A stretch of DNA of 64,000 bases from Paraburkholderia sp. ZP32-5 (GTDB lineage: Bacteria > Pseudomonadota > Gammaproteobacteria > Burkholderiales > Burkholderiaceae). Location of the stretch: the NCBI RefSeq assembly GCF_021390495.1, contig NZ_JAJEJP010000001.1, positions 558,001 through 622,000 on the forward strand, in the 5' to 3' direction. Below are positions 1 to 64,000 of the stretch, in pieces (positions within the stretch are counted from its first letter, which is position 1; every line of letters begins with the position of its first letter). The position numbers and the translations under genes were made by a program. A model generated the notes under the pieces. It searched no databases. It saw nothing but the letters and a program-made list of their open reading frames with translations, and was not told the DNA's origin.

Positions 1-117
1 GTCGAGGCAAGTACGGAGTTCAATCGCTCCGATTTCGGCATGGACTTCGGCGCGAAATATGGCTTTAACATGACAACGCGCCTGCATATCCAGTCCGAAG
101 GCATCAAGCAGCAGTAA
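1..117 (+). CDS. YceI-family periplasmic protein, 3' end only
   Basis: The window opens inside a gene whose last 38 codons read through to a TAA at 115-117. The visible peptide contains FNRSDFGMDFG, which resembles the C-terminal part of YceI-like polyisoprenoid-binding proteins, where an N-R-S-D-F-G-M motif is typical. These are small periplasmic beta-barrel (lipocalin-like) proteins. The tail ends in KQQ. A strong terminator follows at 199-239, so this is probably the last gene of its transcript. The signal peptide and most of the domain lie outside the window, so the family call rests on one short motif. Confidence 0.6.
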   Translation, partial: VEASTEFNRSDFGMDFGAKYGFNMTTRLHIQSEGIKQQ

Positions 118-198
118 GCACATCAAGGTCGAGCTCGCGCTGCCGCGCACGGCGGCTCGCGGCTTGCACCGAGCTTTCGCGCTGCGCCGCAGCACAGA

Positions 199-239
199 AA
201 ACCGCTTCGTTCGCTCTTTGCGACGAAGCGGTTTTTTTA
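199..239 (+). terminator. Intrinsic terminator after the YceI-like gene
   Basis: Arms ACCGCTTCGT (201-210) and ACGAAGCGGT (223-232) form a perfect 10-bp stem. A run of T residues follows directly (232-238). Confidence 0.9.
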
Positions 240-335
240 TTGCCATTCGCCGGCGCCGCGGCGTTGCACGGCGGGCCTCCGTTAATTTGGTGCTCGCGCC
301 GTTTTATTTTTTCAGTTAAATAGAGCGCATGGAGT

Positions 336-363
336 CATGCCGGTGGTGCGCGTAGCCGGCATG
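336..363. repeat. Inverted repeat upstream of the MHS transporter
   Basis: CATGCCGG (336-343) and CCGGCATG (356-363) are perfect 8-bp arms around a 12-bp spacer, centred about 75 bp before the transporter ATG. There is no T-run, so a protein-binding site is more plausible than a terminator. The binding protein is unknown. Confidence 0.4.
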
Positions 364-425
364 GCCAACGCGAGCGCGCCGCGCTCGCGTCGATAAATAT
401 TTCGCGTGGGACTCGGGAGATCTGA

Positions 426-1703
426 ATGAATGCAACGACAGCAACAAGCGTCGCGGGAAGCCGGCAGAATTCTTGGCGCCTCGTGGCCGCCGCCTCGATC
501 GGCAACGCGCTGGAATGGTTCGACCTGGTGGTGTACGGCTTTTTTGCGGTAATCATCTCGCGGCTGTTTTTCCCGGCCGGCAACGATACGGTCTCGCTGC
601 TGCTGACGCTCGGCACCTTCGGCGTGTCGTTCTTCATGCGCCCGCTCGGCGCGATCGTGATCGGCGCGTATTCGGACCGTGCCGGGCGCAAGGCGGCACT
701 CACGCTGTCGATCGGGCTGATGATGTGCGGCACGCTGATCATCGCGATCCTGCCGACCTATCAGAGCATCGGCGTCGCCGCGCCGTTGATTCTCGTGCTC
801 GCGCGGCTGATGCAGGGCTTTTCGGCCGGCGGCGAGTTCGGCAGCGCGACCGCGTTTCTCGCCGAGCACGTGCCGGGGCGGCGCGGCTTCTACGCGAGCT
901 GGCAACTGGCGAGCCAGGGGCTCACCACCTTGCTCGCCGCCGGCTTCGGCGCCGTGCTGACCGGCACGCTGTCGCCGGAGCAGATGGCATCGTGGGGCTG
1001 GCGCGTGCCGTTCATCTTCGGTTTGCTGATCGGGCCGGTCGCGCTGTATATCCGCGCGAAACTCGACGAAACGCCCGAATTCCTCGCGGCCGAAACCACC
1101 CAGACGCCGGTGCGCGACACGTTCGCGACGCAGAAAGTGCGGCTCGTGATTGCAATGGGCGTGGTCATTCTCGGCACCGTGTCCGCGTATCTGATGCTGT
1201 TCATGCCGACCTATGGCGTCAAGCAACTGGGACTGGCGCCGTCGGCCGCGTTCGCGGCGATTTCGGTGACGGGTCTGATCCAGATGGTGCTGTCGCCGGT
1301 AGCGGGGCATCTGTCCGACCGGCACGGCCCCACGCGCATCATGCTGATCGCCGCTGCGCTACTGCTCGTGCTGATCTATCCGGCGTTCGTGTATCTGATC
1401 GCGCATCCGAGCTTCGGCACGTTGATCGCGTGGCAGATCATATTCGGCGTTCTGGTGAGCGGATACTTCGGCGCGACGCCGGGCTTGCTGTCGGAAATCT
1501 TCCCCGTACAGACGCGCACGACCGGCATGTCGCTCGCCTATAACATCGCGGTGACGATTTTCGGCGGCTTCGGACCGTTCATCATCGCGTGGCTGATCGG
1601 CGCGACCGGTTCGAAGGCCGCGCCGAGCTTCTACGTGATCTTTGCGGCGGTGCTGAGCATCGCGGCGCTGATCGGCGCGCGACGCAAGCTGGGATTCCGC
1701 TAG
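426..1703 (+). CDS. MFS transporter, metabolite:H+ symporter (MHS) family
   Basis: This 425-residue inner-membrane protein has about 12 hydrophobic segments. MHS-family features are visible: an N-terminal SIGNALEWFDLVVYGFF segment, FMRPLGAIVIGAYSDRAGRKAAL (loop 2-3 MFS signature, residues about 72-94) and LMQGFSAGGEFGSATAFL (residues about 128-145). The family imports organic acids and zwitterions such as citrate, alpha-ketoglutarate, shikimate or proline/betaine with protons. The substrate cannot be read from sequence. It stands alone between terminators, preceded by GGGAG and a nearby inverted repeat. No regulator or catabolic gene adjoins it. Confidence 0.88.
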   Translation: MNATTATSVAGSRQNSWRLVAAASIGNALEWFDLVVYGFFAVIISRLFFPAGNDTVSLLLTLGTFGVSFFMRPLGAIVIGAYSDRAGRKAALTLSIGLMMCGTLIIAILPTYQSIGVAAPLILVLARLMQGFSAGGEFGSATAFLAEHVPGRRGFYASWQLASQGLTTLLAAGFGAVLTGTLSPEQMASWGWRVPFIFGLLIGPVALYIRAKLDETPEFLAAETTQTPVRDTFATQKVRLVIAMGVVILGTVSAYLMLFMPTYGVKQLGLAPSAAFAAISVTGLIQMVLSPVAGHLSDRHGPTRIMLIAAALLLVLIYPAFVYLIAHPSFGTLIAWQIIFGVLVSGYFGATPGLLSEIFPVQTRTTGMSLAYNIAVTIFGGFGPFIIAWLIGATGSKAAPSFYVIFAAVLSIAALIGARRKLGFR

Positions 1704-1780
1704 AGCGGGTAGTGGGGCGGCTGGGTGTTTAGCCTCGCGCCGCCTCGCACTGCCGCCTCTGCATCGCGGATGTAAACGCA

Positions 1781-1810
1781 AAAGGCCGGTTCTTTCGAAC
1801 CGGCCTTTTC
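1781..1810. terminator. Bidirectional terminator between MHS gene and secF
   Basis: AAAGGCCGGTTC and GAACCGGCCTTT form a long perfect stem with A and T flanks on both sides. It can end the rightward transporter transcript and the leftward secF transcript. Confidence 0.85.
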
Positions 1811-1859
1811 GTTGCTCGCGCATTCTTCTTCGCGCGAGCCGCGTATTACGGCAAGCGAA

Positions 1860-2810
1860 TCAAACCTGCGCGCCCGCGTTCGGATCGTCCGGATCGGTGC
1901 GTTCCTTCTTTTCCTTCAGCAGATCCTCGCGCTTGATGCCGAACCACATCGCGAGCGCGGCGGCGACGAACACCGACGAGTAGATACCGAACAGAATACC
2001 GACGGTCAGCGCGAGCGCGAAGTAGTGCAGCGTCGGGCCGCCGAACAGGAACATCGACAGCACCATCATCTGCGTACTGCCGTGCGTGATGATGGTTCGC
2101 GACATCGTGCTGGTGATCGCGTGGTTGATCACTTCGGTCACCGTCATCTTGCGTTCGCGGCGGAAGGTTTCGCGAATCCGGTCGAAGATAACGACCGACT
2201 CGTTGACCGAGTAGCCGAGCACCGCGAGCACCGCGGCCAGCACCGACAGCGAGAACTCCCACTGAAAGAACGCGAAGAAGCCGAGAATGATCACCACGTC
2301 GTGCAGGTTCGCGATCACGCCGGCGACTGCGTACTTCCATTCGAAGCGGAACGACAGATAGATCACGATACCGGCCACGACGCACGCGAGTGCCAGCAGA
2401 CCGTCGGTGGCGAGTTCTTTGCCGACCTGCGGGCCGACGAACTCGACGCGCTGCAACTGCACCTGCGGCGTGTCGGCCTTCAGCGCGCCCATCACCTGAT
2501 CGCTCTGTTGCGCGGACGTATAGCCCGTCTTCAACGGCAGACGGATCAGCACGTCGCGCGAGGAGCCGAAGTTCTGCACCTGCGCGTCCGCATAGCCGAG
2601 CTTGCCGAGCGTGTTGCGCACCGGGTCGAGCGGCACCGCGCCCGGATACTGCACCTCGATCACGGTGCCGCCGGTGAATTCCACCGACAGATGCAGCCCG
2701 CGATGCACGAGGAAAAACACGGCGGCGAGAAAGGTGATCAGCGAGATCGCGTTGAAGACCAACGCGCGCTGCATGAACGGGATGTCTTTACGGAAACGGA
2801 AAAATTCCAT
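1860..2810 (-). CDS. secF: Protein translocase subunit SecF
   Basis: This 316-residue inner-membrane protein is a partner of SecD. The two use the proton-motive force to pull proteins through SecYEG on the periplasmic side. Visible features: a first membrane segment (about residues 17-35), the GLHLSVEFTGGTVIEV motif that opens the periplasmic domain, and five further membrane helices including GYSVNESVVIFDRIRE (about residues 198-213), the conserved RND-like region. The length is normal for the family. A GGAGAAC ribosome binding site precedes the ATG. It lies 18 bp after secD and is the last gene of queA-tgt-yajC-secD-secF. Confidence 0.98.
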   Translation of the reverse strand: MEFFRFRKDIPFMQRALVFNAISLITFLAAVFFLVHRGLHLSVEFTGGTVIEVQYPGAVPLDPVRNTLGKLGYADAQVQNFGSSRDVLIRLPLKTGYTSAQQSDQVMGALKADTPQVQLQRVEFVGPQVGKELATDGLLALACVVAGIVIYLSFRFEWKYAVAGVIANLHDVVIILGFFAFFQWEFSLSVLAAVLAVLGYSVNESVVIFDRIRETFRRERKMTVTEVINHAITSTMSRTIITHGSTQMMVLSMFLFGGPTLHYFALALTVGILFGIYSSVFVAAALAMWFGIKREDLLKEKKERTDPDDPNAGAQV

Positions 2811-2828
2811 GGTCTTGTTCTCCGGGAC

Positions 2829-4934
2829 TCAGCGGGATGAACCCGGTTTCTGCGGCGCGGACGTGTTCGACGACGAGCCGTCCGTCGGCGTGCCCGGCCC
2901 ATTGCGGCGGCGCACGCTCGGTTTCGCGCGGCCCTGCGCGCCGGCCGCGGCCGATGCTTTCGCGCCAGCCTTGGAACTTGCCTTCGAGCTGGCCTTCGCG
3001 GTGGCGATGGCCTGCGCGGTGTCGGTCGAGGCGTCGTCGTTGCCCAGATAGGCTCCCGCGCCGGCGGTTGCCGCTTGCGGACGCCACACCTGGCCGATCG
3101 ACAGCGACTTCAGCTTCTTCTTGCCGCCGTACCAGAAGTTGACGATGCCGCGCGAGAAGAACACCGCCGAGAACATCGACGTCAGGATGCCGATACAGTG
3201 GACCATCGCGAAACCGCGCACCGGACCGGAGCCGAACGCGAGCAGCGCGAGGCCGGCGATCAGTGTCGTGACGTTCGAGTCGAGAATCGTCGCCCATGCA
3301 TGGTCGTAGCCGTTCTGGATCGCCAGTTGCGGCGGCGCGCCGTTGCGCAGTTCTTCACGCACGCGCTCGTTGATCAGCACGTTCGCGTCGATGGCCATAC
3401 CGAGCGCAAGCGCGATAGCGGCGATACCCGGCAGTGTGAGCGTGGCCTGCAGCATCGACAGCACCGCGACCAGCAGCAGCAGGTTCACCGACAGGCCGAT
3501 CACCGAGATCACGCCGAACAGCATGTAGTACGCGATCATGAACACGGCGATCGCGACGAAGCCCCACACCACCGAATGGAAGCCCTTGCTGATGTTGTCG
3601 GCGCCGAGGCTCGGGCCGATCGTGCGTTCCTCGATGATGTCCATCGGCGCGGCGAGCGAGCCGGCGCGCAACAGCAGCGCGAGGTCGGCGGCGGCTTGCG
3701 GGGTCGGCTGACCGGTGATCTGGAAGCGGTCGCCCAGCTCCGACTGAATGGTTGCGACCGTCAGCACTTCGCCCTTGCCGCGTTCGAACAGCACCATCGC
3801 CATCGGCTTGCCGATGTTGTCGCGCGACACGGCGCTGATCGCGCGGCCGCCGGCCGAGTCGAGACGGATATTGACCGACGGACGCTGATGCTCGTCGAAG
3901 CCCGACGAGGCGTCGATGATGCGGTCGCCGGTGAAAATCACCTGCTTGCGCAGCAGCACCGGCACCTGGTTGCCTTGCGTGAACAGTTCGTCGCCCGGCG
4001 GCACCGGGTCGTTCGGGTTCGGATGGGTGTTGACCGGATCGGCGAGGCGCGCTTCGAGCGTCGCCGTGCGGCCGATGATGTCCTTCGCCTTCGCGGTGTC
4101 CTGCACGCCCGGCAGTTCGACCACGATGCGGTCCGAGCCCTGTTGCTGGATCACCGGCTCGGCCACGCCGAGTTCGTTGACCCGGTTATGCAGCGTCGTG
4201 ATGTTCTGCTTGAGCGCGGCATCCTGCACCGAGCGCTGCACGTCCGGCGTGAACGTGCCGACCAGCTGCACGCCGCCGTCCGCTCCGGTATTGGCCTGCG
4301 AAGCCCACTGGAGTTCGCTGACGCTGCGCTTGAGCAGCTTCAGCGCCGCATCCGCGGTAGCCTGATCGGCCAGATTCACCACCACCGACTGGTTGACGCG
4401 ATTCACACCGCCGTCGCGGATCCTGTTGTCGCGCAGCATCGTACGCACGTCCGACGCGTCCGAATCGAGCTTCTTGTTCAGCGCGCCGGCCATGTCGACC
4501 TGCAGCAGGAAGTGCACGCCGCCGCGCAGATCGAGACCGAGGTACATCGGCAGCGCGCGCAGCGCGGTCAGCCAGTTCGGCGATGCGCTTTGCAGGTTCA
4601 GCGCGACGATGTACTGCGGATCGTTCGGGTCGCTGTTCAGCGACTTCTGCAGCAGGTCCTTGACGCGCAGTTGCGTATCGGTGTCCGACAGGCGCACGCG
4701 GATGTTCGCGTTGTTCTGCGAGTTGTCGAACGTGACCGCGGTCGGCTTGATCTGATTGGACGCGAGCGCGGCTTCGACCGACGCAAGCGTCGTGGCGTCG
4801 AGCCTGACCGTCGCCTTGCCGCTCGACACCTGCACCGCCGGCGCTTCGCCGTACAGATTGGGCAGCGTGTACACGAGGCCGATGACCAGAGCCACCAGCA
4901 TCACGGCATATTTCCAGAGGGGGTAGCGATTCAT
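2829..4934 (-). CDS. secD: Protein translocase subunit SecD, with a long C-terminal tail
   Basis: This 701-residue Sec accessory protein has an N-terminal membrane anchor, a large periplasmic domain and five C-terminal membrane helices. The LGLDLRGGVHFLLQVD motif (about residues 148-163) and the ALGMAIDANVLINERVREEL motif in the membrane region mark it as SecD. E. coli SecD has 615 residues. The excess here is partly a tail of about 60 residues after the last helix, rich in Ala, Ser, Lys and Gly (SSKASSKAGAKASAAAGAQG, then an RRRNGPGTP stretch), which looks disordered and cytosolic. It is co-transcribed with yajC upstream and secF downstream. Confidence 0.98.
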   Translation of the reverse strand: MNRYPLWKYAVMLVALVIGLVYTLPNLYGEAPAVQVSSGKATVRLDATTLASVEAALASNQIKPTAVTFDNSQNNANIRVRLSDTDTQLRVKDLLQKSLNSDPNDPQYIVALNLQSASPNWLTALRALPMYLGLDLRGGVHFLLQVDMAGALNKKLDSDASDVRTMLRDNRIRDGGVNRVNQSVVVNLADQATADAALKLLKRSVSELQWASQANTGADGGVQLVGTFTPDVQRSVQDAALKQNITTLHNRVNELGVAEPVIQQQGSDRIVVELPGVQDTAKAKDIIGRTATLEARLADPVNTHPNPNDPVPPGDELFTQGNQVPVLLRKQVIFTGDRIIDASSGFDEHQRPSVNIRLDSAGGRAISAVSRDNIGKPMAMVLFERGKGEVLTVATIQSELGDRFQITGQPTPQAAADLALLLRAGSLAAPMDIIEERTIGPSLGADNISKGFHSVVWGFVAIAVFMIAYYMLFGVISVIGLSVNLLLLVAVLSMLQATLTLPGIAAIALALGMAIDANVLINERVREELRNGAPPQLAIQNGYDHAWATILDSNVTTLIAGLALLAFGSGPVRGFAMVHCIGILTSMFSAVFFSRGIVNFWYGGKKKLKSLSIGQVWRPQAATAGAGAYLGNDDASTDTAQAIATAKASSKASSKAGAKASAAAGAQGRAKPSVRRRNGPGTPTDGSSSNTSAPQKPGSSR

Positions 4935-5073
4935 GAGTGGTCCAACGGGAAGGTTGGCTTGGATGCGATGCGTCCGGCGATGAGCGCGGGCGGATTCACG
5001 GAACTATGAACGAACTGCGGGAAAACCGTGTGAATCGCCGGCGAGGCCGCGCCGGACGCGAGGAGAGCAGGCC

Positions 5074-5403
5074 TTAAAGCGACTTGATCGTGCCCTTCGG
5101 GAGAATCGTCGTGACCGACGCCTTTTGCACGGTGATTTCCGTGCCTTCCGAGATTTCGATGCCGACGTAGGCTTCGCCTACCTTCGTCACCTTGCCGACG
5201 ATGCCGCCGTTCGTCACGACTTCATCGCCCTTGGCCATCGCAGCGAGCATATTGCGATGTTCCTTCTGACGCTTCATTTGCGGGCGAATCATGATGAAGT
5301 ACAGCACGCCGAACATCAGGATCAGCGGCAGGAAGCTCATCAGGTTCGATTCAACGCCACCTGCTGCAGCGCCTTGTGCGAAGGCATTGGAAATGAACGA
5401 CAC
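5074..5403 (-). CDS. yajC: Preprotein translocase subunit YajC
   Basis: This 109-residue single-pass membrane protein is a component of the SecDF-YajC complex. One hydrophobic helix (MSFLPLILMFGVLYFIMI, about residues 22-39) is followed by the family signature IRPQMKRQKEH and a basic, soluble domain with GDEVVTNGGIVGKV. The start codon is GTG at 5401-5403, supported by GGAGAG a few bases upstream. It sits between tgt and secD, the conserved arrangement in proteobacteria. Confidence 0.97.
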   Translation of the reverse strand: MSFISNAFAQGAAAGGVESNLMSFLPLILMFGVLYFIMIRPQMKRQKEHRNMLAAMAKGDEVVTNGGIVGKVTKVGEAYVGIEISEGTEITVQKASVTTILPKGTIKSL

Positions 5404-5632
5404 GTTGGTCTCTCCGTTTTATCAGTCAAACACAAAAAAATCAGCCGATTATTCTACCACCGGCAGAAGTCGCGCCGCCGCAGCGAATCGGCTTTGCGAT
5501 CAACCGGTTAAAGGTCCGTTGAGGTCGCGGGTCAAGTCCGATTCGCTGCATGGCGAAGGTAGATTGTAAGTTTTCTGTGTGCATCCATGGCGATGCACGT
5601 GGATTCTTCAGCGGAATCCACGTGCCGCCCCG

Positions 5633-6838
<1,206 letters not shown>

Positions 6839-6953
6839 CTACCGGAAAACAGTCCGGCGCAAACAATGAAACGCCGTCGCGAAGGTTCGCGGCGGCTAGA
6901 GAGCTGCGAAAACAAAAAAACAGGGAAACGCTACATCAGGCGCGTCGGCGCGC

Positions 6954-8012
6954 TCAAACGTCGCGCCGCGTCAGCAGCATCGCGTCGCCATAGCTGAAAA
7001 ACCGGTACCGCTGTTCGATCGCGTGACGATACGTGGCGCGAATCGTCTCGATGCCTGCGAACGCCGACACCAGCATCAGCAGCGTCGACTTCGGCAAATG
7101 GAAATTGGTCACCAGCCGGTCGACCACCCGGAACCGGTAGCCCGGCGTGATGAAGATATCGGTTTCCGCGCTCGTCGCGGCGAGCGGCCGGCCGGCGGTT
7201 TCGGCGTCGCGCGCGGCGGCTTCGAGCGCGCGCATCGAGGTCGTGCCGACCGCGATCACGCGGTTGCCGCGCGCCTTCGTCGCGGCGATCTTGTCGGCGA
7301 GCGCTTGCGGCAGGTGATACCACTCGCTGTGCATCTTGTGCTCGGCGATATTCTCGACCCGCACCGGCTGGAACGTGCCCGCGCCGACGTGCAGCGTCAG
7401 CGTCGCGCGTTCCACGCCGCGCGCGTCGAGCTTCGCGAGCAGCGCGTCGTCGAAATGCAGACCCGCGGTCGGCGCGGCGACCGCGCCCGGATTCTGCGCG
7501 AACACGGTCTGGTAGCGGGTTTCGTCGGTCGCGTCGGCGTCGTGCTCGATGTACGGCGGCAGCGGCAGCCGGCCGTACTGCTCGATCAGCGTCAGGCAAT
7601 CGGCGGGGAAATGCAGCGTGTAGAACGGCTCGACGCGCTCGCCGACGGTGACGTCGAACGCATCCGCGAGACGGATCGTGGTGCCTGGCTGCGGGCTCTT
7701 GCTCGCGCGAATCTGCGCAAGCGCGGTGCGCTCACCGGTGAGACGCTCCACCAGCACTTCGATCTGGCCGCCGCTCGCCTTCTGGCCTAAGAAGCGCGCC
7801 TTCAGCACCTTGGTGTCGTTGAAGATCAGAAGATCGCCCGGCGCGATGCACTCGGGCAGTTCGGTGAAGCGGCGGTCGATCAGACGCGCGGCGCCATCGG
7901 CGGCACCCGCGCCGTCCACTTCGAGCAGACGGCTCGCGCTGCGCTCGGGCAGCGCGACTTGCGCGATCAGCTCGGGCGGCAGATCGAAATCGAAATCGGA
8001 AAGCGTAAACAT
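6954..8012 (-). CDS. queA: S-adenosylmethionine:tRNA ribosyltransferase-isomerase
   Basis: This 352-residue enzyme transfers the ribosyl part of SAM to preQ1-tRNA to make epoxyqueuosine. The start is the ATG at 8010-8012 giving [18 protein letters not shown], the usual N-terminus. The reading frame stays open far upstream only because the opposite strand codes for recG. Family motifs include [31 protein letters not shown] and [12 protein letters not shown]. It heads the queA-tgt-yajC-secDF cluster and is divergent from recG. Confidence 0.97.
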
Positions 8013-8189
8013 GCGAACGACTGGAAGCGAATTGGGACTGAATTGAGCCGAAGCTGGAGCCGGGCGGCTATGATGACGGGACGCCGAAGCGGCCCGCGCG
8101 CCCTGTGCCGCCTCCTGCAAGCGCTGGAGCGCGAAGGGCGGCACGACGTTTTTTTCGAAGCAGCCGATATTGTACTTGCGAAGCAGCCC

Positions 8190-10661
8190 ATGCCTTTGTC
8201 CGACCGCCGATCGTCCGTTGCCACTCTCGAAGCGGGCGCCGCGCCGCGCCGCCGTGGCGCGCGGGCAGCGGAGGTGGAGGACGGCGAAGCGGAGAGCGCC
8301 GCAGTTGGCGGCATGACGGCGGCCGGCGGCGATTCCGCGCAGGGTGATAGTGCCGGTGACCCCACGCCCGATCCGGCGGAGGAGCTTGCAGCAGGCGCGG
8401 CGGGCGACAACCCGAGCCGCAAATCCGCAGCCAAGGCTACGGGCCGCAGCACCACGGCGAAGGGCAGGCCGAAGGCCACGGTCAAAGCCGATCCGCAAGC
8501 TGCCGCCAGTGCTGATGCCAATACCGGCCCTGATGCCAGCCCCGATACTGCTCCCCCGGCTGCAAGCAAAACCGCCGCGAAATCCGCTACCAAACCCCCA
8601 GTCAAAACCGCCGACAAGCTCGCCAAACTCGGCCTCACGCGCTCGATCGACCTCGTGCTGCATCTGCCGATGCGCTACGAGGACGAAACTTCGCTCACGC
8701 CGATCGGCCAGCTGTTGCCCGGCGGCATCGCGCAAACCGAAGGTGTGGTGTTCGACAACGAGATTGCCTACCGGCCGCGCCGCCAACTGCTGGTGAAGCT
8801 GCGCGACGCCGATGGCGACGAACTGGTGTTGCGCTTTCTGAACTTCTACGGCTCGCAAGTCAAGCAGATGGCGCTCGGCGCGCGGCTGCGCGTGCGCGGC
8901 GATGTGCGCGGCGGCTTCTTTGGCATGGAGATGGTGCACCCGGCGGTGCGCGTCGTCGACGAAGACACGCCGCTGCCGCAGGCGCTGACGCCGGTCTATC
9001 CGAGCACCGCGGGCGTCACGCAGGCGTATCTGCGCAAGGCGATCGACAACGCGCTGTCGCGCACGTCGCTGCCGGAACTGCTGCCTGTGCCGGTCGCGCA
9101 GGCGTTCGTCGAGCCGCTCGGCGTGCCGTCGCTGATGGATGCGGTGCGCACGCTGCATCATCCGGGCGTGCAGTCGGACGAGACCGCGCTGATCGACGGC
9201 ACGCATCCGGCGTGGATTCGCATCAAGTTCGAAGAACTGCTCGCGCAGCAGATGTCGCTGAAGCGCGCGCATGACGAGCGTCGCACGCGCGCCGCGCCGG
9301 CGATGCCGCGCCGCAAGCTCGGCGACGAATCGGCGTTGGTCGCGCGTTTGCTGAAGGCGCTGCCGTTTGCGCTGACGGGCGCGCAGGAACGCGTCGGCGG
9401 CGAGATCGCGCTCGATCTGACCCAACCGCATCCGATGCAGCGGCTCTTGCAGGGCGATGTCGGCAGCGGCAAGACGATTGTCGCCGCGCTCGCCGCCGCG
9501 CAGGCGATCGACGCCGGCTACCAGGCCGCGCTGATGGCGCCCACTGAAATCCTCGCCGAACAGCACGCGCGCAAGCTGCGCGGCTGGTTGGAGCCGCTTG
9601 GCGTCAGCGTCGCGTGGCTCGCGGGCAGTCTGAAGACGAAGGAGAAGCGCGCGGCGATCGAAGCCGCCGCGCTCGGCACCGCGCAACTCGTGATCGGCAC
9701 GCACGCGATCATCCAGGACGCGGTCGAGTTCGCGCGCCTGGGTCTCGTGATCGTCGACGAACAGCATCGCTTCGGCGTCGCGCAACGGCTCGCGCTGCGC
9801 GCGAAGGCGAAAAACGCCGCCGATGGCGCGCACGACTTCCAGCCGCATCAACTGATGATGTCCGCGACGCCGATTCCGCGCACGCTCGCGATGACCTACT
9901 ATGCGGACCTCGACGTGTCGACGATCGACGAACTGCCGCCCGGCCGCACGCCGATCCTCACAAAGCTCGTGTCGGATGCGCGCCGCGAAGAAGTGATCGG
10001 CCGCGTGCGCGAGGCGGCGCTGACGGGGCGCCAGGTGTATTGGGTGTGTCCGCTGATCGAGGAAAGCGAGACCTTGCAGTTGCAGACCGCGGTCGAGACC
10101 TACGAAACGCTCGTGGCCGCGCTGCCCGAACTGAAGGTCGGGCTCGTGCACGGGCGTCTCGCGCCCGCCGAGAAGGCCGCGGTGATGGACGCGTTCTCGC
10201 GCAACGAGATCCAGTTGCTGGTCGCGACGACGGTGATCGAGGTCGGCGTCGACGTGCCGAATGCGTCGCTGATGGTGATCGAGCACGCGGAGCGCTTCGG
10301 CCTCGCGCAGCTGCATCAGTTGCGCGGGCGGGTAGGGCGCGGCAGCGCTGCGTCGGTGTGCGTGCTGCTATACACCGGGCCGCTGTCGATAACCGCGCGC
10401 CAGCGTCTGCAGACGATGCGCGAAACTACCGACGGCTTCGAAATCGCACGGCGCGATCTCGAGATTCGCGGTCCGGGCGAGTTTCTCGGTGCGCGTCAGT
10501 CGGGCGCGGCGATGCTGCGCTTCGCGGATCTGCAGAACGACCAGTGGCTGATCGAACCGGCCCGCGAGGCGGCCGCGACGCTGCTGGAAAAATATCCCGA
10601 GGTGGTGCTTCAGCATCTGGCGCGCTGGCTCGGCGCGCGGGAGCAGTATCTGAAGGCGTAG
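8190..10661 (+). CDS. recG: ATP-dependent DNA helicase RecG with a low-complexity N-terminal extension
   Basis: RecG remodels stalled replication forks and branched DNA. I place the start at ATG 8190 ([14 protein letters not shown]), giving 823 residues. An in-frame ATG at about 8070 is possible but falls in the queA promoter region. Core features: the wedge/OB region starting [18 protein letters not shown] (about residue 145), Walker A GDVGSGKT (about residue 422), DEQH box (about residue 522), [10 protein letters not shown], and QLRGRVGRG (about residue 710). The first ~140 residues are Ala/Pro/Lys/Thr-rich and disordered-looking. E. coli RecG is 693 residues. Confidence 0.95.
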
Positions 10662-10731
10662 AGTCGGTGGAGTCCGGAGGAAACAGCCAGCGATCAATCA
10701 GCCGATCGCATGGCCATTTCGCGGACCCGCA

Positions 10732-12483
10732 TCAATACCCGACCGCCGACCCCGCCGGACGACGCGGATCGTTCGATCCGTACAGAAATCCCTGACGAAC
10801 CTGACCCGACACCGACGAGTCGTTGCCTGAACTCACACGGCTTGCCGCTTCGGTCCCCGGCAAGCCGACCATGATCAGCTCGGCGGCGCCCCACGGCGTT
10901 TGCTCGACCATCTTGTAGCCCATCTGCTGCAGGATCTTCAGCGTATCCGGCGACAAGCCCTGGGTCTCGTAGTCGACCTCATCCGGCAGCCACTGGTGAT
11001 GAATACGCGGCGCGTCGACCGCATCCTGCGGCGCCATGCCGTAGTCGATCACGTTCAGCGCGGTTTCCAGCGTAATCGTGATGATCCGCGAGCCGCCCGG
11101 CGAGCCCACCACCATGAAGACCTTGCCGTCCTTCAACACGACCGTCGGCGCCATCGACGACAGCGGACGCTTGCCCGGCGCGATCGAGTTGCGCGCGCCT
11201 TGCACCAGCCCGAACATATTCTGCACGCCGACCTTGACGGTGAAATCGTCCATCTCGTCGTTCAGGAAAAAGCCCGTGCCCGGCGCGATCACGACCGCGC
11301 CGAAACGGCCGTTGACGGTATAGGTCGTCGACACCGCGTTGCCGGCCTTGTCGATGATCGAGTAGTGCGTGGTTTCGGGCTTCTCGTGCACGCCGTAGCC
11401 CGGTTGCACGTCTTTCGACGGCGTCGCGGTATCGGCGGTGATCAGCGTGCGGATGCTTGCCGCGTAGTCCTTGCTCATCAGCTTGTCGACCGGATTGTTG
11501 ATGAAGGCCGGGTCGCCGAGCAGCGTATTGCGATCGAGGTACGCATGGCGCATCGCTTCGGTCATGTAGTGCACCGACGCGGCTGAGTGAAAGCCGAGGC
11601 CGCGCATGTCATAGCCTTCGAGGATATTCAGCGTCTCGCAAAGCGTGACGCCGCCCGAGCTCGGCGGCGGCGCGGAAATGAAATCGTAGCCGCGGTAGCT
11701 GCACTTCAGCGGCGCGGTATCTTCGGCCTTATAGGCGGCGAAATCCGCGGCGGTGATCAGGCCGCCGTTCTTTTTCGATGCGGCTTCGACGACCTGCGGA
11801 ATGTGGCCGTGATAGAACGCGTCGGGTCCGCGGCGAGCGATGCTTTCCAGCGTCTTCGCGAGATCGCGTTGCACCAGCCGGTCGCCCGGCTGAAGCGGGG
11901 TGCCGTCGCGACGCAGGAAAATCCGCGCGGCGTCCGGATCGGAGTGAAAGCGCTGCACCGTCGTGTCCAGAATGTCGGTGTCCGCGCGCGTCAGAATGAA
12001 GCCGTCACGCGCAAGCTTGATCGCGGGCGCCATCACCTGCTGGCGCGTCAGCTTGCCGTATTTGCGTTGTGCGAGATCGAGACCCGCGACCGTTCCCGGT
12101 ACACCGACCGCGCGATAGCCGTATAGGCTCTCACCTGGGCGGACCTTGCCGTCGGCATCCAGATACATGTCCGCGCTGGCCGCAGCCGGCGCGGTCTCGC
12201 GAAAGTTGATGAAGTGGTCCTCGCCGTTCGCGAGATGCAGCGTCATGAAGCCGCCGCCGCCGATATTTCCGCAGCACGGGTTGGTCACCGCCTGCGCATA
12301 ACCGACGGCGACAGCGGCATCGACCGCATTGCCGCCCTGTTTCAGAATCGCGATGCCGATGTTGGAGGCAAGGTCTTGCGACGACACGACCATGCCGTTC
12401 CTCGCCTCGACGGCCGGCTCCGATGCGGCCATCGCATGGAGGTGTATGACTGAGAAAACAGCAAGGGCAACGATTCGCTTCAC
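10732..12483 (-). CDS. ggt: Gamma-glutamyltransferase (glutathione hydrolase), exported
   Basis: This 583-residue Ntn-hydrolase cleaves the gamma-glutamyl bond of glutathione in the periplasm. The N-terminus is a signal peptide (MKRIVALAVFSVIHLHAMAA). The autoprocessing site is visible as ETTHYSIIDKAGNAVSTTY. By family analogy the Thr of the TTHYS motif (about residue 370) becomes the N-terminal nucleophile of the small subunit. GNIGGGGFMTLHL and PPPSSGGVTLCETLNILEGYD are further family motifs. It lies 77 bp downstream of a tetR gene on the same strand. The pair separates recG from oxyR, which suggests insertion between two otherwise associated stress genes. Confidence 0.95.
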   Translation of the reverse strand: MKRIVALAVFSVIHLHAMAASEPAVEARNGMVVSSQDLASNIGIAILKQGGNAVDAAVAVGYAQAVTNPCCGNIGGGGFMTLHLANGEDHFINFRETAPAAASADMYLDADGKVRPGESLYGYRAVGVPGTVAGLDLAQRKYGKLTRQQVMAPAIKLARDGFILTRADTDILDTTVQRFHSDPDAARIFLRRDGTPLQPGDRLVQRDLAKTLESIARRGPDAFYHGHIPQVVEAASKKNGGLITAADFAAYKAEDTAPLKCSYRGYDFISAPPPSSGGVTLCETLNILEGYDMRGLGFHSAASVHYMTEAMRHAYLDRNTLLGDPAFINNPVDKLMSKDYAASIRTLITADTATPSKDVQPGYGVHEKPETTHYSIIDKAGNAVSTTYTVNGRFGAVVIAPGTGFFLNDEMDDFTVKVGVQNMFGLVQGARNSIAPGKRPLSSMAPTVVLKDGKVFMVVGSPGGSRIITITLETALNVIDYGMAPQDAVDAPRIHHQWLPDEVDYETQGLSPDTLKILQQMGYKMVEQTPWGAAELIMVGLPGTEAASRVSSGNDSSVSGQVRQGFLYGSNDPRRPAGSAVGY

Positions 12484-12560
12484 GATGAAATGTCTCCGGT
12501 CGAGTAATAGTAAAAAACAAGGCAGATCAGGCAGTGCACGCCTGACGAACCCCCGAAAAT

Positions 12561-13142
12561 TCAGGTAATCGAGGCAAAAAGAATCTCCGCCGTCGCTTGC
12601 GGATCAAAGCCGTGGCCGAGCCCTCGGCCCACCAGCATCGAACCTTCCAGCAAGGCCAGCAGCGCACCGGCAAGTTCAGACGGACTGCGGCTGGAGCGCA
12701 GGCTTCCTTGCGCGAGGCCCTTTTCGATGACCGCAGTAAGCCATCCGAGATTGATCCTGAAGAAATCACGAATTCCGCTTCTGATGTCCTCGGGCAGCGA
12801 TTGCGCTTCAGCACCCAACATGCCACACACACAAAGCTGGCCGTCCTGCGCGTAGGTGCTGGCAAACAGACCGGCGTAGGCCTTCAGCCGGTCGGGAGCT
12901 TGAGCGAACGTTGTCTCGATGCGCGACAGCGCCTCGGCAAAGCGATGCGTATAGCGCTGCACGACGACGGCGCCGAGTTCCGCCTTGGTCGCGAAGTGGT
13001 GATGAACGCTGGGTTTGCGAATGCCTATCTGGACAGCAATGTCCTCGTAGGAGAAGCCGTTGTACCCGACGCGTTGAATCAAACCCTCGGCGGTGTCGAC
13101 GATGCGCATGGCCGAGGGCGTGAGTTCAGTGAAATGCTTCAT
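12561..13142 (-). CDS. TetR-family transcriptional regulator
   Basis: This 193-residue protein has an N-terminal TetR DNA-binding domain: AEGLIQRVGYNGFSYEDIAVQIGIRKPSVHHHFATKAEL at about residues 18-56, including the GIRKPSVHHHF recognition-helix pattern. The C-terminal ligand domain is variable and contains a CVCG pair of cysteines (about residue 100) that could be redox-sensitive, though this is speculation. It probably leads a tetR-ggt transcription unit. A 20-bp palindrome overlapping its predicted -10 element (13214-13233) suggests autoregulation. The ligand is unknown. Confidence 0.88.
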   Translation of the reverse strand: MKHFTELTPSAMRIVDTAEGLIQRVGYNGFSYEDIAVQIGIRKPSVHHHFATKAELGAVVVQRYTHRFAEALSRIETTFAQAPDRLKAYAGLFASTYAQDGQLCVCGMLGAEAQSLPEDIRSGIRDFFRINLGWLTAVIEKGLAQGSLRSSRSPSELAGALLALLEGSMLVGRGLGHGFDPQATAEILFASIT

Positions 13143-13213
13143 CGGGGTGTGGCGAGAGCTGGAAAAATCGCGGAATGCGGATGACTGCGAAGACGCGGCG
13201 CGGCGGCTCGGTA

Positions 13214-13250
13214 CCTACCTATTAACTGGTAGGCAAGTGTTCGGGGTCAA
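13214..13250 (-). promoter_or_regulatory. tetR promoter with overlapping palindromic operator
   Basis: On the minus strand TTGACC (13245-13250) and GTTAAT (13221-13226) are 18 bp apart. CCTACC (13214-13219) and GGTAGG (13228-13233) are perfect inverted arms around that -10. A TetR dimer bound here would block transcription of tetR-ggt. Confidence 0.55.
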
Positions 13251-13384
13251 AATAATGAAGTCAAGCGCCGACGAGCCGGATCCTGTCCGCTCAGTCCGGC
13301 GACCTGTCCTCCTTGCCGGCGAACGGTCCAGTGGTCATTTTGTCGCGAGCATTTTCTAGGCTGGCGAACCGACCCTATACGGTG

Positions 13385-13405
13385 TATAACTAGAACCTAT
13401 CGAAT
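13385..13405 (+). promoter_or_regulatory. oxyR -10 element and candidate OxyR box
   Basis: TATAAC (13385-13390) is a plausible -10. CCTATCGAAT (13396-13405) lies where transcription would start and recurs exactly upstream of the catalase gene (14450-14459). Such placement fits OxyR repressing its own gene. No good -35 is visible. Confidence 0.4.
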
Positions 13406-13428
13406 GCATCGTACTGATTGATCCCCGA

Positions 13429-14388
13429 ATGACGCTCACCGAATTGAAATACATCGTGGCGGTCGCTCGCGAGCGGCACTTCGGCCGGGCCGCCGAAGCA
13501 TGTTTCGTCAGCCAGCCCACGCTGTCCGTCGCCATCAAGAAGCTCGAAGACGAGCTGAACGTGCAGATTTTCGAGCGCGGCACCAGCGAAGTCAGTGTCA
13601 CGCCGATCGGCGAACAGATCGTCACGCAAGCGCAGCGCGTGCTCGAACAGACGCTCGCGATCAAGGAAATCGCCAAGCAGGGCAAGGATCCGCTGGTCGG
13701 GCCGCTGCGCCTCGGCGTGATCTACACGATCGGGCCGTACCTGCTGCCCACGCTCGTCAAGCAGATGATCGCGCGGGTCCCGCAGATGCCGCTGATGCTG
13801 CAGGAAAACTACACGCTGAAGCTGATCGAACTGCTGAAGCAGGGCGAAATCGACGTCGCGATCATGGCGCTGCCGTTTCCCGAAACGGGTCTGATGCTGC
13901 GCCCGCTGTACGACGAACCGTTCGTCGTCGCGCTGCCGTCCGGTCATGCATGGGAAACGCGCCCGAAGATCGACCCCGACGATCTGAAGCAGGAAACCAT
14001 GCTGCTGCTCGGCAGCGGTCACTGCTTCCGCGATCACGTGCTTGGCGTGTGCCCCGAACTGATGCGTTTTTCGCAGAACGCGGACGGCATCCAGAAGACC
14101 TTCGAGGGCTCGTCGCTGGAGACGATCCGCCATATGGTCGCGAGCGGCGTCGGTATTACTGTGCTGCCGCGCATGTCGGTGCACGAGGTCAAGCCGCATG
14201 CGGCTGGCATCGACGCGGGTCTGCTCAGCTACGTCGCGTTCGATGAGCCGGTACCCGACCGGCGCGTCGTGCTCGCGTGGCGCAAGAGCTTCACGCGCAT
14301 GCCTGCGATCGACGCGATCTGCGATGCGATCGCCGCCTGCGATCTGCCGGGCGTCAAGAAGCTCGATCTGCCGGCCGCCGTCAATTAA
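13429..14388 (+). CDS. oxyR: Hydrogen peroxide-sensing LysR-type regulator OxyR
   Basis: This 319-residue LysR-family activator has an N-terminal winged helix (MTLTELKYIVAVARERHFGRAAEA, recognition region SQPTLSVAIKKLE). The C-terminal sensor domain has GHCFRDHVLGVC. Counting codons puts these cysteines at residues 199 and 208, exactly the peroxide-sensing disulfide pair of E. coli OxyR. This makes the call firm rather than generic LysR. The catalase and dps genes that follow are classic OxyR targets. A decamer shared with the catalase upstream region is a candidate binding site. Confidence 0.96.
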   Translation: MTLTELKYIVAVARERHFGRAAEACFVSQPTLSVAIKKLEDELNVQIFERGTSEVSVTPIGEQIVTQAQRVLEQTLAIKEIAKQGKDPLVGPLRLGVIYTIGPYLLPTLVKQMIARVPQMPLMLQENYTLKLIELLKQGEIDVAIMALPFPETGLMLRPLYDEPFVVALPSGHAWETRPKIDPDDLKQETMLLLGSGHCFRDHVLGVCPELMRFSQNADGIQKTFEGSSLETIRHMVASGVGITVLPRMSVHEVKPHAAGIDAGLLSYVAFDEPVPDRRVVLAWRKSFTRMPAIDAICDAIAACDLPGVKKLDLPAAVN

Positions 14389-14401
14389 CGCGCGGCATTC
14401 C

Positions 14402-14430
14402 GCACCGCGCTGCCGGTGCGGGCCTTTCTC
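14402..14430 (+). terminator. Possible terminator after oxyR
   Basis: GCACCG (14402-14407) and CGGTGC (14414-14419) form a short stem, followed by a weak pyrimidine-rich tail GGGCCTTTCTC. Confidence 0.4.
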
Positions 14431-14446
14431 AAAAAGGGCGCAAGCA

Positions 14447-14504
14447 AATCCTATCGAATAGATTAAGTTAATCAAACACGAATTTTCGATAGGATTGTTA
14501 TAGT
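14447..14504 (+). promoter_or_regulatory. Candidate OxyR-controlled promoter of the catalase unit
   Basis: A 12-bp perfect inverted repeat, AATCCTATCGAA (14447-14458) and TTCGATAGGATT (14485-14496), flanks 26 bp of AT-rich sequence. A good -10, TATAGT (14499-14504), follows at once with no recognisable -35, as expected for an activator-dependent promoter. ATAG tetramers at 14458, 14489 and 14500 recall the ATAG/CTAT elements of OxyR sites, though the full E. coli spacing is not met. Confidence 0.5.
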
Positions 14505-14597
14505 TTCCTCCAAGGATCGCCCGATCCCCTTATCTCATAAGGCTCGGCGCCCGGCTGCAAAGCCCAGCGCCTGAGACAAACCCGGAGGAAAACAACC

Positions 14598-14726
14598 ATG
14601 CAAGCGAATTCACAGCCGATCCACGCTCCCACTGCACAATCTGCCGCTACGGCGCCGTCGAGCCCGGCCCCGAGCGTGCGCACCGTCGCGGTATCGCTGC
14701 TGGTCGACCGGGTGCTGGGCGCCTGA
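14598..14726 (+). CDS. Small ORF (42 aa) in the catalase leader, function unknown
   Basis: An ATG at 14598 is preceded by a strong ribosome binding site, CCCGGAGGAAAACAACC. It opens 42 codons ending in TGA at 14724-14726. The peptide starts [15 protein letters not shown], is rich in Ala, Pro and Ser, and ends in a more hydrophobic [15 protein letters not shown]. It has no signal peptide or recognised motif. It lies between the predicted catalase promoter and the catalase ATG (88 bp downstream), so it should be on the same mRNA. It could be a small stress protein or a translated leader; I cannot tell. Confidence 0.5.
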
Positions 14727-14814
14727 CGAGCCTGGCTGTCACTCTCACGGCATTCCTGTTTGCGGATGCCGCCGCTTTGTCTCCATTTCGATAAAAACCC
14801 ACGCAGGAGTACGC

Positions 14815-16269
14815 ATGTCCGAACGTAAGCTCACCAACGCTGCCGGCGCACCTGTCGCCGACAACCAGAATTCGATGACCGCCGGCGCTCGCGGCCCGGT
14901 CGTGCTGCAGGACGTCTGGCTGCTCGAAAAGCTCGCTCACTTTGATCGTGAGGTGATTCCCGAGCGCCGCGTTCACGCGAAGGGCTCCGGTGCATTCGGT
15001 ACGCTGAAAGTGACGCACGACATCTCGCGCTATACGAAGGCGAAGGTGTTCGCGCAGGTCGGCAAGGAAACGCCGCTTTTCATGCGCTTTTCGACGGTGG
15101 CGGGAGAACGTGGCGCGGCCGACGCCGAGCGCGACGTGCGTGGCTTTTCGATCAAGTTCTACACCGAAGAGGGCAACTGGGACGTGGTCGGCAACAACAC
15201 GCCGGTGTTCTTTATCCGCGATCCGCTGAAGTTTCCGGACTTCATCCATACGCAGAAGCGCGATCCGTACACGAACTTGCGCAGCAATGTCGCGGCGTGG
15301 GATTTCTGGGAGCGTCATCCGGAGTCGCTGCATCAGGTGACGATTCTGATGAGCGATCGCGGCATTCCGAAGAACTATCGGCAGATGCATGGTTTCGGTT
15401 CGCACACGTACTCGTTCATCAACGCGAACAACGAGCGCTTCTGGGTGAAGTTTCACTTCAAGTCGCTGCAGGGCATCGAGAACTTCACCGATGTCGAAGC
15501 CGCTCAGGTGGTCGCATCGGACCGCGAAAGCGCGCAGCGCGATCTGGTGAACAGCATCGATGCGGGCAAGTTTCCGAAGTGGCGTTTCGCGATTCAGGTG
15601 ATGCCGGAAGCGGACGCGGCGAACTATCGCTTCAATCCGTTCGACATCACGAAGGTGTGGTCGCAGAAGGACTATCCGTTGATCGACGTCGGCACGATCG
15701 AGTTGAACCGCAACGCGGCGAACTATTTCGCTGATGTCGAGCAGGCTGCGTTCACGCCGGCTAACGTGGTGCCGGGTATCGGCTTTTCGCCAGATCGTCT
15801 GTTGCAGGGACGGCTGTTCTCGTACGGCGATACGCAGCGTTACCGGCTCGGCGTGAATCACCATCAGATTCCGGTGAACGCGCCGCGCACGCCGAATCCG
15901 CATTCGTTCCATCGCGACGGCGCGCTGCGCGCCGACGGCAATCTCGGTGGCAACGTGAATTACGAGCCGAACCGTTTCGGCGACTTCGCGCAGGACGCGA
16001 ACGCAGTGGAGCCGCCGCTCGCGGCCGGTGCGGTCGCACACTACGAGCATCGCGAGGATGACGACTACTACACGCAGCCGCGCATGCTGTTCGAGTTGTT
16101 CGACGAGGCGCAGCGTACGCGTCTGTTCGGCAATATCGCGCGGCATATCAATGGGGTGCCGCAGGAGATCGTCGCGCGTCAGATCGAGCATTTCCGCCGC
16201 GTCGATCCGGCCTACGCGGAAGGTGTGATCGCGGCGCTGGCCGCTTTGCAGGAAGAAAAAGGTCGTTGA
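14815..16269 (+). CDS. katA: Monofunctional heme catalase
   Basis: This 484-residue small-subunit catalase converts hydrogen peroxide to water and oxygen. The active-site residues can be placed: catalytic His54 in [16 protein letters not shown], Asn127 in [13 protein letters not shown], and the proximal heme ligand Tyr337 in [14 protein letters not shown]. The length and absence of a C-terminal flavodoxin-like domain exclude the large-subunit (KatE/HPII) type. The heme peroxidase motifs of KatG are absent too. A GGAG ribosome binding site precedes the ATG. It lies downstream of oxyR with a candidate OxyR-dependent promoter, and dps follows. The symbol is by class (katA/katB), not by orthology test. 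Confidence 0.95.
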
Positions 16270-16332
16270 GCGTTGCGTGTGTGGCTGCTAGCCATGCAGT
16301 AGTCGAATGACTGAGTTGGGCAGTAGTAACAG

Positions 16333-16363
16333 ACGGGCGCGGCGGCAAGCCTGCCGCGCCCGT
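16333..16363 (+). terminator. Strong hairpin after the catalase gene (no U-run)
   Basis: ACGGGCGCGGC (16333-16343) and GCCGCGCCCGT (16353-16363) form an 11-bp GC-rich stem about 65 bp after the catalase stop. Without a T-run it may be a weak terminator or a 3' mRNA-stabilising stem. Confidence 0.45.
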
Positions 16364-16388
16364 ACCGAGACGAACCGGGAGTACGATC

Positions 16389-16559
16389 ATGATCCAGATG
16401 ATGATGGCAACGATTGGCGGTTCAGCCGCCGCGCGCGGAGTGCAACGGCAGCGGGAGCGGCACGTGGCGATGCTGCAAAAGGCAGTGGGGTTCGCGATCG
16501 TCACGAGCGGCTTCGCGGTGCTCGCCGCACAGGCGTTGCAGCACGCGCTGGCTGCCTGA
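16389..16559 (+). CDS. Predicted small membrane protein (56 aa), function unknown
   Basis: An ATG at 16389 preceded by CGGGAG opens 56 codons to TGA at 16557-16559. The N-terminal half is Met- and Arg-rich (MIQMMMATIGG, then QRQRERH). The C-terminal half, AVGFAIVTSGFAVLAAQALQ, is a plausible single membrane helix. It lies between the catalase and dps genes on their strand. The positive-then-hydrophobic layout suggests an inner-membrane peptide. I recognise no family. The reading frame could be fortuitous. Confidence 0.4.
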   Translation: MIQMMMATIGGSAAARGVQRQRERHVAMLQKAVGFAIVTSGFAVLAAQALQHALAA

Positions 16560-16817
16560 AGCGCGGCGGATTGGCGCGAGACGGGTTCGCGCGAGGCAAT
16601 CGATGTAAGCCAGGCGACGCAATCGAGGCAGCGGCGAATTGCGTTTGCCGCGATGTTGGCACGATGGCACGATGGTCGCAAACCGGCGCCAAATCAAGGC
16701 GCGCGGCCGCGCGTTGCGTAGATTTCGCGGAATTTCACGCTACACTGTCGAACGTTTTTAGTCTGTTCGCAGCCGTCATTTGCCGACCGGTTCGTATCAC
16801 TCGTCAAAGGAGTCATC

Positions 16818-17312
16818 ATGGCCAAGAAAGAAGCCGCAGCCGTACAGCACGTCAACATCGGGATCAGCGACAAGGATCGCAAGAAGATCGCGGAAGGGCT
16901 GTCGCGTCTGCTCGCCGACACCTACACGCTGTACCTGAAGACCCACAACTTCCACTGGAACGTTACGGGTCCGATGTTCAACACGCTGCATCTGATGTTC
17001 GAAACGCAATACAACGAACTCGCGCTCGCGGTCGATGCCATCGCCGAACGTATCCGCGCGTTGGGCGTGCATGCACCGGGCAGTTACAAGGACTTCGCGA
17101 AGCTGTCGTCGATCCCCGAAGCGGATGGCGTGCCGGCCGCGGAAGACATGATCCGCCAGCTCGTCGAAGGTCAGGAAGCCGTGGTGCGCACCGCGCGCGC
17201 GATTTTCCCGTCGACGGAAGCCGCCCACGACGAACCGACCGCCGACCTGCTGACGCAGCGCATGCAGACGCATGAAAAGACCGCGTGGATGCTGCGCTCG
17301 CTGCTCGCGTAA
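16818..17312 (+). CDS. dps: Dps-type DNA-binding ferritin
   Basis: This 164-residue ferritin-like protein forms dodecamers that oxidise and store iron with peroxide, protecting DNA. The ferroxidase signature is visible as [21 protein letters not shown] (first part at about residues 42-60), with acidic residues in the following helix. The N-terminus has lysines (MAKKE) that may help DNA binding. An AAAGGAG ribosome binding site precedes the ATG. It follows the catalase gene in the oxyR region and ends at a strong terminator (17389-17419), consistent with an OxyR-regulated peroxide defence block. Confidence 0.96.
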
Positions 17313-17388
17313 GTTGCGGTTGAATCGCTGAGCCGCTGAAGCACCGAAGTACGGTTTCGGTGACGCTCACAGTGTGCCGAAAACGAAC

Positions 17389-17419
17389 AAAGCCTCCCTT
17401 TCCGGGAGGCTTTGTTTTT
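17389..17419 (+). terminator. Intrinsic terminator after dps
   Basis: AAAGCCTCCC (17389-17398) and GGGAGGCTTT (17404-17413) form a 10-bp stem followed by GTTTTTT. Confidence 0.93.
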
Positions 17420-17536
17420 TCCGCGTCATCGCGCGCTGTACACACGTCGCACACGCATACAGCGCGCGCAACCAGCCCCGCCACGCGCATCCCGTAAAAT
17501 AGCCGCACCGTGTTCGCACTTCATCGAATTCGTCTC

Positions 17537-18400
17537 ATGTTTGCCCGACTTCCCCTGTATTGGCGCCTCGTGCGGATGGACAAGCCGATCGGCAGCCTGC
17601 TGTTGCTATGGCCGACGCTCAACGCGCTGTGGATTGCGTCCGGCGGTCATCCGTCGTGGCAGCTGCTGGTGATCTTCATCGTTGGCACCGTATTGATGCG
17701 CTCGGCTGGCTGCGCGATCAACGACTATGCGGACCGCGATTTCGATCGCCACGTGAAGCGCACTGAAAGTCGCCCGCTCACGTCGGGCAAGATCAACGCG
17801 TGGGAAGCGATCGCACTCGCTTTGGGTCTGTCGCTGCTCGCGTTTCTGCTGATCCTGCCGCTCAACGCACTGACCAAACAGTTGTCGGTGGTCGCGCTGT
17901 TCGTCGCCGGCTCGTATCCGTTCACCAAGCGTTTCTTCGCAATTCCGCAAGCGTATCTCGGCATCGCGTTCGGCTTCGGCATTCCGATGGCGTTCGCCGC
18001 GGTGCAGGGCCATGTGCCGCTGCTCGGCTGGGTGATGCTGCTCGCGAATATCTTCTGGTCGGTCGCGTACGACACCGAATATGCGATGGTCGATCGCGAT
18101 GACGACATCAAGATCGGCATCCGCACGTCGGCGCTGACGTTCGGCCGTTTCGACGTGGCCGCGATCATGCTGTGCTATGCGGTGACGCTCGGGATTTACG
18201 TCGGCGTCGGCGTGATGCTCGGTTTCGGCGTGCTGTACTGGCTGGGCTGGGCGGCCGCGGTTGGTTGCGCGATCTATCACTACACGCTGATTCGCAACCG
18301 CGAACGCATGCCGTGTTTCGCCGCATTCCGGCATAACAACTGGCTCGGCGGCGCGCTGTTCGTCGGGATTGCCGCGCATTACGCGGTGGCTTCGTTTTAA
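17537..18400 (+). CDS. ubiA: 4-hydroxybenzoate polyprenyltransferase
   Basis: This 287-residue polytopic enzyme attaches the polyprenyl tail to 4-hydroxybenzoate in ubiquinone synthesis. The two Asp-rich motifs that bind Mg-diphosphate are visible: [15 protein letters not shown] (about residues 60-74) and [15 protein letters not shown] (about residues 178-192). [14 protein letters not shown] near the N-terminus is typical. I use the ATG at 17537. An in-frame GTG at 17510 is also possible and lies only 9 bp after a TAAAAT -10 element (17495-17500), which would make it nearly leaderless. Confidence 0.95.
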
Positions 18401-18438
18401 TTTTCGCCGGCGCTTTTTAAAACCGCTGCGATGTATAG

Positions 18439-18487
18439 ACGCCGTAGCCGCTTGCCCTGATTCGACGGGCGAGCCGCGCTACGGCGT
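18439..18487. terminator. Long hairpin between convergent ubiA and proC
   Basis: ACGCCGTAG (18439-18447) and CTACGGCGT (18479-18487) form a perfect 9-bp outer stem, with an inner TGCCC/GGGCG pairing. It lies between two convergent genes and probably limits read-through, though no long T-run follows. Confidence 0.5.
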
Positions 18488-18523
18488 ATTTGTTTCCGCT
18501 TCCGTTTCTGGTGGACGAGCGGC

Positions 18524-19339
18524 TTACTGCTTGCCGAACTCGTCGCCCATCTCTTTCGCACGCGCATCGGCGGCCAGCGCGCCGCGCACGATCGCTTCGC
18601 CGATACCGCTCGCGGCGAACGACGCCAGCGCCGCCGCGGTCGTGCCGCCCTTCGATGTCACACGCTCGCGCAGCACGCTCAGCGGCTCGTCGGAATTGGC
18701 CGCGAGTTGCGCGGCGCCGGCGAAAGTCGCGACCGCGAGCGCACGGCCCTGCGCTTCGTTCATGCCGAGCTGGCGCGCCGCTTCCTGCAGCGCTTCGATG
18801 AAATAGAACACGTAGGCGGGCCCGCTGCCGGAGATCGCGGTGACCGCGTCGATCTTCGCTTCGTCGTCGAACCACACGGTATCGCCGACCGCGCCGAGCA
18901 CCTGTGACGCCAACGCACGGCCCGCTTCGTCGACGTTGCTCGTTGCTACCAGCCCCGTCACGCCCATGCCGATCAAGGCCGGCGTATTCGGCATCACGCG
19001 CACGATGCGGCTATGGCCGTTCAGCCAGCGCGACATATCGGCGATGCGAATGCCGGCGACGATGCTGATCGCCAGTTGTGACGCCTGCAGATGCGGCGCC
19101 ACCGTTTCGGCGACGCCCTTCAGAATCTGCGGCTTGACCGCGAGCACGACCGCGTCGTAGCCGGCGAGCGCGCCGTCCGCGGCGACGCCGGTGCGGATGC
19201 CGAATTGCTGCTCGTTGCGCTTGCGCGCGTCTTCGTTCGGATCGATCGCGTACAGGTCAGCGGGCGCGACGCCCCGCTTGATGAGGCCGCCGATCAACGC
19301 CGCGGCCATATTGCCGCCGCCGATAAACGCAATTTTCAT
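18524..19339 (-). CDS. proC: Pyrroline-5-carboxylate reductase
   Basis: This 271-residue NAD(P)H-dependent enzyme makes proline in the last biosynthetic step. The Rossmann motif is MKIAFIGGGNMAAALIGGL at the N-terminus. The C-terminal signature appears as SGSGPAYVFYFIEAL with TSKGGTTAAALASF (about residues 228-241). It lies 89 bp downstream of yggS on the same strand, a widely conserved pair that reflects PLP/amino-acid homeostasis. Confidence 0.97.
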   Translation of the reverse strand: MKIAFIGGGNMAAALIGGLIKRGVAPADLYAIDPNEDARKRNEQQFGIRTGVAADGALAGYDAVVLAVKPQILKGVAETVAPHLQASQLAISIVAGIRIADMSRWLNGHSRIVRVMPNTPALIGMGVTGLVATSNVDEAGRALASQVLGAVGDTVWFDDEAKIDAVTAISGSGPAYVFYFIEALQEAARQLGMNEAQGRALAVATFAGAAQLAANSDEPLSVLRERVTSKGGTTAAALASFAASGIGEAIVRGALAADARAKEMGDEFGKQ

Positions 19340-19428
19340 GATGGTCCGGTGAGGTTCAGGTGAGAGGCTGGATGCGGTGACGGGCCCGGCTGATCGCGCG
19401 CGGGCCCACGAAAAATCTCAATGCGAAC

Positions 19429-20175
19429 TCAGTGCGAATAGTCGCGCGCGCCGAAGATCGCGGTGCCGACGCGCACGATCGTCGCGCCTTCGAGCACCGC
19501 TGCTTCGAGGTCCGCCGACATGCCCATCGACAGCGTATCGAGCGCGAGCCCGTCGCCGCGCAAGCGCTCGAACAGCTCGCGCAACTCGCGATGCGGCGCG
19601 CGCTGCGCGTCGAGATCGCCGGCCGGTTCGGGAATCGACATCAGGCCGCGCAATGTCAGCTTCGGCAGCACGGCGATCTGCCGTGCGATATCGGCCGCCT
19701 CGGCGATGCCGACACCGCTTTTCGACGCCTCGCCGCTGACATTGACCTGCAAACAGACGTTCAGCGGCGGCAGATTGTCGGGGCGCTGCTCCGAAAGCCG
19801 CTGCGCGATCTTGAGCCGATCGACCGAATGCACCCAGTCGAAATGCTCGGCGACCGGGCGCGTCTTGTTCGATTGCAGCGGGCCGATGAAATGCCATTCG
19901 AGCGATGCGCGCAGATCGGCGAGCGTCTGAATCTTGTCGAGCGATTCCTGCACGTAGTTCTCGCCGAACGCGCGCTGGCCGGCCGCATGGGCGGCGCGCA
20001 CGGCATCGGCGGGAAACGTTTTGGAGACCGCGAGCAGCATCACCGCCTGCGGGTCGCGGCCGGCCGCTTGCGCGGCCTTCGCGATGCGCTGCCGCACTTC
20101 ATCGAGGTGGTGAGCGACGCGGTTGGCGGCGGGGTTGGCGGCGCAGTTGGCGGAGTTGTGATCCAGATCGGACAT
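19429..20175 (-). CDS. yggS: YggS/PROSC-family pyridoxal 5'-phosphate homeostasis protein
   Basis: This 248-residue single-domain alanine-racemase-fold protein binds PLP and balances its free level. It has no known catalytic activity. The PLP lysine lies in MLLAVSKTFPADAVRAAH (about residue 52). FGENYVQESLDK and WHFIGPLQSNKTR are family signatures. The first 20 residues (CAANPAANRVAHH) contain a short GGCGG-type tandem repeat at DNA level (about 20115-20155). It follows glcF by 36 bp and precedes proC, probably on one transcript. Confidence 0.95.
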   Translation of the reverse strand: MSDLDHNSANCAANPAANRVAHHLDEVRQRIAKAAQAAGRDPQAVMLLAVSKTFPADAVRAAHAAGQRAFGENYVQESLDKIQTLADLRASLEWHFIGPLQSNKTRPVAEHFDWVHSVDRLKIAQRLSEQRPDNLPPLNVCLQVNVSGEASKSGVGIAEAADIARQIAVLPKLTLRGLMSIPEPAGDLDAQRAPHRELRELFERLRGDGLALDTLSMGMSADLEAAVLEGATIVRVGTAIFGARDYSH

Positions 20176-20211
20176 GAACAGAACCGGTATTCAGCGAAGA
20201 CGATGCCCCGA

Positions 20212-21438
20212 TTATACGGACAGCATGTGCTCGACCAATTCGATCCAGTGCGCGACCGGCGTCGACGTGCCGCTTTGCAGGTGCGCGATGCAGCCGACGT
20301 TCGCCGACACGATCACCTGCGGCTCCTGTGCCTGCAAGCGCTCGAGCTTCTGATCGCGTAATGCGTACGACAGCCGCGGCTGCGTCATCGAATAGGTGCC
20401 GGCCGAGCCGCAGCACAGATGACTGTCGGCGGGCAGGCGCACTTCGACGCCGAGCGCGGTCAGCAACTGTTCGACCTTGCCGCGAATCTGCTGCCCATGC
20501 TGCAGCGTGCACGGCGGATGAAACGCGACCGTATGCACCGAGCGGCGCCGCGTGGTCGCGACCAGCTGGTCTTCGAACTCGGGCAGGATCTCGGCGATGT
20601 CGCGCGTCAGCTCGACGATACGGCGTGCCTTCTCCGCATAGGCCGGATCGTGGCGCAGCAGATGCGCGTATTCCTTCACGGTCGCGCCGCAGCCCGACGC
20701 ATTCATTACGATCGCCTCGACGCCCTGCTCGACGTAGGGCCACCATGCATCGATGTTGGCGCGCAGATCGTCGAGCGCCTCGTCGTTGTAGCCGAGATGC
20801 AGGCGGATCGCGCCGCAGCAGCCGGCCTCGGGCGCGACCACCGTTTCGATGCCGAGCGCGTCGAATACCCGTGCGGTCGCGATGTTGACGTTCGGCATCA
20901 TCGACGGTTGCACGCAGCCCGCGAGCATCAGCATCTTGCGTTCGTGTTTCGCGGTGGGCCATTCGAGCGGGCGTTGCCGCGCAGGCACCTTGTCGCGCAG
21001 CTTCTTCGGCAGCACGCCGCGGAAGTGCTGCCCCAGCCGCATCGCCGGCGTGAAGATCGCGCTGTTCGGCACGACGCTCGCGAGCACGCGGCGCACCATG
21101 CGCTGACCGAGCGGGCGATGGACTTTTTCCTCGGTGATCTTGCGGCCGATTTCGACCAGCCTGCCGTACTGCACGCCGGACGGGCACGTCGATTCGCAGT
21201 TGCGGCAGGTCAGGCAGCGGTCGAGATGAGTCTGCGTGCTGCGCGTGACCGGTGCGCCTTCGACCATCTGCTTGATCAGATAGATGCGCCCGCGCGGGCC
21301 GTCGAGTTCGTCGCCGAGCAGTTGATAGGTCGGGCAGGTCGCCGTGCAGAAGCCGCAGTGCACGCATTTGCGCAGGATGGCATCGGCTTCGTCGCCATCG
21401 GGCGTATTGCGAATGAAGTCCGCGAGGTTGGTTTGCAT
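20212..21438 (-). CDS. glcF: Glycolate oxidase iron-sulfur subunit GlcF
   Basis: This 408-residue protein carries electrons from the GlcD flavin to the membrane quinone pool. Two 4Fe-4S motifs are visible: CVHCGFCTATCP (about residues 25-36) and CLTCRNCESTCP (about residues 77-88). Two CCG domains follow (AGCCGAIRLHLG and LCCGSAGTYSMTQP). The start is ATG 21436-21438 (MQTNLADFIRNTPDGDEADA); the frame is open further upstream but into glcE. The order on the minus strand is glcD, glcE, glcF, with only 8 bp between glcE and glcF. Confidence 0.97.
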   Translation of the reverse strand: MQTNLADFIRNTPDGDEADAILRKCVHCGFCTATCPTYQLLGDELDGPRGRIYLIKQMVEGAPVTRSTQTHLDRCLTCRNCESTCPSGVQYGRLVEIGRKITEEKVHRPLGQRMVRRVLASVVPNSAIFTPAMRLGQHFRGVLPKKLRDKVPARQRPLEWPTAKHERKMLMLAGCVQPSMMPNVNIATARVFDALGIETVVAPEAGCCGAIRLHLGYNDEALDDLRANIDAWWPYVEQGVEAIVMNASGCGATVKEYAHLLRHDPAYAEKARRIVELTRDIAEILPEFEDQLVATTRRRSVHTVAFHPPCTLQHGQQIRGKVEQLLTALGVEVRLPADSHLCCGSAGTYSMTQPRLSYALRDQKLERLQAQEPQVIVSANVGCIAHLQSGTSTPVAHWIELVEHMLSV

Positions 21439-21446
21439 CGCGTCGC

Positions 21447-22535
21447 TCAGAAGTCGGAGTAGAGACGGCCGCGATTGAAGATGCGGGCCGGGTCGAAAGC
21501 GTGTTTGAGGCCGCGATGGATTTTCATCAGCGGCGCGGGCAGCGGCGTGAAGACACCGGCGCTGCGGTCGTAGCCGTGACCGCTGCGGAAAATCGTTGCG
21601 TGGCCGCCGGCCTGCTTCGCGCTGATGCGCACGGTCTGCGCGTCGGTGTCGGTGATCCACCAGCGCTGGCCGCCGCCCCATTCCATCAGTTGCGCGCCGG
21701 GCAGTTGCAGCGGCTCGGTGATCGACGGCAGTGCGAGACGCCACAGCGCGGCCTTCGGCGGAATCGCCGCAAAAAACGAATCGGTCTGTTCGCGCAGGCC
21801 GGCCCAGAAACGCTCGGCCTCCACCGCATCGACGACTTCGCCGCCGAGTGCCGTGCGCGCCGCCTTGACCGCGGCCTCGGCGCCCGCGAGCCGCGCCGCG
21901 AGCGTGCCGTTGCGCCATGCGCTGGCGTTGATCGGCAGCGGCCGGCCGGCCCATTCGTTGAGTTTGCGGACGGCATCCGTGCCGTTCATGTCGAATTTCA
22001 GCGTGGCTTCGGACTGCGGCAGCGGCAGCACCTTGATCGACAGTTCGAGGATCAGGCCGAGCGTGCCGAGCGAGCCCGCCAGCAGACGCGATACGTCGTA
22101 GCCCGCGACGTTCTTCACCACCTGGCCGCCAAAGTGCAGCGTCTGCCCCTGGCCGTTCATCACGACGGCGCCGAGTACGAAGTCGCGTGCCGCGCCGACG
22201 GCCGGCCGGCGTGGGCCGGAAATGCCGGCGGCGATGCAGCCGCCGAAGGTGGCTTGAGGACCGAAGTGCGGCGGCTCGAACGCGAGCATCTGGTCGTGCT
22301 CGGCGAGCGCGGCTTCGATTTCCAGCAGCGGCGTGCCCGCCCGCGCGGTGATCACGAGTTCGGCCGGGTCGTACGCGATGATGCCGCGATAAGCGCGCGT
22401 GTCGAGGATTTCACCTTCCAGCGTCTGGCCGTACCAGTCCTTGGTGCCGCCGCCACGGATGCGCAACGTGCGCCCTTCGGCACTGGCCGAACGCACGCGT
22501 TCCGACCATACCGCGACGATGTCATCCTCTTCCAT
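21447..22535 (-). CDS. glcE: Glycolate oxidase FAD-binding subunit GlcE
   Basis: This 362-residue FAD-binding PCMH-type protein is the second flavin-type subunit of glycolate oxidase. LRIRGGGTKDWYG near the N-terminus and FGGCIAAGISGPRRPAVGAARDFVLGAVVMNGQG are the usual FAD-contact regions. VKNVAGYDVSRLLAGSLGTLGLILELSIKVLP is characteristic of the family. It is shorter than GlcD, as in E. coli. It lies 192 bp downstream of glcD and directly before glcF. Confidence 0.95.
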   Translation of the reverse strand: MEEDDIVAVWSERVRSASAEGRTLRIRGGGTKDWYGQTLEGEILDTRAYRGIIAYDPAELVITARAGTPLLEIEAALAEHDQMLAFEPPHFGPQATFGGCIAAGISGPRRPAVGAARDFVLGAVVMNGQGQTLHFGGQVVKNVAGYDVSRLLAGSLGTLGLILELSIKVLPLPQSEATLKFDMNGTDAVRKLNEWAGRPLPINASAWRNGTLAARLAGAEAAVKAARTALGGEVVDAVEAERFWAGLREQTDSFFAAIPPKAALWRLALPSITEPLQLPGAQLMEWGGGQRWWITDTDAQTVRISAKQAGGHATIFRSGHGYDRSAGVFTPLPAPLMKIHRGLKHAFDPARIFNRGRLYSDF

Positions 22536-22727
22536 GGTGTCCTGCTCGTTGTGTTTCGACTGATTGTACCGGGCGGAGGCTCGCTGGCAACCCGGAGCGC
22601 ACCCGTAGCGGCGGCCGGCGTAAGCCGCTGAAGGGGGCGGTGGGCCCCGCGTTGTCGCGCGCTGGCCGCAACGCGTGGGTCAGCGCGCGGGGCGGCGCGC
22701 AGCTGATGCGCGATGCCGGAGCAGACG

Positions 22728-24221
22728 CTAGAAGCGCGGTAGATCGGGATGAGGCAGCAGCCCGCCGCGCACGTGCATCTTGCCGTATTCGGCGCAGCGC
22801 GCTCGGGTCGGAATGCCCTTGTCGGGGTTCAGCAGACCAGGCGCGTCGAACGCCCGCTTGACCGCGTGGAACGCATCGCGCTCTTCCGGCGAGAACTGCA
22901 CGCACATCGAATTGATCTTTTCGATGCCGACGCCATGCTCGCCCGTCACCGTGCCGCCGAGTTCGACGCAGGCCTCGAGGATGTCGGAGCCGAATGCTTC
23001 GGCGCGATGCCATTCGTCCTTGTCGTTGCCGTTGAACAGGATCAGCGGATGCATATTGCCGTCGCCGGCATGGAACACGTTGATGCAGCGCAGCCGGTAC
23101 TTTTTTTCCATTTCCTCGATGCGAGCGAGCAGCGGTCCGATACTGCGGCGCGGCACGGTGCCGTCCATGCAGTAGTAATCCGGCGAAATGCGGCCGGCGG
23201 CCGGGAACGCATTCTTGCGCCCGGACCAGAAGCGCAGCCGCTCGGCTTCCGAGCGCGAAATCTGGATGCGGGTCGCGCCATGCTCGCGCAGCACCGCGGT
23301 CATGCGCACGACTTCGTTGGCGACTTCTTCAGGCGTGCCGTCCGATTCGCACAGCAGGATCGCCGCCGCGTCGAGGTCGTAGCCCGCGTTGACGAATTCC
23401 TCGACCGCGCGCGTGGCCGGCTTGTCCATCATCTCGAGCCCGGCCGGAATGATGCCCGCCGCGATGATGCCCGCGACCGCGTCGCCACCTTTTACGACGT
23501 CGTCGAAACTCGCCATGATCACCTGCGCCGTTTGCGGCTTCGGGATCAGCTTGACGGTCACTTCGGTGACGATCGCGAACATGCCCTCGCTGCCGATCAT
23601 CACCGCGAGCAGATCGAGCCCGGGCGCGTCCGGCGCGAGCGAGCCGAATTCGACGATCTCGCCGTCCATCGTTACCGCGCGAACCCGCAGCACGTTATGC
23701 ACGGTGAGGCCGTACTTCAGGCAATGCACGCCACCGGAGTTTTCGGACACGTTGCCGCCGATCGTGCAGGCGATCTGCGACGAGGGGTCCGGCGCGTAGT
23801 AGAGGCCATACGGCGCGGCGGCTTCGGAGATTGCGAGGTTGCGCACGCCTGGCTGCACGGTCGCGGTGCGCGCATACGAGTCGACTTCGACGATCTTCCT
23901 GAAGCGCGCGAGCGACACGACCACGCCATGCCGGATCGGCATCGCGCCGCCGGACAGCCCGGTGCCCGCGCCGCGCGGCACGATCGGCACTTCGAGGCGG
24001 TGGCAGATCTGCACGATGCGCTGCACCTGCGATTCGGTTTCCGGCAACGCGACCGCGAGCGGCAGACGCCGGTAGGCCGCGAGGCCGTCGCACTCGTACG
24101 CGACGGTGTCTTCCTCGCGGTGTAGCAGACAGTGGTTCGGCAACACGGCCATCAGCGCCTGCACGACTTCGCGCTGGCGCTGGGCGAGTACTTCAGCCGA
24201 CAGTTCAGCGGGTGCGTTCAT
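22728..24221 (-). CDS. glcD: Glycolate oxidase FAD-linked subunit GlcD
   Basis: This 497-residue catalytic flavoprotein oxidises glycolate to glyoxylate with GlcE and GlcF. FAD-binding motifs are visible: VPIVPRGAGTGLSGGAMP (about residues 79-96) and IGGNVSENSGGVHCLKYG (about residues 154-171). The C-terminal substrate domain has FHAGDGNMHPLILF and VTGEHGVGIEK, carrying His residues conserved in this oxidase family. No GlcC-type regulator lies in the window. The 192 bp between glcD and glcE contain no recognisable gene. Confidence 0.96.
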   Translation of the reverse strand: MNAPAELSAEVLAQRQREVVQALMAVLPNHCLLHREEDTVAYECDGLAAYRRLPLAVALPETESQVQRIVQICHRLEVPIVPRGAGTGLSGGAMPIRHGVVVSLARFRKIVEVDSYARTATVQPGVRNLAISEAAAPYGLYYAPDPSSQIACTIGGNVSENSGGVHCLKYGLTVHNVLRVRAVTMDGEIVEFGSLAPDAPGLDLLAVMIGSEGMFAIVTEVTVKLIPKPQTAQVIMASFDDVVKGGDAVAGIIAAGIIPAGLEMMDKPATRAVEEFVNAGYDLDAAAILLCESDGTPEEVANEVVRMTAVLREHGATRIQISRSEAERLRFWSGRKNAFPAAGRISPDYYCMDGTVPRRSIGPLLARIEEMEKKYRLRCINVFHAGDGNMHPLILFNGNDKDEWHRAEAFGSDILEACVELGGTVTGEHGVGIEKINSMCVQFSPEERDAFHAVKRAFDAPGLLNPDKGIPTRARCAEYGKMHVRGGLLPHPDLPRF

Positions 24222-24419
24222 GTGATTCGTCTCCCTCGTGGCTTTCGCCGCTCCGGCTCGTGGTTTGAGCCGGCTGTTTCAGGTGGCTAGTGACGGCGCC
24301 TGTTTATCCCGCTTGCCTCGTGCGCGTTGTTCATACCACCTGATTCATACCGTTTCTGTTTCGAAGCCGGCGCGACGCAGCAGTGGAAGCGGCGTCGCGT
24401 CCTGCCTGCCTGCGATCCG

Positions 24420-25835
24420 TCAGGCCGCCCACGCGAAAATCTTGCCCGGGTTCATCAGGTTGCGGGGATCGAGCGCGTGCTTGATCGAGCGCATCGTATC
24501 CACCGCGACGTCGCCGTGTTCTTCCAGCAGGAAGCCCATCTTGTGCAGGCCGACGCCATGCTCGCCGGTGCAGGTGCCGTCCATGCGCAACGCGCGCTGC
24601 ACGATGCGATGGTTCAGGCGCTCAGCTTCTTCGAGTTCTTCGGGCTTGTTCGGGTCGATCAGGATCGCGACGTGGAAGTTGCCGTCGCCGACATGGCCGA
24701 CGATCGGGCAGGGCAGCGGCGATGCCTTCAGATCCTGCTCCGTTTCGACCACGCATTCGGCGAGGCGCGAGATCGGCACGCACACGTCGGTCGTGACCGC
24801 GCGGCAGCCGGGCTTCAGTTGCAGCATTGCGAAATAAGCGTTGTGACGCGCATTCCACAGACGGCTGCGATCTTCCGGCCGGGTCGCCCATTCGAAGCCT
24901 TCGCCCGCGTTCTGCGCGGCAATGTCCTGCACGAGTTCGGCCTGTTCTTTCACGCCGGCTTCGGTGCCATGGAATTCGAAGAACAGTGTGGGCGCTTCGC
25001 GCAGCGTCAGATTCGAATGGCGATTGATCGAGCGGATCGCGAGCGAATCGACGAACTCGACACGCGCGATTGGCACGCCGATCTGGATCGTTTCGATGAC
25101 CGCGCGTACCGCGTCGCCCATCGACGGGAACGCACACACCGCGGCCGACACCGCTTCGGGCTGCGGATAAAGGCGCACGGTGATTTCGGTAATCACGCCG
25201 AGCGTGCCTTCCGAGCCGACGAAAAGACGCGTGAGGTCGTAGCCCGCCGACGACTTGCGCGCCCGCGTGCCGGTTTTGATCACGCGGCCATCGGCGAGCA
25301 CGACCGTCAGGCCGAGCACGTTCTCGCGCATCGTGCCGTAGCGCACGGCATTGGTGCCCGACGCGCGCGTGGCCGACATGCCGCCGATGCTCGCGTCCGC
25401 ACCCGGGTCGATCGGGAAGAACAGGCCGGTGTCGCGCAGTGCTTCGTTCAACTGCTTGCGCGAGATGCCGGGTTCGACGGTCACGGTGAGGTCTTCGGCG
25501 TTGATCGACAACACCCGGTTCATCTCCGACAGATCGATCGACACGCCGCCTTGTACCGCGAGCAGATGTCCTTCGAGCGACGAGCCGTTGCCATATGGAA
25601 TGATCGGCACGTCGTACTGCCCACACAGTTTGACGGCGGTTTGCACGTCTTCGGTGGTGCGAGCGAACACGACGGCGTCAGGCAGTTGCGGATCGAAAGG
25701 GGACTCGTCGCGGCCGTGGTGCGCGCGCACGGCTTCGGCAACGGACACGCGGTCGCCGAACGCGGCTTTGAGGTTATTCAGCAGTTCGGCGGGAAACGGC
25801 CGGCGCAGCGGGGCCGGCGGCACGGGATGGTTCAC
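24420..25835 (-). CDS. FAD-linked oxidase, D-lactate dehydrogenase (cytochrome)-like
   Basis: This 471-residue flavoprotein is related to GlcD and to D-2-hydroxyacid dehydrogenases of the Dld/LDHD type. The FAD-binding PCMH domain includes PIIPYGNGSSLEGHLLAV (about residues 74-91) and GADASIGGMSATRASGTNAVRYG. The C-terminal domain has VGHVGDGNFHVAILIDP and CTGEHGVGLHK. It ends IKHALDPRNLMNPGKIF, a standard tail. It lies 198 bp upstream of glcD on the same strand, so the two may share a 2-hydroxyacid catabolic role. Substrate specificity (D-lactate or another 2-hydroxyacid) is inferred. Confidence 0.88.
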   Translation of the reverse strand: MNHPVPPAPLRRPFPAELLNNLKAAFGDRVSVAEAVRAHHGRDESPFDPQLPDAVVFARTTEDVQTAVKLCGQYDVPIIPYGNGSSLEGHLLAVQGGVSIDLSEMNRVLSINAEDLTVTVEPGISRKQLNEALRDTGLFFPIDPGADASIGGMSATRASGTNAVRYGTMRENVLGLTVVLADGRVIKTGTRARKSSAGYDLTRLFVGSEGTLGVITEITVRLYPQPEAVSAAVCAFPSMGDAVRAVIETIQIGVPIARVEFVDSLAIRSINRHSNLTLREAPTLFFEFHGTEAGVKEQAELVQDIAAQNAGEGFEWATRPEDRSRLWNARHNAYFAMLQLKPGCRAVTTDVCVPISRLAECVVETEQDLKASPLPCPIVGHVGDGNFHVAILIDPNKPEELEEAERLNHRIVQRALRMDGTCTGEHGVGLHKMGFLLEEHGDVAVDTMRSIKHALDPRNLMNPGKIFAWAA

Positions 25836-26169
25836 GCATGTCTCCTATGTCGACCGGAGTTAGAGCAAAGCTCTTACTCCGGTCCCATGAAAATAGTTGC
25901 TGATATGCCGGGGCGCGGCTTCTTTTGCAGCATGCGCTTCATTCTACGCCGTTCGCCCGTGGGCCGGCGCCGGCTGGCTTGCGCCCATATAATGGCGGCG
26001 ATTTTGCGATGCGTGCAATATGGATAAACGTGGTGTGCGATCGGATCGACGCGAGTGAATGGCGCTGGATTTGTGCTCGATTCGGCTTTGGTCCGGGTTG
26101 GGTTCGCGCGTCGTTTCTGCTGCGCTCGCACCCGGTTGTGCGCATCGCTTCTGAACACAGGGAGACATC
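25836..26169. other. Divergent intergenic region before the cobalamin adenosyltransferase
   Basis: This 334-bp stretch lies between divergent genes. TATAAT at 25988-25993 on the plus strand is a good -10, but no matching -35 is seen. I find no cobalamin-riboswitch signature. GGGAGAC just before the ATG at 26170 is the ribosome binding site. Confidence 0.5.
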
Positions 26170-26724
26170 ATGGGTAATCGCCTGAGCAAGATCGCCACTC
26201 GCACCGGTGACGACGGGACCACCGGTCTCGGCGACGGCCGCCGCGTGCGCAAGGACAGCGCGCGCATCGCCGCGATCGGCGACGTCGACGAACTCAATTC
26301 GAATCTCGGCGTGCTGTTGTGCGAACACCTGCCCGACGACGTGCGCACCGCTCTGGTTGCGATTCAGCATGACCTGTTCGATCTGGGCGGCGAGTTGTGC
26401 ATTCCCGGTCACACGATGATTACGGATCGGCATCTTGCGCAACTCGATGGCTGGCTCGCCGATTACAACGCAGCGTTGCCACCGCTAAAGGAGTTCATTC
26501 TGCCTGGCGGCTCGCGCGCGGCCGCGCTTGCGCATGTGTGCCGGACGGTATGCCGTCGTGCTGAACGCGCGATCGTCGCGCTCGGCGAGCACGAGGAACT
26601 CAACGCGGCGCCGCGTCAGTATGTGAACCGGCTCTCTGATCTGCTGTTCGTGCTTGCACGCGTGCTCAATCGCGCGGATGGCGGCACCGATGTGTTGTGG
26701 CAGCACGATCGCGGTACGCATTGA
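26170..26724 (+). CDS. ATP:cob(I)alamin adenosyltransferase, PduO type
   Basis: This 184-residue enzyme makes adenosylcobalamin from cob(I)alamin and ATP. Family motifs are visible: TRTGDDGTTGLGDGRRVRKDS (in two parts, about residues 11-31, ATP-binding), GDVDELNSNLG, and the C-terminal RQYVNRLSDLLFVLAR (about residues 154-169). The length fits the single-domain PduO/MMAB class. It stands alone here and probably serves general B12 salvage, since no B12-dependent enzyme lies nearby. Confidence 0.94.
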   Translation: MGNRLSKIATRTGDDGTTGLGDGRRVRKDSARIAAIGDVDELNSNLGVLLCEHLPDDVRTALVAIQHDLFDLGGELCIPGHTMITDRHLAQLDGWLADYNAALPPLKEFILPGGSRAAALAHVCRTVCRRAERAIVALGEHEELNAAPRQYVNRLSDLLFVLARVLNRADGGTDVLWQHDRGTH

Positions 26725-26777
26725 AGGCTGGCGCGAGCGCGTGCTTAACCGTGCGCCGCGCGCGCATTGGCCGGTGA

Positions 26778-27110
26778 TTAGCCAATGGCAAGCGTCACCG
26801 GTTTGCCAATGCGGCTCATCATTTCGACGAGTGTGTCGATCGTGAACTTGGTGGTTTTCTTGTTGACGACGTCGGACACGCGCGGGCGCGACACCATCAG
26901 AATTTCCGCGGCTTCGGCCTGCTTCAGATGATGCTGTTCGATCCAGCTGGACAGCTCGCTCATCAGTTGTTCCTTCAGCAGCCGGGTGTCGTTGATCTGC
27001 TTTTGCGACGCGGCATGCAGGCGTTTTGCTTCTTCGGCGGAGAAGCCGAGTTCAAGAAACAGATTGCTGCCGGGTTTGCTTACGTGACGGATTTTGGTGT
27101 CGATCGTCAT
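26778..27110 (-). CDS. XRE-family antitoxin of a type II toxin-antitoxin pair
   Basis: This 110-residue protein has a C-terminal helix-turn-helix: SWIEQHHLKQAEAAEILMVSRPRVSDVVNKKTTKF at about residues 55-89. This is the HigA2-like/COG5606 arrangement used by antitoxins partnered with Gp49-like toxins. The N-terminal half would neutralise the toxin. It starts 1 bp after the toxin stop (TGA-C-ATG), so translation is coupled, with the toxin gene first, as in higBA systems. It probably represses the shared promoter. Confidence 0.85.
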   Translation of the reverse strand: MTIDTKIRHVSKPGSNLFLELGFSAEEAKRLHAASQKQINDTRLLKEQLMSELSSWIEQHHLKQAEAAEILMVSRPRVSDVVNKKTTKFTIDTLVEMMSRIGKPVTLAIG

Positions 27111-27111
27111 G

Positions 27112-27450
27112 TCAGGTTTTCCTCTCGTTAATGATTGCGCGGTAACGGGTTACGGCGATCTTTCTGTCTTGCACGCTGAGCTTCTGTGTTTTCTTCTGAA
27201 AACAATGCAGCACGTAAAGCGCTTCGACGTATTTGGTCACGTACATCACGCGAAAAATGCCGTTTTCTTCCCGGATGCGAATTTCGCGAGTTCCCGCGCC
27301 GATCGAGTCGAACGGCTTCCAGTCGTCGGGGTCGAGCCCTGCCTGAATCTTGTGGAGCTGAAACCCCGCGAGACGACGTGCTTCATCGGGAAAGGCGAGC
27401 AAATCGCAATAGCTGGAGCCTAGCCAGCGAATTTCTTTTTCCTGCTCCAT
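27112..27450 (-). CDS. Gp49-like/HigB-type toxin of a toxin-antitoxin pair
   Basis: This 112-residue protein belongs to the RelE/HigB-related Gp49-like group, usually ribosome-dependent mRNA interferases. Visible features: EIRWLGSSYCDLLAFP at the start, GTREIRIREENGIFRVMYVTKY in the middle (beta-sheet core), and ALYVLHCFQKKTQKLSVQDRKIA, the typical FxKKxxKxxxxD pattern. The frame is open upstream to a GTG/ATG near 27507. However, the predicted promoter (27470-27498) would start transcription inside that stretch, so I choose the ATG at 27448-27450, preceded by AAGGCGG. Confidence 0.85.
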   Translation of the reverse strand: MEQEKEIRWLGSSYCDLLAFPDEARRLAGFQLHKIQAGLDPDDWKPFDSIGAGTREIRIREENGIFRVMYVTKYVEALYVLHCFQKKTQKLSVQDRKIAVTRYRAIINERKT

Positions 27451-27462
27451 AGCCGCCTTGAT

Positions 27463-27498
27463 GTATAAAATCTTATACGTTTCACCCATCCCGGTCAA
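27463..27498 (-). promoter_or_regulatory. Promoter and operator of the toxin-antitoxin operon
   Basis: On the minus strand TTGACC (27493-27498) and TAAGAT (27470-27475) are exactly 17 bp apart. GTATAA (27463-27468) and TTATAC (27473-27478) are inverted arms over the -10, a good candidate for antitoxin binding. The implied transcription start (about 27463) supports the toxin start at 27450. Confidence 0.6.
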
Positions 27499-27573
27499 GT
27501 CATCCACGACCGGGCAACGAGCTGTTACGGTACAGAGGCAGGGCGCGGAGCACCATTCGTCCGAATGGCCAAT

Positions 27574-27604
27574 AAAAAAACCCGGTTCGAAATCGAACCG
27601 GGTT
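27574..27604 (-). terminator. Intrinsic terminator of aroG
   Basis: A 12-bp perfect inverted repeat, AACCCGGTTCGA and TCGAACCGGGTT, is followed on the minus strand by seven U residues, about 50 bp past the aroG stop. Confidence 0.93.
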
Positions 27605-27651
27605 TTCGACGCATCGCTGACAGCCAGTCGCGTCAGCGCTGAAGCAGGAAG

Positions 27652-28725
27652 TTAATTGCCGCTGCCGCGCGCGACGCGACGCTGCTTGACTGCTTCGGCA
27701 AGACCTTCGAGCACGGGAATGCTTTCGTCCCAGCCGATGCATCCATCGGTGATGCTCTGGCCATAGGCCAGCGCGCAACCTTCCTGCAGATCCTGGCGGC
27801 CCGCCACGAGGTGCGATTCGACCATCACACCGACGATCCGCTCGTCGCCCGAAGCGATCTGGCGGCTGATGTCCGCGCATACCGGAATCTGGTTCTCGTG
27901 CTTCTTCGAGCTGTTCGCATGGCTCGCGTCGATCATCAGGCGCGCGGCGAGACCTGCCTTGCCGATGTCGCTGCAGGCCACATTGACGCTATCGGCGTCG
28001 TAGTTCGGTGTCTTGCCGCCGCGCAGGATGATGTGGCAATCCTCGTTGCCCGCGGTCGACACGATCGCCGAGTGGCCACCCTTCGTGACCGACAGGAAAT
28101 GGTGCGGTTGCGAGGCGGCCTTGATGGCATCGACGGCGATCTTGACATTGCCGTCCGTGCCGTTCTTGAAGCCGACCGGACACGACAGTCCCGAGGCGAG
28201 TTCACGGTGCACCTGCGACTCGGTGGTGCGCGCGCCGATCGCGCCCCACGAGATCAGGTCCGCGATGTACTGCGGGCTGATCATGTCGAGGTATTCGGTG
28301 GCGGCCGGCAGGCCCAGTTCGTTGATGCGCAACAGCAACTCGCGCGCGGTGCGCAGGCCGTCGTTGATCTTGAAGCTATTGTCCAGATGCGGGTCGTTGA
28401 TCAGGCCTTTCCAGCCCACCGTCGTGCGCGGCTTTTCGAAGTACACGCGCATCACGACTTCGAGTTCGCCGGCGAAGCGCTTGCGTTGCTCGATCAGTCG
28501 GCCGGCGTATTCGAGCGCAGCCTTGGTGTCGTGAATCGAGCACGGTCCGATGATCACGATCAGCCGGTCGTCCATACCGTGCAGGATGCGATGCATGGCA
28601 TTGCGCGCGTCGTAGATCAGGCTGGATACGGTCTCGTCGCAGGCGAACTCGCGAATCAGGTGAGCGGGCGGCGTGAGTTCTTTCAGTTCGCGGATGCGGA
28701 CATCGTCGGTATTGTGCAGGGGCAT
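27652..28725 (-). CDS. aroG: 3-deoxy-7-phosphoheptulonate (DAHP) synthase, type I
   Basis: This 357-residue class I-alpha DAHP synthase condenses phosphoenolpyruvate and erythrose-4-phosphate, the first step to Phe, Tyr and Trp. Visible motifs: VIIGPCSIHDTKAALEYA (about residues 57-74), MRVYFEKPRTTVGWKGLIND, GARTTESQVHRELASGL, and metal-site regions KGGHSAIVSTAGN and DASHANSSKKHENQ. The start is ATG 28723-28725 with AGGAGAACCAC before it. It is preceded by a leader with an aromatic-rich peptide and a terminator (28889-29087), indicating attenuation. Which amino acid inhibits the enzyme cannot be read safely; the symbol is by family. Confidence 0.95.
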   Translation of the reverse strand: MPLHNTDDVRIRELKELTPPAHLIREFACDETVSSLIYDARNAMHRILHGMDDRLIVIIGPCSIHDTKAALEYAGRLIEQRKRFAGELEVVMRVYFEKPRTTVGWKGLINDPHLDNSFKINDGLRTARELLLRINELGLPAATEYLDMISPQYIADLISWGAIGARTTESQVHRELASGLSCPVGFKNGTDGNVKIAVDAIKAASQPHHFLSVTKGGHSAIVSTAGNEDCHIILRGGKTPNYDADSVNVACSDIGKAGLAARLMIDASHANSSKKHENQIPVCADISRQIASGDERIVGVMVESHLVAGRQDLQEGCALAYGQSITDGCIGWDESIPVLEGLAEAVKQRRVARGSGN

Positions 28726-28888
28726 GTGGTTCTCCTGAAGCGGTTCGTAGCGTGTTCGCACGGGCAGCGGCGGTTGCGATCGAACAGCTGCCCCAGGCGG
28801 ACGACAATCAAAAAATAGTCAACGGCAAAGTTTCGGATACGTTTGCAAAACGGGTTTCAAAAAAGCGGGTTTCAAAAAGCGTGAGGCG

Positions 28889-28974
28889 AAAAAAAACCGC
28901 CAGTCTGAGCTGGCGGTTTTTCGGGAATTCTTGGTGTCCTGCGTGCACTAACACCCCTCTCGATCCGCCAGCGG
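28889..28974 (-). promoter_or_regulatory. Attenuator: alternative antiterminator and terminator before aroG
   Basis: On the minus strand, CCGCCAGC (28909-28916) and the 3' arm CTGGCGG (28897-28903) form a terminator stem extended by AA/TT, followed by eight U residues (28889-28896). GCTGGCGG at 28965-28972, inside the leader ORF just after its aromatic codons, is a perfect 8-nt complement of the terminator 5' arm and would form an antiterminator. An inner GGTGT (28951-28955) / ACACC (28933-28937) pairing would support it. Confidence 0.82.
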
Positions 28975-29016
28975 TCTGAGATACCAAAAAAAGTAAAAGT
29001 AAAACTTGGCGGACAT
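28948..29016 (-). CDS. Aromatic-amino-acid leader peptide of aroG (22 aa)
   Basis: ATG at 29014-29016 opens 22 codons ending TAG at 28948-28950. After MSAK come eight aromatic codons in a row, FYFYFFWY (28981-29004), then LRPLADREGC. Such codon runs are the hallmark of ribosome-mediated attenuation, as in the pheA and trp leaders of enterobacteria. Here Phe (4), Tyr (3) and Trp (1) codons are mixed, matching the role of DAHP synthase as the common first step. The codons lie 12 nt before an antiterminator strand, so a ribosome stalled on them would leave that strand free. No strong Shine-Dalgarno is visible. Confidence 0.85.
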   Translation of the reverse strand: MSAKFYFYFFWYLRPLADREGC

Positions 29017-29058
29017 GGCGAAATGAAATGTGTCGCTGGTCAAAAAGGGTGGTTGACT

Positions 29059-29087
29059 TTATAACCCGGTACGGGCTCGGCTGACAA
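29059..29087 (-). promoter_or_regulatory. aroG promoter
   Basis: On the minus strand TTGTCA (29082-29087) and TTATAA (29059-29064) are exactly 17 bp apart, each close to the sigma-70 consensus. Transcription would begin near 29052, about 36 bp before the leader-peptide ATG. It lies just downstream of the tldD terminator, so aroG appears independently transcribed. Confidence 0.75.
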
Positions 29088-29099
29088 GCTGGAGGCCGT

Positions 29100-29119
29100 A
29101 AAAATGCGGAAATTCCGCA
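29100..29119 (-). terminator. Intrinsic terminator of tldD
   Basis: TGCGG (29105-29109) and CCGCA (29115-29119) pair around AATTT, followed on the minus strand by five U residues (29100-29104), about 45 bp past the tldD stop. Confidence 0.65.
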
Positions 29120-29162
29120 CGCTTCACGCGTTTCGTGCATGAGGCGTGCATTTGTTGCGCAG

Positions 29163-30629
29163 TCAGGCCGTACCGCCCACGGTCATGCGCTCGATGCGCA
29201 GCGTCGGCTGACCGACGCCCACCGGCACGCTCTGACCTTCCTTGCCGCACACGCCGACGCCCGAATCGAGCTTCATGTCGTTGCCGATCATCGTGATGTA
29301 CTTCAGCGATTCCGGGCCGCTGCCGATCAGCGTTGCACCCTTGACCGGATACGTGATCTTGCCGTTCTCGATCATGTATGCCTCGGACGCCGAGAACACG
29401 AACTTGCCGTTCGTGATGTCGACCTGGCCGCCGCCGAAATTCACCGCATACAGGCCGTTCTTTACGGACGCGAGAATTTCCTGCGGATCCTTGTCGCCGT
29501 TGAGCATGTACGTATTGGTCATGCGCGGCATCGGCAGCGCCGCGTACGATTCGCGCCGCGCGTTGCCGGTGACCGGCATCTTCATCAGACGCGCGTTCAG
29601 CGTGTCCTGGATATAGCCCTTCAGGATGCCGTCCTCGATCAGCGTCGTGCACTGCGTCGGATTGCCTTCGTCGTCGATGTTCAACGAGCCGCGGCGGTTC
29701 GGCAGCGTGCCGTCGTCGACCACGGTGACGCCCTTCGCGGCGACCTGCTCGCCGATGCGTCCCGCGAACGCCGACGAACCCTTGCGGTTGAAGTCGCCTT
29801 CGAGGCCGTGACCGATCGCTTCGTGCAGCAGCACGCCGGGCCAGCCCGGGCCGAGCACGACAGTCATCGCGCCGGCCGGCGCCGGACGCGCGTCGAGATT
29901 GACGAGCGCCGCGTGTACCGCGTCGTCGACGTAGCGCGACAGCACTTCGTCGGTGAAATAGCCGTAGTCGAAGCGGCCGCCGCCACCGCCGCTGCCGATC
30001 TCGCGACGGCCGTTCTGCTCGGCGATCACCGTGACCGACACGCGCACGAGCGGCCGGATGTCGGCCGCGAAGCCGCCGTCGCTGCGCGCGACCAGCACCA
30101 CGTCGTATTCGCCGGCGAGGCCCGCCATCACCTGCTGGATGCGCGGGTCGCGGCCGCGCGCCATCTTCTCGATGCGTTCGAGCAGCTTGACCTTGGCGGT
30201 CGCGTCCAGCGAATGCAGCGGATCGGACGGCAGGTACAGATCGCGCCCGGCGATACCGGTCAGCGACGAGGCCGCCTTGATCTTCTGCTTGCCGCCGCCT
30301 GCCTTGGCAATCGAACGGGTGGCGAGCGCCGCCTGACGAATTGCTTCTGGCGACAGATCGTCCGAGTACGCGAAAGCCGTGCGGTCGCCCGACACGGCGC
30401 GCACGCCGACGCCCTGGTCGATACTGAAGCTGCCCGATTTCACGATACCTTCTTCGAGACTCCACGCTTCGCTGCGCGTGTACTGGAAGTACAGATCCGC
30501 GTAATCGATGCGGTGCGTGAAGATTTCGGCGAGCGTGCGCGTGAGCAGCGACTCGTCCAGACCGTAGGGCGTGAGGAGGATGTCCTTGGCGGCGGCGAGA
30601 TTACGGATACCGGGTTCGATGATGTTCAT
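29163..30629 (-). CDS. tldD: Metalloprotease TldD
   Basis: This 488-residue protein is the metal-bearing subunit of the TldD/TldE (PmbA) protease, which trims unfolded peptides and matures some modified peptides. The zinc-site motif LLHEAIGHGLEGDFNRKGSS (HExxxH, about residues 258-263) is intact. Other family features: YFQYTRSEAWSLEEGIVKSG near the N-terminus and GVCGKEGQSVPVGVGQPTLR near the C-terminus. TldE is not in the window. It is the last gene of yhdP-nitrilase-tldD, a conserved proteobacterial order. Confidence 0.97.
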   Translation of the reverse strand: MNIIEPGIRNLAAAKDILLTPYGLDESLLTRTLAEIFTHRIDYADLYFQYTRSEAWSLEEGIVKSGSFSIDQGVGVRAVSGDRTAFAYSDDLSPEAIRQAALATRSIAKAGGGKQKIKAASSLTGIAGRDLYLPSDPLHSLDATAKVKLLERIEKMARGRDPRIQQVMAGLAGEYDVVLVARSDGGFAADIRPLVRVSVTVIAEQNGRREIGSGGGGGRFDYGYFTDEVLSRYVDDAVHAALVNLDARPAPAGAMTVVLGPGWPGVLLHEAIGHGLEGDFNRKGSSAFAGRIGEQVAAKGVTVVDDGTLPNRRGSLNIDDEGNPTQCTTLIEDGILKGYIQDTLNARLMKMPVTGNARRESYAALPMPRMTNTYMLNGDKDPQEILASVKNGLYAVNFGGGQVDITNGKFVFSASEAYMIENGKITYPVKGATLIGSGPESLKYITMIGNDMKLDSGVGVCGKEGQSVPVGVGQPTLRIERMTVGGTA

Positions 30630-30722
30630 GCGAAGTATGTTCTGCTCGATACGAAGGGTTCGGGTGGCGCCTGCCCCGCTATATGCGTGACGGGCGCCGC
30701 AGTTTCAATGTCGATGCGGGCT

Positions 30723-31586
30723 TCAGTCGAGCACGCGATGACGCCAGGCGGGCAGGCTCTGCCGCACTTCGTCGATGCGCGCGCGTTCGAGGTTGCCGGC
30801 GACCACGCCGGCGCCCTCGTCGCGCACCGCGACGATTTCGCCCCACGGGTCGATCAGCATGCTGTGGCCCCACGTGCGGCGGCCATTTTCATGTTTGCCG
30901 CCTTGCGCCGCGGCGAGCACGTAGCACTGGTTTTCGATCGCGCGGGTGCGCAGCAGCAGCTCCCAGTGCGCGCGACCGGTCGTGTAGGTGAACGCCGACG
31001 GCACCACGATCAGCGCGCAGTCGCCCATGCGCCGATATAGCTCCGGGAAGCGCAGATCGTAGCAGACCGACAGGCCGACCCGGCCGAACGGGGCCTCGAA
31101 GCCGCGCACCTCGGTGCCGGGACGGATCGTGCGCGCTTCGTCGAACGATTCTTCGCCTTTCTCGAAATTGAACAGATGGATCTTGTCGTAGCGCGCGGCT
31201 TCGTTGCCGTCCGGGTCGAACACCAGCGTCGTGTTTAGCACGCGCGAGGCTTCCGGCGCGGTCAGCGGTAGCGTGCCGCCGATGATCCAGATGCGGTGGC
31301 GCCGCGCGGCATCGGCGAGAAAGCGCTGGATCGGGCCGTCCTGATAAGACTCGCGCACGGCGAGCTTGTCCGTGTCCTTGAAGCCCATGAAGCAGAAATA
31401 TTCGGGCAGCAGCACGAGCTGCGCGCCATCGGCCGCGGCTTCATCGATCAGGCGCCCGGCCTCGGCCAGATTGCGCTCGCGATCGGGCGTGCTCACCATC
31501 TGCAGCGCGGCGACCCGGAACGGGCTGCCGGCGGGGCCGCTCGCTGCCGCGGCCGAAGAGGAAGAAGATATCTGTGTGTCGCTCAT
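30723..31586 (-). CDS. Carbon-nitrogen hydrolase (Nit1-type, likely deaminated glutathione amidase)
   Basis: This 287-residue nitrilase-superfamily amidase shows the Glu-Lys-Cys triad: Glu in LVLLPEYFCFMG (about residue 60), Lys in ARYDKIHLFNFEKGEESFDE (about residue 127) and Cys in VGLSVCYDLRFPELYRRMG (about residue 167). These flanking sequences match the Nit1/YbeM group, which hydrolyses deaminated glutathione as metabolite repair. The start is ATG 31584-31586 (MSDTQISSSSSAAAA), with a low-complexity leader before the domain. It lies between yhdP and tldD on the same strand. Confidence 0.88.
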   Translation of the reverse strand: MSDTQISSSSSAAAASGPAGSPFRVAALQMVSTPDRERNLAEAGRLIDEAAADGAQLVLLPEYFCFMGFKDTDKLAVRESYQDGPIQRFLADAARRHRIWIIGGTLPLTAPEASRVLNTTLVFDPDGNEAARYDKIHLFNFEKGEESFDEARTIRPGTEVRGFEAPFGRVGLSVCYDLRFPELYRRMGDCALIVVPSAFTYTTGRAHWELLLRTRAIENQCYVLAAAQGGKHENGRRTWGHSMLIDPWGEIVAVRDEGAGVVAGNLERARIDEVRQSLPAWRHRVLD

Positions 31587-31805
31587 GAGCGTATCGAAAG
31601 ACTCCCGGCAGGGCGGCGTGGCGAGGCGCACGCTGCTTGCATCGTTCAGGGCTGGCTTGGCGGCCGTCGACGCGCATTGGGTTGGGGCTGGAGGACCGGC
31701 CGTGTCTGGCCGGCTGGATCGGCGCCGAAGCGGGTTCAGGCAGGCCGGAGCGGCGGACCGGAAAAAACCGGCGTGGCCGGAACCAGCCCACGCGGCCAGC
31801 GAAAC

Positions 31806-34800
31806 TCAGTGCGCTTCCACGGTCGAAGCGGGAGCGTCCATCTTACCCCGTTCGGTCGTGACCCGCTCGACGCGCGGCTTCGTCCACGAGCCGGTAATCC
31901 AGTACTCGCGCGCGAACACATGCGACACCGAGTGCGAGAACGCGAGGTCGGCGACCAGCGCGCCGAGACCAAACAGCGGATTGACGACCGTCGCGGCGAC
32001 CACCGCCGCACCCGCGCTGACGGTCGGCACGACATGCAGGTGCATGTCCTGAGTCTTCTGCGCGATATCGACCGAGCCGGTCATCTCGGCGCGCGCCGGC
32101 GCGGTCACCATCCTGAAGTTATCGGTGCGGGCGATGCCGTCATGAATCTGCGCGGTGCCGGTCACGCTGGAGAACGGCAGCCCCTCGCCGATCACGTCGC
32201 GGAAATCGAGCGTCGCGATGCGTGCGAGGCTTTGCAGGCTGAGCACGCCAAGCAGCGTCGCGACGCCTGGATCGACCTTCAGGATCTGGCCGTGACGCAG
32301 ATCGAGCGCGAGGTTGCCGTTGAGCGTCGTGTAGTCGATCGTGGTCGGGCCGCCTTGCCACGCTACCTTGCCCGCCAGCGAGCCGCTGCCGTTTTTCAGC
32401 GTCCTCGCGAGGCCGAAGCGTTCGAGTAGCGCGCCGGCGTCCTTGATGTCGAGCTTGAAATCGAACACGGTGCGCCGCGGCGTGGTTTCGTCCGGCGCGC
32501 TGTCGAGGTCGGTGGAGGTGCGCCAGTTCGCGGTGGCGGTGAGCGTCGCCGCCGGATTCGTCACGTCGAGCTTATCGAGCTGCCAGACCGGCACGCCGTT
32601 TTCCTCGAAGTTGTGTGCATTGACTTCCAGCTTGCCGATGTTGCGCTCGCGCAGGATCAGCTCGTCGACGACCAGATCGATCGACGGCATGTTGAGCGCC
32701 GGCGCCGACATCACCGGACCGAGCATGTCCTTGTCCGCGACCGACGGAATCACCACGCGCGCGAACCGTGCCTCCAGCTTGCCGGGCGAATCGCGCGTGA
32801 CGCCCGGCAGCCACGACACGTGGCCCGATACCTGATTCGACGCGATGTTCGCCTGCCAGGTGCGATCCATGTGCGATGCGCCGACGATCACGTTGTCCCA
32901 GTGACGCTTGAAGAGCGTCAGCGTGTCGATGTGCAGCGCGAAGCGGCTCGGCAGGAATTGCGTGACGGTCGGATTAGGCGTGGGCGCGGGCGTGGCCGTC
33001 CGCGAGCCGGCGGCGTTGGCGCCGGTCGTGCCGCTGGCACCGTTCGCCGCGGCCCCGGCGCGCAACTGCGCGGCGAGCGCGCGCCATGCATCGGCGTCGA
33101 ACGCCTTCACGTCGACCGCGGCGACCACACCCTCGGACGGCAGATCCGCCGGCCGGTTCACGCCGATCGCGCCGCGCACCACCTGCGGCGGCGTATTGGG
33201 CTGCAGCTTCGGCTGATAGCGCAGCACGTAAGCGGCGGTGGCCGGCCCGAACGTGAGGTCGAGCCGCTCCAGTCCGGCATCGCCGGGCGCCGTCGCCGGA
33301 TTGACCGCGAAGTGCAGCGGCATTGGCGTGCCGACCGGTTTGTTGAACGGCGCCGGGAAGTCGAGCGCGAGCCCTGTCAGATCGGAGTCCGCGCTGACTT
33401 CCGGCAAGCTGCCGCGCGCGCCGCTGACGTTCAGCGCGTACGGCGCGCTGCCGCTCATATGCGTGAGCACCTGCTCGGCCGGGCCATGCAGATTGAGGCC
33501 GCGCGCCGCATCCACGGCGATATGGCCGCCGAGCGCGAGCGCGTACCTGCCGTCCTGGCGCAGGCCGCCGTTCGCGTGCACGTCGCCGCCGAGGAACTGC
33601 CCGGAGAGTCGGTCGAGCTGAGCCGTGTGTTCGGTGAAACGCACGCGGCCGTTCAGCTGCGACAGCGGCGGCACGTTGTTCGCACTGAGCCGGTTGTTCT
33701 CGAAGCCGACCGTGCCTTCCACGCTGACATGCGGCTTCGGTATGCGCGGAATCGTCAGCTTGAGCGCGAGCGACGCGGGCCCTTCGGCGCGGATCCGCTC
33801 GGTCTGGTGCCGCGCCATGATGCCGAGCGAGCTGTCGTTCACATAGTCGAGCATGTCGCCGAGCGGCCCGCGCGCGTTGCCCTGGATCGTCAGGTTCGAG
33901 CCTTTCGTGCCGAGGTCGTCGATCCTGCCGCGCACGCCGGTGAGCGCGACGCGCTCGTATCGCCCGCGCTCGATGTCGAAGCGCAGCACGTTCTGCTTCA
34001 GTTCGAATACGCCGTCGATGCCGTCGAACGCCGGCCATACGTTCGGTGTGCCGTTGCGCATCTTGCGCGGCGGAAACGGCGTCGGGTCGAATCTGCCGCC
34101 GGTGAACGGCGCGACGATATGGAACAGGCCGGCGTCGGGGTCGCGCGCATACGGGAACTTGGTCAGATCGCCATGTATCTCGATCGTGGCGCCGCGCGAA
34201 ATGCCCGCCTGCAAGCCGTGGCCGAGGTAGATGCGGGTTTTTTCGGGGACCGCGGTCGGTAGATAACGGGCGATGTGCGCCACCTGCGCGCGCTGGAAGT
34301 CGGCCTTCAGATCGAGCGAGCCGCGGCCGTGGCCCGGGTTGCTGTAGTCCGCGGTCGCGGTGGCGGAAACGTCGGCGTTCGACACGCTGACATCGGCTAG
34401 CTTCAGCGCGAACGCCGGGCGCGTGCTGTCGGCGTCTCTCGGCAGCATCGTCCAGTCCGCGCGGGCGTGCAGACGGTCGAGCTTCAGGCGCGGATCGTCG
34501 AATACGCCCGGCAGCGTGATCGCGACGTTCGACGTGTCGAGCACCGCCTTGCCGCCTTTTTCGTCGGCATCGACACTGCCCCACAGATTTTCGATGCCGG
34601 GTATGCCGGCGCGCGGATGGCCGCGCGGCGTGAGCCCCGGCCCCGGCTCCTGGGCGGCGAAGCTGATGCCCTGCAGATCGCCCTTGAAGCGATAACGCTC
34701 GATCGGCTCCGAGCCCGTCGGCCGATGGTCGCTGCCGACCTCGCCCGATTCCGGCTTGCCGCGCTCCACCTCGATCACATAGTCCGACACCATCCCGCGC

Positions 34801-36047
34801 GGGTTGATCCGTACGAGTTCGTTCAGGAAGCGCCGCGGCAGCGGCAGCGCCCGGCTGAATTCGGCGAGGATGCCGAGGTCGACGCGATCGCCGCTGACGC
34901 TCAGCAATTGCCCATGCTGCTGCGACGCGGTCCGGTAACGCCCGTTCAGCGTCTGGAGGCTCAGGGTACGGGTGAGCGGCGTGCCGTCTTCGAGCGGCGG
35001 TACGCCGAGTTCAGCGCGCAGATCGGCGAGTTGCAGCTTGTAATCGCCTTCGCCCGCTTCGACGCGCCACAGAAAATGCGACATCGGCATCAGCAACTTC
35101 GGCTGCGTCGGGCGTACACGCAGCGCGACGTCGGTGCCGTTCAACTGGCCGCCCGCGTTGGTCATGCGGCCTTCGCTGAAGTCTATCCAGATCGCATTGT
35201 CGATGCGGCCGGCGAACGTCTCGATCGGGAATTTGACGTAGCGCGCGAGCGTCGGCAGATCGACCGGACCGGTCGAGATGTATGCCTGGCCGGTCCAGTT
35301 GATCGGCTTGCCGATCGCGGACAGCGGCGCGTGCCGGAAGTGCGTGCGGAAATCGAGCGGGCCTTGCAGCAACTTGCCTTCGGGCGGCGCCTGCAAGGCC
35401 ATGCGGTGGTCGTAACCGTCGTTGAGGATCGCGATGCGGATGTCGCGCAAGGCGAGCTCCGGCGCGTCGCGCGTCGCGTCGTGCCAGCGCAGTACGCCGC
35501 CGCGCACGACGATCGCCTGCTGGCGCAGCAGCCAGGTGGACAGCGTGTCGTTGCCGCTATGGCGGGTCGGCACCGGCACCCCCGCCACCGACAGCACGCC
35601 GTCTTCGCTGCGCGAGACCAGCACGTCCGGCTGATCGACGATCAGGCTCGACAGCGCCGGTCGAAACTCCCACAGCGAGTGCCACGACACCGTCGCGGTC
35701 GCGTGCGGAATCGTCAGTGCGGGGTGTCCGTCGTGATCGCGGATGACCAGGTTGGTGACGTCGAGACCGGGCTGGAAGCCGCTCCAGTGCGGCGCCAGCC
35801 GGCCGATCGTGAACTGGGTGTGAAGTTTCTCGGAGACCGCGGCTTCGATGCGCGGCCGGAACGCGTCGATACGCGGCAGCACCATGTAGCGCAAGCCGAG
35901 GAACAGTGCCGTGGCGATGAAGTACAGAATCAGCGCGAGCGTGACGAGCACGCGCAAGGTCCGGCGCAGCACGATGTGGTCGCTTGCGCTCACATGCCGG
36001 GCCAGCTCTTGTTCGTGCGGGTCGGCGGGATCGTTTCGCTCGGACAT
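31806..36047 (-). CDS. yhdP: YhdP-family AsmA-like envelope protein
   Basis: This very long protein (1413 residues) has one N-terminal membrane helix (TLRVLVTLALILYFIATALF, about residues 28-47) and a large periplasmic part of the DUF3971/AsmA-like type. YhdP, TamB and YdbH are known as large periplasmic bridges for phospholipid transport to the outer membrane. LHVVPTVSAGAAVVAATVVNPLFG near the C-terminus is a typical end-region motif. A Gly/Ala/Thr-rich stretch at about residues 1010-1035 is low-complexity. The start is ATG 36045-36047 (MSERNDPADPHEQE). It heads yhdP-nitrilase-tldD and is divergent from glnE. Confidence 0.93.
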   Translation of the reverse strand: MSERNDPADPHEQELARHVSASDHIVLRRTLRVLVTLALILYFIATALFLGLRYMVLPRIDAFRPRIEAAVSEKLHTQFTIGRLAPHWSGFQPGLDVTNLVIRDHDGHPALTIPHATATVSWHSLWEFRPALSSLIVDQPDVLVSRSEDGVLSVAGVPVPTRHSGNDTLSTWLLRQQAIVVRGGVLRWHDATRDAPELALRDIRIAILNDGYDHRMALQAPPEGKLLQGPLDFRTHFRHAPLSAIGKPINWTGQAYISTGPVDLPTLARYVKFPIETFAGRIDNAIWIDFSEGRMTNAGGQLNGTDVALRVRPTQPKLLMPMSHFLWRVEAGEGDYKLQLADLRAELGVPPLEDGTPLTRTLSLQTLNGRYRTASQQHGQLLSVSGDRVDLGILAEFSRALPLPRRFLNELVRINPRGMVSDYVIEVERGKPESGEVGSDHRPTGSEPIERYRFKGDLQGISFAAQEPGPGLTPRGHPRAGIPGIENLWGSVDADEKGGKAVLDTSNVAITLPGVFDDPRLKLDRLHARADWTMLPRDADSTRPAFALKLADVSVSNADVSATATADYSNPGHGRGSLDLKADFQRAQVAHIARYLPTAVPEKTRIYLGHGLQAGISRGATIEIHGDLTKFPYARDPDAGLFHIVAPFTGGRFDPTPFPPRKMRNGTPNVWPAFDGIDGVFELKQNVLRFDIERGRYERVALTGVRGRIDDLGTKGSNLTIQGNARGPLGDMLDYVNDSSLGIMARHQTERIRAEGPASLALKLTIPRIPKPHVSVEGTVGFENNRLSANNVPPLSQLNGRVRFTEHTAQLDRLSGQFLGGDVHANGGLRQDGRYALALGGHIAVDAARGLNLHGPAEQVLTHMSGSAPYALNVSGARGSLPEVSADSDLTGLALDFPAPFNKPVGTPMPLHFAVNPATAPGDAGLERLDLTFGPATAAYVLRYQPKLQPNTPPQVVRGAIGVNRPADLPSEGVVAAVDVKAFDADAWRALAAQLRAGAAANGASGTTGANAAGSRTATPAPTPNPTVTQFLPSRFALHIDTLTLFKRHWDNVIVGASHMDRTWQANIASNQVSGHVSWLPGVTRDSPGKLEARFARVVIPSVADKDMLGPVMSAPALNMPSIDLVVDELILRERNIGKLEVNAHNFEENGVPVWQLDKLDVTNPAATLTATANWRTSTDLDSAPDETTPRRTVFDFKLDIKDAGALLERFGLARTLKNGSGSLAGKVAWQGGPTTIDYTTLNGNLALDLRHGQILKVDPGVATLLGVLSLQSLARIATLDFRDVIGEGLPFSSVTGTAQIHDGIARTDNFRMVTAPARAEMTGSVDIAQKTQDMHLHVVPTVSAGAAVVAATVVNPLFGLGALVADLAFSHSVSHVFAREYWITGSWTKPRVERVTTERGKMDAPASTVEAH

Positions 36048-36288
36048 GCTGCGGCGGCTGGGCGTATGGTAGTTTTGCGAATTAACGACGAAATGTAACA
36101 CACGGAAATGCCTCGGCGGACCTCCTGCAAACCCTGTCCGCACGCCGCCTCGCGGCCTGTCAGGGCCATCCGGCAAGGCACTCGGCGCGCTGCTTCGCGC
36201 ATCGGTTACGATCCACCGACGTGCAACGAAACAACATCAGAACAACACCAGACGACGCCAATCAAGCAACGAGCGAGCCCGATTTTTG

Positions 36289-39084
36289 ATGACTGACGCC
36301 ACCCTCCTGAATTCCAGCTATTCCCACTACGCCGCGCGCGCCGCCGCGGCCCGCCCATCGCTCGTCGCGCAGGTCAGCGCGCTTGCCGCGGCACCGCTCA
36401 CGCGCGAGCGTATCGACGCGCGTCTCGATGCGTTATGCGCCGAGGCCGCCGGTAACTTCGGCGCGACGTTGAACGAAGAGGCGCTCAAGCGCGCGCTGCG
36501 CCAGTTGCGCACCGAGGTGTTCTGCGCGGTGATGGAGCGCGACCTGGCAGGTGTTGCCGATATCGCCGAGGTGACCGGCGCGATGACCGATCTCGCGGAA
36601 GCGACGATCCAGCGCGCGCTCGCGGTGCTCACCGCCGATCTCGAAGCGCTGTACGGCGAGCCGCGCGGCCCGCAGGGCGAACGGTTGACGCTCGGCGTGG
36701 TCGGCATGGGCAAGCTCGGCGGCCGTGAGCTGAACGTATCGTCGGATATCGACCTGATCTTCATTTATGAAGACGATGGCGAAACCGCCGGCGGCCAGCG
36801 TTCGCCGCTCGCGACTCAAGAGTTCTTCACGCGCCTCGGCAAGCGGCTGATCGGCGCGCTCGCCGAAGTGACCGCCGACGGCTACGTGTTCCGCGTCGAC
36901 ATGCGGCTGCGGCCGAACGGCGATTCGGGACCGCTCGTGTGCAGTCTCGGCATGCTCGAAGAATATTTCTACGTGCAGGGCCGCGAGTGGGAGCGCTATG
37001 CGTGGATCAAGGGGCGGCTCGTGTCGGAAGGCGAAAGCGCGGCGGCGCAGCGGCTGTCGAAGCAGCTCGATGCGATCGTCACGCCGTTCGTCTATCGCCG
37101 CTATCTTGACTTCGGCGTGATCAGCGCGATTCGCGCGCTGCATCTGCAGATTCGCCAGGAGGCGCAGCGCCGTGCGTCGATGCGGCCCGACAAGGCCGAC
37201 GACATCAAGCTCGGGCGCGGCGGTATCCGCGAAATCGAATTCAGCGCGCAGGTGTTCCAACTGATTCGCGGCGGCCAGGACGCGGGCTTTCGTGTACGGC
37301 CGACGCTCGCGGTGCTGCGTCACGCGGCGACGCACGGGCTGATGGATCCGTCGGTTTGCGTGAAGCTGTCGCAGGCCTACCGGTTCCTGCGCGAACTCGA
37401 ACACCGTCTGCAGTACCGCAACGATGCGCAGACTCACGCGATGCCGGTCGACGCCGAGGACCGCGTGGCGCTCGCGCGCGCAATGGGCTGCGACGACTAC
37501 GCGGCGCTGATGACGAAGCTCGACGCGCATCGCGAATTCGTCGAGCAGCAGTTCGATCAGATTTTCGCCGACAAGGTGGGCGGCCGCGATGGCTGCGCGG
37601 TGCCCGAGGACGGCGCGGCCGCTTGGGTGTGGAGCAGCGCGCTTGCCGACGACAGCGCGGACGATGCGTTGCGCGCGCGTCTGATCGAACTCGGCGTGGC
37701 CGAACCCGGCGATCTGCTCGCGCGGCTGCAGGCGGTGTGGCGCTCGGCGCGCTACATGGGCCTCGCCGAGCGCAGCCGGCAGCGTTTCGACATCGTCGCG
37801 CAGCGCGCGCTCGAAGCCGCGCGCACGCTGGAGCCGGCTGCACGGCGCGGCAATACGATCGCGCGTTTTTTCGACCTGCTCGAAGCAGTGAGCCGGCGCG
37901 GCGCGTACCTCGCGCTGCTGACCGAATATCCGCAGGCGCTGCATCAGGTGCTGGCGGTGCTGGGCGGCTCGCGTTGGGCGGCCGGCTATCTGATTCGCCA
38001 TCCTCAACTGCTCGACGAATTGCTCGACGGCGAGGCGATCAACAGTCCGTTCGACTGGCCGGAATTCAAACGCACGCTGCGTCTGCGGCTCGCTGCCGCA
38101 GACGGCGTCGAGCAGCAGATGGACCTGTTGCGTCATGCGCACCAGGCCGAGGTGTTTCGCATTCTGCTGATCGACCTGGCCGGCAAGCTGAGCGTCGAAC
38201 ATGTGAGCGACCGGCTGTCCGAACTTGCCGACGCGGTGCTCGACGTCGCGCTCGAAGCCGTGTGGAACCAGTTGGCGAAACGTCATCGCGACGCGCCGCG
38301 CTTCGCGGTGATCGCATACGGCAAGCTCGGCGGCAAGGAACTCGGCTACGCGTCGGACCTCGATCTGATCTTTTTGTACGACGATCCCGACGATGCCGCC
38401 GCCGATGTCTACGCGACCTACACGCGGCGTCTGATCACGTGGCTCACTACCGCGACCGGCGCCGGCACGCTGTTCGATATCGACTTGCGGCTGCGGCCGA
38501 ACGGCGAATCGGGCCTGCTCGTCACCGATCTCGACGCCTTCCGCCGCTATCAGCTGCGCGAGGGCGACGCGGCGAATACCGCGTGGGTCTGGGAGCACCA
38601 GGCGCTGACGCGCGCGCGTTACTGCGCGGGCGATGCCGAGATCGGCGCGAAGTTCGAGGCGATCCGCGAACAGGTGCTGACGACGCCGCGCGAAGCGGCG
38701 CCGCTCGCCAAGGAGATCGTCGAGATGCGCACGCGCGTCGAGGCGGGGCACCCGAACCATACGCCGGAGCTGTTCGATCTGAAGCACGATCGCGGCGGCA
38801 TGGTCGATATCGAATTCACGGTGCAGTACTGGGTGCTGCTGCACGCGGCAAGCGATCCCGAACTGATCCGCAACACCGGCAATATCGCGTTGCTGCGCGA
38901 GGTGTCGCGTTTCGGTTTGATGAGCGAGGCGGAAGCGGAGACCGTCGGCGCCGCGTATCGGCGGTATCGCAAGTTGCAGCACACGCTGCGGCTCGACGGG
39001 ATGGAGAAGGCGCGGGTCGATCCGTCGCTGGTGAGTGCCGAGCGCGACGCGGTGTTGGCGTTGTGGAAGAGGGTGTTTGGCTAA
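36289..39084 (+). CDS. glnE: Bifunctional glutamine synthetase adenylyltransferase/removase
   Basis: This 931-residue enzyme adds or removes AMP on glutamine synthetase in response to PII. Two nucleotidyltransferase domains are visible: GMGKLGGRELNVSSDIDLIF (about residues 139-158, adenylyl-removing half) and AYGKLGGKELGYASDLDLIF (about residues 676-695, adenylylating half). Each carries the G-K-L-G-G and D-x-D metal motifs. The central regulatory region contains KLGRGGIREIEF, echoed by HDRGGMVDIEF near the C-terminus. The start is the ATG at 36289; a TTG immediately before it is in frame but unlikely. A strong terminator follows. Confidence 0.97.
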   Translation: MTDATLLNSSYSHYAARAAAARPSLVAQVSALAAAPLTRERIDARLDALCAEAAGNFGATLNEEALKRALRQLRTEVFCAVMERDLAGVADIAEVTGAMTDLAEATIQRALAVLTADLEALYGEPRGPQGERLTLGVVGMGKLGGRELNVSSDIDLIFIYEDDGETAGGQRSPLATQEFFTRLGKRLIGALAEVTADGYVFRVDMRLRPNGDSGPLVCSLGMLEEYFYVQGREWERYAWIKGRLVSEGESAAAQRLSKQLDAIVTPFVYRRYLDFGVISAIRALHLQIRQEAQRRASMRPDKADDIKLGRGGIREIEFSAQVFQLIRGGQDAGFRVRPTLAVLRHAATHGLMDPSVCVKLSQAYRFLRELEHRLQYRNDAQTHAMPVDAEDRVALARAMGCDDYAALMTKLDAHREFVEQQFDQIFADKVGGRDGCAVPEDGAAAWVWSSALADDSADDALRARLIELGVAEPGDLLARLQAVWRSARYMGLAERSRQRFDIVAQRALEAARTLEPAARRGNTIARFFDLLEAVSRRGAYLALLTEYPQALHQVLAVLGGSRWAAGYLIRHPQLLDELLDGEAINSPFDWPEFKRTLRLRLAAADGVEQQMDLLRHAHQAEVFRILLIDLAGKLSVEHVSDRLSELADAVLDVALEAVWNQLAKRHRDAPRFAVIAYGKLGGKELGYASDLDLIFLYDDPDDAAADVYATYTRRLITWLTTATGAGTLFDIDLRLRPNGESGLLVTDLDAFRRYQLREGDAANTAWVWEHQALTRARYCAGDAEIGAKFEAIREQVLTTPREAAPLAKEIVEMRTRVEAGHPNHTPELFDLKHDRGGMVDIEFTVQYWVLLHAASDPELIRNTGNIALLREVSRFGLMSEAEAETVGAAYRRYRKLQHTLRLDGMEKARVDPSLVSAERDAVLALWKRVFG

Positions 39085-39116
39085 CGCGTGGAAGTACTGC
39101 GCGTAGTGCGGAAACG

Positions 39117-39152
39117 TGGCCGGGATCGCGATGGCATCCCGGCCATTTTTTT
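39117..39152 (+). terminator. Intrinsic terminator after glnE
   Basis: TGGCCGGGAT (39117-39126) and ATCCCGGCCA (39136-39145) form a 10-bp stem followed by seven T residues. Confidence 0.95.
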
Positions 39153-39209
39153 CAAGCTGCGCGAATGGCTACGCGCGGCGCGAACCGCAGCGTGAACGTA
39201 AGCACGGAC

Positions 39210-40877
39210 CTAAGCGGCCAGCATTTCCTTCGCGTGCTTGCGCGTGGTTGCCGTGATTTCGAGACCGCCGAGCATCCGCGCGACTTCCTCGATGCGGCTC
39301 GCCTTGTCGAGCGACGTCACGCTGCTCACCGTGCCGCCTTTGCCGTTGGTGGTCTTCGCGACCTGGAAGTGTTGATCGCCGCGCGCGGCAACCTGCGGCA
39401 AGTGGGTCACGCACAGCACCTGACGCGCCTCGCCCAGCTGATGCAGCAGCCGCCCGACCACTTCGGCGACACCGCCGCCGATGCCGGTATCCACTTCGTC
39501 GAAAATCAGTGTCGGCGTCGGGCTGGCCGCGCTCGCGATTACCGCCAGCGCGAGACTGATACGCGCGAGTTCGCCGCCCGACGCGACTTTCGCGAGCGGC
39601 CGCAACGGCACGCCGGCGTGCCCCGCTACGCGAAATTCGATCTGCTCGAGCCCGTGCGCGCCGCCTTCGGGCAGCGGCACCAGCGCGACTTCGAAGCTGC
39701 CGCCTTTCATCGACAGTTCCTGCATGCCGGTCGTGACCGCCTGGCCGAGCGCCTTGCCCGCTTTGGCGCGCGCCTTCGACAGTTTTTTCGCTTCGGCGAC
39801 GAAAGCTTCTTTCGCTTTTGCCTCGGCGGCGCGCAGGCTGTCGAGGTCGGCGGCGGCATCGAGCGCGGCCAGTTGCGCGCGCCGCGCTTCGTGTTCTTCC
39901 GACAATGTCTCGGGCTGCAGACGGAATTTGCGCGCGGCCGAGTGCAGCGCATCGAGACGCTTTTCGACTTGCGCGAGCCGGTCCGGGTCGAGTTCGAGCC
40001 TCTGCGCGTAGTGGCTGAGCGAATACGCGGCTTCCTGCAACTGGATCTCGGCCGGTTCGAGCGCGGCCAGCACGTCGTTCAGCGCCGGGTCGATCTCAGC
40101 CAGGTCACGCATCTTCGAGACGATCGAGGCGAGGTGCGCGATCATCGCCTCGTCCGATTCGGACAGCGCGCCGAGCGCGCCTTGTACGCCGTCGATCAGA
40201 TTGGCGGAATGCGACAGCCGCTTATGCTCCGCGTTGATCTCTTCCCATTCGCCCGGCTGCGGCGCGAGCTTGTCGAGTTCGGTGAGCTGCCACGCGAGCC
40301 GTTCCCGTTCGAGCTGCAGTTCGCGATCGCGCGTTTGCGCAAGCTCGATGGCCTGGGCCTTGTCGCGCCACGCACGCCACGCGCGGCTGACGGACGCCGC
40401 AGTATTCGACAGGCCCGCGTGCGTGTCGAACAGTTCGCGCTGCGCGTCCGGGCGCATCAGCAACTGGTGCGCATGCTGGCCGTGAATATCGACCAGCATT
40501 TCGCCGACCTCGCGCAACTGCGCGAGCGTCGCGGCGGTACCGTTGATGAACGCGCGCGAGCGGCCGTTCGCGTCGACCACCCGCCGCAGCATCACGGTGC
40601 CGCCGGGCTGGCCGTCGTCGGCCGCGCCGAGCGCTTGCGCGTCGAGCCATGCGTCGACCTGCGCATGCGTTTCGAATTCCGCGGTGATGTCGGCGCGGCT
40701 CTCGCCGGTGCGCACGACGCTCGCATCGGCACGTGAGCCGAGCGCCAGCGCGAGCGCGTCGATCAGGATCGACTTGCCGGCGCCGGTTTCGCCCGAGAAA
40801 ACAGTGAAGCCGCTGTCGAATTCGAGATCGAGCGCGGCGACGATGACGAAGTCGCGTATCGAGAGGTGGCGAAGCAT
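39210..40877 (-). CDS. recN: DNA repair protein RecN
   Basis: This 555-residue SMC-like ATPase acts in double-strand break repair. Walker A is FSGETGAGKSILIDALALAL (about residues 28-47). The ABC signature is VASGGELARISLAL and Walker B is PTLIFDEVDTGIGGGVAEVV. The middle (about residues 160-370) is heptad-like with long helices, a coiled coil. It begins MLRHLSIRDFVIVAAL, the usual N-terminus, and has normal length. It lies downstream of nadK on the same strand (74 bp apart), a common arrangement. Confidence 0.97.
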   Translation of the reverse strand: MLRHLSIRDFVIVAALDLEFDSGFTVFSGETGAGKSILIDALALALGSRADASVVRTGESRADITAEFETHAQVDAWLDAQALGAADDGQPGGTVMLRRVVDANGRSRAFINGTAATLAQLREVGEMLVDIHGQHAHQLLMRPDAQRELFDTHAGLSNTAASVSRAWRAWRDKAQAIELAQTRDRELQLERERLAWQLTELDKLAPQPGEWEEINAEHKRLSHSANLIDGVQGALGALSESDEAMIAHLASIVSKMRDLAEIDPALNDVLAALEPAEIQLQEAAYSLSHYAQRLELDPDRLAQVEKRLDALHSAARKFRLQPETLSEEHEARRAQLAALDAAADLDSLRAAEAKAKEAFVAEAKKLSKARAKAGKALGQAVTTGMQELSMKGGSFEVALVPLPEGGAHGLEQIEFRVAGHAGVPLRPLAKVASGGELARISLALAVIASAASPTPTLIFDEVDTGIGGGVAEVVGRLLHQLGEARQVLCVTHLPQVAARGDQHFQVAKTTNGKGGTVSSVTSLDKASRIEEVARMLGGLEITATTRKHAKEMLAA

Positions 40878-40951
40878 GGAAGTCGTCGGGTGAGCGTGAG
40901 AGTCGGGTGGCGGCGGCGCGTACGTTCCAGCGGACTGCGCCGCTTATGGCC

Positions 40952-41866
40952 TCATGGCCGTGGGTCTGGCCTCGTGTCTTCTTCGTGCGACGGGTACTCG
41001 TTCCAGTGCAGCTTCTTGCGCAGCGTCGCGTAATGGCTGTAGCCGACCGGATGCAACATCGGCACCGTATGGCGCGAGCGGCGCACCTCGATCGTGTCGC
41101 CCAGCTCCAGCGACGTGAACGACTGCATGTCGAAATTAACGTTGACTTCGCGCCCGGAGACGATCTGGATGCTGACTTTGGAGTCGTCCGGCAGCACGAT
41201 CGGCCGGTTCGACAGCGCATGCGGCGCGATCGGCACCAGCACGAAGCCCTGCAGCTGCGGATGCAGGATCGGCCCTTGCGTCGACAGTGCGTAGGCAGTC
41301 GAGCCGGTCGGCGTCGCGACGATCAGGCCATCCGAGCGCTGGTTGTACATGAAGCGGCCATCCACCGACACGCGCAGCTCCGCCATGCCCGAGAAGCCGC
41401 TGCGGTTGACCACCACGTCGTTGAAGGCGAGCGCATGGTAGATCGGCGTGCCGTCGCGCACGATGCGCGCTTCGAGCAGCGCGCGTTCCTCGCGCTCGAA
41501 TTTGCCGGACAGCATTTGCGGCACGATCTCGCGCATGTCGGAGATCGGAATATCGGTGATGAAGCCGAGCCGGCCGTGGTTGATGCCGATCAACGGCGTG
41601 CGGTACGGCGCGAGCTGGCGGCCGATGCCTAGCATCGTGCCGTCGCCGCCGAGCACCACGGCGACGTCGGCGCGCGCGCCGATCTCGGCGGGCCGTAGCG
41701 CCGGGTAGTTAGTGACGCCGATTTCGGCGGCGGTGTCGGCCTCGAACACGACTTCGAGCCCGAGCTTCGCGATGCACGCGGCGAGCGCGGTCAGCGGCTC
41801 GCCGATGCCTGGCGTGTTGTTGCGCCCGACGAGCGCGACGGTCTTGAACTGGCTGGTCACTTGCAT
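40952..41866 (-). CDS. nadK: NAD kinase
   Basis: This 304-residue enzyme phosphorylates NAD to NADP. Signature motifs are intact: [14 protein letters not shown] (about residues 68-81), [14 protein letters not shown] and [18 protein letters not shown] (about residues 188-205). The start is ATG 41864-41866 ([20 protein letters not shown]); an open extension of 41 codons upstream has no family resemblance. It is divergent from hrcA, 280 bp away, and precedes recN, a conserved betaproteobacterial layout. Confidence 0.97.
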
Positions 41867-42132
41867 GCCGGCATTACACCATAGGTAGGGCCTGAAAAGA
41901 ACCGCCGACCAACCCTGTAGCGGGCCGGTGCGCGCGGGCCGTCGGCGCATGTCGCGATTATCGTTAGAATGGTGAACACCTGATGACATATGTACGGGTT
42001 AGAGTGCGAGGTTGCACCGGACCGCGAGCTCGATGCCGCGCCGGAGCGAACCCGCGCGGCGCGGCGGCAAGGTCGCGGCGCATGCGTTCGGGGCGAGCGC
42101 AGCGGGCGCTCGCGGTAGCCATGCCATTGAGC

Positions 42133-42138
42133 TAAAAT
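42133..42138 (+). promoter_or_regulatory. hrcA -10 element implying a leaderless mRNA
   Basis: TAAAAT ends only 8 bp before the hrcA ATG at 42147, so transcription should start within a base or two of the start codon. No Shine-Dalgarno precedes the ATG. The -35 is poor. I find no CIRCE element (TTAGCACTC-N9-GAGTGCTAA) in this region. Confidence 0.45.
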
Positions 42139-42146
42139 TTTTCGCC

Positions 42147-43166
42147 ATGCTAGATCCTCGCGCACAAACCCTCCTCAAAACGCTGATCGAGCGCTACATC
42201 GCCGAAGGTCAGCCGGTCGGCTCGCGCACGCTGTCACGTTATTCAGGCCTCGAACTGAGCCCGGCGACGATTCGCAACGTGATGTCCGACCTCGAGGATC
42301 TGGGGCTCGTGATCAGTCCGCATACGTCGGCGGGGCGTATCCCGACACCGCGCGGCTACCGGCTCTTCGTCGACACGATGCTGACGGTCGAATCCGCCGC
42401 GGACGAGGAAGCGGTGATGCGCGCCGTCAAGACCACGCTGCAGGCGGGCGAGCCGCAGAAAATCGTCGCCGCCGCGGCAAGCGTGCTATCCAACCTGTCG
42501 CAGTTCGCCGGCGTGGTGCTTACGCCGCGCCGCAGCCACGTGTTCAAGCAGATCGAATTCATGCGCCTGTCCGATAAGCGCATCCTGCTGATCATCGTGA
42601 CGCCCGAAGGCGACGTGCAGAACCGCATCCTCGCCACGCAACGCGATTTCTCGCCGTCGCAACTGGTCGAGGCCTCCAATTACATCAATGCTCACTTCGC
42701 CGGTCTTTCGTTCGACGAAGTGCGCCGCCGCCTGCGCGAGGAAATCGACGAGTTGCGCGGCGACATGACCTCGCTGATGCACGCGGCCGTCACCGCGAGC
42801 ACCGACGAATCCGACACCGGCGAGACCGTGCTGATTTCCGGCGAACGCAATCTGCTCGAAGTCGCGGACCTTTCGTCGGACATGGCACGCCTGCGCAAGC
42901 TGTTCGATGTATTCGACCAGAAAACCAGCCTGCTTCAGTTGCTCGACGTGTCGAGTCACGCCGCAGGCGTGCAGATCTTCATTGGCGGCGAATCGAATCT
43001 CGTGCCGATCGAGGAAATGAGCGTCGTCACCGCGCCATACGAGGTGAACGGCAAGATCGTCGGCACGCTCGGCGTGATCGGGCCGACCCGGATGGCCTAC
43101 AACCGCGTGATTCCGATCGTCGATATCACCGCGCGGCTGCTTTCGATGACGCTCAGTCAGCAATAA
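42147..43166 (+). CDS. hrcA: Heat-inducible transcription repressor HrcA
   Basis: This 339-residue repressor binds CIRCE operators upstream of chaperonin genes. The N-terminal winged helix includes [20 protein letters not shown] and [19 protein letters not shown] (about residues 37-55), followed by [20 protein letters not shown]. The C-terminal dimerisation region ends with [20 protein letters not shown]. The start at ATG 42147 gives the standard N-terminus. An upstream open stretch lacks similarity. The grpE-dnaK-dnaJ genes lie 2 kb downstream, but they show a sigma-32-type promoter rather than CIRCE. Confidence 0.96.
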
Positions 43167-43324
43167 CAATCAGCAATAGCAAGCAGTCAACGGCAAATCA
43201 GCAGCGACTTCACTCCACGTTGCCGTAACGACAGGCCGTGCGGCAATGATGCGCGAACCCACGTGGTCTGCCAATCGTCCGAATGGCCAGGGATGTGCGC
43301 GGGGCCGCGCGCAATTCGCGCCGC

Positions 43325-43330
43325 TATAAT
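43325..43330 (+). promoter_or_regulatory. hemH -10 element
   Basis: A perfect TATAAT lies 50 bp before the hemH ATG. No convincing -35 is visible in the GC-rich sequence upstream. Confidence 0.45.
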
Positions 43331-43380
43331 GAATCTCCATTGAACCGACTTGCCGCTTGAAGCGGTTATCTCTGCTGCCT

Positions 43381-44451
43381 ATGCGTTTCGATCTCGAGCG
43401 GCCCTCACAGAACGCTACATCGCATCGCGTCGCCGTGTTGCTGATCAATCTCGGCACGCCCGACGCGCCGACGCCGCGCGCGGTGCGCCGTTATCTCGCG
43501 CAGTTTCTGTCCGACCCGCGGGTGGTCGAAATTCCGGCGCTGCTTTGGCAGATCATTCTGCGTGTGCTGATTTTGCCGTTTCGCGGCCGTAGTTCCGCGA
43601 AGAAATATGCGGCGGTCTGGATGCCCGAGGGTTCGCCGTTGCGCGTGCATACGGAAAAGCAGGTCGAGGGCTTGCGCCATCTGTTGCAGTTGAACGACTA
43701 CACGGTGCTCGTCGATTACGCGATGCGTTACGGCACGCCCGGTATTCCGGCCATGCTGAATCAGTTGAAACTCGCGGGTGCCGAGCGCGTGCTGCTGATG
43801 CCGATGTACCCGCAGTACTCCGCGTCGACCACCGCCACCGCTTTCGACGATGCCTTCTCCGCGCTCAAGCGCATGCGCAACCAGCCGGAAATCCGCACGG
43901 TGCGCCAGTACCCGGATCACCCCGCGTATATCGCGGCGCTCGCCGCGCAGGTTCATCAATATTGGCATCAGCATGGCCGGCCCGACTTCGCGGCGGGCGA
44001 CAAACTGGTGCTTAGTTTTCACGGCGTGCCCAAGCGCACGCTCGACCTCGGCGACCCATACCACGAGCAATGCCAGCAGACCGGCGCGCTGCTGATGCAG
44101 GCGCTCGAACTGACGCCCGTGGAATGCCGCATCACGTTCCAGTCGCGCTTCGGCAAGGCCGAATGGCTGCAGCCGTATACCGCGCCGACGCTGAAGGAAC
44201 TCGGCGCGGCCGGAGTGCGGCGCGCCGACGTGTTCTGTCCGGGCTTTATCGCCGATTGCCTCGAGACGATCGAGGAAATCGGCATGGAAGTGCGCGACGA
44301 GTTCGTGCACGCGGGCGGCAAGGAGTTTCACCGCATCCCTTGCCTGAACGCGTCGCACGCATGGATTGCCGCGCTGGGTGAAATCGTCGCGCAGCATCTG
44401 CAGGGCTGGCCGGTGCAGGCTGTGCCGATGCCGCACACGGCGGGAGCTTGA
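43381..44451 (+). CDS. hemH: Ferrochelatase
   Basis: This 356-residue enzyme inserts ferrous iron into protoporphyrin IX, the last step of heme synthesis. Family motifs: [23 protein letters not shown] at the start, [19 protein letters not shown] with the metal-binding His (about residue 211), and [21 protein letters not shown] followed by [18 protein letters not shown]. The start is ATG 43381 ([14 protein letters not shown]); an in-frame TTG at 43357 is less likely. The hslR gene follows after 7 bp, so the two are probably co-transcribed. Confidence 0.97.
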
Positions 44452-44458
44452 AACACCG

Positions 44459-44866
44459 ATGAACTACCACATCTCAACCGAACCGGGCGCGAAGCTGCGC
44501 ATCGACAAATGGCTGTGGGCCGCGCGTTTTTTCAAGACACGTTCGCTCGCCGCGGATGCGGTCGACAAGGGGCGCGTGCGCATCGGCGGCGCGGCCGTCA
44601 AGCCGGCCAAGGACGTGCGCGTCGGCGACCTCGTCGACATCGAGATCGACAGCGTTGCGTGGCAGGTGGAAGTGCTGGGGGTGTGCGACGTGCGCGGCCC
44701 GGCGAGCGTTGCGCAGACGCTTTACGCGGAAACCGGCGAGAGCAGGTCGAAACGGCAGGCCGAGCAGGAGCGGCGCCGCGTGTATCGCGAGCCGGCTGCC
44801 GCGCTGCATGGGCGGCCGACCAAACGGGACCGGCGCACTATCGACAGATTTTCAGGTGGGGATTGA
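44459..44866 (+). CDS. hslR: Heat-shock protein 15-like RNA-binding S4 protein
   Basis: This 135-residue protein has an N-terminal S4 RNA-binding domain: RIDKWLWAARFFKTRSLAADAV at about residues 16-37, and VDKGRVRIGGAAVKPAKDVRVGDLV following. Hsp15 in E. coli binds stalled 50S subunits carrying nascent peptide and helps recycle them. The basic C-terminal tail (GRPTKRDRRTIDRFSGGD) is typical. The start at ATG 44459 gives MNYHISTEPGAKLR. It sits directly after hemH and before the grpE region. Its last 29 bp overlap a convergent small gene (44838-44999). Confidence 0.92.
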   Translation: MNYHISTEPGAKLRIDKWLWAARFFKTRSLAADAVDKGRVRIGGAAVKPAKDVRVGDLVDIEIDSVAWQVEVLGVCDVRGPASVAQTLYAETGESRSKRQAEQERRRVYREPAAALHGRPTKRDRRTIDRFSGGD

Positions 44867-44999
44867 AAAACTGTTCCATGGTGGCGCGCGCGCCGCCATA
44901 TTCGGTGGTGCGGTCGTTCACCGCCCCGGACATGCAGATGGTCGTGGTGCCCGCGATCAGTACCAATGCGAGCACCCCGATTGCAATGGTCAGTTTCAC
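44838..44999 (-). CDS. Small exported or membrane-anchored protein (53 aa), GTG start, unknown function
   Basis: On the minus strand a GTG at 44997-44999, preceded by AAGGGGAGAACC, opens 53 codons to TAG at 44838-44840. The peptide begins MKLTIAIGVLALVLIAGTTT, a classic signal peptide or membrane anchor, and continues with a short polar part containing DRTTEYGG and two cysteines (residues 22 and 52). No lipobox is obvious. The ribosome binding site and signal-like start argue that it is real. It overlaps the 3' end of hslR by 29 bp in convergent orientation. I recognise no family. Confidence 0.6.
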   Translation of the reverse strand: MKLTIAIGVLALVLIAGTTTICMSGAVNDRTTEYGGARATMEQFFNPHLKICR

Positions 45000-45371
45000 G
45001 GTTCTCCCCTTCGGAAGATGGATTGAAACGGGCTGAATCGGTACAACTGTCAGGCGTCGTAAGGCTTACGTCAGATTAGGGTTAACGTGGCTTTTCCGAT
45101 GTATGAATGGAGAATAGGCCACTTGCTGGTCGCACTCAATCTCTATCTGATTGCGCCACGCGGATGGTTGTTACGGCGCATTTCGCCTGCACGCGGTTGG
45201 TGCAAAAGAACTCGGAAAGCCGCTTGAAACGGTTCTTTCCGGCCCCATCTGCGGCTTTGATATGCGGTTGCGCGCAACGGCGCGTGTCGCGATCCGGCAA
45301 CGCACGAATCGCGCTGCGCGTCATGTGACTGCGCTACCGTTGGCTTTTACTTTTTAACGACTTTCAGCGAC
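45000..45371. other. Intergenic region upstream of grpE
   Basis: This 372-bp stretch holds the leader of the small minus-strand gene on its left and the sigma-32-type grpE promoter at 45223-45248. Between them I see only a short ORF without ribosome binding site. Confidence 0.5.
45223..45248 (+). promoter_or_regulatory. Sigma-32 (heat-shock) promoter of grpE
   Basis: CTTGAA (45223-45228) and CCCCAT (45243-45248) are separated by 14 bp and followed by CT. This is an essentially perfect match to the heat-shock sigma factor consensus known from E. coli. It lies about 125 bp before the grpE ATG. Confidence 0.82.
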
Positions 45372-45953
45372 ATGGAAAACACGCAAGAGAACCCGACGAG
45401 CCAGAACCCCACGCCCGCCGACGAAACCGCGCGCCAGGCCGCAGAGGCCGCAACCGCCCAGCAGGATCCGGCAGCAGGCGCCGCCGAACCGACGCAGGCA
45501 GCCGGCGAGCAGGCGCTCGCTGACGCTCAGGTAAAGATCGCCGAGCTGCAGGAAAGCTTCCTGCGCGCGAAGGCCGAGACCGAAAACGTGCGCCGTCGCG
45601 CTCAGGAAGACGTCGCCAAGGCGCACAAGTTTGCAATCGAGAATTTTGCCGAGCATCTGCTGCCGGTGATCGATAGCCTCGAGGCAGCCGTGGCCCATTC
45701 GTCCGACGACCTGCAGAAGGTCCGCGAGGGCGTCGAGCTCACGCTGCGTCAGCTGAACGGCGCGCTCGAAAAGGGCCGAGTGGTCGCGCTGAACCCGGTC
45801 GGCGAAAAGTTCGATCCGCATCGCCACCAGGCCATCTCGATGGTGCCGGCCGAGCAGGAGCCGAACACCGTCGTCGCGGTGCTGCAAAAGGGTTTCGTGA
45901 TCGCGGATCGTGTGCTGCGTCCCGCGCTCGTGACCGTCGCCGCGCCGAAGTAA
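45372..45953 (+). CDS. grpE: Nucleotide exchange factor GrpE
   Basis: This 193-residue cytosolic co-chaperone releases ADP from DnaK. The N-terminal ~50 residues are Thr/Ala/Gln-rich and disordered. The long dimer helix ([22 protein letters not shown]) follows, and the C-terminal beta domain contains [30 protein letters not shown], the GrpE signature (about residues 144-175). The length is normal. It is the first gene after the sigma-32 promoter, with dnaK 326 bp further on. Confidence 0.97.
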
Positions 45954-46279
45954 GCGTCACGAGGCGTGCGCGAGGCGCTTCGTCCGTCTCGCGCGGCCTC
46001 GGCGCAATTGGGTGCGCCGGCTGCCGCCGCAGTAGAGATCCCGTCGATTCAGGCACTTGCCGCGCATCAGGCGGCGGATTTCGCACAAGCTGACGGAGCG
46101 CACCGGGATTACCCGTCCCCGATTGAAAAAATTTAAAGACCGCATCGCAAAAAAGGTCTTGAAAACGATGTGGCCGCACTTATTTTGAGTGCAGGTATGA
46201 ATTGAGAGCGGATCGTCCCGCCGCCAGCAGGGCCAACCGGGCGTTTTCCGCAGCGATCAAAGTCAGGAGATTAGTAAAA
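45954..46279. other. Intergenic region between grpE and dnaK
   Basis: This 326-bp stretch contains a 59-codon GTG ORF beginning near 45966 with no usable ribosome binding site, which I do not call. It also contains a weak sigma-32-like site at 46158-46183: CTTGAA, 14 bp, ACTTAT. CAGGAG at 46264-46269 is the dnaK ribosome binding site. Confidence 0.45.
46158..46183 (+). promoter_or_regulatory. Possible heat-shock promoter of dnaK
   Basis: CTTGAAAA at 46158 is a good sigma-32 -35. The -10 (ACTTAT, 14 bp downstream) matches the CCCCAT consensus only in part. Confidence 0.35.
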
Positions 46280-48232
46280 ATGGGCAAAATCATCGGCATC
46301 GACCTCGGCACGACCAACTCGTGCGTGGCGATCATGGAAGGCAACTCGGTCAAGGTGATCGAGAACTCGGAAGGCGCGCGCACCACGCCGTCGATCATCG
46401 CTTACATGGAAGACAGCGAGATTCTCGTTGGCGCGCCGGCCAAGCGTCAGTCGGTCACGAACCCGAAGAACACGCTGTACGCGGTCAAGCGCCTGATCGG
46501 CCGCCGCTTTGAAGAAAAGGAAGTGCAGAAGGACATCGGCCTGATGCCCTACAAGATCATCAAGGCCGACAACGGTGATGCATGGGTCGACGTGCGCGAC
46601 CAGAAGCTGGCTCCGCCGCAAATTTCGGCGGAAGTGCTGCGCAAGATGAAGAAGACCGCTGAAGACTACCTCGGCGAGCCGGTCACGGAAGCCGTGATCA
46701 CGGTGCCGGCGTACTTCAACGACAGCCAGCGTCAAGCTACCAAGGACGCAGGCCGCATCGCCGGTCTGGAAGTCAAGCGCATCATCAACGAACCGACTGC
46801 CGCAGCTCTCGCGTTCGGTCTGGACAAGGCTGAAAAGGGCGACCGCAAGATCGCGGTGTACGACCTTGGCGGCGGTACGTTCGACGTGTCGATCATCGAA
46901 ATCGCGGATGTCGACGGTGAAATGCAATTCGAAGTGCTGTCCACGAACGGCGACACGTTCCTCGGCGGTGAAGACTTCGACCAGCGCATCATCGATTACA
47001 TCATCGGCGAGTTCAAGAAGGAGCAGGGCGTCGATCTGTCGAAAGACGTGCTCGCGCTGCAGCGCCTGAAGGAATCGGCTGAAAAGGCCAAGATCGAGCT
47101 GTCGTCGAGCCAGCAGACCGAAATCAACCTGCCGTACATCACGGCCGACGCGTCGGGTCCGAAGCACTTGAACCTGAAGATCACGCGCGCCAAGCTGGAA
47201 GCGCTGGTCGAAGAGCTGATCGAACGCACGATCGAGCCGTGCCGTGTCGCGATCAAGGACGCGGGCGTGAAGGTCGGCGAAATCGACGACGTGATCCTGG
47301 TCGGCGGCATGACGCGTATGCCGAAGGTGCAGGAGAAGGTCAAGGAGTTCTTCGGCAAGGATCCGCGCCGTGACGTGAACCCGGACGAAGCCGTGGCCGT
47401 CGGTGCCGCGATCCAGGGCCAGGTGTTGTCTGGTGACCGCAAGGACGTGCTGCTGCTCGACGTGACTCCGCTGTCGCTCGGCATCGAAACGCTCGGCGGC
47501 GTGATGACGAAGATGATCAACAAGAACACCACGATCCCGACCAAGCACGCACAGGTCTACTCGACGGCTGACGATAACCAGAACGCCGTGACGATCAAGG
47601 TGTTCCAGGGCGAGCGCGAAATGGCGGCGGGCAACAAGCTGCTCGGTGAGTTCAACCTGGAAGGCATTCCGCCGGCACCGCGCGGCGTGCCACAGATCGA
47701 AGTGAGCTTCGACATCGACGCGAACGGCATTCTGCACGTCGGCGCGAAGGACAAAGCCACCGGCAAGGAAAACCGCATCACGATCAAGGCGAACTCGGGT
47801 CTGTCGGAAGCCGAAATCGAGAAGATGGTGAAGGACGCCGAAGCGAACGCGGAAGAAGATCACAAGCTGCGTGAGCTGGCCGATGCCCGCAACCAGGGTG
47901 ACGCGCTCGTCCACAGCACGAAGAAGGCACTGACCGAGTACGGCGACAAGCTCGAAGCCGACGAGAAGGAAAAGATCGAAGCCGCGTTGAAGGACCTCGA
48001 AGACACGCTGAAGAGCAGCTCGAGCGACAAGGCCGCGATCGAAGCGAAGATCGAAGCGGTGGCCACGGCCTCGCAGAAGATGGGCGAGAAGATGTACGCC
48101 GACATGCAGGCTGCGCAAGGTGCCGAAGCAGCGGCGGCGGGCGCGGCAGGTGCTGCTGGTGCATCGGCGGGCGCGAGCCAGCAGGCCGACGACGTGGTCG
48201 ACGCTGACTTCAAGGAAGTGAAGAAAGACTAA
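46280..48232 (+). CDS. dnaK: Chaperone protein DnaK (Hsp70)
   Basis: This 650-residue ATP-driven chaperone works with DnaJ and GrpE. The actin-like ATPase domain shows [16 protein letters not shown] (residues 5-20), [16 protein letters not shown] (about residues 193-208) and [14 protein letters not shown]. The peptide-binding domain begins [17 protein letters not shown]. The C-terminal tail is Ala/Gly-rich and ends [13 protein letters not shown], the usual EEVD-like bacterial end. The start at ATG 46280 follows CAGGAG; an upstream in-frame ATG adds 26 residues with no similarity. Confidence 0.99.
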
Positions 48233-48498
48233 AGCCAGGTCGTCATCCGACCGTAAAGCCGCACACAGAGATGTGCGCGGCCCGGCGGCAACAACGGCGC
48301 CCCTCGTGGGCGCCTGCGTGCAACAGCGGTTATCGCGCCTGGCGAGCCTTTTGGGCTCTCCGGGCACATTTGTTTTATGGAGGGCGTTGTTTGGAACCGT
48401 GGATAAGCGCGGCGCAAACGGCGGCCGGACGAGTCGCAAGACTCCACAGCATTCACAAGGAGCTGCCGCGTTGCAGTGCGCGGGGGCGTTGAACCGAT

Positions 48499-49638
48499 AT
48501 GGCGAAACGGGATTACTACGAGGTTCTGGGCGTCGCGAAGAACGCGAGCGACGACGAAATCAAGAAGGCTTATCGCAAGCTCGCGATGAAGCACCATCCT
48601 GACCGCAATCCGGGCAACAAGGATGCGGAAGAGCATTTCAAGGAGGTGAAGGAAGCCTATGAAATGCTGTCGGACGCGCAAAAGCGTGCCGCGTACGATC
48701 AGTACGGTCACGCGGGCGTCGATCCGAACATGGGCGGAGCCGGTGCGCAGGGCTTCGGCGGTTTCGCCGATGCATTCGGCGACATCTTCGGCGACATCTT
48801 TGGCCAGGCGGCCGGCGGCGCTGCACGCGGCGGTGGCCGCGCGGGCCCGCAGGTTTATCGTGGCGCCGATCTGCGCTACAGCATGGAAATCACGCTCGAG
48901 CAGGCCGCGCATGGCTACGACACGCAGATTCGCGTGCCGAGCTGGGTTTCGTGCGAAGTCTGTCATGGCTCGGGCGCGAAGCCCGGTACCAAGCCGGAAA
49001 CCTGCCCGACCTGTAGCGGTTCGGGTTCGGTGCGCATGTCGCAGGGTTTTTTCAGCATCCAGCAGACCTGCCCGAAGTGCCACGGCACCGGCACCTATAT
49101 TCCCGATCCGTGCGCCCACTGCCATGGCGCGGGCAAGGTGAAGGAAACCAAGACGCTCGAAGTGAAGATCCCAGCCGGTATCGACGACGGCATGCGTATC
49201 CGCTCGGCCGGCAACGGCGAGCCGGGCATCAACGGCGGTCCGTCGGGCGATCTGTACGTCGAGATTCATATCAAGCAGCACTCGGTATTCGAGCGCGACG
49301 GCGATGATCTGCATTGCCAGATGCCGATTCCGTTCACCACCGCGGCGCTCGGCGGCGAAATCGAAGTGCCGACGCTCGCCGGCCGCGCGAGTTTCACGGT
49401 GCCCGAGGGCACGCAGTCGGGCAAGACGTTCCGTCTGCGCGGCAAGGGGATCAAGGGGCTGCGTTCGAGCATCGCCGGCGATCTGTACGTGCATGTGCAG
49501 GTGGAGACGCCGGTCAAGCTCACCGACACGCAGCGCGATCTGCTCAAGCAGTTCGAAAAGGCGCTGGTGGAAGGCGGTGCGCGGCATAGCCCGCAAAGCA
49601 AGAGCTGGTTCGATCGTGTGAAGAGCTTCTTCGACTGA
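48499..49638 (+). CDS. dnaJ: Chaperone protein DnaJ (Hsp40)
   Basis: This 379-residue co-chaperone delivers substrates to DnaK and stimulates its ATPase. The J domain occupies residues 1-70 with the essential HPD in [14 protein letters not shown] Gly/Phe-rich region follows ([20 protein letters not shown]). Four zinc-finger repeats are visible: [24 protein letters not shown] and CAHCHGAG (about residues 152-216). This makes it a class I DnaJ. It lies 266 bp after dnaK and 18 bp before pabBC. Confidence 0.98.
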
Positions 49639-49656
49639 TCTGATTTGGCGGTCAGC

Positions 49657-51549
49657 ATGACGGTGGACAGGCGCGGCGCGGTGTTCGCGCTGCTCGACGA
49701 TTGCGGTGCGACGGCAGTGCGCCGTTCGAGCCGCTTGTACACGGAGTTCGTGCACGAGCGGGTCTGTACGGATGCGGCGCAGCTCGAAGCCGTCTGCGAA
49801 AGCGTTGCGGCGGATACCCGTAACGGTCTGCACGCCGTTGTGCTCGCCGACTATGAATTTGGCCGCGCGCTGGTGGGTCTCGACGCGCGCCGGTCTTTTG
49901 AAACGCAGCGTGGTCATGCCACGCTGCGTTTTTTATTGTTCGAACGCTGCGTGAAGCTCTCGCGCGATGAAGTCGACGCATGGCTGATGGCGCGCGATAA
50001 CGGCGCGGCCGAGCCTTCGGTTGCGGGTACGGCCAACGTGCGCGCGAGCGTCGATCGCAAGCAGTTCGATGCGGCAATCGATGGAGTCCACGCGGCGCTG
50101 TGCGCGGGCGATTCCTACCAGGTCAACTACACGTACCGGCTCGGCTTCGATGTGTTTGGCTCGCCGGTTGCGTTCTACCGGCGGCTGCGTGCGCGCCAGC
50201 CGGTGAGGTTCGGCGCGCTCATCGCGTTGCCGGACGACGACTGGGTGCTGTCGTGCTCGCCGGAGCTGTTCATCGAAAAGCAGGGCGCGACATTGCGCGC
50301 ACGGCCGATGAAAGGCACGGCCCCGCGCTCGAGCGATCCCGTCACGGATCAGCGGACGGCGGAATTCCTCGCCAACGATCCGAAGAATCGCGCCGAGAAC
50401 GTGATGATCGTCGATCTGTTGCGCAACGATCTGTCGCGCGTCGCGCAGATCGGCTCGGTGAAAGTGCCAGCGCTGTTTTCGGTCGAGCCGTATAGGTCGG
50501 TCTGGCAGATGACGTCGACGGTGGAGGCGAGCTTGCTTGGCGGCACGTCATTCGCCGGGATTTTGCGTGCGTTGTTCCCATGCGGCTCGATTACCGGCGC
50601 GCCGAAGCATCGCACGATGCAACTGATCGACGAACTCGAAAGTACGCCGCGCGGGCTTTATACCGGCGCGATCGGGTGGCTCGATGCGGGTGAGGATCAG
50701 AGCGCGAACGTTTCCCCATGTGGCGACTTCTGTCTGTCTGTCGCGATCCGCACGCTGACGCTATCCGCTCGATCAGGCAGTGCAACCCCTCTGCGCGGCA
50801 GCATGGGCGTCGGCGCGGGCATCGTGCTCGATAGCGTGGCCGCCGATGAATACGCGGAGTGCCAATTGAAAGCCAGTTTCCTGACCGGCGCCGAGCCGGG
50901 CTTCGATCTCTTTGAAACGATGTACGCGACGCGGGAAGACGGCGTGCGGCATCTGGCGCGTCATCTGCGGCGTTTGTCGTCGAGTGCCGCGACGTTCGGC
51001 TTCGAATTCGACGAATCGCGCATCCGCGAGCAGATCGCCGCGCAGTGCGCGTCGCTGCCGGCGCAAACGCCGCATCGGATGCGGCTCGCGCTCGGTAAGA
51101 GCGGCAATGCGCAAATCACCGCGGCGGTGCTGACGCCGTTACCGGAAGCATCTGTCGGCGTGCTGCTGGGGTCCGAGCAGGGCTTCGCGTCCACGCAGGC
51201 AGCCGATCCGCTGCTGCACCACAAGACCACACGCCGCGCCGACTACGACCGTGGCTGGCGCGAAGCCGAAGCGAAGGGTGCCTTCGATACGCTGTTCTTC
51301 AACGAACGGGGTGAGCTGACCGAAGGCGGCCGGTCGAATGTGTTCGTGAAGCTGGCGGGGCAGTGGTGGACGCCGCCACTTGCGTCCGGCGTGCTGCCGG
51401 GCGTGATGCGCGGCGTGCTGCTGGAAGAAGACCCGATGGGCCTGAAAGCGGCTGAAAAAATCTTGACGCAGGCCAACGTGCTGAATGCCGAAGCGCTGCT
51501 GATCTGCAACGCGTTGCGTGGCGCGTTGCCGGCGCGAATTCTTCGCTAG
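49657..51549 (+). CDS. pabBC: Aminodeoxychorismate synthase component I fused to aminodeoxychorismate lyase
   Basis: This 630-residue fusion makes p-aminobenzoate for folate. The N-terminal PabB half (about residues 1-410) has the chorismate-enzyme motifs SCSPELFIEKQGATLRARPMKGT, NVMIVDLLRNDLSRVAQIG and FPCGSITGAPKHRTMQLIDELE. The C-terminal PabC half (about residues 415-630) is a class IV PLP enzyme, with the PLP lysine in HHKTTRRADYDRGW and FNERGELTEGGRSNVFVK. The glutamine amidotransferase (PabA) is elsewhere. The start is ATG 49657; an in-frame TTG at 49645 is less likely. It follows dnaJ closely. Confidence 0.95.
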   Translation: MTVDRRGAVFALLDDCGATAVRRSSRLYTEFVHERVCTDAAQLEAVCESVAADTRNGLHAVVLADYEFGRALVGLDARRSFETQRGHATLRFLLFERCVKLSRDEVDAWLMARDNGAAEPSVAGTANVRASVDRKQFDAAIDGVHAALCAGDSYQVNYTYRLGFDVFGSPVAFYRRLRARQPVRFGALIALPDDDWVLSCSPELFIEKQGATLRARPMKGTAPRSSDPVTDQRTAEFLANDPKNRAENVMIVDLLRNDLSRVAQIGSVKVPALFSVEPYRSVWQMTSTVEASLLGGTSFAGILRALFPCGSITGAPKHRTMQLIDELESTPRGLYTGAIGWLDAGEDQSANVSPCGDFCLSVAIRTLTLSARSGSATPLRGSMGVGAGIVLDSVAADEYAECQLKASFLTGAEPGFDLFETMYATREDGVRHLARHLRRLSSSAATFGFEFDESRIREQIAAQCASLPAQTPHRMRLALGKSGNAQITAAVLTPLPEASVGVLLGSEQGFASTQAADPLLHHKTTRRADYDRGWREAEAKGAFDTLFFNERGELTEGGRSNVFVKLAGQWWTPPLASGVLPGVMRGVLLEEDPMGLKAAEKILTQANVLNAEALLICNALRGALPARILR

Positions 51550-51596
51550 CGCATCTAGCGTGCCAGGTTCCGAAACACCAAACGCGCACGCTCCAT

Positions 51597-51635
51597 AAAA
51601 AAGCGCCACGAGCCGCAAATCAGGCATCGGGGCGC
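51597..51635 (-). terminator. Possible terminator of panB
   Basis: On the minus strand GCGCC (51631-51635 region) pairs with GGCGC (51603-51607), followed by six U residues (51597-51602). The stem is short with a large loop. Confidence 0.5.
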
Positions 51636-51651
51636 CGCGATTCCTCCAGGC

Positions 51652-52467
51652 TCAGAACGTGTGCTCAGCGCCCGGAAACGTCGCTTCTTTCACCGCCCGC
51701 ACATAAGCCTCGACAGCCGCCTGAATGTTCGGCTGTCCCTGCATGAAATCCTTCACGAAACGCGGCCGCTTGCCGGGGAAAATCCCGAGCATATCGTGCA
51801 GCACGAGCACCTGACCCGAGCAGTCGAGCCCCGCGCCGATCCCGATCGTCGGAATGCGCAACTGTCTCGTGACTTCGCCTGCAAGCCGCGTCGGAATCGC
51901 TTCCATCACGATCAGTTGCGCGCCGGCCGCCTGCATCGCGAGCGAATCGCGCAGCAGCTGACTCGCGCCGGCTTCGGTCTTGCCCTGTACCTTGAAGCCA
52001 CCGAAGGCATGCACCGATTGCGGCGTCAGCCCGACGTGCGCGCACACCGGGATCGAGCGCTCGACCAGAAAGCGCACCGTATCCGCGAGCCATTCGCCGC
52101 CTTCGAGCTTCACCATCTGCGCGCCCGCGCGCATCAGTTCGACCGAGCTGCGAAACGCGTCTTCCGGCGTGCCGTAAGTGCCGAACGGCAGATCCGCGAG
52201 AATCAGCGCCGATGGCCGCGCCCGCGCGACGCTCGCCGTGTGATACGCGATGTCGGTGAGCGACACCGGCAGCGTGGTCGCCTGGCCTTGCAGCACGTTG
52301 CCGAGCGAGTCGCCGATCAGCAGCGCGTCGACACCGGCGCGATCGAGCAGTGCCGCGAAGCTCGCGTCGTAGCAGGTCAGCATCGCGATCTTTTCGCCGG
52401 CATCGCGCATTGCCTGCAGTTTCGGCACGGTGATCGCGCTCCGGCTCGCTTCCTGCAAATAGGTCAT
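51652..52467 (-). CDS. panB: 3-methyl-2-oxobutanoate hydroxymethyltransferase
   Basis: This 271-residue TIM-barrel enzyme makes ketopantoate from ketoisovalerate and methylene-tetrahydrofolate, the first committed step of pantothenate synthesis. Motifs: [40 protein letters not shown] (metal-binding Asp at about residue 52), [17 protein letters not shown], and [22 protein letters not shown]. panC is not in the window. It is the last gene of the hda-HAD-pcnB-folK-dgk-panB series, 35 bp after dgk. Confidence 0.97.
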
Positions 52468-52502
52468 GGTTAATCCAGTGGGAAAAATAACGGCGACGCC
52501 GC

Positions 52503-53183
52503 TTACAGCGACGTGCCTTTAACAAAGAATTCCTTGCGTCCACGCATCGTTTCGATGCGTTCGGCGAGCAGCGCAAGGTCCGCGTCGGAGTCGAGCGGAT
52601 TCAGATGTTCGGCGTTGACCGTCAGCACGGGCGCGCGATCGTAGTGGTAGAAGAATTCGTTGTAGGCGTCGCTGAGCGCGCGCAGATACGCATCGGAAAT
52701 CTGCAGCTCCATCGGCACCGCGCGTTTCTGGATGCGCGCGAACAGCACCTCGGGGCTGGCCTGCAGATAGACGACGAAATCGGGCGCCGGCGCGCTCACC
52801 GTAAGACCCGCGGCGAGCGCGCGATACAGCTGCCACTCGTCTTCCTGCAAGGTCAGACGCGCGAAGATGTCGTTTCGCTGCGTCATGAAATCGGCGATCA
52901 GCGGTGTGCCGCTTGCCTGCGCGGCGACGACTTCCTGCGCCTGCTGCGCGCGTTGCAGCGCGAAATGCAACTGCACCGGCAGCGCATAGCGCGCGGTGTC
53001 GCGATAGAAGCGTTCGAGAAACGGGTTGTCCTGCGGGCGTTCGAACAGCTCCTGCATCGACCAGCGTTGCGCGAGGCGCCGCGCGAGCGAGGTCTTGCCG
53101 ACACCGATCGGCCCTTCGATCGCGATATAGCCGAATGGCGGGCGCAGTTGCGGCGCGGTGACCGTGAGCGGCGGCGAATTCAT
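52503..53183 (-). CDS. Deoxynucleoside kinase (deoxyadenosine/deoxyguanosine kinase-like)
   Basis: This 226-residue P-loop kinase salvages deoxynucleosides. Walker A is [19 protein letters not shown] (about residues 19-37). Other dNK-family features: [36 protein letters not shown] and the LID-like [18 protein letters not shown]. The start is ATG 53181-53183 ([18 protein letters not shown]), whose ATGA overlaps the folK stop, indicating coupled translation. It lies between folK and panB, a common betaproteobacterial grouping. Confidence 0.88.
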
Positions 53184-53722
53184 TCGCAGCGGCCCTTGTC
53201 GGCCGAACCGCCGGTCAGCGCATTGAGCACCGGACACTGACAGGGCGACTTCACCTTTTCGATGCGCTGCTCGCTGACGCGCTCGATCAGCGCGGCGGCG
53301 CGGCCATGCAACGGAATCACCAGTTCCGCGTCGATCTCGACGAGCGGCACCAGCGCGAACGCACGTTCGACGAGACGCGGATGCGGCACGATCAGATCGG
53401 CTTCGTCGATCGATTGATCGCCGTAGAGCAGGATGTCGAGATCCAGCGTGCGTGGGGCGTTGCGAAACGGCCGTTCACGGCCGAAGTGATGCTCGATCTT
53501 GTGACACAGCGCGAGCAGATGCCGCACGGGGAGCGTCGTTTCGAGCTTCACGACGCAGTTGAAATAGTCATCGCCGCCCGCATCGATCGGGGCGGTGCGA
53601 TACAGGCTCGATTTGGCGAGCACGGTGATGGTGTGCTGTTGGGCCAGGCACACCACCGCGTCTTTCAGGGTCTGGCGCGCGTCCCCGAGATTCGCGCCGA
53701 GGCCAAGATAAGCAACCGTCAT
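53180..53722 (-). CDS. folK: 2-amino-4-hydroxy-6-hydroxymethyldihydropteridine pyrophosphokinase
   Basis: This 180-residue enzyme transfers pyrophosphate from ATP to hydroxymethyl-dihydropterin in folate synthesis. The N-terminal AYLGLGANLGDARQTL and the signature RPFRNAPRTLDLDILLYGD (about residues 84-102) with the metal-binding DLD are clear. The C-terminal end carries a short Cys-containing tail (SPCQCPVLNALTGGSADKGRC) beyond the normal domain. It lies 48 bp after pcnB and overlaps dgk by 4 bp (ATGA). Confidence 0.96.
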   Translation of the reverse strand: MTVAYLGLGANLGDARQTLKDAVVCLAQQHTITVLAKSSLYRTAPIDAGGDDYFNCVVKLETTLPVRHLLALCHKIEHHFGRERPFRNAPRTLDLDILLYGDQSIDEADLIVPHPRLVERAFALVPLVEIDAELVIPLHGRAAALIERVSEQRIEKVKSPCQCPVLNALTGGSADKGRCE

Positions 53723-53770
53723 GGCATAACTTCCTGCAACTATCGTTCGACGGCTTCCGCGAACGCCGCG

Positions 53771-55387
53771 TCAGTCTTCGTGTGAGCCTTCATGGCTCAC
53801 GTCGTTGTCCGTGCGTTCGGCGGGCGAGCCGCCCTCCACTCCTTCGCCTGATTTGCGGTTTCTGGCGCCACCGCGCCGCCGTCGTTTTCTGGGGCTCCGG
53901 TCCTTCCCGCCTTGCGTGAGCAATGTCTCGCGCGCGGCGGCGTCTCCTTCGATGAACTCCGTCCACCACGCTCCGACCGACTCATCGAGTTCGCCCGCGG
54001 CGCAGCGCAACAGGAGGAAATCATACCCCGCTCTAAATCTTTGGTGTTCCAGCAGCTTCAACGCGCTGCGGCCCGAGCGTTTTTCGAGGCGCAGCTGCAG
54101 GCCCCAGATTTCGCGCATATCGGCCGAGAAGCGCTTGTGGATCGCGAGTTTCTCGGTCTGCGTGTCGAGCACTTCGTCCATCGCGCGATGCAGAGCGGGT
54201 ACCGGATACTCGCCGTCCGCTTCGAATTTCTGCCAACGCTGCTGCACGTCGTGCCACATCAGCGTCGCGAACAGGAAGCCCGGCGACACCGGCTTGCCGG
54301 CCAGCACGCGCGCGTCGGTGTTGGACAGCGCGAGCGAGATGAAGCGCTCGCCGATCGGCTGCTCCAGCACGACGTCGAGTAGCGGCAGCAGGCCGTGATG
54401 CAGACCTTCCTGACGCAGCCGCTTCAGGCACGCGAGTGCGTGGCCCGACAGCATCAACTTCAGCATCTCGTCGAACAGACGCGCGGCGGGCACGTTGTTG
54501 ATCAGATCGGCCATCGTGTCGATCGGCGCGCGGGTGGCTTCGTCGATGTCGAAGCCGAGCTTCGCGGCGAAACGCACCACGCGTAGCATCCGCACCGGAT
54601 CCTCGCGATAGCGCGTGGCCGGGTCGCCGATCATGCGCAACAGGCGCGCGCGCATGTCTGCCATGCCGTTGTGGTAATCCAGCACGGTTTGCGTGGCCGG
54701 ATCGTAGTACATCGCGTTGATCGTGAAGTCGCGGCGCGTGGCGTCTTCGTGCTGCTCGCCCCACACGTTGTCGCGCAGCACGCGGCCGCTCGCGTCGACC
54801 GCGTGGGTGCGGCGGTCGAGCTCGTCGCGCTTCAGACGCTTCGGCGGCGGCGCGTCCGCGGCCGGCGCATCGACCAGCGCGCGGAACGTCGAGGTTTCGA
54901 TGATTTCCTGACCGAACTGCACGTGCACGATCTGGAAGCGTCGGCCGATGATGCGCGCTCGGCGGAACAGCTTCTGCACCTGCTCGGGCGTCGCGTCGGT
55001 CGCGACGTCGAAGTCTTTCGGTTTCACGCCGAGCAGCAGGTCGCGCACCGCGCCGCCGACGATGAACGCGCGGTAGCCACCTTGCTGCAGGCCTTCGGTC
55101 ACGCGGATCGCATTGCGTGAGATCAGCGTGGGATCGATGCCGTGTACGTCGTGCGGGATGATGACGGGCGCATCCGGCTCGCGCGGGGTTTTCGCGGCGG
55201 CGGCTCCAGCGGATTTGCGGCGCGGCCGCGCGGTGCCGGCGGTGGCGGACCTGGCGCGCGTGGGAGCGTTGCCGGCGGCGTCGGCGCGGGCTTCGGCCTT
55301 GGCCTCGGCGTGGGTTTCGGCGGCGAGCGCGTCGTCAGCGCTTGCCGTGTCCTGGCCGAATAGCTTGCGGATGAGTTTCTTGATCAC
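53771..55387 (-). CDS. pcnB: Poly(A) polymerase I
   Basis: This 538-residue class II nucleotidyltransferase adds 3' poly(A) to RNA for decay. The catalytic core has FIVGGAVRDLLLGVKPKDFDVATDATPEQV (about residues 103-132), with the G-G and D-x-D motifs, and RRDFTINAMYYDP. An Ala/Arg-rich N-terminal extension of about 75 residues precedes the domain. The C-terminus is very basic (DRSPRKRRRRGGARNRKSG), suited to RNA binding. It overlaps the HAD phosphatase stop by 4 bp. Confidence 0.96.
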   Translation of the reverse strand: MIKKLIRKLFGQDTASADDALAAETHAEAKAEARADAAGNAPTRARSATAGTARPRRKSAGAAAAKTPREPDAPVIIPHDVHGIDPTLISRNAIRVTEGLQQGGYRAFIVGGAVRDLLLGVKPKDFDVATDATPEQVQKLFRRARIIGRRFQIVHVQFGQEIIETSTFRALVDAPAADAPPPKRLKRDELDRRTHAVDASGRVLRDNVWGEQHEDATRRDFTINAMYYDPATQTVLDYHNGMADMRARLLRMIGDPATRYREDPVRMLRVVRFAAKLGFDIDEATRAPIDTMADLINNVPAARLFDEMLKLMLSGHALACLKRLRQEGLHHGLLPLLDVVLEQPIGERFISLALSNTDARVLAGKPVSPGFLFATLMWHDVQQRWQKFEADGEYPVPALHRAMDEVLDTQTEKLAIHKRFSADMREIWGLQLRLEKRSGRSALKLLEHQRFRAGYDFLLLRCAAGELDESVGAWWTEFIEGDAAARETLLTQGGKDRSPRKRRRRGGARNRKSGEGVEGGSPAERTDNDVSHEGSHED

Positions 55388-56070
55388 GAGGGTTGAAAGA
55401 GTTCGAGGATGCGCCAGCCCTTGTTCTGCGCATGGGCACGCAACGTGTCGTCCGGATTGGTCGCGATGGGATCGGTGACTTTTTCGAGCAGCGGGATGTC
55501 GTTGTGCGAATCGCTATAGAAATAGCTGTGCTCGAAGTCGCTCCAGCTCTTGCCGAGCGAAGCAAGCCACATTTCGGTGCGCACGATCTTGCCTTCCTTG
55601 TAGCTCGGCGTGCCGGTGGGGCGGCCGGTGTAGGCGCCGTGCGGATCGCCGCCGACGGTTTCCGCCTCGCACGCGATCAGCGTATCGACGCCGAAGGCTT
55701 CGGCGATCGGCCGCGTGATGAATTCGTTGGTCGCGGTGACGACACAGCACAGATCGCCCGCTTCGCGGTGCTGCTTCACGAGTTCGAGCGCGGCCGGCAG
55801 GATGGCCGGCGTGATCACTTCGTGCATGTACTCGGCGTGCAGATCGGCGAGTTGCCCGCGCGTGTACTTCGCGAGCGGCGTGAGCATGGCGACCAGGTAG
55901 GCGTGAATGTCGAGCTTGCCGGCTTTGTAGTCAGCGAAAAAGCGGTCGTTTTCACGGGCGAAATTTTCGGCGTCGACCATGCCTTTTTTCACCATGAAGC
56001 GGCCCCATTCGTGGTCGCTGTCGGTGGGAATGAGCGTGTGGTCGAGATCGAAGAGTGCGAGGTTAGCCAT
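55384..56070 (-). CDS. HAD-superfamily IB hydrolase (phosphoserine-phosphatase-like)
   Basis: This 228-residue hydrolase has the HAD motif I ALFDLDHTLIPTDSDHEWG (residues 5-23, nucleophile Asp8), motif II in CCVVTATNEFITRPIAEAFG (about residues 108-127), Lys in YKEGKIVRTEMW and motif III in FYSDSHNDIPLLEKV (about residues 188-202). It fits the HAD-IB group that includes SerB-like and histidinol-phosphatase-like enzymes. The substrate is unknown. It overlaps pcnB by 4 bp and hda by 8 bp, so the three are translationally coupled. Confidence 0.9.
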   Translation of the reverse strand: MANLALFDLDHTLIPTDSDHEWGRFMVKKGMVDAENFARENDRFFADYKAGKLDIHAYLVAMLTPLAKYTRGQLADLHAEYMHEVITPAILPAALELVKQHREAGDLCCVVTATNEFITRPIAEAFGVDTLIACEAETVGGDPHGAYTGRPTGTPSYKEGKIVRTEMWLASLGKSWSDFEHSYFYSDSHNDIPLLEKVTDPIATNPDDTLRAHAQNKGWRILELFQPS

Positions 56071-56878
56071 GGGGGCCTATTTTACTTGAAGCGGGAAGGG
56101 CGGCGTATGAACCCGGCGGGGCAGCGTCGGAGTTCGTGGCGGCGGGGTTCGATCCTGTCGCCGTGCCCGCGGAACCGCGCCGCTCGTCGACGCCAGGCGA
56201 CGCGAGCATCGTGCGCAATAGCGGCAGCGTGACCGCGCGCTTCTGTTCGAGCGAGAAGCGGTCGAGCGCGTCGAGCAGCGCCATCAGGCTCGGCATGTCG
56301 CGGCGAAAATGGGTGAGCAGATAGGCCGGCACGTCGTCGGCGAGCATGATGCCGCGTTCGCGCGCGGCGCGTTTGAGCACCGCAGCCTTGGCATCGTCGG
56401 GTAGCGGCGCGAGATGGAACACCAGACCCCAGCCGAGGCGCGTGCGCAGATCCTCGCGCACGGTCATGCCGATCGGCGCGGCGTTGCCCGCCGCGACCAG
56501 CGCACTCGTGGGGTGCGCGCGCACTTCGTTGAACAGGTTGAACACGGCGATCTGTTGCGCGGCCGACAGGCCGTCGCAATCGTCGATCGCGTACAGCGCG
56601 ACGCGCGGATCGAAGCTGAACGCGGCGAGGCTGCTCTGCGGGCTGGCGAAGCGCGCATGGCCCGGCGGCGCTTCGTGCACGAGTGCCTGCAGCAGATGGG
56701 TACGGCCGCTGCCGGCTTCGCCCCAGATATAGAAGGTGCGATCGGCGAGCGGCCCGGCGGCCAGCGCGTTGTCGAGCTCACGCAGGCGCGTGACCAGCTC
56801 GGCGTTCGCGCCGGCGAAGAAATTGTCGAATGTCGATGGCGGCGGGGTGCCGAGATCGAGCGTCAGTTGACGAAGCAC
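56063..56878 (-). CDS. hda: DnaA regulatory inactivator Hda
   Basis: This 271-residue AAA+ protein binds the DNA sliding clamp and makes DnaA hydrolyse ATP after initiation. The N-terminal MLRQLTLDLGTPPPSTFDNF contains a clamp-binding-like QLTLDL motif at residues 4-9. Walker A is FYIWGEAGSGRTHLLQAL (degenerate, with Arg for Lys, about residues 49-66). ALYAIDDCDGLSAAQQIAVFNLFNEV is the Walker B region. A low-complexity C-terminal tail (about residues 232-271) is longer than usual. It is the first gene of the minus-strand series and divergent from purM. Confidence 0.93.
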   Translation of the reverse strand: MLRQLTLDLGTPPPSTFDNFFAGANAELVTRLRELDNALAAGPLADRTFYIWGEAGSGRTHLLQALVHEAPPGHARFASPQSSLAAFSFDPRVALYAIDDCDGLSAAQQIAVFNLFNEVRAHPTSALVAAGNAAPIGMTVREDLRTRLGWGLVFHLAPLPDDAKAAVLKRAARERGIMLADDVPAYLLTHFRRDMPSLMALLDALDRFSLEQKRAVTLPLLRTMLASPGVDERRGSAGTATGSNPAATNSDAAPPGSYAALPASSKIGPHG

Positions 56879-57165
56879 AGTAGGTTAATGCCGAAAATGG
56901 GGCCGGCGCCCAAACGAAAAAAGGACGAAAGCGGCCGGACCCCGGGGCCTGAAACGTCGTTAGGCAATCAGTGGTGCGGTGTGTTCGCCGCGTCGCCGGG
57001 CCACCTGCGTGTCGATGCGTTGGTGGCGGACGCGCGGGTCGGCAGAGCCGGAATCGGGGTGTCGTGTTGCAAAGTCGTTTCTCGGATGTCGTCGAACGCG
57101 CGAATTCCAGCCAGGGGGCCGGCATCGGGTAAAATCGCATTTTACCGACCTTCTCGCTCTTCCCC

Positions 57166-58221
57166 ATGAATCAACCGAAATCCGCCCCTGATGCTCAAGG
57201 TTTGTCGTATCGCGACGCCGGCGTGGACATCGATGCAGGCGACGCCCTCGTCGACGCGATCAAGCCCTTTGCCAAGAAGACCCTGCGCGACGGCGTGCTG
57301 GGCGGCATCGGCGGATTCGGCGCGCTGTTCGAAGTGCCGAAAAAATACAAGGAGCCGGTGCTCGTGTCCGGCACCGACGGCGTCGGCACCAAGCTGCGTC
57401 TCGCCTTCCATCTGAACAAGCACGACACCGTCGGCCAGGATCTGGTCGCGATGAGCGTCAACGACATCCTCGTGCAAGGCGCCGAGCCGCTGTTCTTCCT
57501 CGATTACTTCGCCTGCGGCAAGCTCGACGTCGGCACGGCGGCGACCGTCGTGAAGGGCATCGCCGAGGGCTGCGAACTGTCGGGCTGCGCATTGATCGGC
57601 GGCGAAACCGCGGAAATGCCGGGCATGTACCCCGACGGCGAATACGACCTGGCGGGCTTTGCGGTCGGCGCGGTGGAAAAGAGCAAGATCATCGACGGCA
57701 GCAAGATCGCACCGGGCGACGTGGTGCTGGGGCTCGCGTCGAGCGGCATCCATTCGAACGGTTTTTCGCTGGTGCGCAAGATCATCGAGCGCGCGCAGCC
57801 GGATCTGAACGCGGACTTCGACGGCCGCTCGCTCGCCGACGCACTGATGGCGCCGACGCGCATCTACGTGAAGCCGTTGCTCGCGCTGATGCAGCAGATC
57901 GAAGTCAAGGGCATGGCGCACATCACCGGCGGCGGCCTCGTCGAAAACATTCCGCGCGTGCTGCGCGAAGGCCTGACCGCCGAGCTCGATCATCGCGCGT
58001 GGCCGCTGCCGCCGCTGTTCTCGTGGCTGCAACAGCACGGCGGCGTCGCGGATGCGGAAATGCATCGCGTGTTCAACTGCGGCATCGGCATGGCGGTGAT
58101 CGTGTCGGCGGCTGACGCCGAGTCGGCGATCGGTCAGCTGTCCGCAGCGGGCGAGCAGGTCTGGAAGATCGGCGTGGTGCGCGAAAGCGCGGCCGGCGAA
58201 GCACAGACGGTCGTGGTCTAA
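57166..58221 (+). CDS. purM: Phosphoribosylformylglycinamidine cyclo-ligase (AIR synthetase)
   Basis: This 351-residue purine-pathway enzyme closes the imidazole ring to form AIR. Motifs: [20 protein letters not shown] near the start, [27 protein letters not shown] (about residues 66-82), [22 protein letters not shown] and [37 protein letters not shown] lies in the C-terminal domain. The length matches the family. It is divergent from hda across a 287-bp region, and a long hairpin follows its stop. Confidence 0.98.
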
Positions 58222-58229
58222 AGTTTGAC

Positions 58230-58265
58230 GGTTCGCGTGGCATGCGCAAGGGTGCCACGCGAACC
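58230..58265 (+). terminator. Long perfect hairpin after purM (no U-run)
   Basis: GGTTCGCGTGGCA (58230-58242) and TGCCACGCGAACC (58253-58265) form a 13-bp perfect stem with a 10-nt loop, 8 bp after the purM stop and between convergent purM and miaA. There is no T-run. Confidence 0.55.
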
Positions 58266-58334
58266 GGGTTGTTCGGGTTCTGATAAAGCCCTTCGCTTCA
58301 CTCCCCGCCGTTCGCCTGACTCCCGCTCAGCGCG

Positions 58335-59279
58335 TCACACCAGTGTCTCGATCAGCTCCACCACCCGCGCCGTCGCGTGCGGATCGCAGCAATCCACCAC
58401 CAACCGCTCCGGCATGCTGCGCAGCCACGTGAGCTGCCGCTTGCACAACTGCCGCGTCGCAAACACCCCTTTGTCGCGCATGGTCCGGTAATCGACCGCG
58501 CCGTCGAGGTATTCCCATACCTGCCGATAACCGACGCAGCGCATCGACGGCATGTCGGGCAGCAGATCGCCGCGCGCGCGCAGCTTCACCACTTCATCGA
58601 CGAAACCATGCGCGAGCATCGCATCGAAGCGCTGCTCGATGCGCGCATGCAGCACGCCGCGCTCGGACGGTTCGAGCGCGACCGGCACGAAGCGCCACGC
58701 CGACGCGGCATCGTCGATGGGCGCGGGCACGGCGAGCAGCGTCGACATCGGCTGGCCGCTCAGCATGAACACCTCGAGCGCCCGCTGGATGCGTTGCGAG
58801 TCGTTCGGCGCGAGCCGCGCGGCCGTCAGCGGATCGACGGCGGCGAGCCGCGCGTGCAGCGCCGGCCAGCCGTCGCGGGCCGCATCGGCGTCGAGTGCCG
58901 CGCGCACCTCGGGATTGGCGGTCGGTAGATCGTTGAGCCCTTGCGTCAGCGCCTTGTAGTACAGCATCGTGCCGCCGACCAGCAGCGGCAACCGGCCGCG
59001 CGCGACGATCTCGCCGGTGAGCCGCAGCGTGTCCTCGCGAAACTGCGCGGCCGAATACGAATCGGCCGGATCGACGATATCGATCAGATGATGTGGCGCG
59101 ACCGCGCGCTCGTCGGCACTCGGCTTCGCGGTGCCGATATCCATCTCGCGATAGACGAGCGCCGAATCCACGCTGATGATCTCGACCGGCCGGCGCGCGG
59201 CGAGCGCGAGCGCGGCCGCGGTTTTGCCGGAAGCGGTCGGGCCAAGCAGACAGGGGATCGGAATAGGGCGTGACGTCAT
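58335..59279 (-). CDS. miaA: tRNA dimethylallyltransferase
   Basis: This 314-residue enzyme prenylates A37 of tRNAs reading UNN codons. The P-loop is [19 protein letters not shown] (about residues 9-27). [21 protein letters not shown] and [14 protein letters not shown] carry the catalytic Asp and substrate contacts. [17 protein letters not shown] and [16 protein letters not shown] are family signatures. The start is ATG 59277-59279 ([11 protein letters not shown]); a GTG at 59334-59336 would overlap mutL and is less likely. It follows mutL on the same strand, as in many proteobacteria. Confidence 0.96.
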
Positions 59280-59325
59280 GAGCGAACCGGTGCGCGTCGA
59301 GACGGTTTCATCGAACGCGGCAATG

Positions 59326-61464
59326 TCATTGCCCACGCATGAACAGCCGGTCGAGATCGCCGAGCGTCAGCTGATACCAGGTGGGGCGCCCATGGTTGCA
59401 CTGATCGGCGCGCTCGGTCGCTTCCATCTGGCGCAGCAGCGCGTTCATCTCGTCGAGCGTCAGGCGCCGGTTCGCGCGCACCGCGTGATGGCAGGCGAGC
59501 GTGCCGAGCAGTTCGTGCTGGCGTTCGGTCAGCACGCGCGAGCCGCCGAACGAGTGCAGATCGGACAGTACCGCGCGCGCCAGCGCCTGCAGATCGGCAT
59601 CCTTCAGCAGTGCCGGGACCGCGCGGATCGCGAGCGTGGTCGGCGACAGCACCGCGAGGTCGAAGCCGAGCGCGTCGAGCGTGTCGCGCTCTTCCTCGAC
59701 CGTGCCGATTTCGACCGGATCGGCCTGCATCGTCTGTGGGATCAGCAACGGCTGCACGGCGATCGCGCGATCGGCGAGCGCGTTCTTGAACTGCTCGTAC
59801 AGGATGCGCTCGTGCGCCGCGTGCATGTCGACGATCACGAGCCCTTGCCGGTTCTGCGCAAGCACGTAGATGCCGTGGACCTGGCCGAGCGCGAAGCCGA
59901 GCGGCTGGTCGTCGGTGGCGTCGAATGCGGGGGAGGCGGCGCGTGCGGCGAATGGCGAGGTAGGCGCGGAAGCGGGCCATGACGTGTCATACGGTGACGC
60001 CATTTCGGAGGCCGGGTCGCGCGCTTCGAACAGCGATGCGCCTCCGCGCTGACCGGCGAGCGGGTCCTTGCGGCCGAACAGCGCGTCGTAGCCGGCGAGC
60101 GGTTGCGCGACCGGCAGCGTGCCTTGCGTCATGCGCGACTGGCGCATCCAGGTGTTGCCCGCCTGCGCGCCGCTGAGTCCGCCGAAGCCACTTGATCCGC
60201 CGAAGCCACCGCGTGCGCTCGCGCCGAAGCCCGCACCCGTGGAGCCACCGGAGCCGCTCGTAATGCCGGCGGCCGGCCCGAAGCCATTGCCGGTATTACT
60301 CGTGCCGTCCGCGCCGCCCAATGGCGTCGAACCAAACGAAGCCGGCCCACCTGCCGACGGCTCCAGATGCGCCGCATGCCCGCCGGCGGTGGTTTCCGGC
60401 GACGCGCCCGCGTGCCGCGCGAGCGCGCGCTGCACCGCATGAAAGACGAACTGGTGGATCGAGCGCGAATCGCGGAAACGCACTTCGATCTTCGACGGAT
60501 GCACGTTCACGTCGACCCCTTCGGGCGGCAGATCGAGGAACAGCACATAGGACGGAAAACGCTCGCCATGCAGCACGTCTTCATACGCGGCGCGCACCGC
60601 GTGCGTGAGCAGCTTGTCGCGCACGAAGCGGCCGTTGACGAAGAAGTACTGCTGATCCGCGCGTCCACGGCTCGCGGTCGGCAGACCGGCGCAACCGTAG
60701 ATCGCGAGCGGACCGGCCGCTTCGTCGAGCGGCAGATGAGCGGTTGCAAACGTATCGCCGAGAATCTTCGCGACGCGCGCGGGCGGCTCGCTCGCGTTCC
60801 AGTGCTCGACGGCCTTGCCGTTGTGCAGCACCGAAATCGCGACGTCCGGCCGCGCGAGCGCGACGCGGCGAATCTGTTCGAGACAGTGGCCGAGTTCGGT
60901 CTGTTCGCTTTTCAGGAATTTGCGCCGCGCGGGCGTATTGAAATACAGCTCGCGCACTTCCATCGTCGTGCCCTGCGTGCCGGCCGCCGGGCTCAGCACG
61001 CCGGTCTCGGCGTCGATACGCACCGCGTGCGGCGCGTCGGCGGTGCGGCTCGTGATGCTCATCTGCGCGACCGACGCAATCGATGCCAACGCCTCGCCGC
61101 GGAACCCGAGCGTAGCGACCGCTTCGAGTTCGGCCAGCGAGCGGATCTTGCTGGTCGCATGGCGCGTGAGCGCGAGCACGAGTTCGTTTTCGGGGATGCC
61201 GCAGCCGTCGTCGGTGATCGAGATGCGTTTGACGCCGCCTTCGTCGAGCAGGATGCGCAGCGTTTGCGCGCCCGCGTCGAGCGCGTTTTCGAGCAGTTCC
61301 TTGACGACCGAGGCCGGCCGCTCGACCACTTCGCCGGCGGCGATCTGGCTGATCAACTGGTCGGGAAGCGGCTGGATCGCGCGCAACGGACGCGGCGCGG
61401 GCGCCACGCCGGACGGCGCGGGCTCGGCGGCGGAGCCGGCGGGCGTTTCGGAGAATTCGGACAT
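59326..61464 (-). CDS. mutL: DNA mismatch repair protein MutL
   Basis: This 712-residue GHKL ATPase couples mismatch recognition by MutS to strand removal. The N-terminal motifs are [20 protein letters not shown] (about residues 36-55), [22 protein letters not shown] and [15 protein letters not shown] Gly/Ser-rich linker (about residues 375-440) separates the halves. The C-terminal domain shows [12 protein letters not shown], matching the D-x-HA-x2-E-x4-E endonuclease motif with Met replacing the usual Gln, plus ACHHAVRA and [14 protein letters not shown] fits a clamp-binding motif. It should therefore be a nicking MutL, unlike that of E. coli. Confidence 0.96.
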
Positions 61465-61656
61465 GGCGAAATTATAGCGACTCGTCTGATGGGTTCGCAG
61501 GCGCTCGCAACGCGGCAGATTTTTAAGCGCGGCAAGGCACTTTCTGTATCATGTCGCGGTCAATTCGCAGCGGCCTGGCTGCTGTTTTGCTGGCCTCTTC
61601 CGCGGGCCGCGCGACGGCCGTTTCTTCCCGCTCACATTGGTTTAAAAGGACGTTCC

Positions 61657-62328
61657 TTGGATACGTTGCTACATTTCGTCAACCTCGTCCTGCACATCGA
61701 CAAGTTCCTCGGGGACTTCATTCAGGTCTACGGCGCCTGGGTGTATGCGGTGCTGTTTCTGATCGTGTTTTGTGAAACCGGGCTCGTCGTGCTGCCGTTT
61801 CTGCCGGGCGATTCGCTGCTGTTCATCGGCGGCGCGTTCTGCGCGACCGGGCAGATGCACCTGGGCCTGCTGATCCTGCTGCTGCTGATCGCGGCGGTCG
61901 CCGGCAATACCACCAACTACCTGATCGGACGCGCAATAGGACCACGCGTGTTCAATTCGCACATTCCGGTGCTCGAACGTTTTCTCGATCGCGCCGCGCT
62001 GCAGAAGACGCACAACTTCTACGAGAAGCACGGCGGCAAGACCATCGTGCTCGCGCGCTTCATTCCGGTCGTGCGTACTTTCGCGCCGTTCGTCGCGGGC
62101 GCATCGTCGATGACGTGGAGCCGCTTCCAGTTGTTCAACGTGGTCGGCGCGTTGCTGTGGGTGCTGCTGCTCACCTTGCTCGGCTACTTCTTCGGCAATA
62201 TCCCGTTCATCCGCCAGTACCTGAACGTGATCGTGCTCGTCGGTATCGGCGCGGCAGTCGTGCCGGTCGTGCTCGGCGCGTTGTGGAAGATGCTGCGCAA
62301 GAACGGCGCGAACGCGGGCAATCATTGA
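61657..62328 (+). CDS. DedA-family membrane protein
   Basis: This 223-residue polytopic protein belongs to the DedA/SNARE-associated family, which includes undecaprenyl-phosphate and phospholipid flippases. Motifs: FCETGLVVLPFLPGDSLLF (about residues 43-61), AGNTTNYLIGRAIGPRVF and the signature GGKTIVLARFIPVVRTFAPFVAG (about residues 127-149). The best start is TTG at 61657 (MDTLLHFVNLVLHIDKFLGD) because AAAAGGA lies 7 bp upstream and no ATG fits. The frame is open far upstream only as a shadow of mutL. Confidence 0.92.
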   Translation: MDTLLHFVNLVLHIDKFLGDFIQVYGAWVYAVLFLIVFCETGLVVLPFLPGDSLLFIGGAFCATGQMHLGLLILLLLIAAVAGNTTNYLIGRAIGPRVFNSHIPVLERFLDRAALQKTHNFYEKHGGKTIVLARFIPVVRTFAPFVAGASSMTWSRFQLFNVVGALLWVLLLTLLGYFFGNIPFIRQYLNVIVLVGIGAAVVPVVLGALWKMLRKNGANAGNH

Positions 62329-62381
62329 CGCATCGCGTTGTCGTGCCGAGGCGCACGGCTCGTGCAGGGCGCTGAAAACAG

Positions 62382-62414
62382 AAAAGGCGTCGCGAATCTC
62401 GCGACGCCTTTTTT
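62382..62414. terminator. Bidirectional terminator between dedA and mscS
   Basis: AAAAGGCGTCGCGA and TCGCGACGCCTTTT form a 14-bp stem with T residues extending to 62414 and A residues on the left flank. Confidence 0.95.
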
Positions 62415-62446
62415 CATGGTGCTGCGCGCAGGTGGCTTTGCGTCGT

Positions 62447-63265
62447 TCAGTCGCGCGTTACCGTGCGCGGCGCGAGCGGCGTTTCCGGCGTCGGATAGCC
62501 GGCGTCCTTGAAGGTCTGCACGATCGCGCGATTCGTGTCGAAGTACACCTGCCAGTAGTTCTGATTGGATGTGTAGGGACGCACGCATAGCAGCGGCCCT
62601 TCCGGCGTGAAACTCAATACCTCGACATCCGGTGCGGGGTTCTCGACCACGTTGGGGATCTTCGTGACCGCGGTTCTTAAGCGCGCGATCGCATCGGTCG
62701 GGTCGACGCCGTTGGCGATCTTCGCGGTCAGCTCGACGCGCCGGAACGGCAGCACGCTGTAGTTCGAGATCGTGTCGGAGAAGATCTTGTTGTTGCCGAC
62801 GATGGTCGTGACGTTGTCCGGCGTCACGATCGTCGTGCCGAACAGGCCCAGCTCGGTGACCGTGCCGGTGACGCCCGCGGCCGTCACGAAGTCGCCGACC
62901 TTGAACGGCCGCAGCACCTGCATGAACACGCCGGCCGCGAAGTGCGCGAGCAGGCCGCCCCAGGCCGTACCGATCGCGAGGCCGAGACCGGCGAGCAATG
63001 CGGCGAACGACGTGGTCTGCACGCCGAAGATCTGCAGTATCGCGAGAACCAGCAGCAGGTTCAGCAATGCGCCGAGAATCGATGCGAGGTAATGCGCAAG
63101 TGTTGGATCGACGCGGCCGTTGCGTGCGAGCATCTTGCGCAGCAGGCTCGAGATCAGACCGATGACCCAGCGGCCGACGATCCATAGGACGATTGCGCCG
63201 ACAATTTGAGTGCCGAAGTCGATGCCCCGGGTCATGATAAACGTGCGTACGGTTTCGAGATCCAA
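62447..63265 (-). CDS. Small-conductance mechanosensitive channel (MscS family)
   Basis: This 272-residue channel opens under membrane tension to release solutes on osmotic downshock. Three membrane helices are visible: residues about 18-36, 58-80 and the pore helix LLAGLGLAIGTAWGGLLAHFAAGVFMQVLRPF (about 89-120), which has the Gly/Ala pattern of TM3. The beta domain follows (VGDFVTAAGVTGTVTELGLFGTTI) with DNVTTIVGNNKIFSDTISNYS, the MscS signature. The size is like E. coli MscS (286). It stands alone. Confidence 0.95.
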   Translation of the reverse strand: MDLETVRTFIMTRGIDFGTQIVGAIVLWIVGRWVIGLISSLLRKMLARNGRVDPTLAHYLASILGALLNLLLVLAILQIFGVQTTSFAALLAGLGLAIGTAWGGLLAHFAAGVFMQVLRPFKVGDFVTAAGVTGTVTELGLFGTTIVTPDNVTTIVGNNKIFSDTISNYSVLPFRRVELTAKIANGVDPTDAIARLRTAVTKIPNVVENPAPDVEVLSFTPEGPLLCVRPYTSNQNYWQVYFDTNRAIVQTFKDAGYPTPETPLAPRTVTRD

Positions 63266-63520
63266 GATGCCTCCTCGTTGGATAAGTTGCCATCAGCGGA
63301 TTGAACAGCGAAGTGCAATACAGCGGCAATGCTTAAGCGACGGGTGCAACCGGTAACACGTGATCTTCGGGAGTTATAGCCGACGGCGCGCGCCTGTGCA
63401 AGGACCGTTCCTGCCGGCTCCCCGGAAGTCTTCTTGTCGCGGTACGCCGGCGATTCTCAACGCGATGCCGTGAGCACGCGAACAAAGCATCGCGCGCACA
63501 GTGGCCTCCGCACTTCTATA

Positions 63521-64000
63521 TCAGAAGCGATATGACAAACCAATCTGCAACGTTGGATACCATCGAAACGGTGACGCCTTTTCGCGCACCTGTTCGAGTC
63601 CTGTGTTGATGATCTGCTGACTCAACTCCGGACCGGCGGCATTGGCGAGCGCGGGCGATAGCGCGTACGAAGTTCGCGGTACGCCAAACGCGACGCCGAG
63701 ATCGACCACGAAGCCGAAGCCCTTCGCCCTCGGATGCAGTCCGTAGCCGATGCCGAGATACGGCATCACCGGCGGATATTTGACGGTGGCTGTCGCGTAT
63801 TCACCGGGAAAGGCCGGCGTGGCCTGGCCGTCGAACACGTAGGCGCCGTTCGTCGGCACCGAGTTGCCGCTCACCACGTTGTCGGTCACGCGCAGACCGG
63901 CGGTGACGCGAAAGCCGCTGCCGGTCCACGGAAACAAGTCGCCGTAGATACCGCCCTGACGCAACTGCACGTGGCTTTCGTAGCGATTTCCGCCGACGTA
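63521..64000 (-). CDS. Outer-membrane beta-barrel protein, 5' end outside the window
   Basis: The frame runs from the right edge of the window (YVGGNRYESHVQLRQGG) to a stop at 63521. The 159 visible residues alternate polar and hydrophobic residues in short stretches. They end RWYPTLQIGLSYRF, a final beta strand with terminal Phe as recognised by the BAM complex. VMPYLGIGYGLHPRAKGFGFVVDLGVAFG resembles paired strands of small porin-like proteins. I cannot name the family. The signal peptide is beyond the window. Confidence 0.7.
   Translation of the reverse strand, partial: YVGGNRYESHVQLRQGGIYGDLFPWTGSGFRVTAGLRVTDNVVSGNSVPTNGAYVFDGQATPAFPGEYATATVKYPPVMPYLGIGYGLHPRAKGFGFVVDLGVAFGVPRTSYALSPALANAAGPELSQQIINTGLEQVREKASPFRWYPTLQIGLSYRF

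Follow-up and report, generated by a model that had tools for sequence, protein, structure and literature searches.

A conserved candidate attenuator with a mixed aromatic codon run upstream of aroG in Paraburkholderia and other proteobacteria

The aroG locus and its leader

Flow towards the three aromatic amino acids is controlled by DAHP synthase. In the window, by which the whole analysed stretch of 64,000 nucleotides is meant, a class I DAHP synthase is encoded by aroG, and its product matches PF00793 with 322.4 bits and the NCBIfam AroG equivalog NF006723 with 594.4 bits (cut-off 568). The gene and the parts of its leader are listed below in window coordinates.

29163-30629: tldD, upstream of the aroG leader (profile matches)
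29087-29082, minus strand: -35 hexamer TTGTCA, read in the sequence
29064-29059, minus strand: -10 hexamer TTATAA, spacer of 17 nt, read in the sequence
about 29051, minus strand: predicted transcription start, from the promoter position, with a predicted 5' UTR of 35 nt
29016-28948, minus strand: leader ORF MSAKFYFYFFWYLRPLADREGC plus stop, 22 codons, ATG at 29016 and stop TAG at 28950-28948, a conserved ORF
29013-29007, minus strand: R1 UCCGCCA, putative protector arm in the ORF, codons 2-4, from its pairing with R2
29004-28981, minus strand: putative control codons FYFYFFWY, codons 5-12, from the sequence and the comparison of leaders
28972-28965, minus strand: R2 GCUGGCGG (DNA GCTGGCGG), putative antiterminator 5' arm inside the ORF, from pairing and covariation
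28922-28891, minus strand: stem of the intrinsic terminator, whose 3' arm runs into U8
28916-28909, minus strand: R3 CCGCCAGC, shared by the antiterminator (3' arm) and the terminator (5' arm), from pairing and covariation
28903-28897, minus strand: R4 CUGGCGG, terminator 3' arm, from pairing and covariation
28896-28889, minus strand: U8 tract TTTTTTTT of the intrinsic terminator
28736-28731, minus strand: aroG Shine-Dalgarno sequence AGGAGA, read in the sequence
28725-27652, minus strand: aroG, class I DAHP synthase of 357 amino acids (PF00793 and NCBIfam profile matches)

Directly behind aroG, the minus strand carries a gene pair at 26778-27507, one gene for a Gp49-like protein (PF05973, 81 bits) and one for an HTH protein (PF13744, 56.8 bits), which we take to resemble a toxin-antitoxin module of the HigBA type.

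A preliminary description of this DNA had reported a promoter TTGTCA-N17-TTATAA before aroG, a 22-codon ORF with the run FYFYFFWY and, behind it, a perfect complement of the 5' arm of a terminator that ends in eight U residues. All three are present, the promoter at 29087-29059 (minus strand) and the others at the positions listed. The intrinsic terminator lies between the leader ORF and the structural gene aroG, and the terminated RNA is predicted to be about 163 nt long. R3 sits within the terminator 5' arm and R2 is complementary to it at 8/8 bases; since R2:R3, which covaries, uses the same R3 as the terminator, it forms a mutually exclusive antiterminator. A fourth pairing element, absent from the preliminary description, was found in R1, which pairs with R2 (UGGCGGA) across 7-8 bases. 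With R1:R2 found besides R2:R3 and R3:R4, the set 1:2, 2:3 and 3:4 is therefore complete in the window. The minimum free energy fold of the leader (-51.2 kcal/mol) contains both the R1:R2 hairpin and the terminator, and its energy has a z of -3.35, with 0/200 shuffles as low.

Among window ORFs of 8-60 codons, the aroG leader ORF (with two in-frame starts) is the only one with at least 6 aromatic codons in 8. A TTG at 29043 was rejected as its start, being in frame in the window and out of frame in the related locus L005. No Rfam family reached its gathering score on either strand of the 64-kb window, and a riboswitch or T-box was rejected on this ground. The Rfam Phe_leader family (RF01859) gave 18.6 bits against the aroG leader and did not reach its cut-off of 55.

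Occurrence and conservation of the leader

A set of 81 aroG loci, made up of the window locus and the best 80 among at least 590 relatives in genome contigs, was scanned for an ORF in which at least 4, or at least 5, codons in 8 are aromatic and behind which lies an intrinsic terminator with an unbroken stem. At the lower threshold such a leader lies upstream of 51/81 aroG genes, and the controls gave 0/81 for reverse complements, 1/810 for dinucleotide shuffles (ten rounds over the 81 loci) and 1/514 for other pieces from the same loci and the window. At the higher threshold it lies upstream of 49/81, and the same controls gave 0/81, 0/810 and 0/514. A chance origin was rejected from these near-zero controls, the sole ORF with at least 6 in 8 in the window and the single significant full-length match in the genome described below. 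Loci L032, L033, L038 and L049 have aromatic ORFs and no terminator that passed, because the scan needs an unbroken stem.

The 30/81 loci without a detected leader comprise 8 from Enterobacterales or Vibrionaceae (L055, L060, L061, L071, L072, L074, L077, L081), 5 of Rhodocyclales type (L037, L040, L041, L043, L073), 3 from Methylotenera, 2 from Ferrovum and 12 others, which include L015 (a Burkholderia symbiont), Chitinimonas and unplaced bins. In L015 (Candidatus Burkholderia humilis, 1240-1503) the run lacks Trp, the frame differs behind it, and the ORF lacks the usual stop and continues into the terminator hairpin, with R2, R3 and R4 retained; this leader is perhaps decaying in the symbiont. 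L049, from a bin labelled Anaerolineae (Chloroflexota), has a proteobacterial-type aroG with the aromatic ORF MSRYFSFFSWYGYFAAGQVERAVVRPRDV upstream, perhaps by a binning error or transfer. The leader MAAKLYFYFFANLKLAEGDGC is retained at L114 in a genome of the same family of about 1.2 Mb (G010), and thus survives strong genome reduction.

A covariance model was built from the 51 leaders with a terminator stem. In this genome it gave one significant full-length match, with 112.6 bits and E 1e-22, at the aroG leader. The runner-up (29.9 bits) is confined to model positions 98-136, and another low match (17.5 bits, E 1.29) spans the whole model. Matches with E above 3e-5 cover mainly the terminator and were left out of the counts for two samples, which overlap. 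In the order, full-length matches occur in 48/200 genomes (E<=2.9e-5), and 46/48 precede a same-strand aroG homologue; for the weakest two, in G174 and G247, there is no such aroG in the stretch examined. In the phylum they occur in 53/398 genomes (E<=1.2e-5), with 48/53 upstream of aroG. The other phylum matches are weak (E 1e-6 to 1e-5) and consist of four leaders MNAAIFRFFFYFS(T/A) before a PheT-like ORF and one pheA-type leader, presumably pheM and pheL, known kinds of Phe attenuator. Fourteen weaker matches were inspected, and downstream of them were aroG in 7, a PheT-like ORF in 4 and a pheA-type ORF in 2; in 1/14 the strand read showed no leader and no long ORF. A DNA pattern search hit 20/60 genomes of the family and 0/60 with the reversed pattern, and 10/10 loci examined carry aroG.

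In the related genomes G174 and G247 (L187 and L188, minus strand, about 230-360 counted from that strand's start), a leader-like ORF ending YFYWYRSS is accompanied by a GGCGG arm and a GCCGCC terminator, and is followed by an ORF beginning MNEVSDA. This is perhaps the same device on another gene. On the strand of the second DAHP synthase gene of the Paraburkholderia genome (L002) no aromatic leader ORF was found, and the two remaining PF00793 matches in the genome are judged to be KdsA-like by sequence and neighbours.

On an AroG tree of the 81 loci, which is quick, unrooted and has several long branches, the leader label needs 8 changes against 24.4 on shuffled labels, and 48/51 leader genes fall into one group of 54 rows (SH-aLRT 96). 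This fits one putative old origin of the leader, with losses. It has also been considered that the terminator just ends the tldD transcript or trims aroG expression, with the ORF incidental, as tldD lies upstream both in the window and at 18/50 related leader loci. However, tldD is absent from the flank (at most 1500 bases) at 32/50 leader loci and present at 7/30 with no detected leader, so the element follows aroG and not tldD. In addition, the predicted promoter sits between tldD and the terminator, and neither the conserved run nor its spacing to R2 is expected of an incidental ORF. A tldD terminator was rejected because tldD presence does not track the leader, and this explanation is considered extremely improbable.

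In a MAFFT alignment of the 51 leaders, which were chosen for having a terminator, R2 and R3 form standard pairs in 79.0% of cells, versus 22-55% when slid by 1-3 columns. R2:R3 cells changed on both sides number 19, versus a mean of 6.8 in a shuffle control that ignores relatedness (0/500 as high); the numbers of R2:R3 pairs with a double change (4 vs 3.2) and of further pair types (12 vs 10.1) were not unusual against the shuffles. R3:R4 is paired in 95.0% of cells, a share that is partly built in because the terminator was required for the 51, and its both-side changes number 20 versus 5.2 in shuffles (0/500 as high). The preliminary description had proposed an alignment of orthologues for the run and covarying stems as a check. 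The run, R2:R3 and R3:R4 proved to be conserved, and the contrary outcome that it had named for orthologous leaders, a missing run or pairing, did not appear.

Further comparisons used 116 leaders, 106 of them distinct, with peptides picked by aromatic density; the starts assigned to L014, L025, L028 and L153 are probably too far upstream. The leader groups named here (Burkholderiaceae-type and so on) are peptide-pattern groups and not taxonomy. R1 was assessed against dinucleotide shuffles of the segment 5' of R2 in 104 of the 106 distinct leaders, and p<=0.05 was reached in 33/104 (window p 0.025). These are 18/21 Burkholderiaceae-type, 9/20 Bradyrhizobium-type, 2/12 Xanthomonadales-like and 1/17 Oxalobacteraceae-type leaders and 3/34 others. 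Two of the last three are Burkholderiaceae leaders missed by the group pattern, and the Burkholderiaceae leaders L006 and L014 were counted among the others. R1 was no better than shuffles in Oxalobacteraceae-type leaders (mean z 0.03) or in the others (mean z -0.04). A universal R1:R2 was rejected, as it was found in 33/104 leaders only, mostly in two groups. The predicted R1 is thus lineage-specific, belonging mainly to Burkholderiaceae- and Bradyrhizobium-type leaders, and in several lineages masking of R2 by the ribosome may be the whole control device. In the Oxalobacteraceae loci L019 and L020 the run is interrupted by Thr-Ala codons (ACCGCC/ACCGCT) that are complementary to R2 (GGCGGT). 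In some Oxalobacteraceae leaders R1 may lie inside the aromatic run; of these two loci, only L019 reached p<=0.05 in the shuffle test.

An SD-like 4-mer precedes the leader ATG in 2/51 leaders versus 66/490 background pieces, and in 4/104 of a wider set; a Shine-Dalgarno sequence precedes aroG in 46/51, by a looser and wider test than for the leader. The window leader ORF has no Shine-Dalgarno motif, which was counted against attenuation. In Burkholderiaceae-type leaders the best -10-like hexamer lies 34-39 nt 5' of the ATG in 20/23, and the hexamer may be shifted by 2-3 nt. Its end is 4, 5 or 7 nt from the ATG in 12/20 Bradyrhizobium-type leaders and 7 or 8 nt from it in 6/12 Xanthomonadales-like ones. 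With the hexamer so near the ATG, leaderless starts are implied in many leaders of these two groups.

Ribosome stalling and the amino acids sensed

The comparison of leaders and the folding model described below indicate that the leader is very probably a ribosome-mediated transcription attenuator of aroG. This reading had been put forward in the preliminary description, and it gains support from the conserved run, the covarying arms, the narrow spacing and the linkage to aroG found here among related sequences. We infer that the leader is translated, that the ribosome stalls under starvation and that termination is then relieved. In the proposed sequence of events, a ribosome would translate the 22-codon leader behind RNA polymerase. 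If tRNA-Phe and tRNA-Tyr (and tRNA-Trp in this species) are amply charged, it would pass the run and cover R2; alternatively, it would leave and R1 would pair with R2. With R2 engaged, R3:R4 would form and transcription would stop at U8, yielding the short RNA of some 163 nt. Lack of charge on an aromatic tRNA would instead halt the ribosome in the run, where it would cover or cut off R1. R2, left free, would pair with R3 ahead of the synthesis of R4, and RNA polymerase would read on into aroG.

The spacing of the parts was measured with the R2 core defined as the first GGCGG, GGTGG or GGCAG behind the aromatic run. Measured from base 1 of the last aromatic codon, the distance to this core is 14 nt in 59/106 leaders and 10-20 nt in 104/106. 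The effect of a stalled ribosome was modelled with a footprint of 29 nt on an RNA ending 4 nt past R3, and the codon in the A site was varied. Variant 1 lets R1:R2 form around the ribosome; variant 2 allows no pairing 5' of it. With no ribosome the predicted probability is 0.05 for R2:R3 and 0.78 for R1:R2. With the A site at codons 5-9, that of R2:R3 becomes 0.91, 1.00, 1.00, 1.00 and 0.99. At codons 10, 11, 12 and 13 it is 0.53, 0.23, 0.00 and 0.00 in variant 1 and 1.00, 1.00, 0.73 and 0.25 in variant 2, and both variants give 0.00 throughout codons 14-22. By this profile, the run would end about where stalling stops helping. Several results of the model were counted against attenuation, the disagreement of the variants at codons 10-12 among them. 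Codons 3 and 4, ahead of the run, would also free R2 (0.90 and 0.91 for R2:R3), and for a ribosome waiting at the stop codon R2:R3 is 0.74 in variant 1 and 0.00 in variant 2. A further such result is that R3:R4 prevails (1.00) in all modelled states that include R4. Antitermination would have to be kinetic, as in classical cases, because the terminator wins at equilibrium once R4 is made. It is in the footprint model, together with the narrow spacing, that a stall in the run frees R2 and passage of the ribosome covers it.

The codons of the run are not equally conserved. Of 22 distinct Burkholderiaceae-type leaders, for which the M.AK start was the sole criterion, 20 have Phe at codon 5 and 2 have Leu. 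Codons 6-10 show synonymous changes only (TAC/TAT, TTT/TTC). Trp stands at codon 11 in 16 leaders, and the other 6 have Ala, Gly or Ser there; at codon 12, 12 leaders have His, 8 Tyr, 1 Asp and 1 Asn. The 106 distinct leaders contain Phe, Tyr and Trp in 71 cases, Phe and Tyr only in 33, Phe and Trp in 1 and Phe only in 1. The mixed sensor for all three products proposed in the preliminary description therefore stands in part: as judged from the run, Phe and Tyr are the constant inputs, whereas Trp, present in 72/106 leaders, is common but optional. At the 51 loci, TTT accounts for 78% of Phe codons in the leaders and for 17% of those in aroG itself, and this preference may reflect slower decoding or a run kept unstructured.

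Whether Trp contributes in the window species is evenly balanced in our assessment. A reading to which nearly as much weight can be given is that Phe and Tyr are sensed in practice and that the Trp codon and the last Tyr codon add little or nothing here. It would agree with the constancy of codons 6-10 as Tyr or Phe in the 22 leaders, where codons 11 and 12 depart from Trp and Tyr as described above, and with the Oxalobacteraceae-type leaders, of which 15/18 have Phe and Tyr only and 3/18 all three. Variant 1 of the model, in which antitermination is predicted to be weak at codons 11-12, points the same way, but in variant 2 codon 11 would be fully effective. All three aromatic amino acids are also encoded in most of the distinct leaders, including 20/20 Bradyrhizobium-type and 11/12 Xanthomonadales-like ones, in which Trp lies mostly mid-run.

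Comparison with known systems

The aroG leader resembles several known attenuators without being identical to any of them. The Phe attenuators pheL-pheA and pheM-pheST of gammaproteobacteria likewise have a short Phe/Tyr-rich ORF followed by an intrinsic terminator, but they have other target genes, and the aroG leader has a mixed Phe/Tyr/Trp run. The leaders of ilvGMEDA and thrABC are textbook multi-amino-acid leaders. Like the Caulobacter leader mentioned next, they serve several end products of a branched pathway per leader, although in these cases the products are branched-chain amino acids or Thr/Ile and in the aroG leader they are aromatic. The remark in the preliminary description that most classical leaders respond to a single amino acid is thus only partly true, a further multi-input case being the Ile/Val leader described for Caulobacter (sections considered of PMC4117421).

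The E. coli DAHP synthase genes are known mainly for repression by TyrR/TrpR and for feedback inhibition. Attenuation of E. coli aroF was once hypothesised (Camakaris 1980, as cited in the sections considered of PMC8632094). The same sections describe the uORFC-13-1 motif before aroF of Acholeplasma, in which a predicted uORF with one or more Phe codons adjoins a terminator (PMC8632094). It belongs to the same enzyme step as the aroG leader, compared by description only, but is reported there only from Acholeplasma and environmental sequences, with no mixed aromatic run described. Putative attenuators of tyrA operons are tabulated from a prediction site in PMC1173090, in the examined parts of which no Burkholderiales aroG is found. 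The words 'DAHP', 'aromatic' and 'heptulosonate' do not occur in the main text of PMC2965389, as far as it was available. No aroG leader of this type was found in the literature searched, that is, titles and the openings of abstracts; the attenuator survey of Vitreschak 2004 (FEMS Microbiol Lett) lies outside that search.

The trpL-trpE(G) attenuator of S. meliloti is also proteobacterial and, according to the sections considered of PMC7298713 and PMC10117765, has a small terminated RNA and a leaderless leader ORF. It differs in its Trp codons and its gene, and the window leader has a predicted 5' UTR of 35 nt. Trans roles have been reported for this attenuator (PMC7298713, in part), and the terminated aroG RNA or its peptide could similarly act mainly in trans, like rnTrpL/peTrpL. 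The -10-like hexamers within 8 nt of the ATG in many Bradyrhizobium- and Xanthomonadales-type leaders, as in S. meliloti, would be in keeping with this. However, cis pairing accounts for the conservation, the peptide behind the run varies by lineage, and R2 is retained in differing reading frames, so a main role in trans is regarded as highly improbable. A broader proposal, which we consider possible but rather doubtful, is that the leaders form one ancestral RNA family inherited with an AroG clade of Burkholderiales, Xanthomonadales and Hyphomicrobiales. Its SD-less, often leaderless ORF would sum the charging of tRNA-Phe, tRNA-Tyr and tRNA-Trp, with weights set by codon order, at the pathway's committed step, and the terminated RNA or peptide would perhaps also act in trans.

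With attenuation in cis as the preferred reading, the aroG leader represents a real and conserved attenuator family at the committed aromatic step, one that is apparently uncatalogued. The mechanism is ordinary; what is notable is the target, the mixed codon set, the breadth and the SD-less start. As judged by sequence comparison, the mechanism is a textbook one in a new family, and the same candidate device is found before aroG in many other proteobacteria. Codon order varies naturally, with Trp last, mid-run or absent, so that a multi-input attenuator can be tested directly, and the leader is a possible control point for metabolic engineers. A sensor of tRNA charging at the DAHP step, if true, would explain how the pathway is managed in many proteobacteria, and the lineages concerned include nitrogen-fixing symbionts and plant-associated bacteria.
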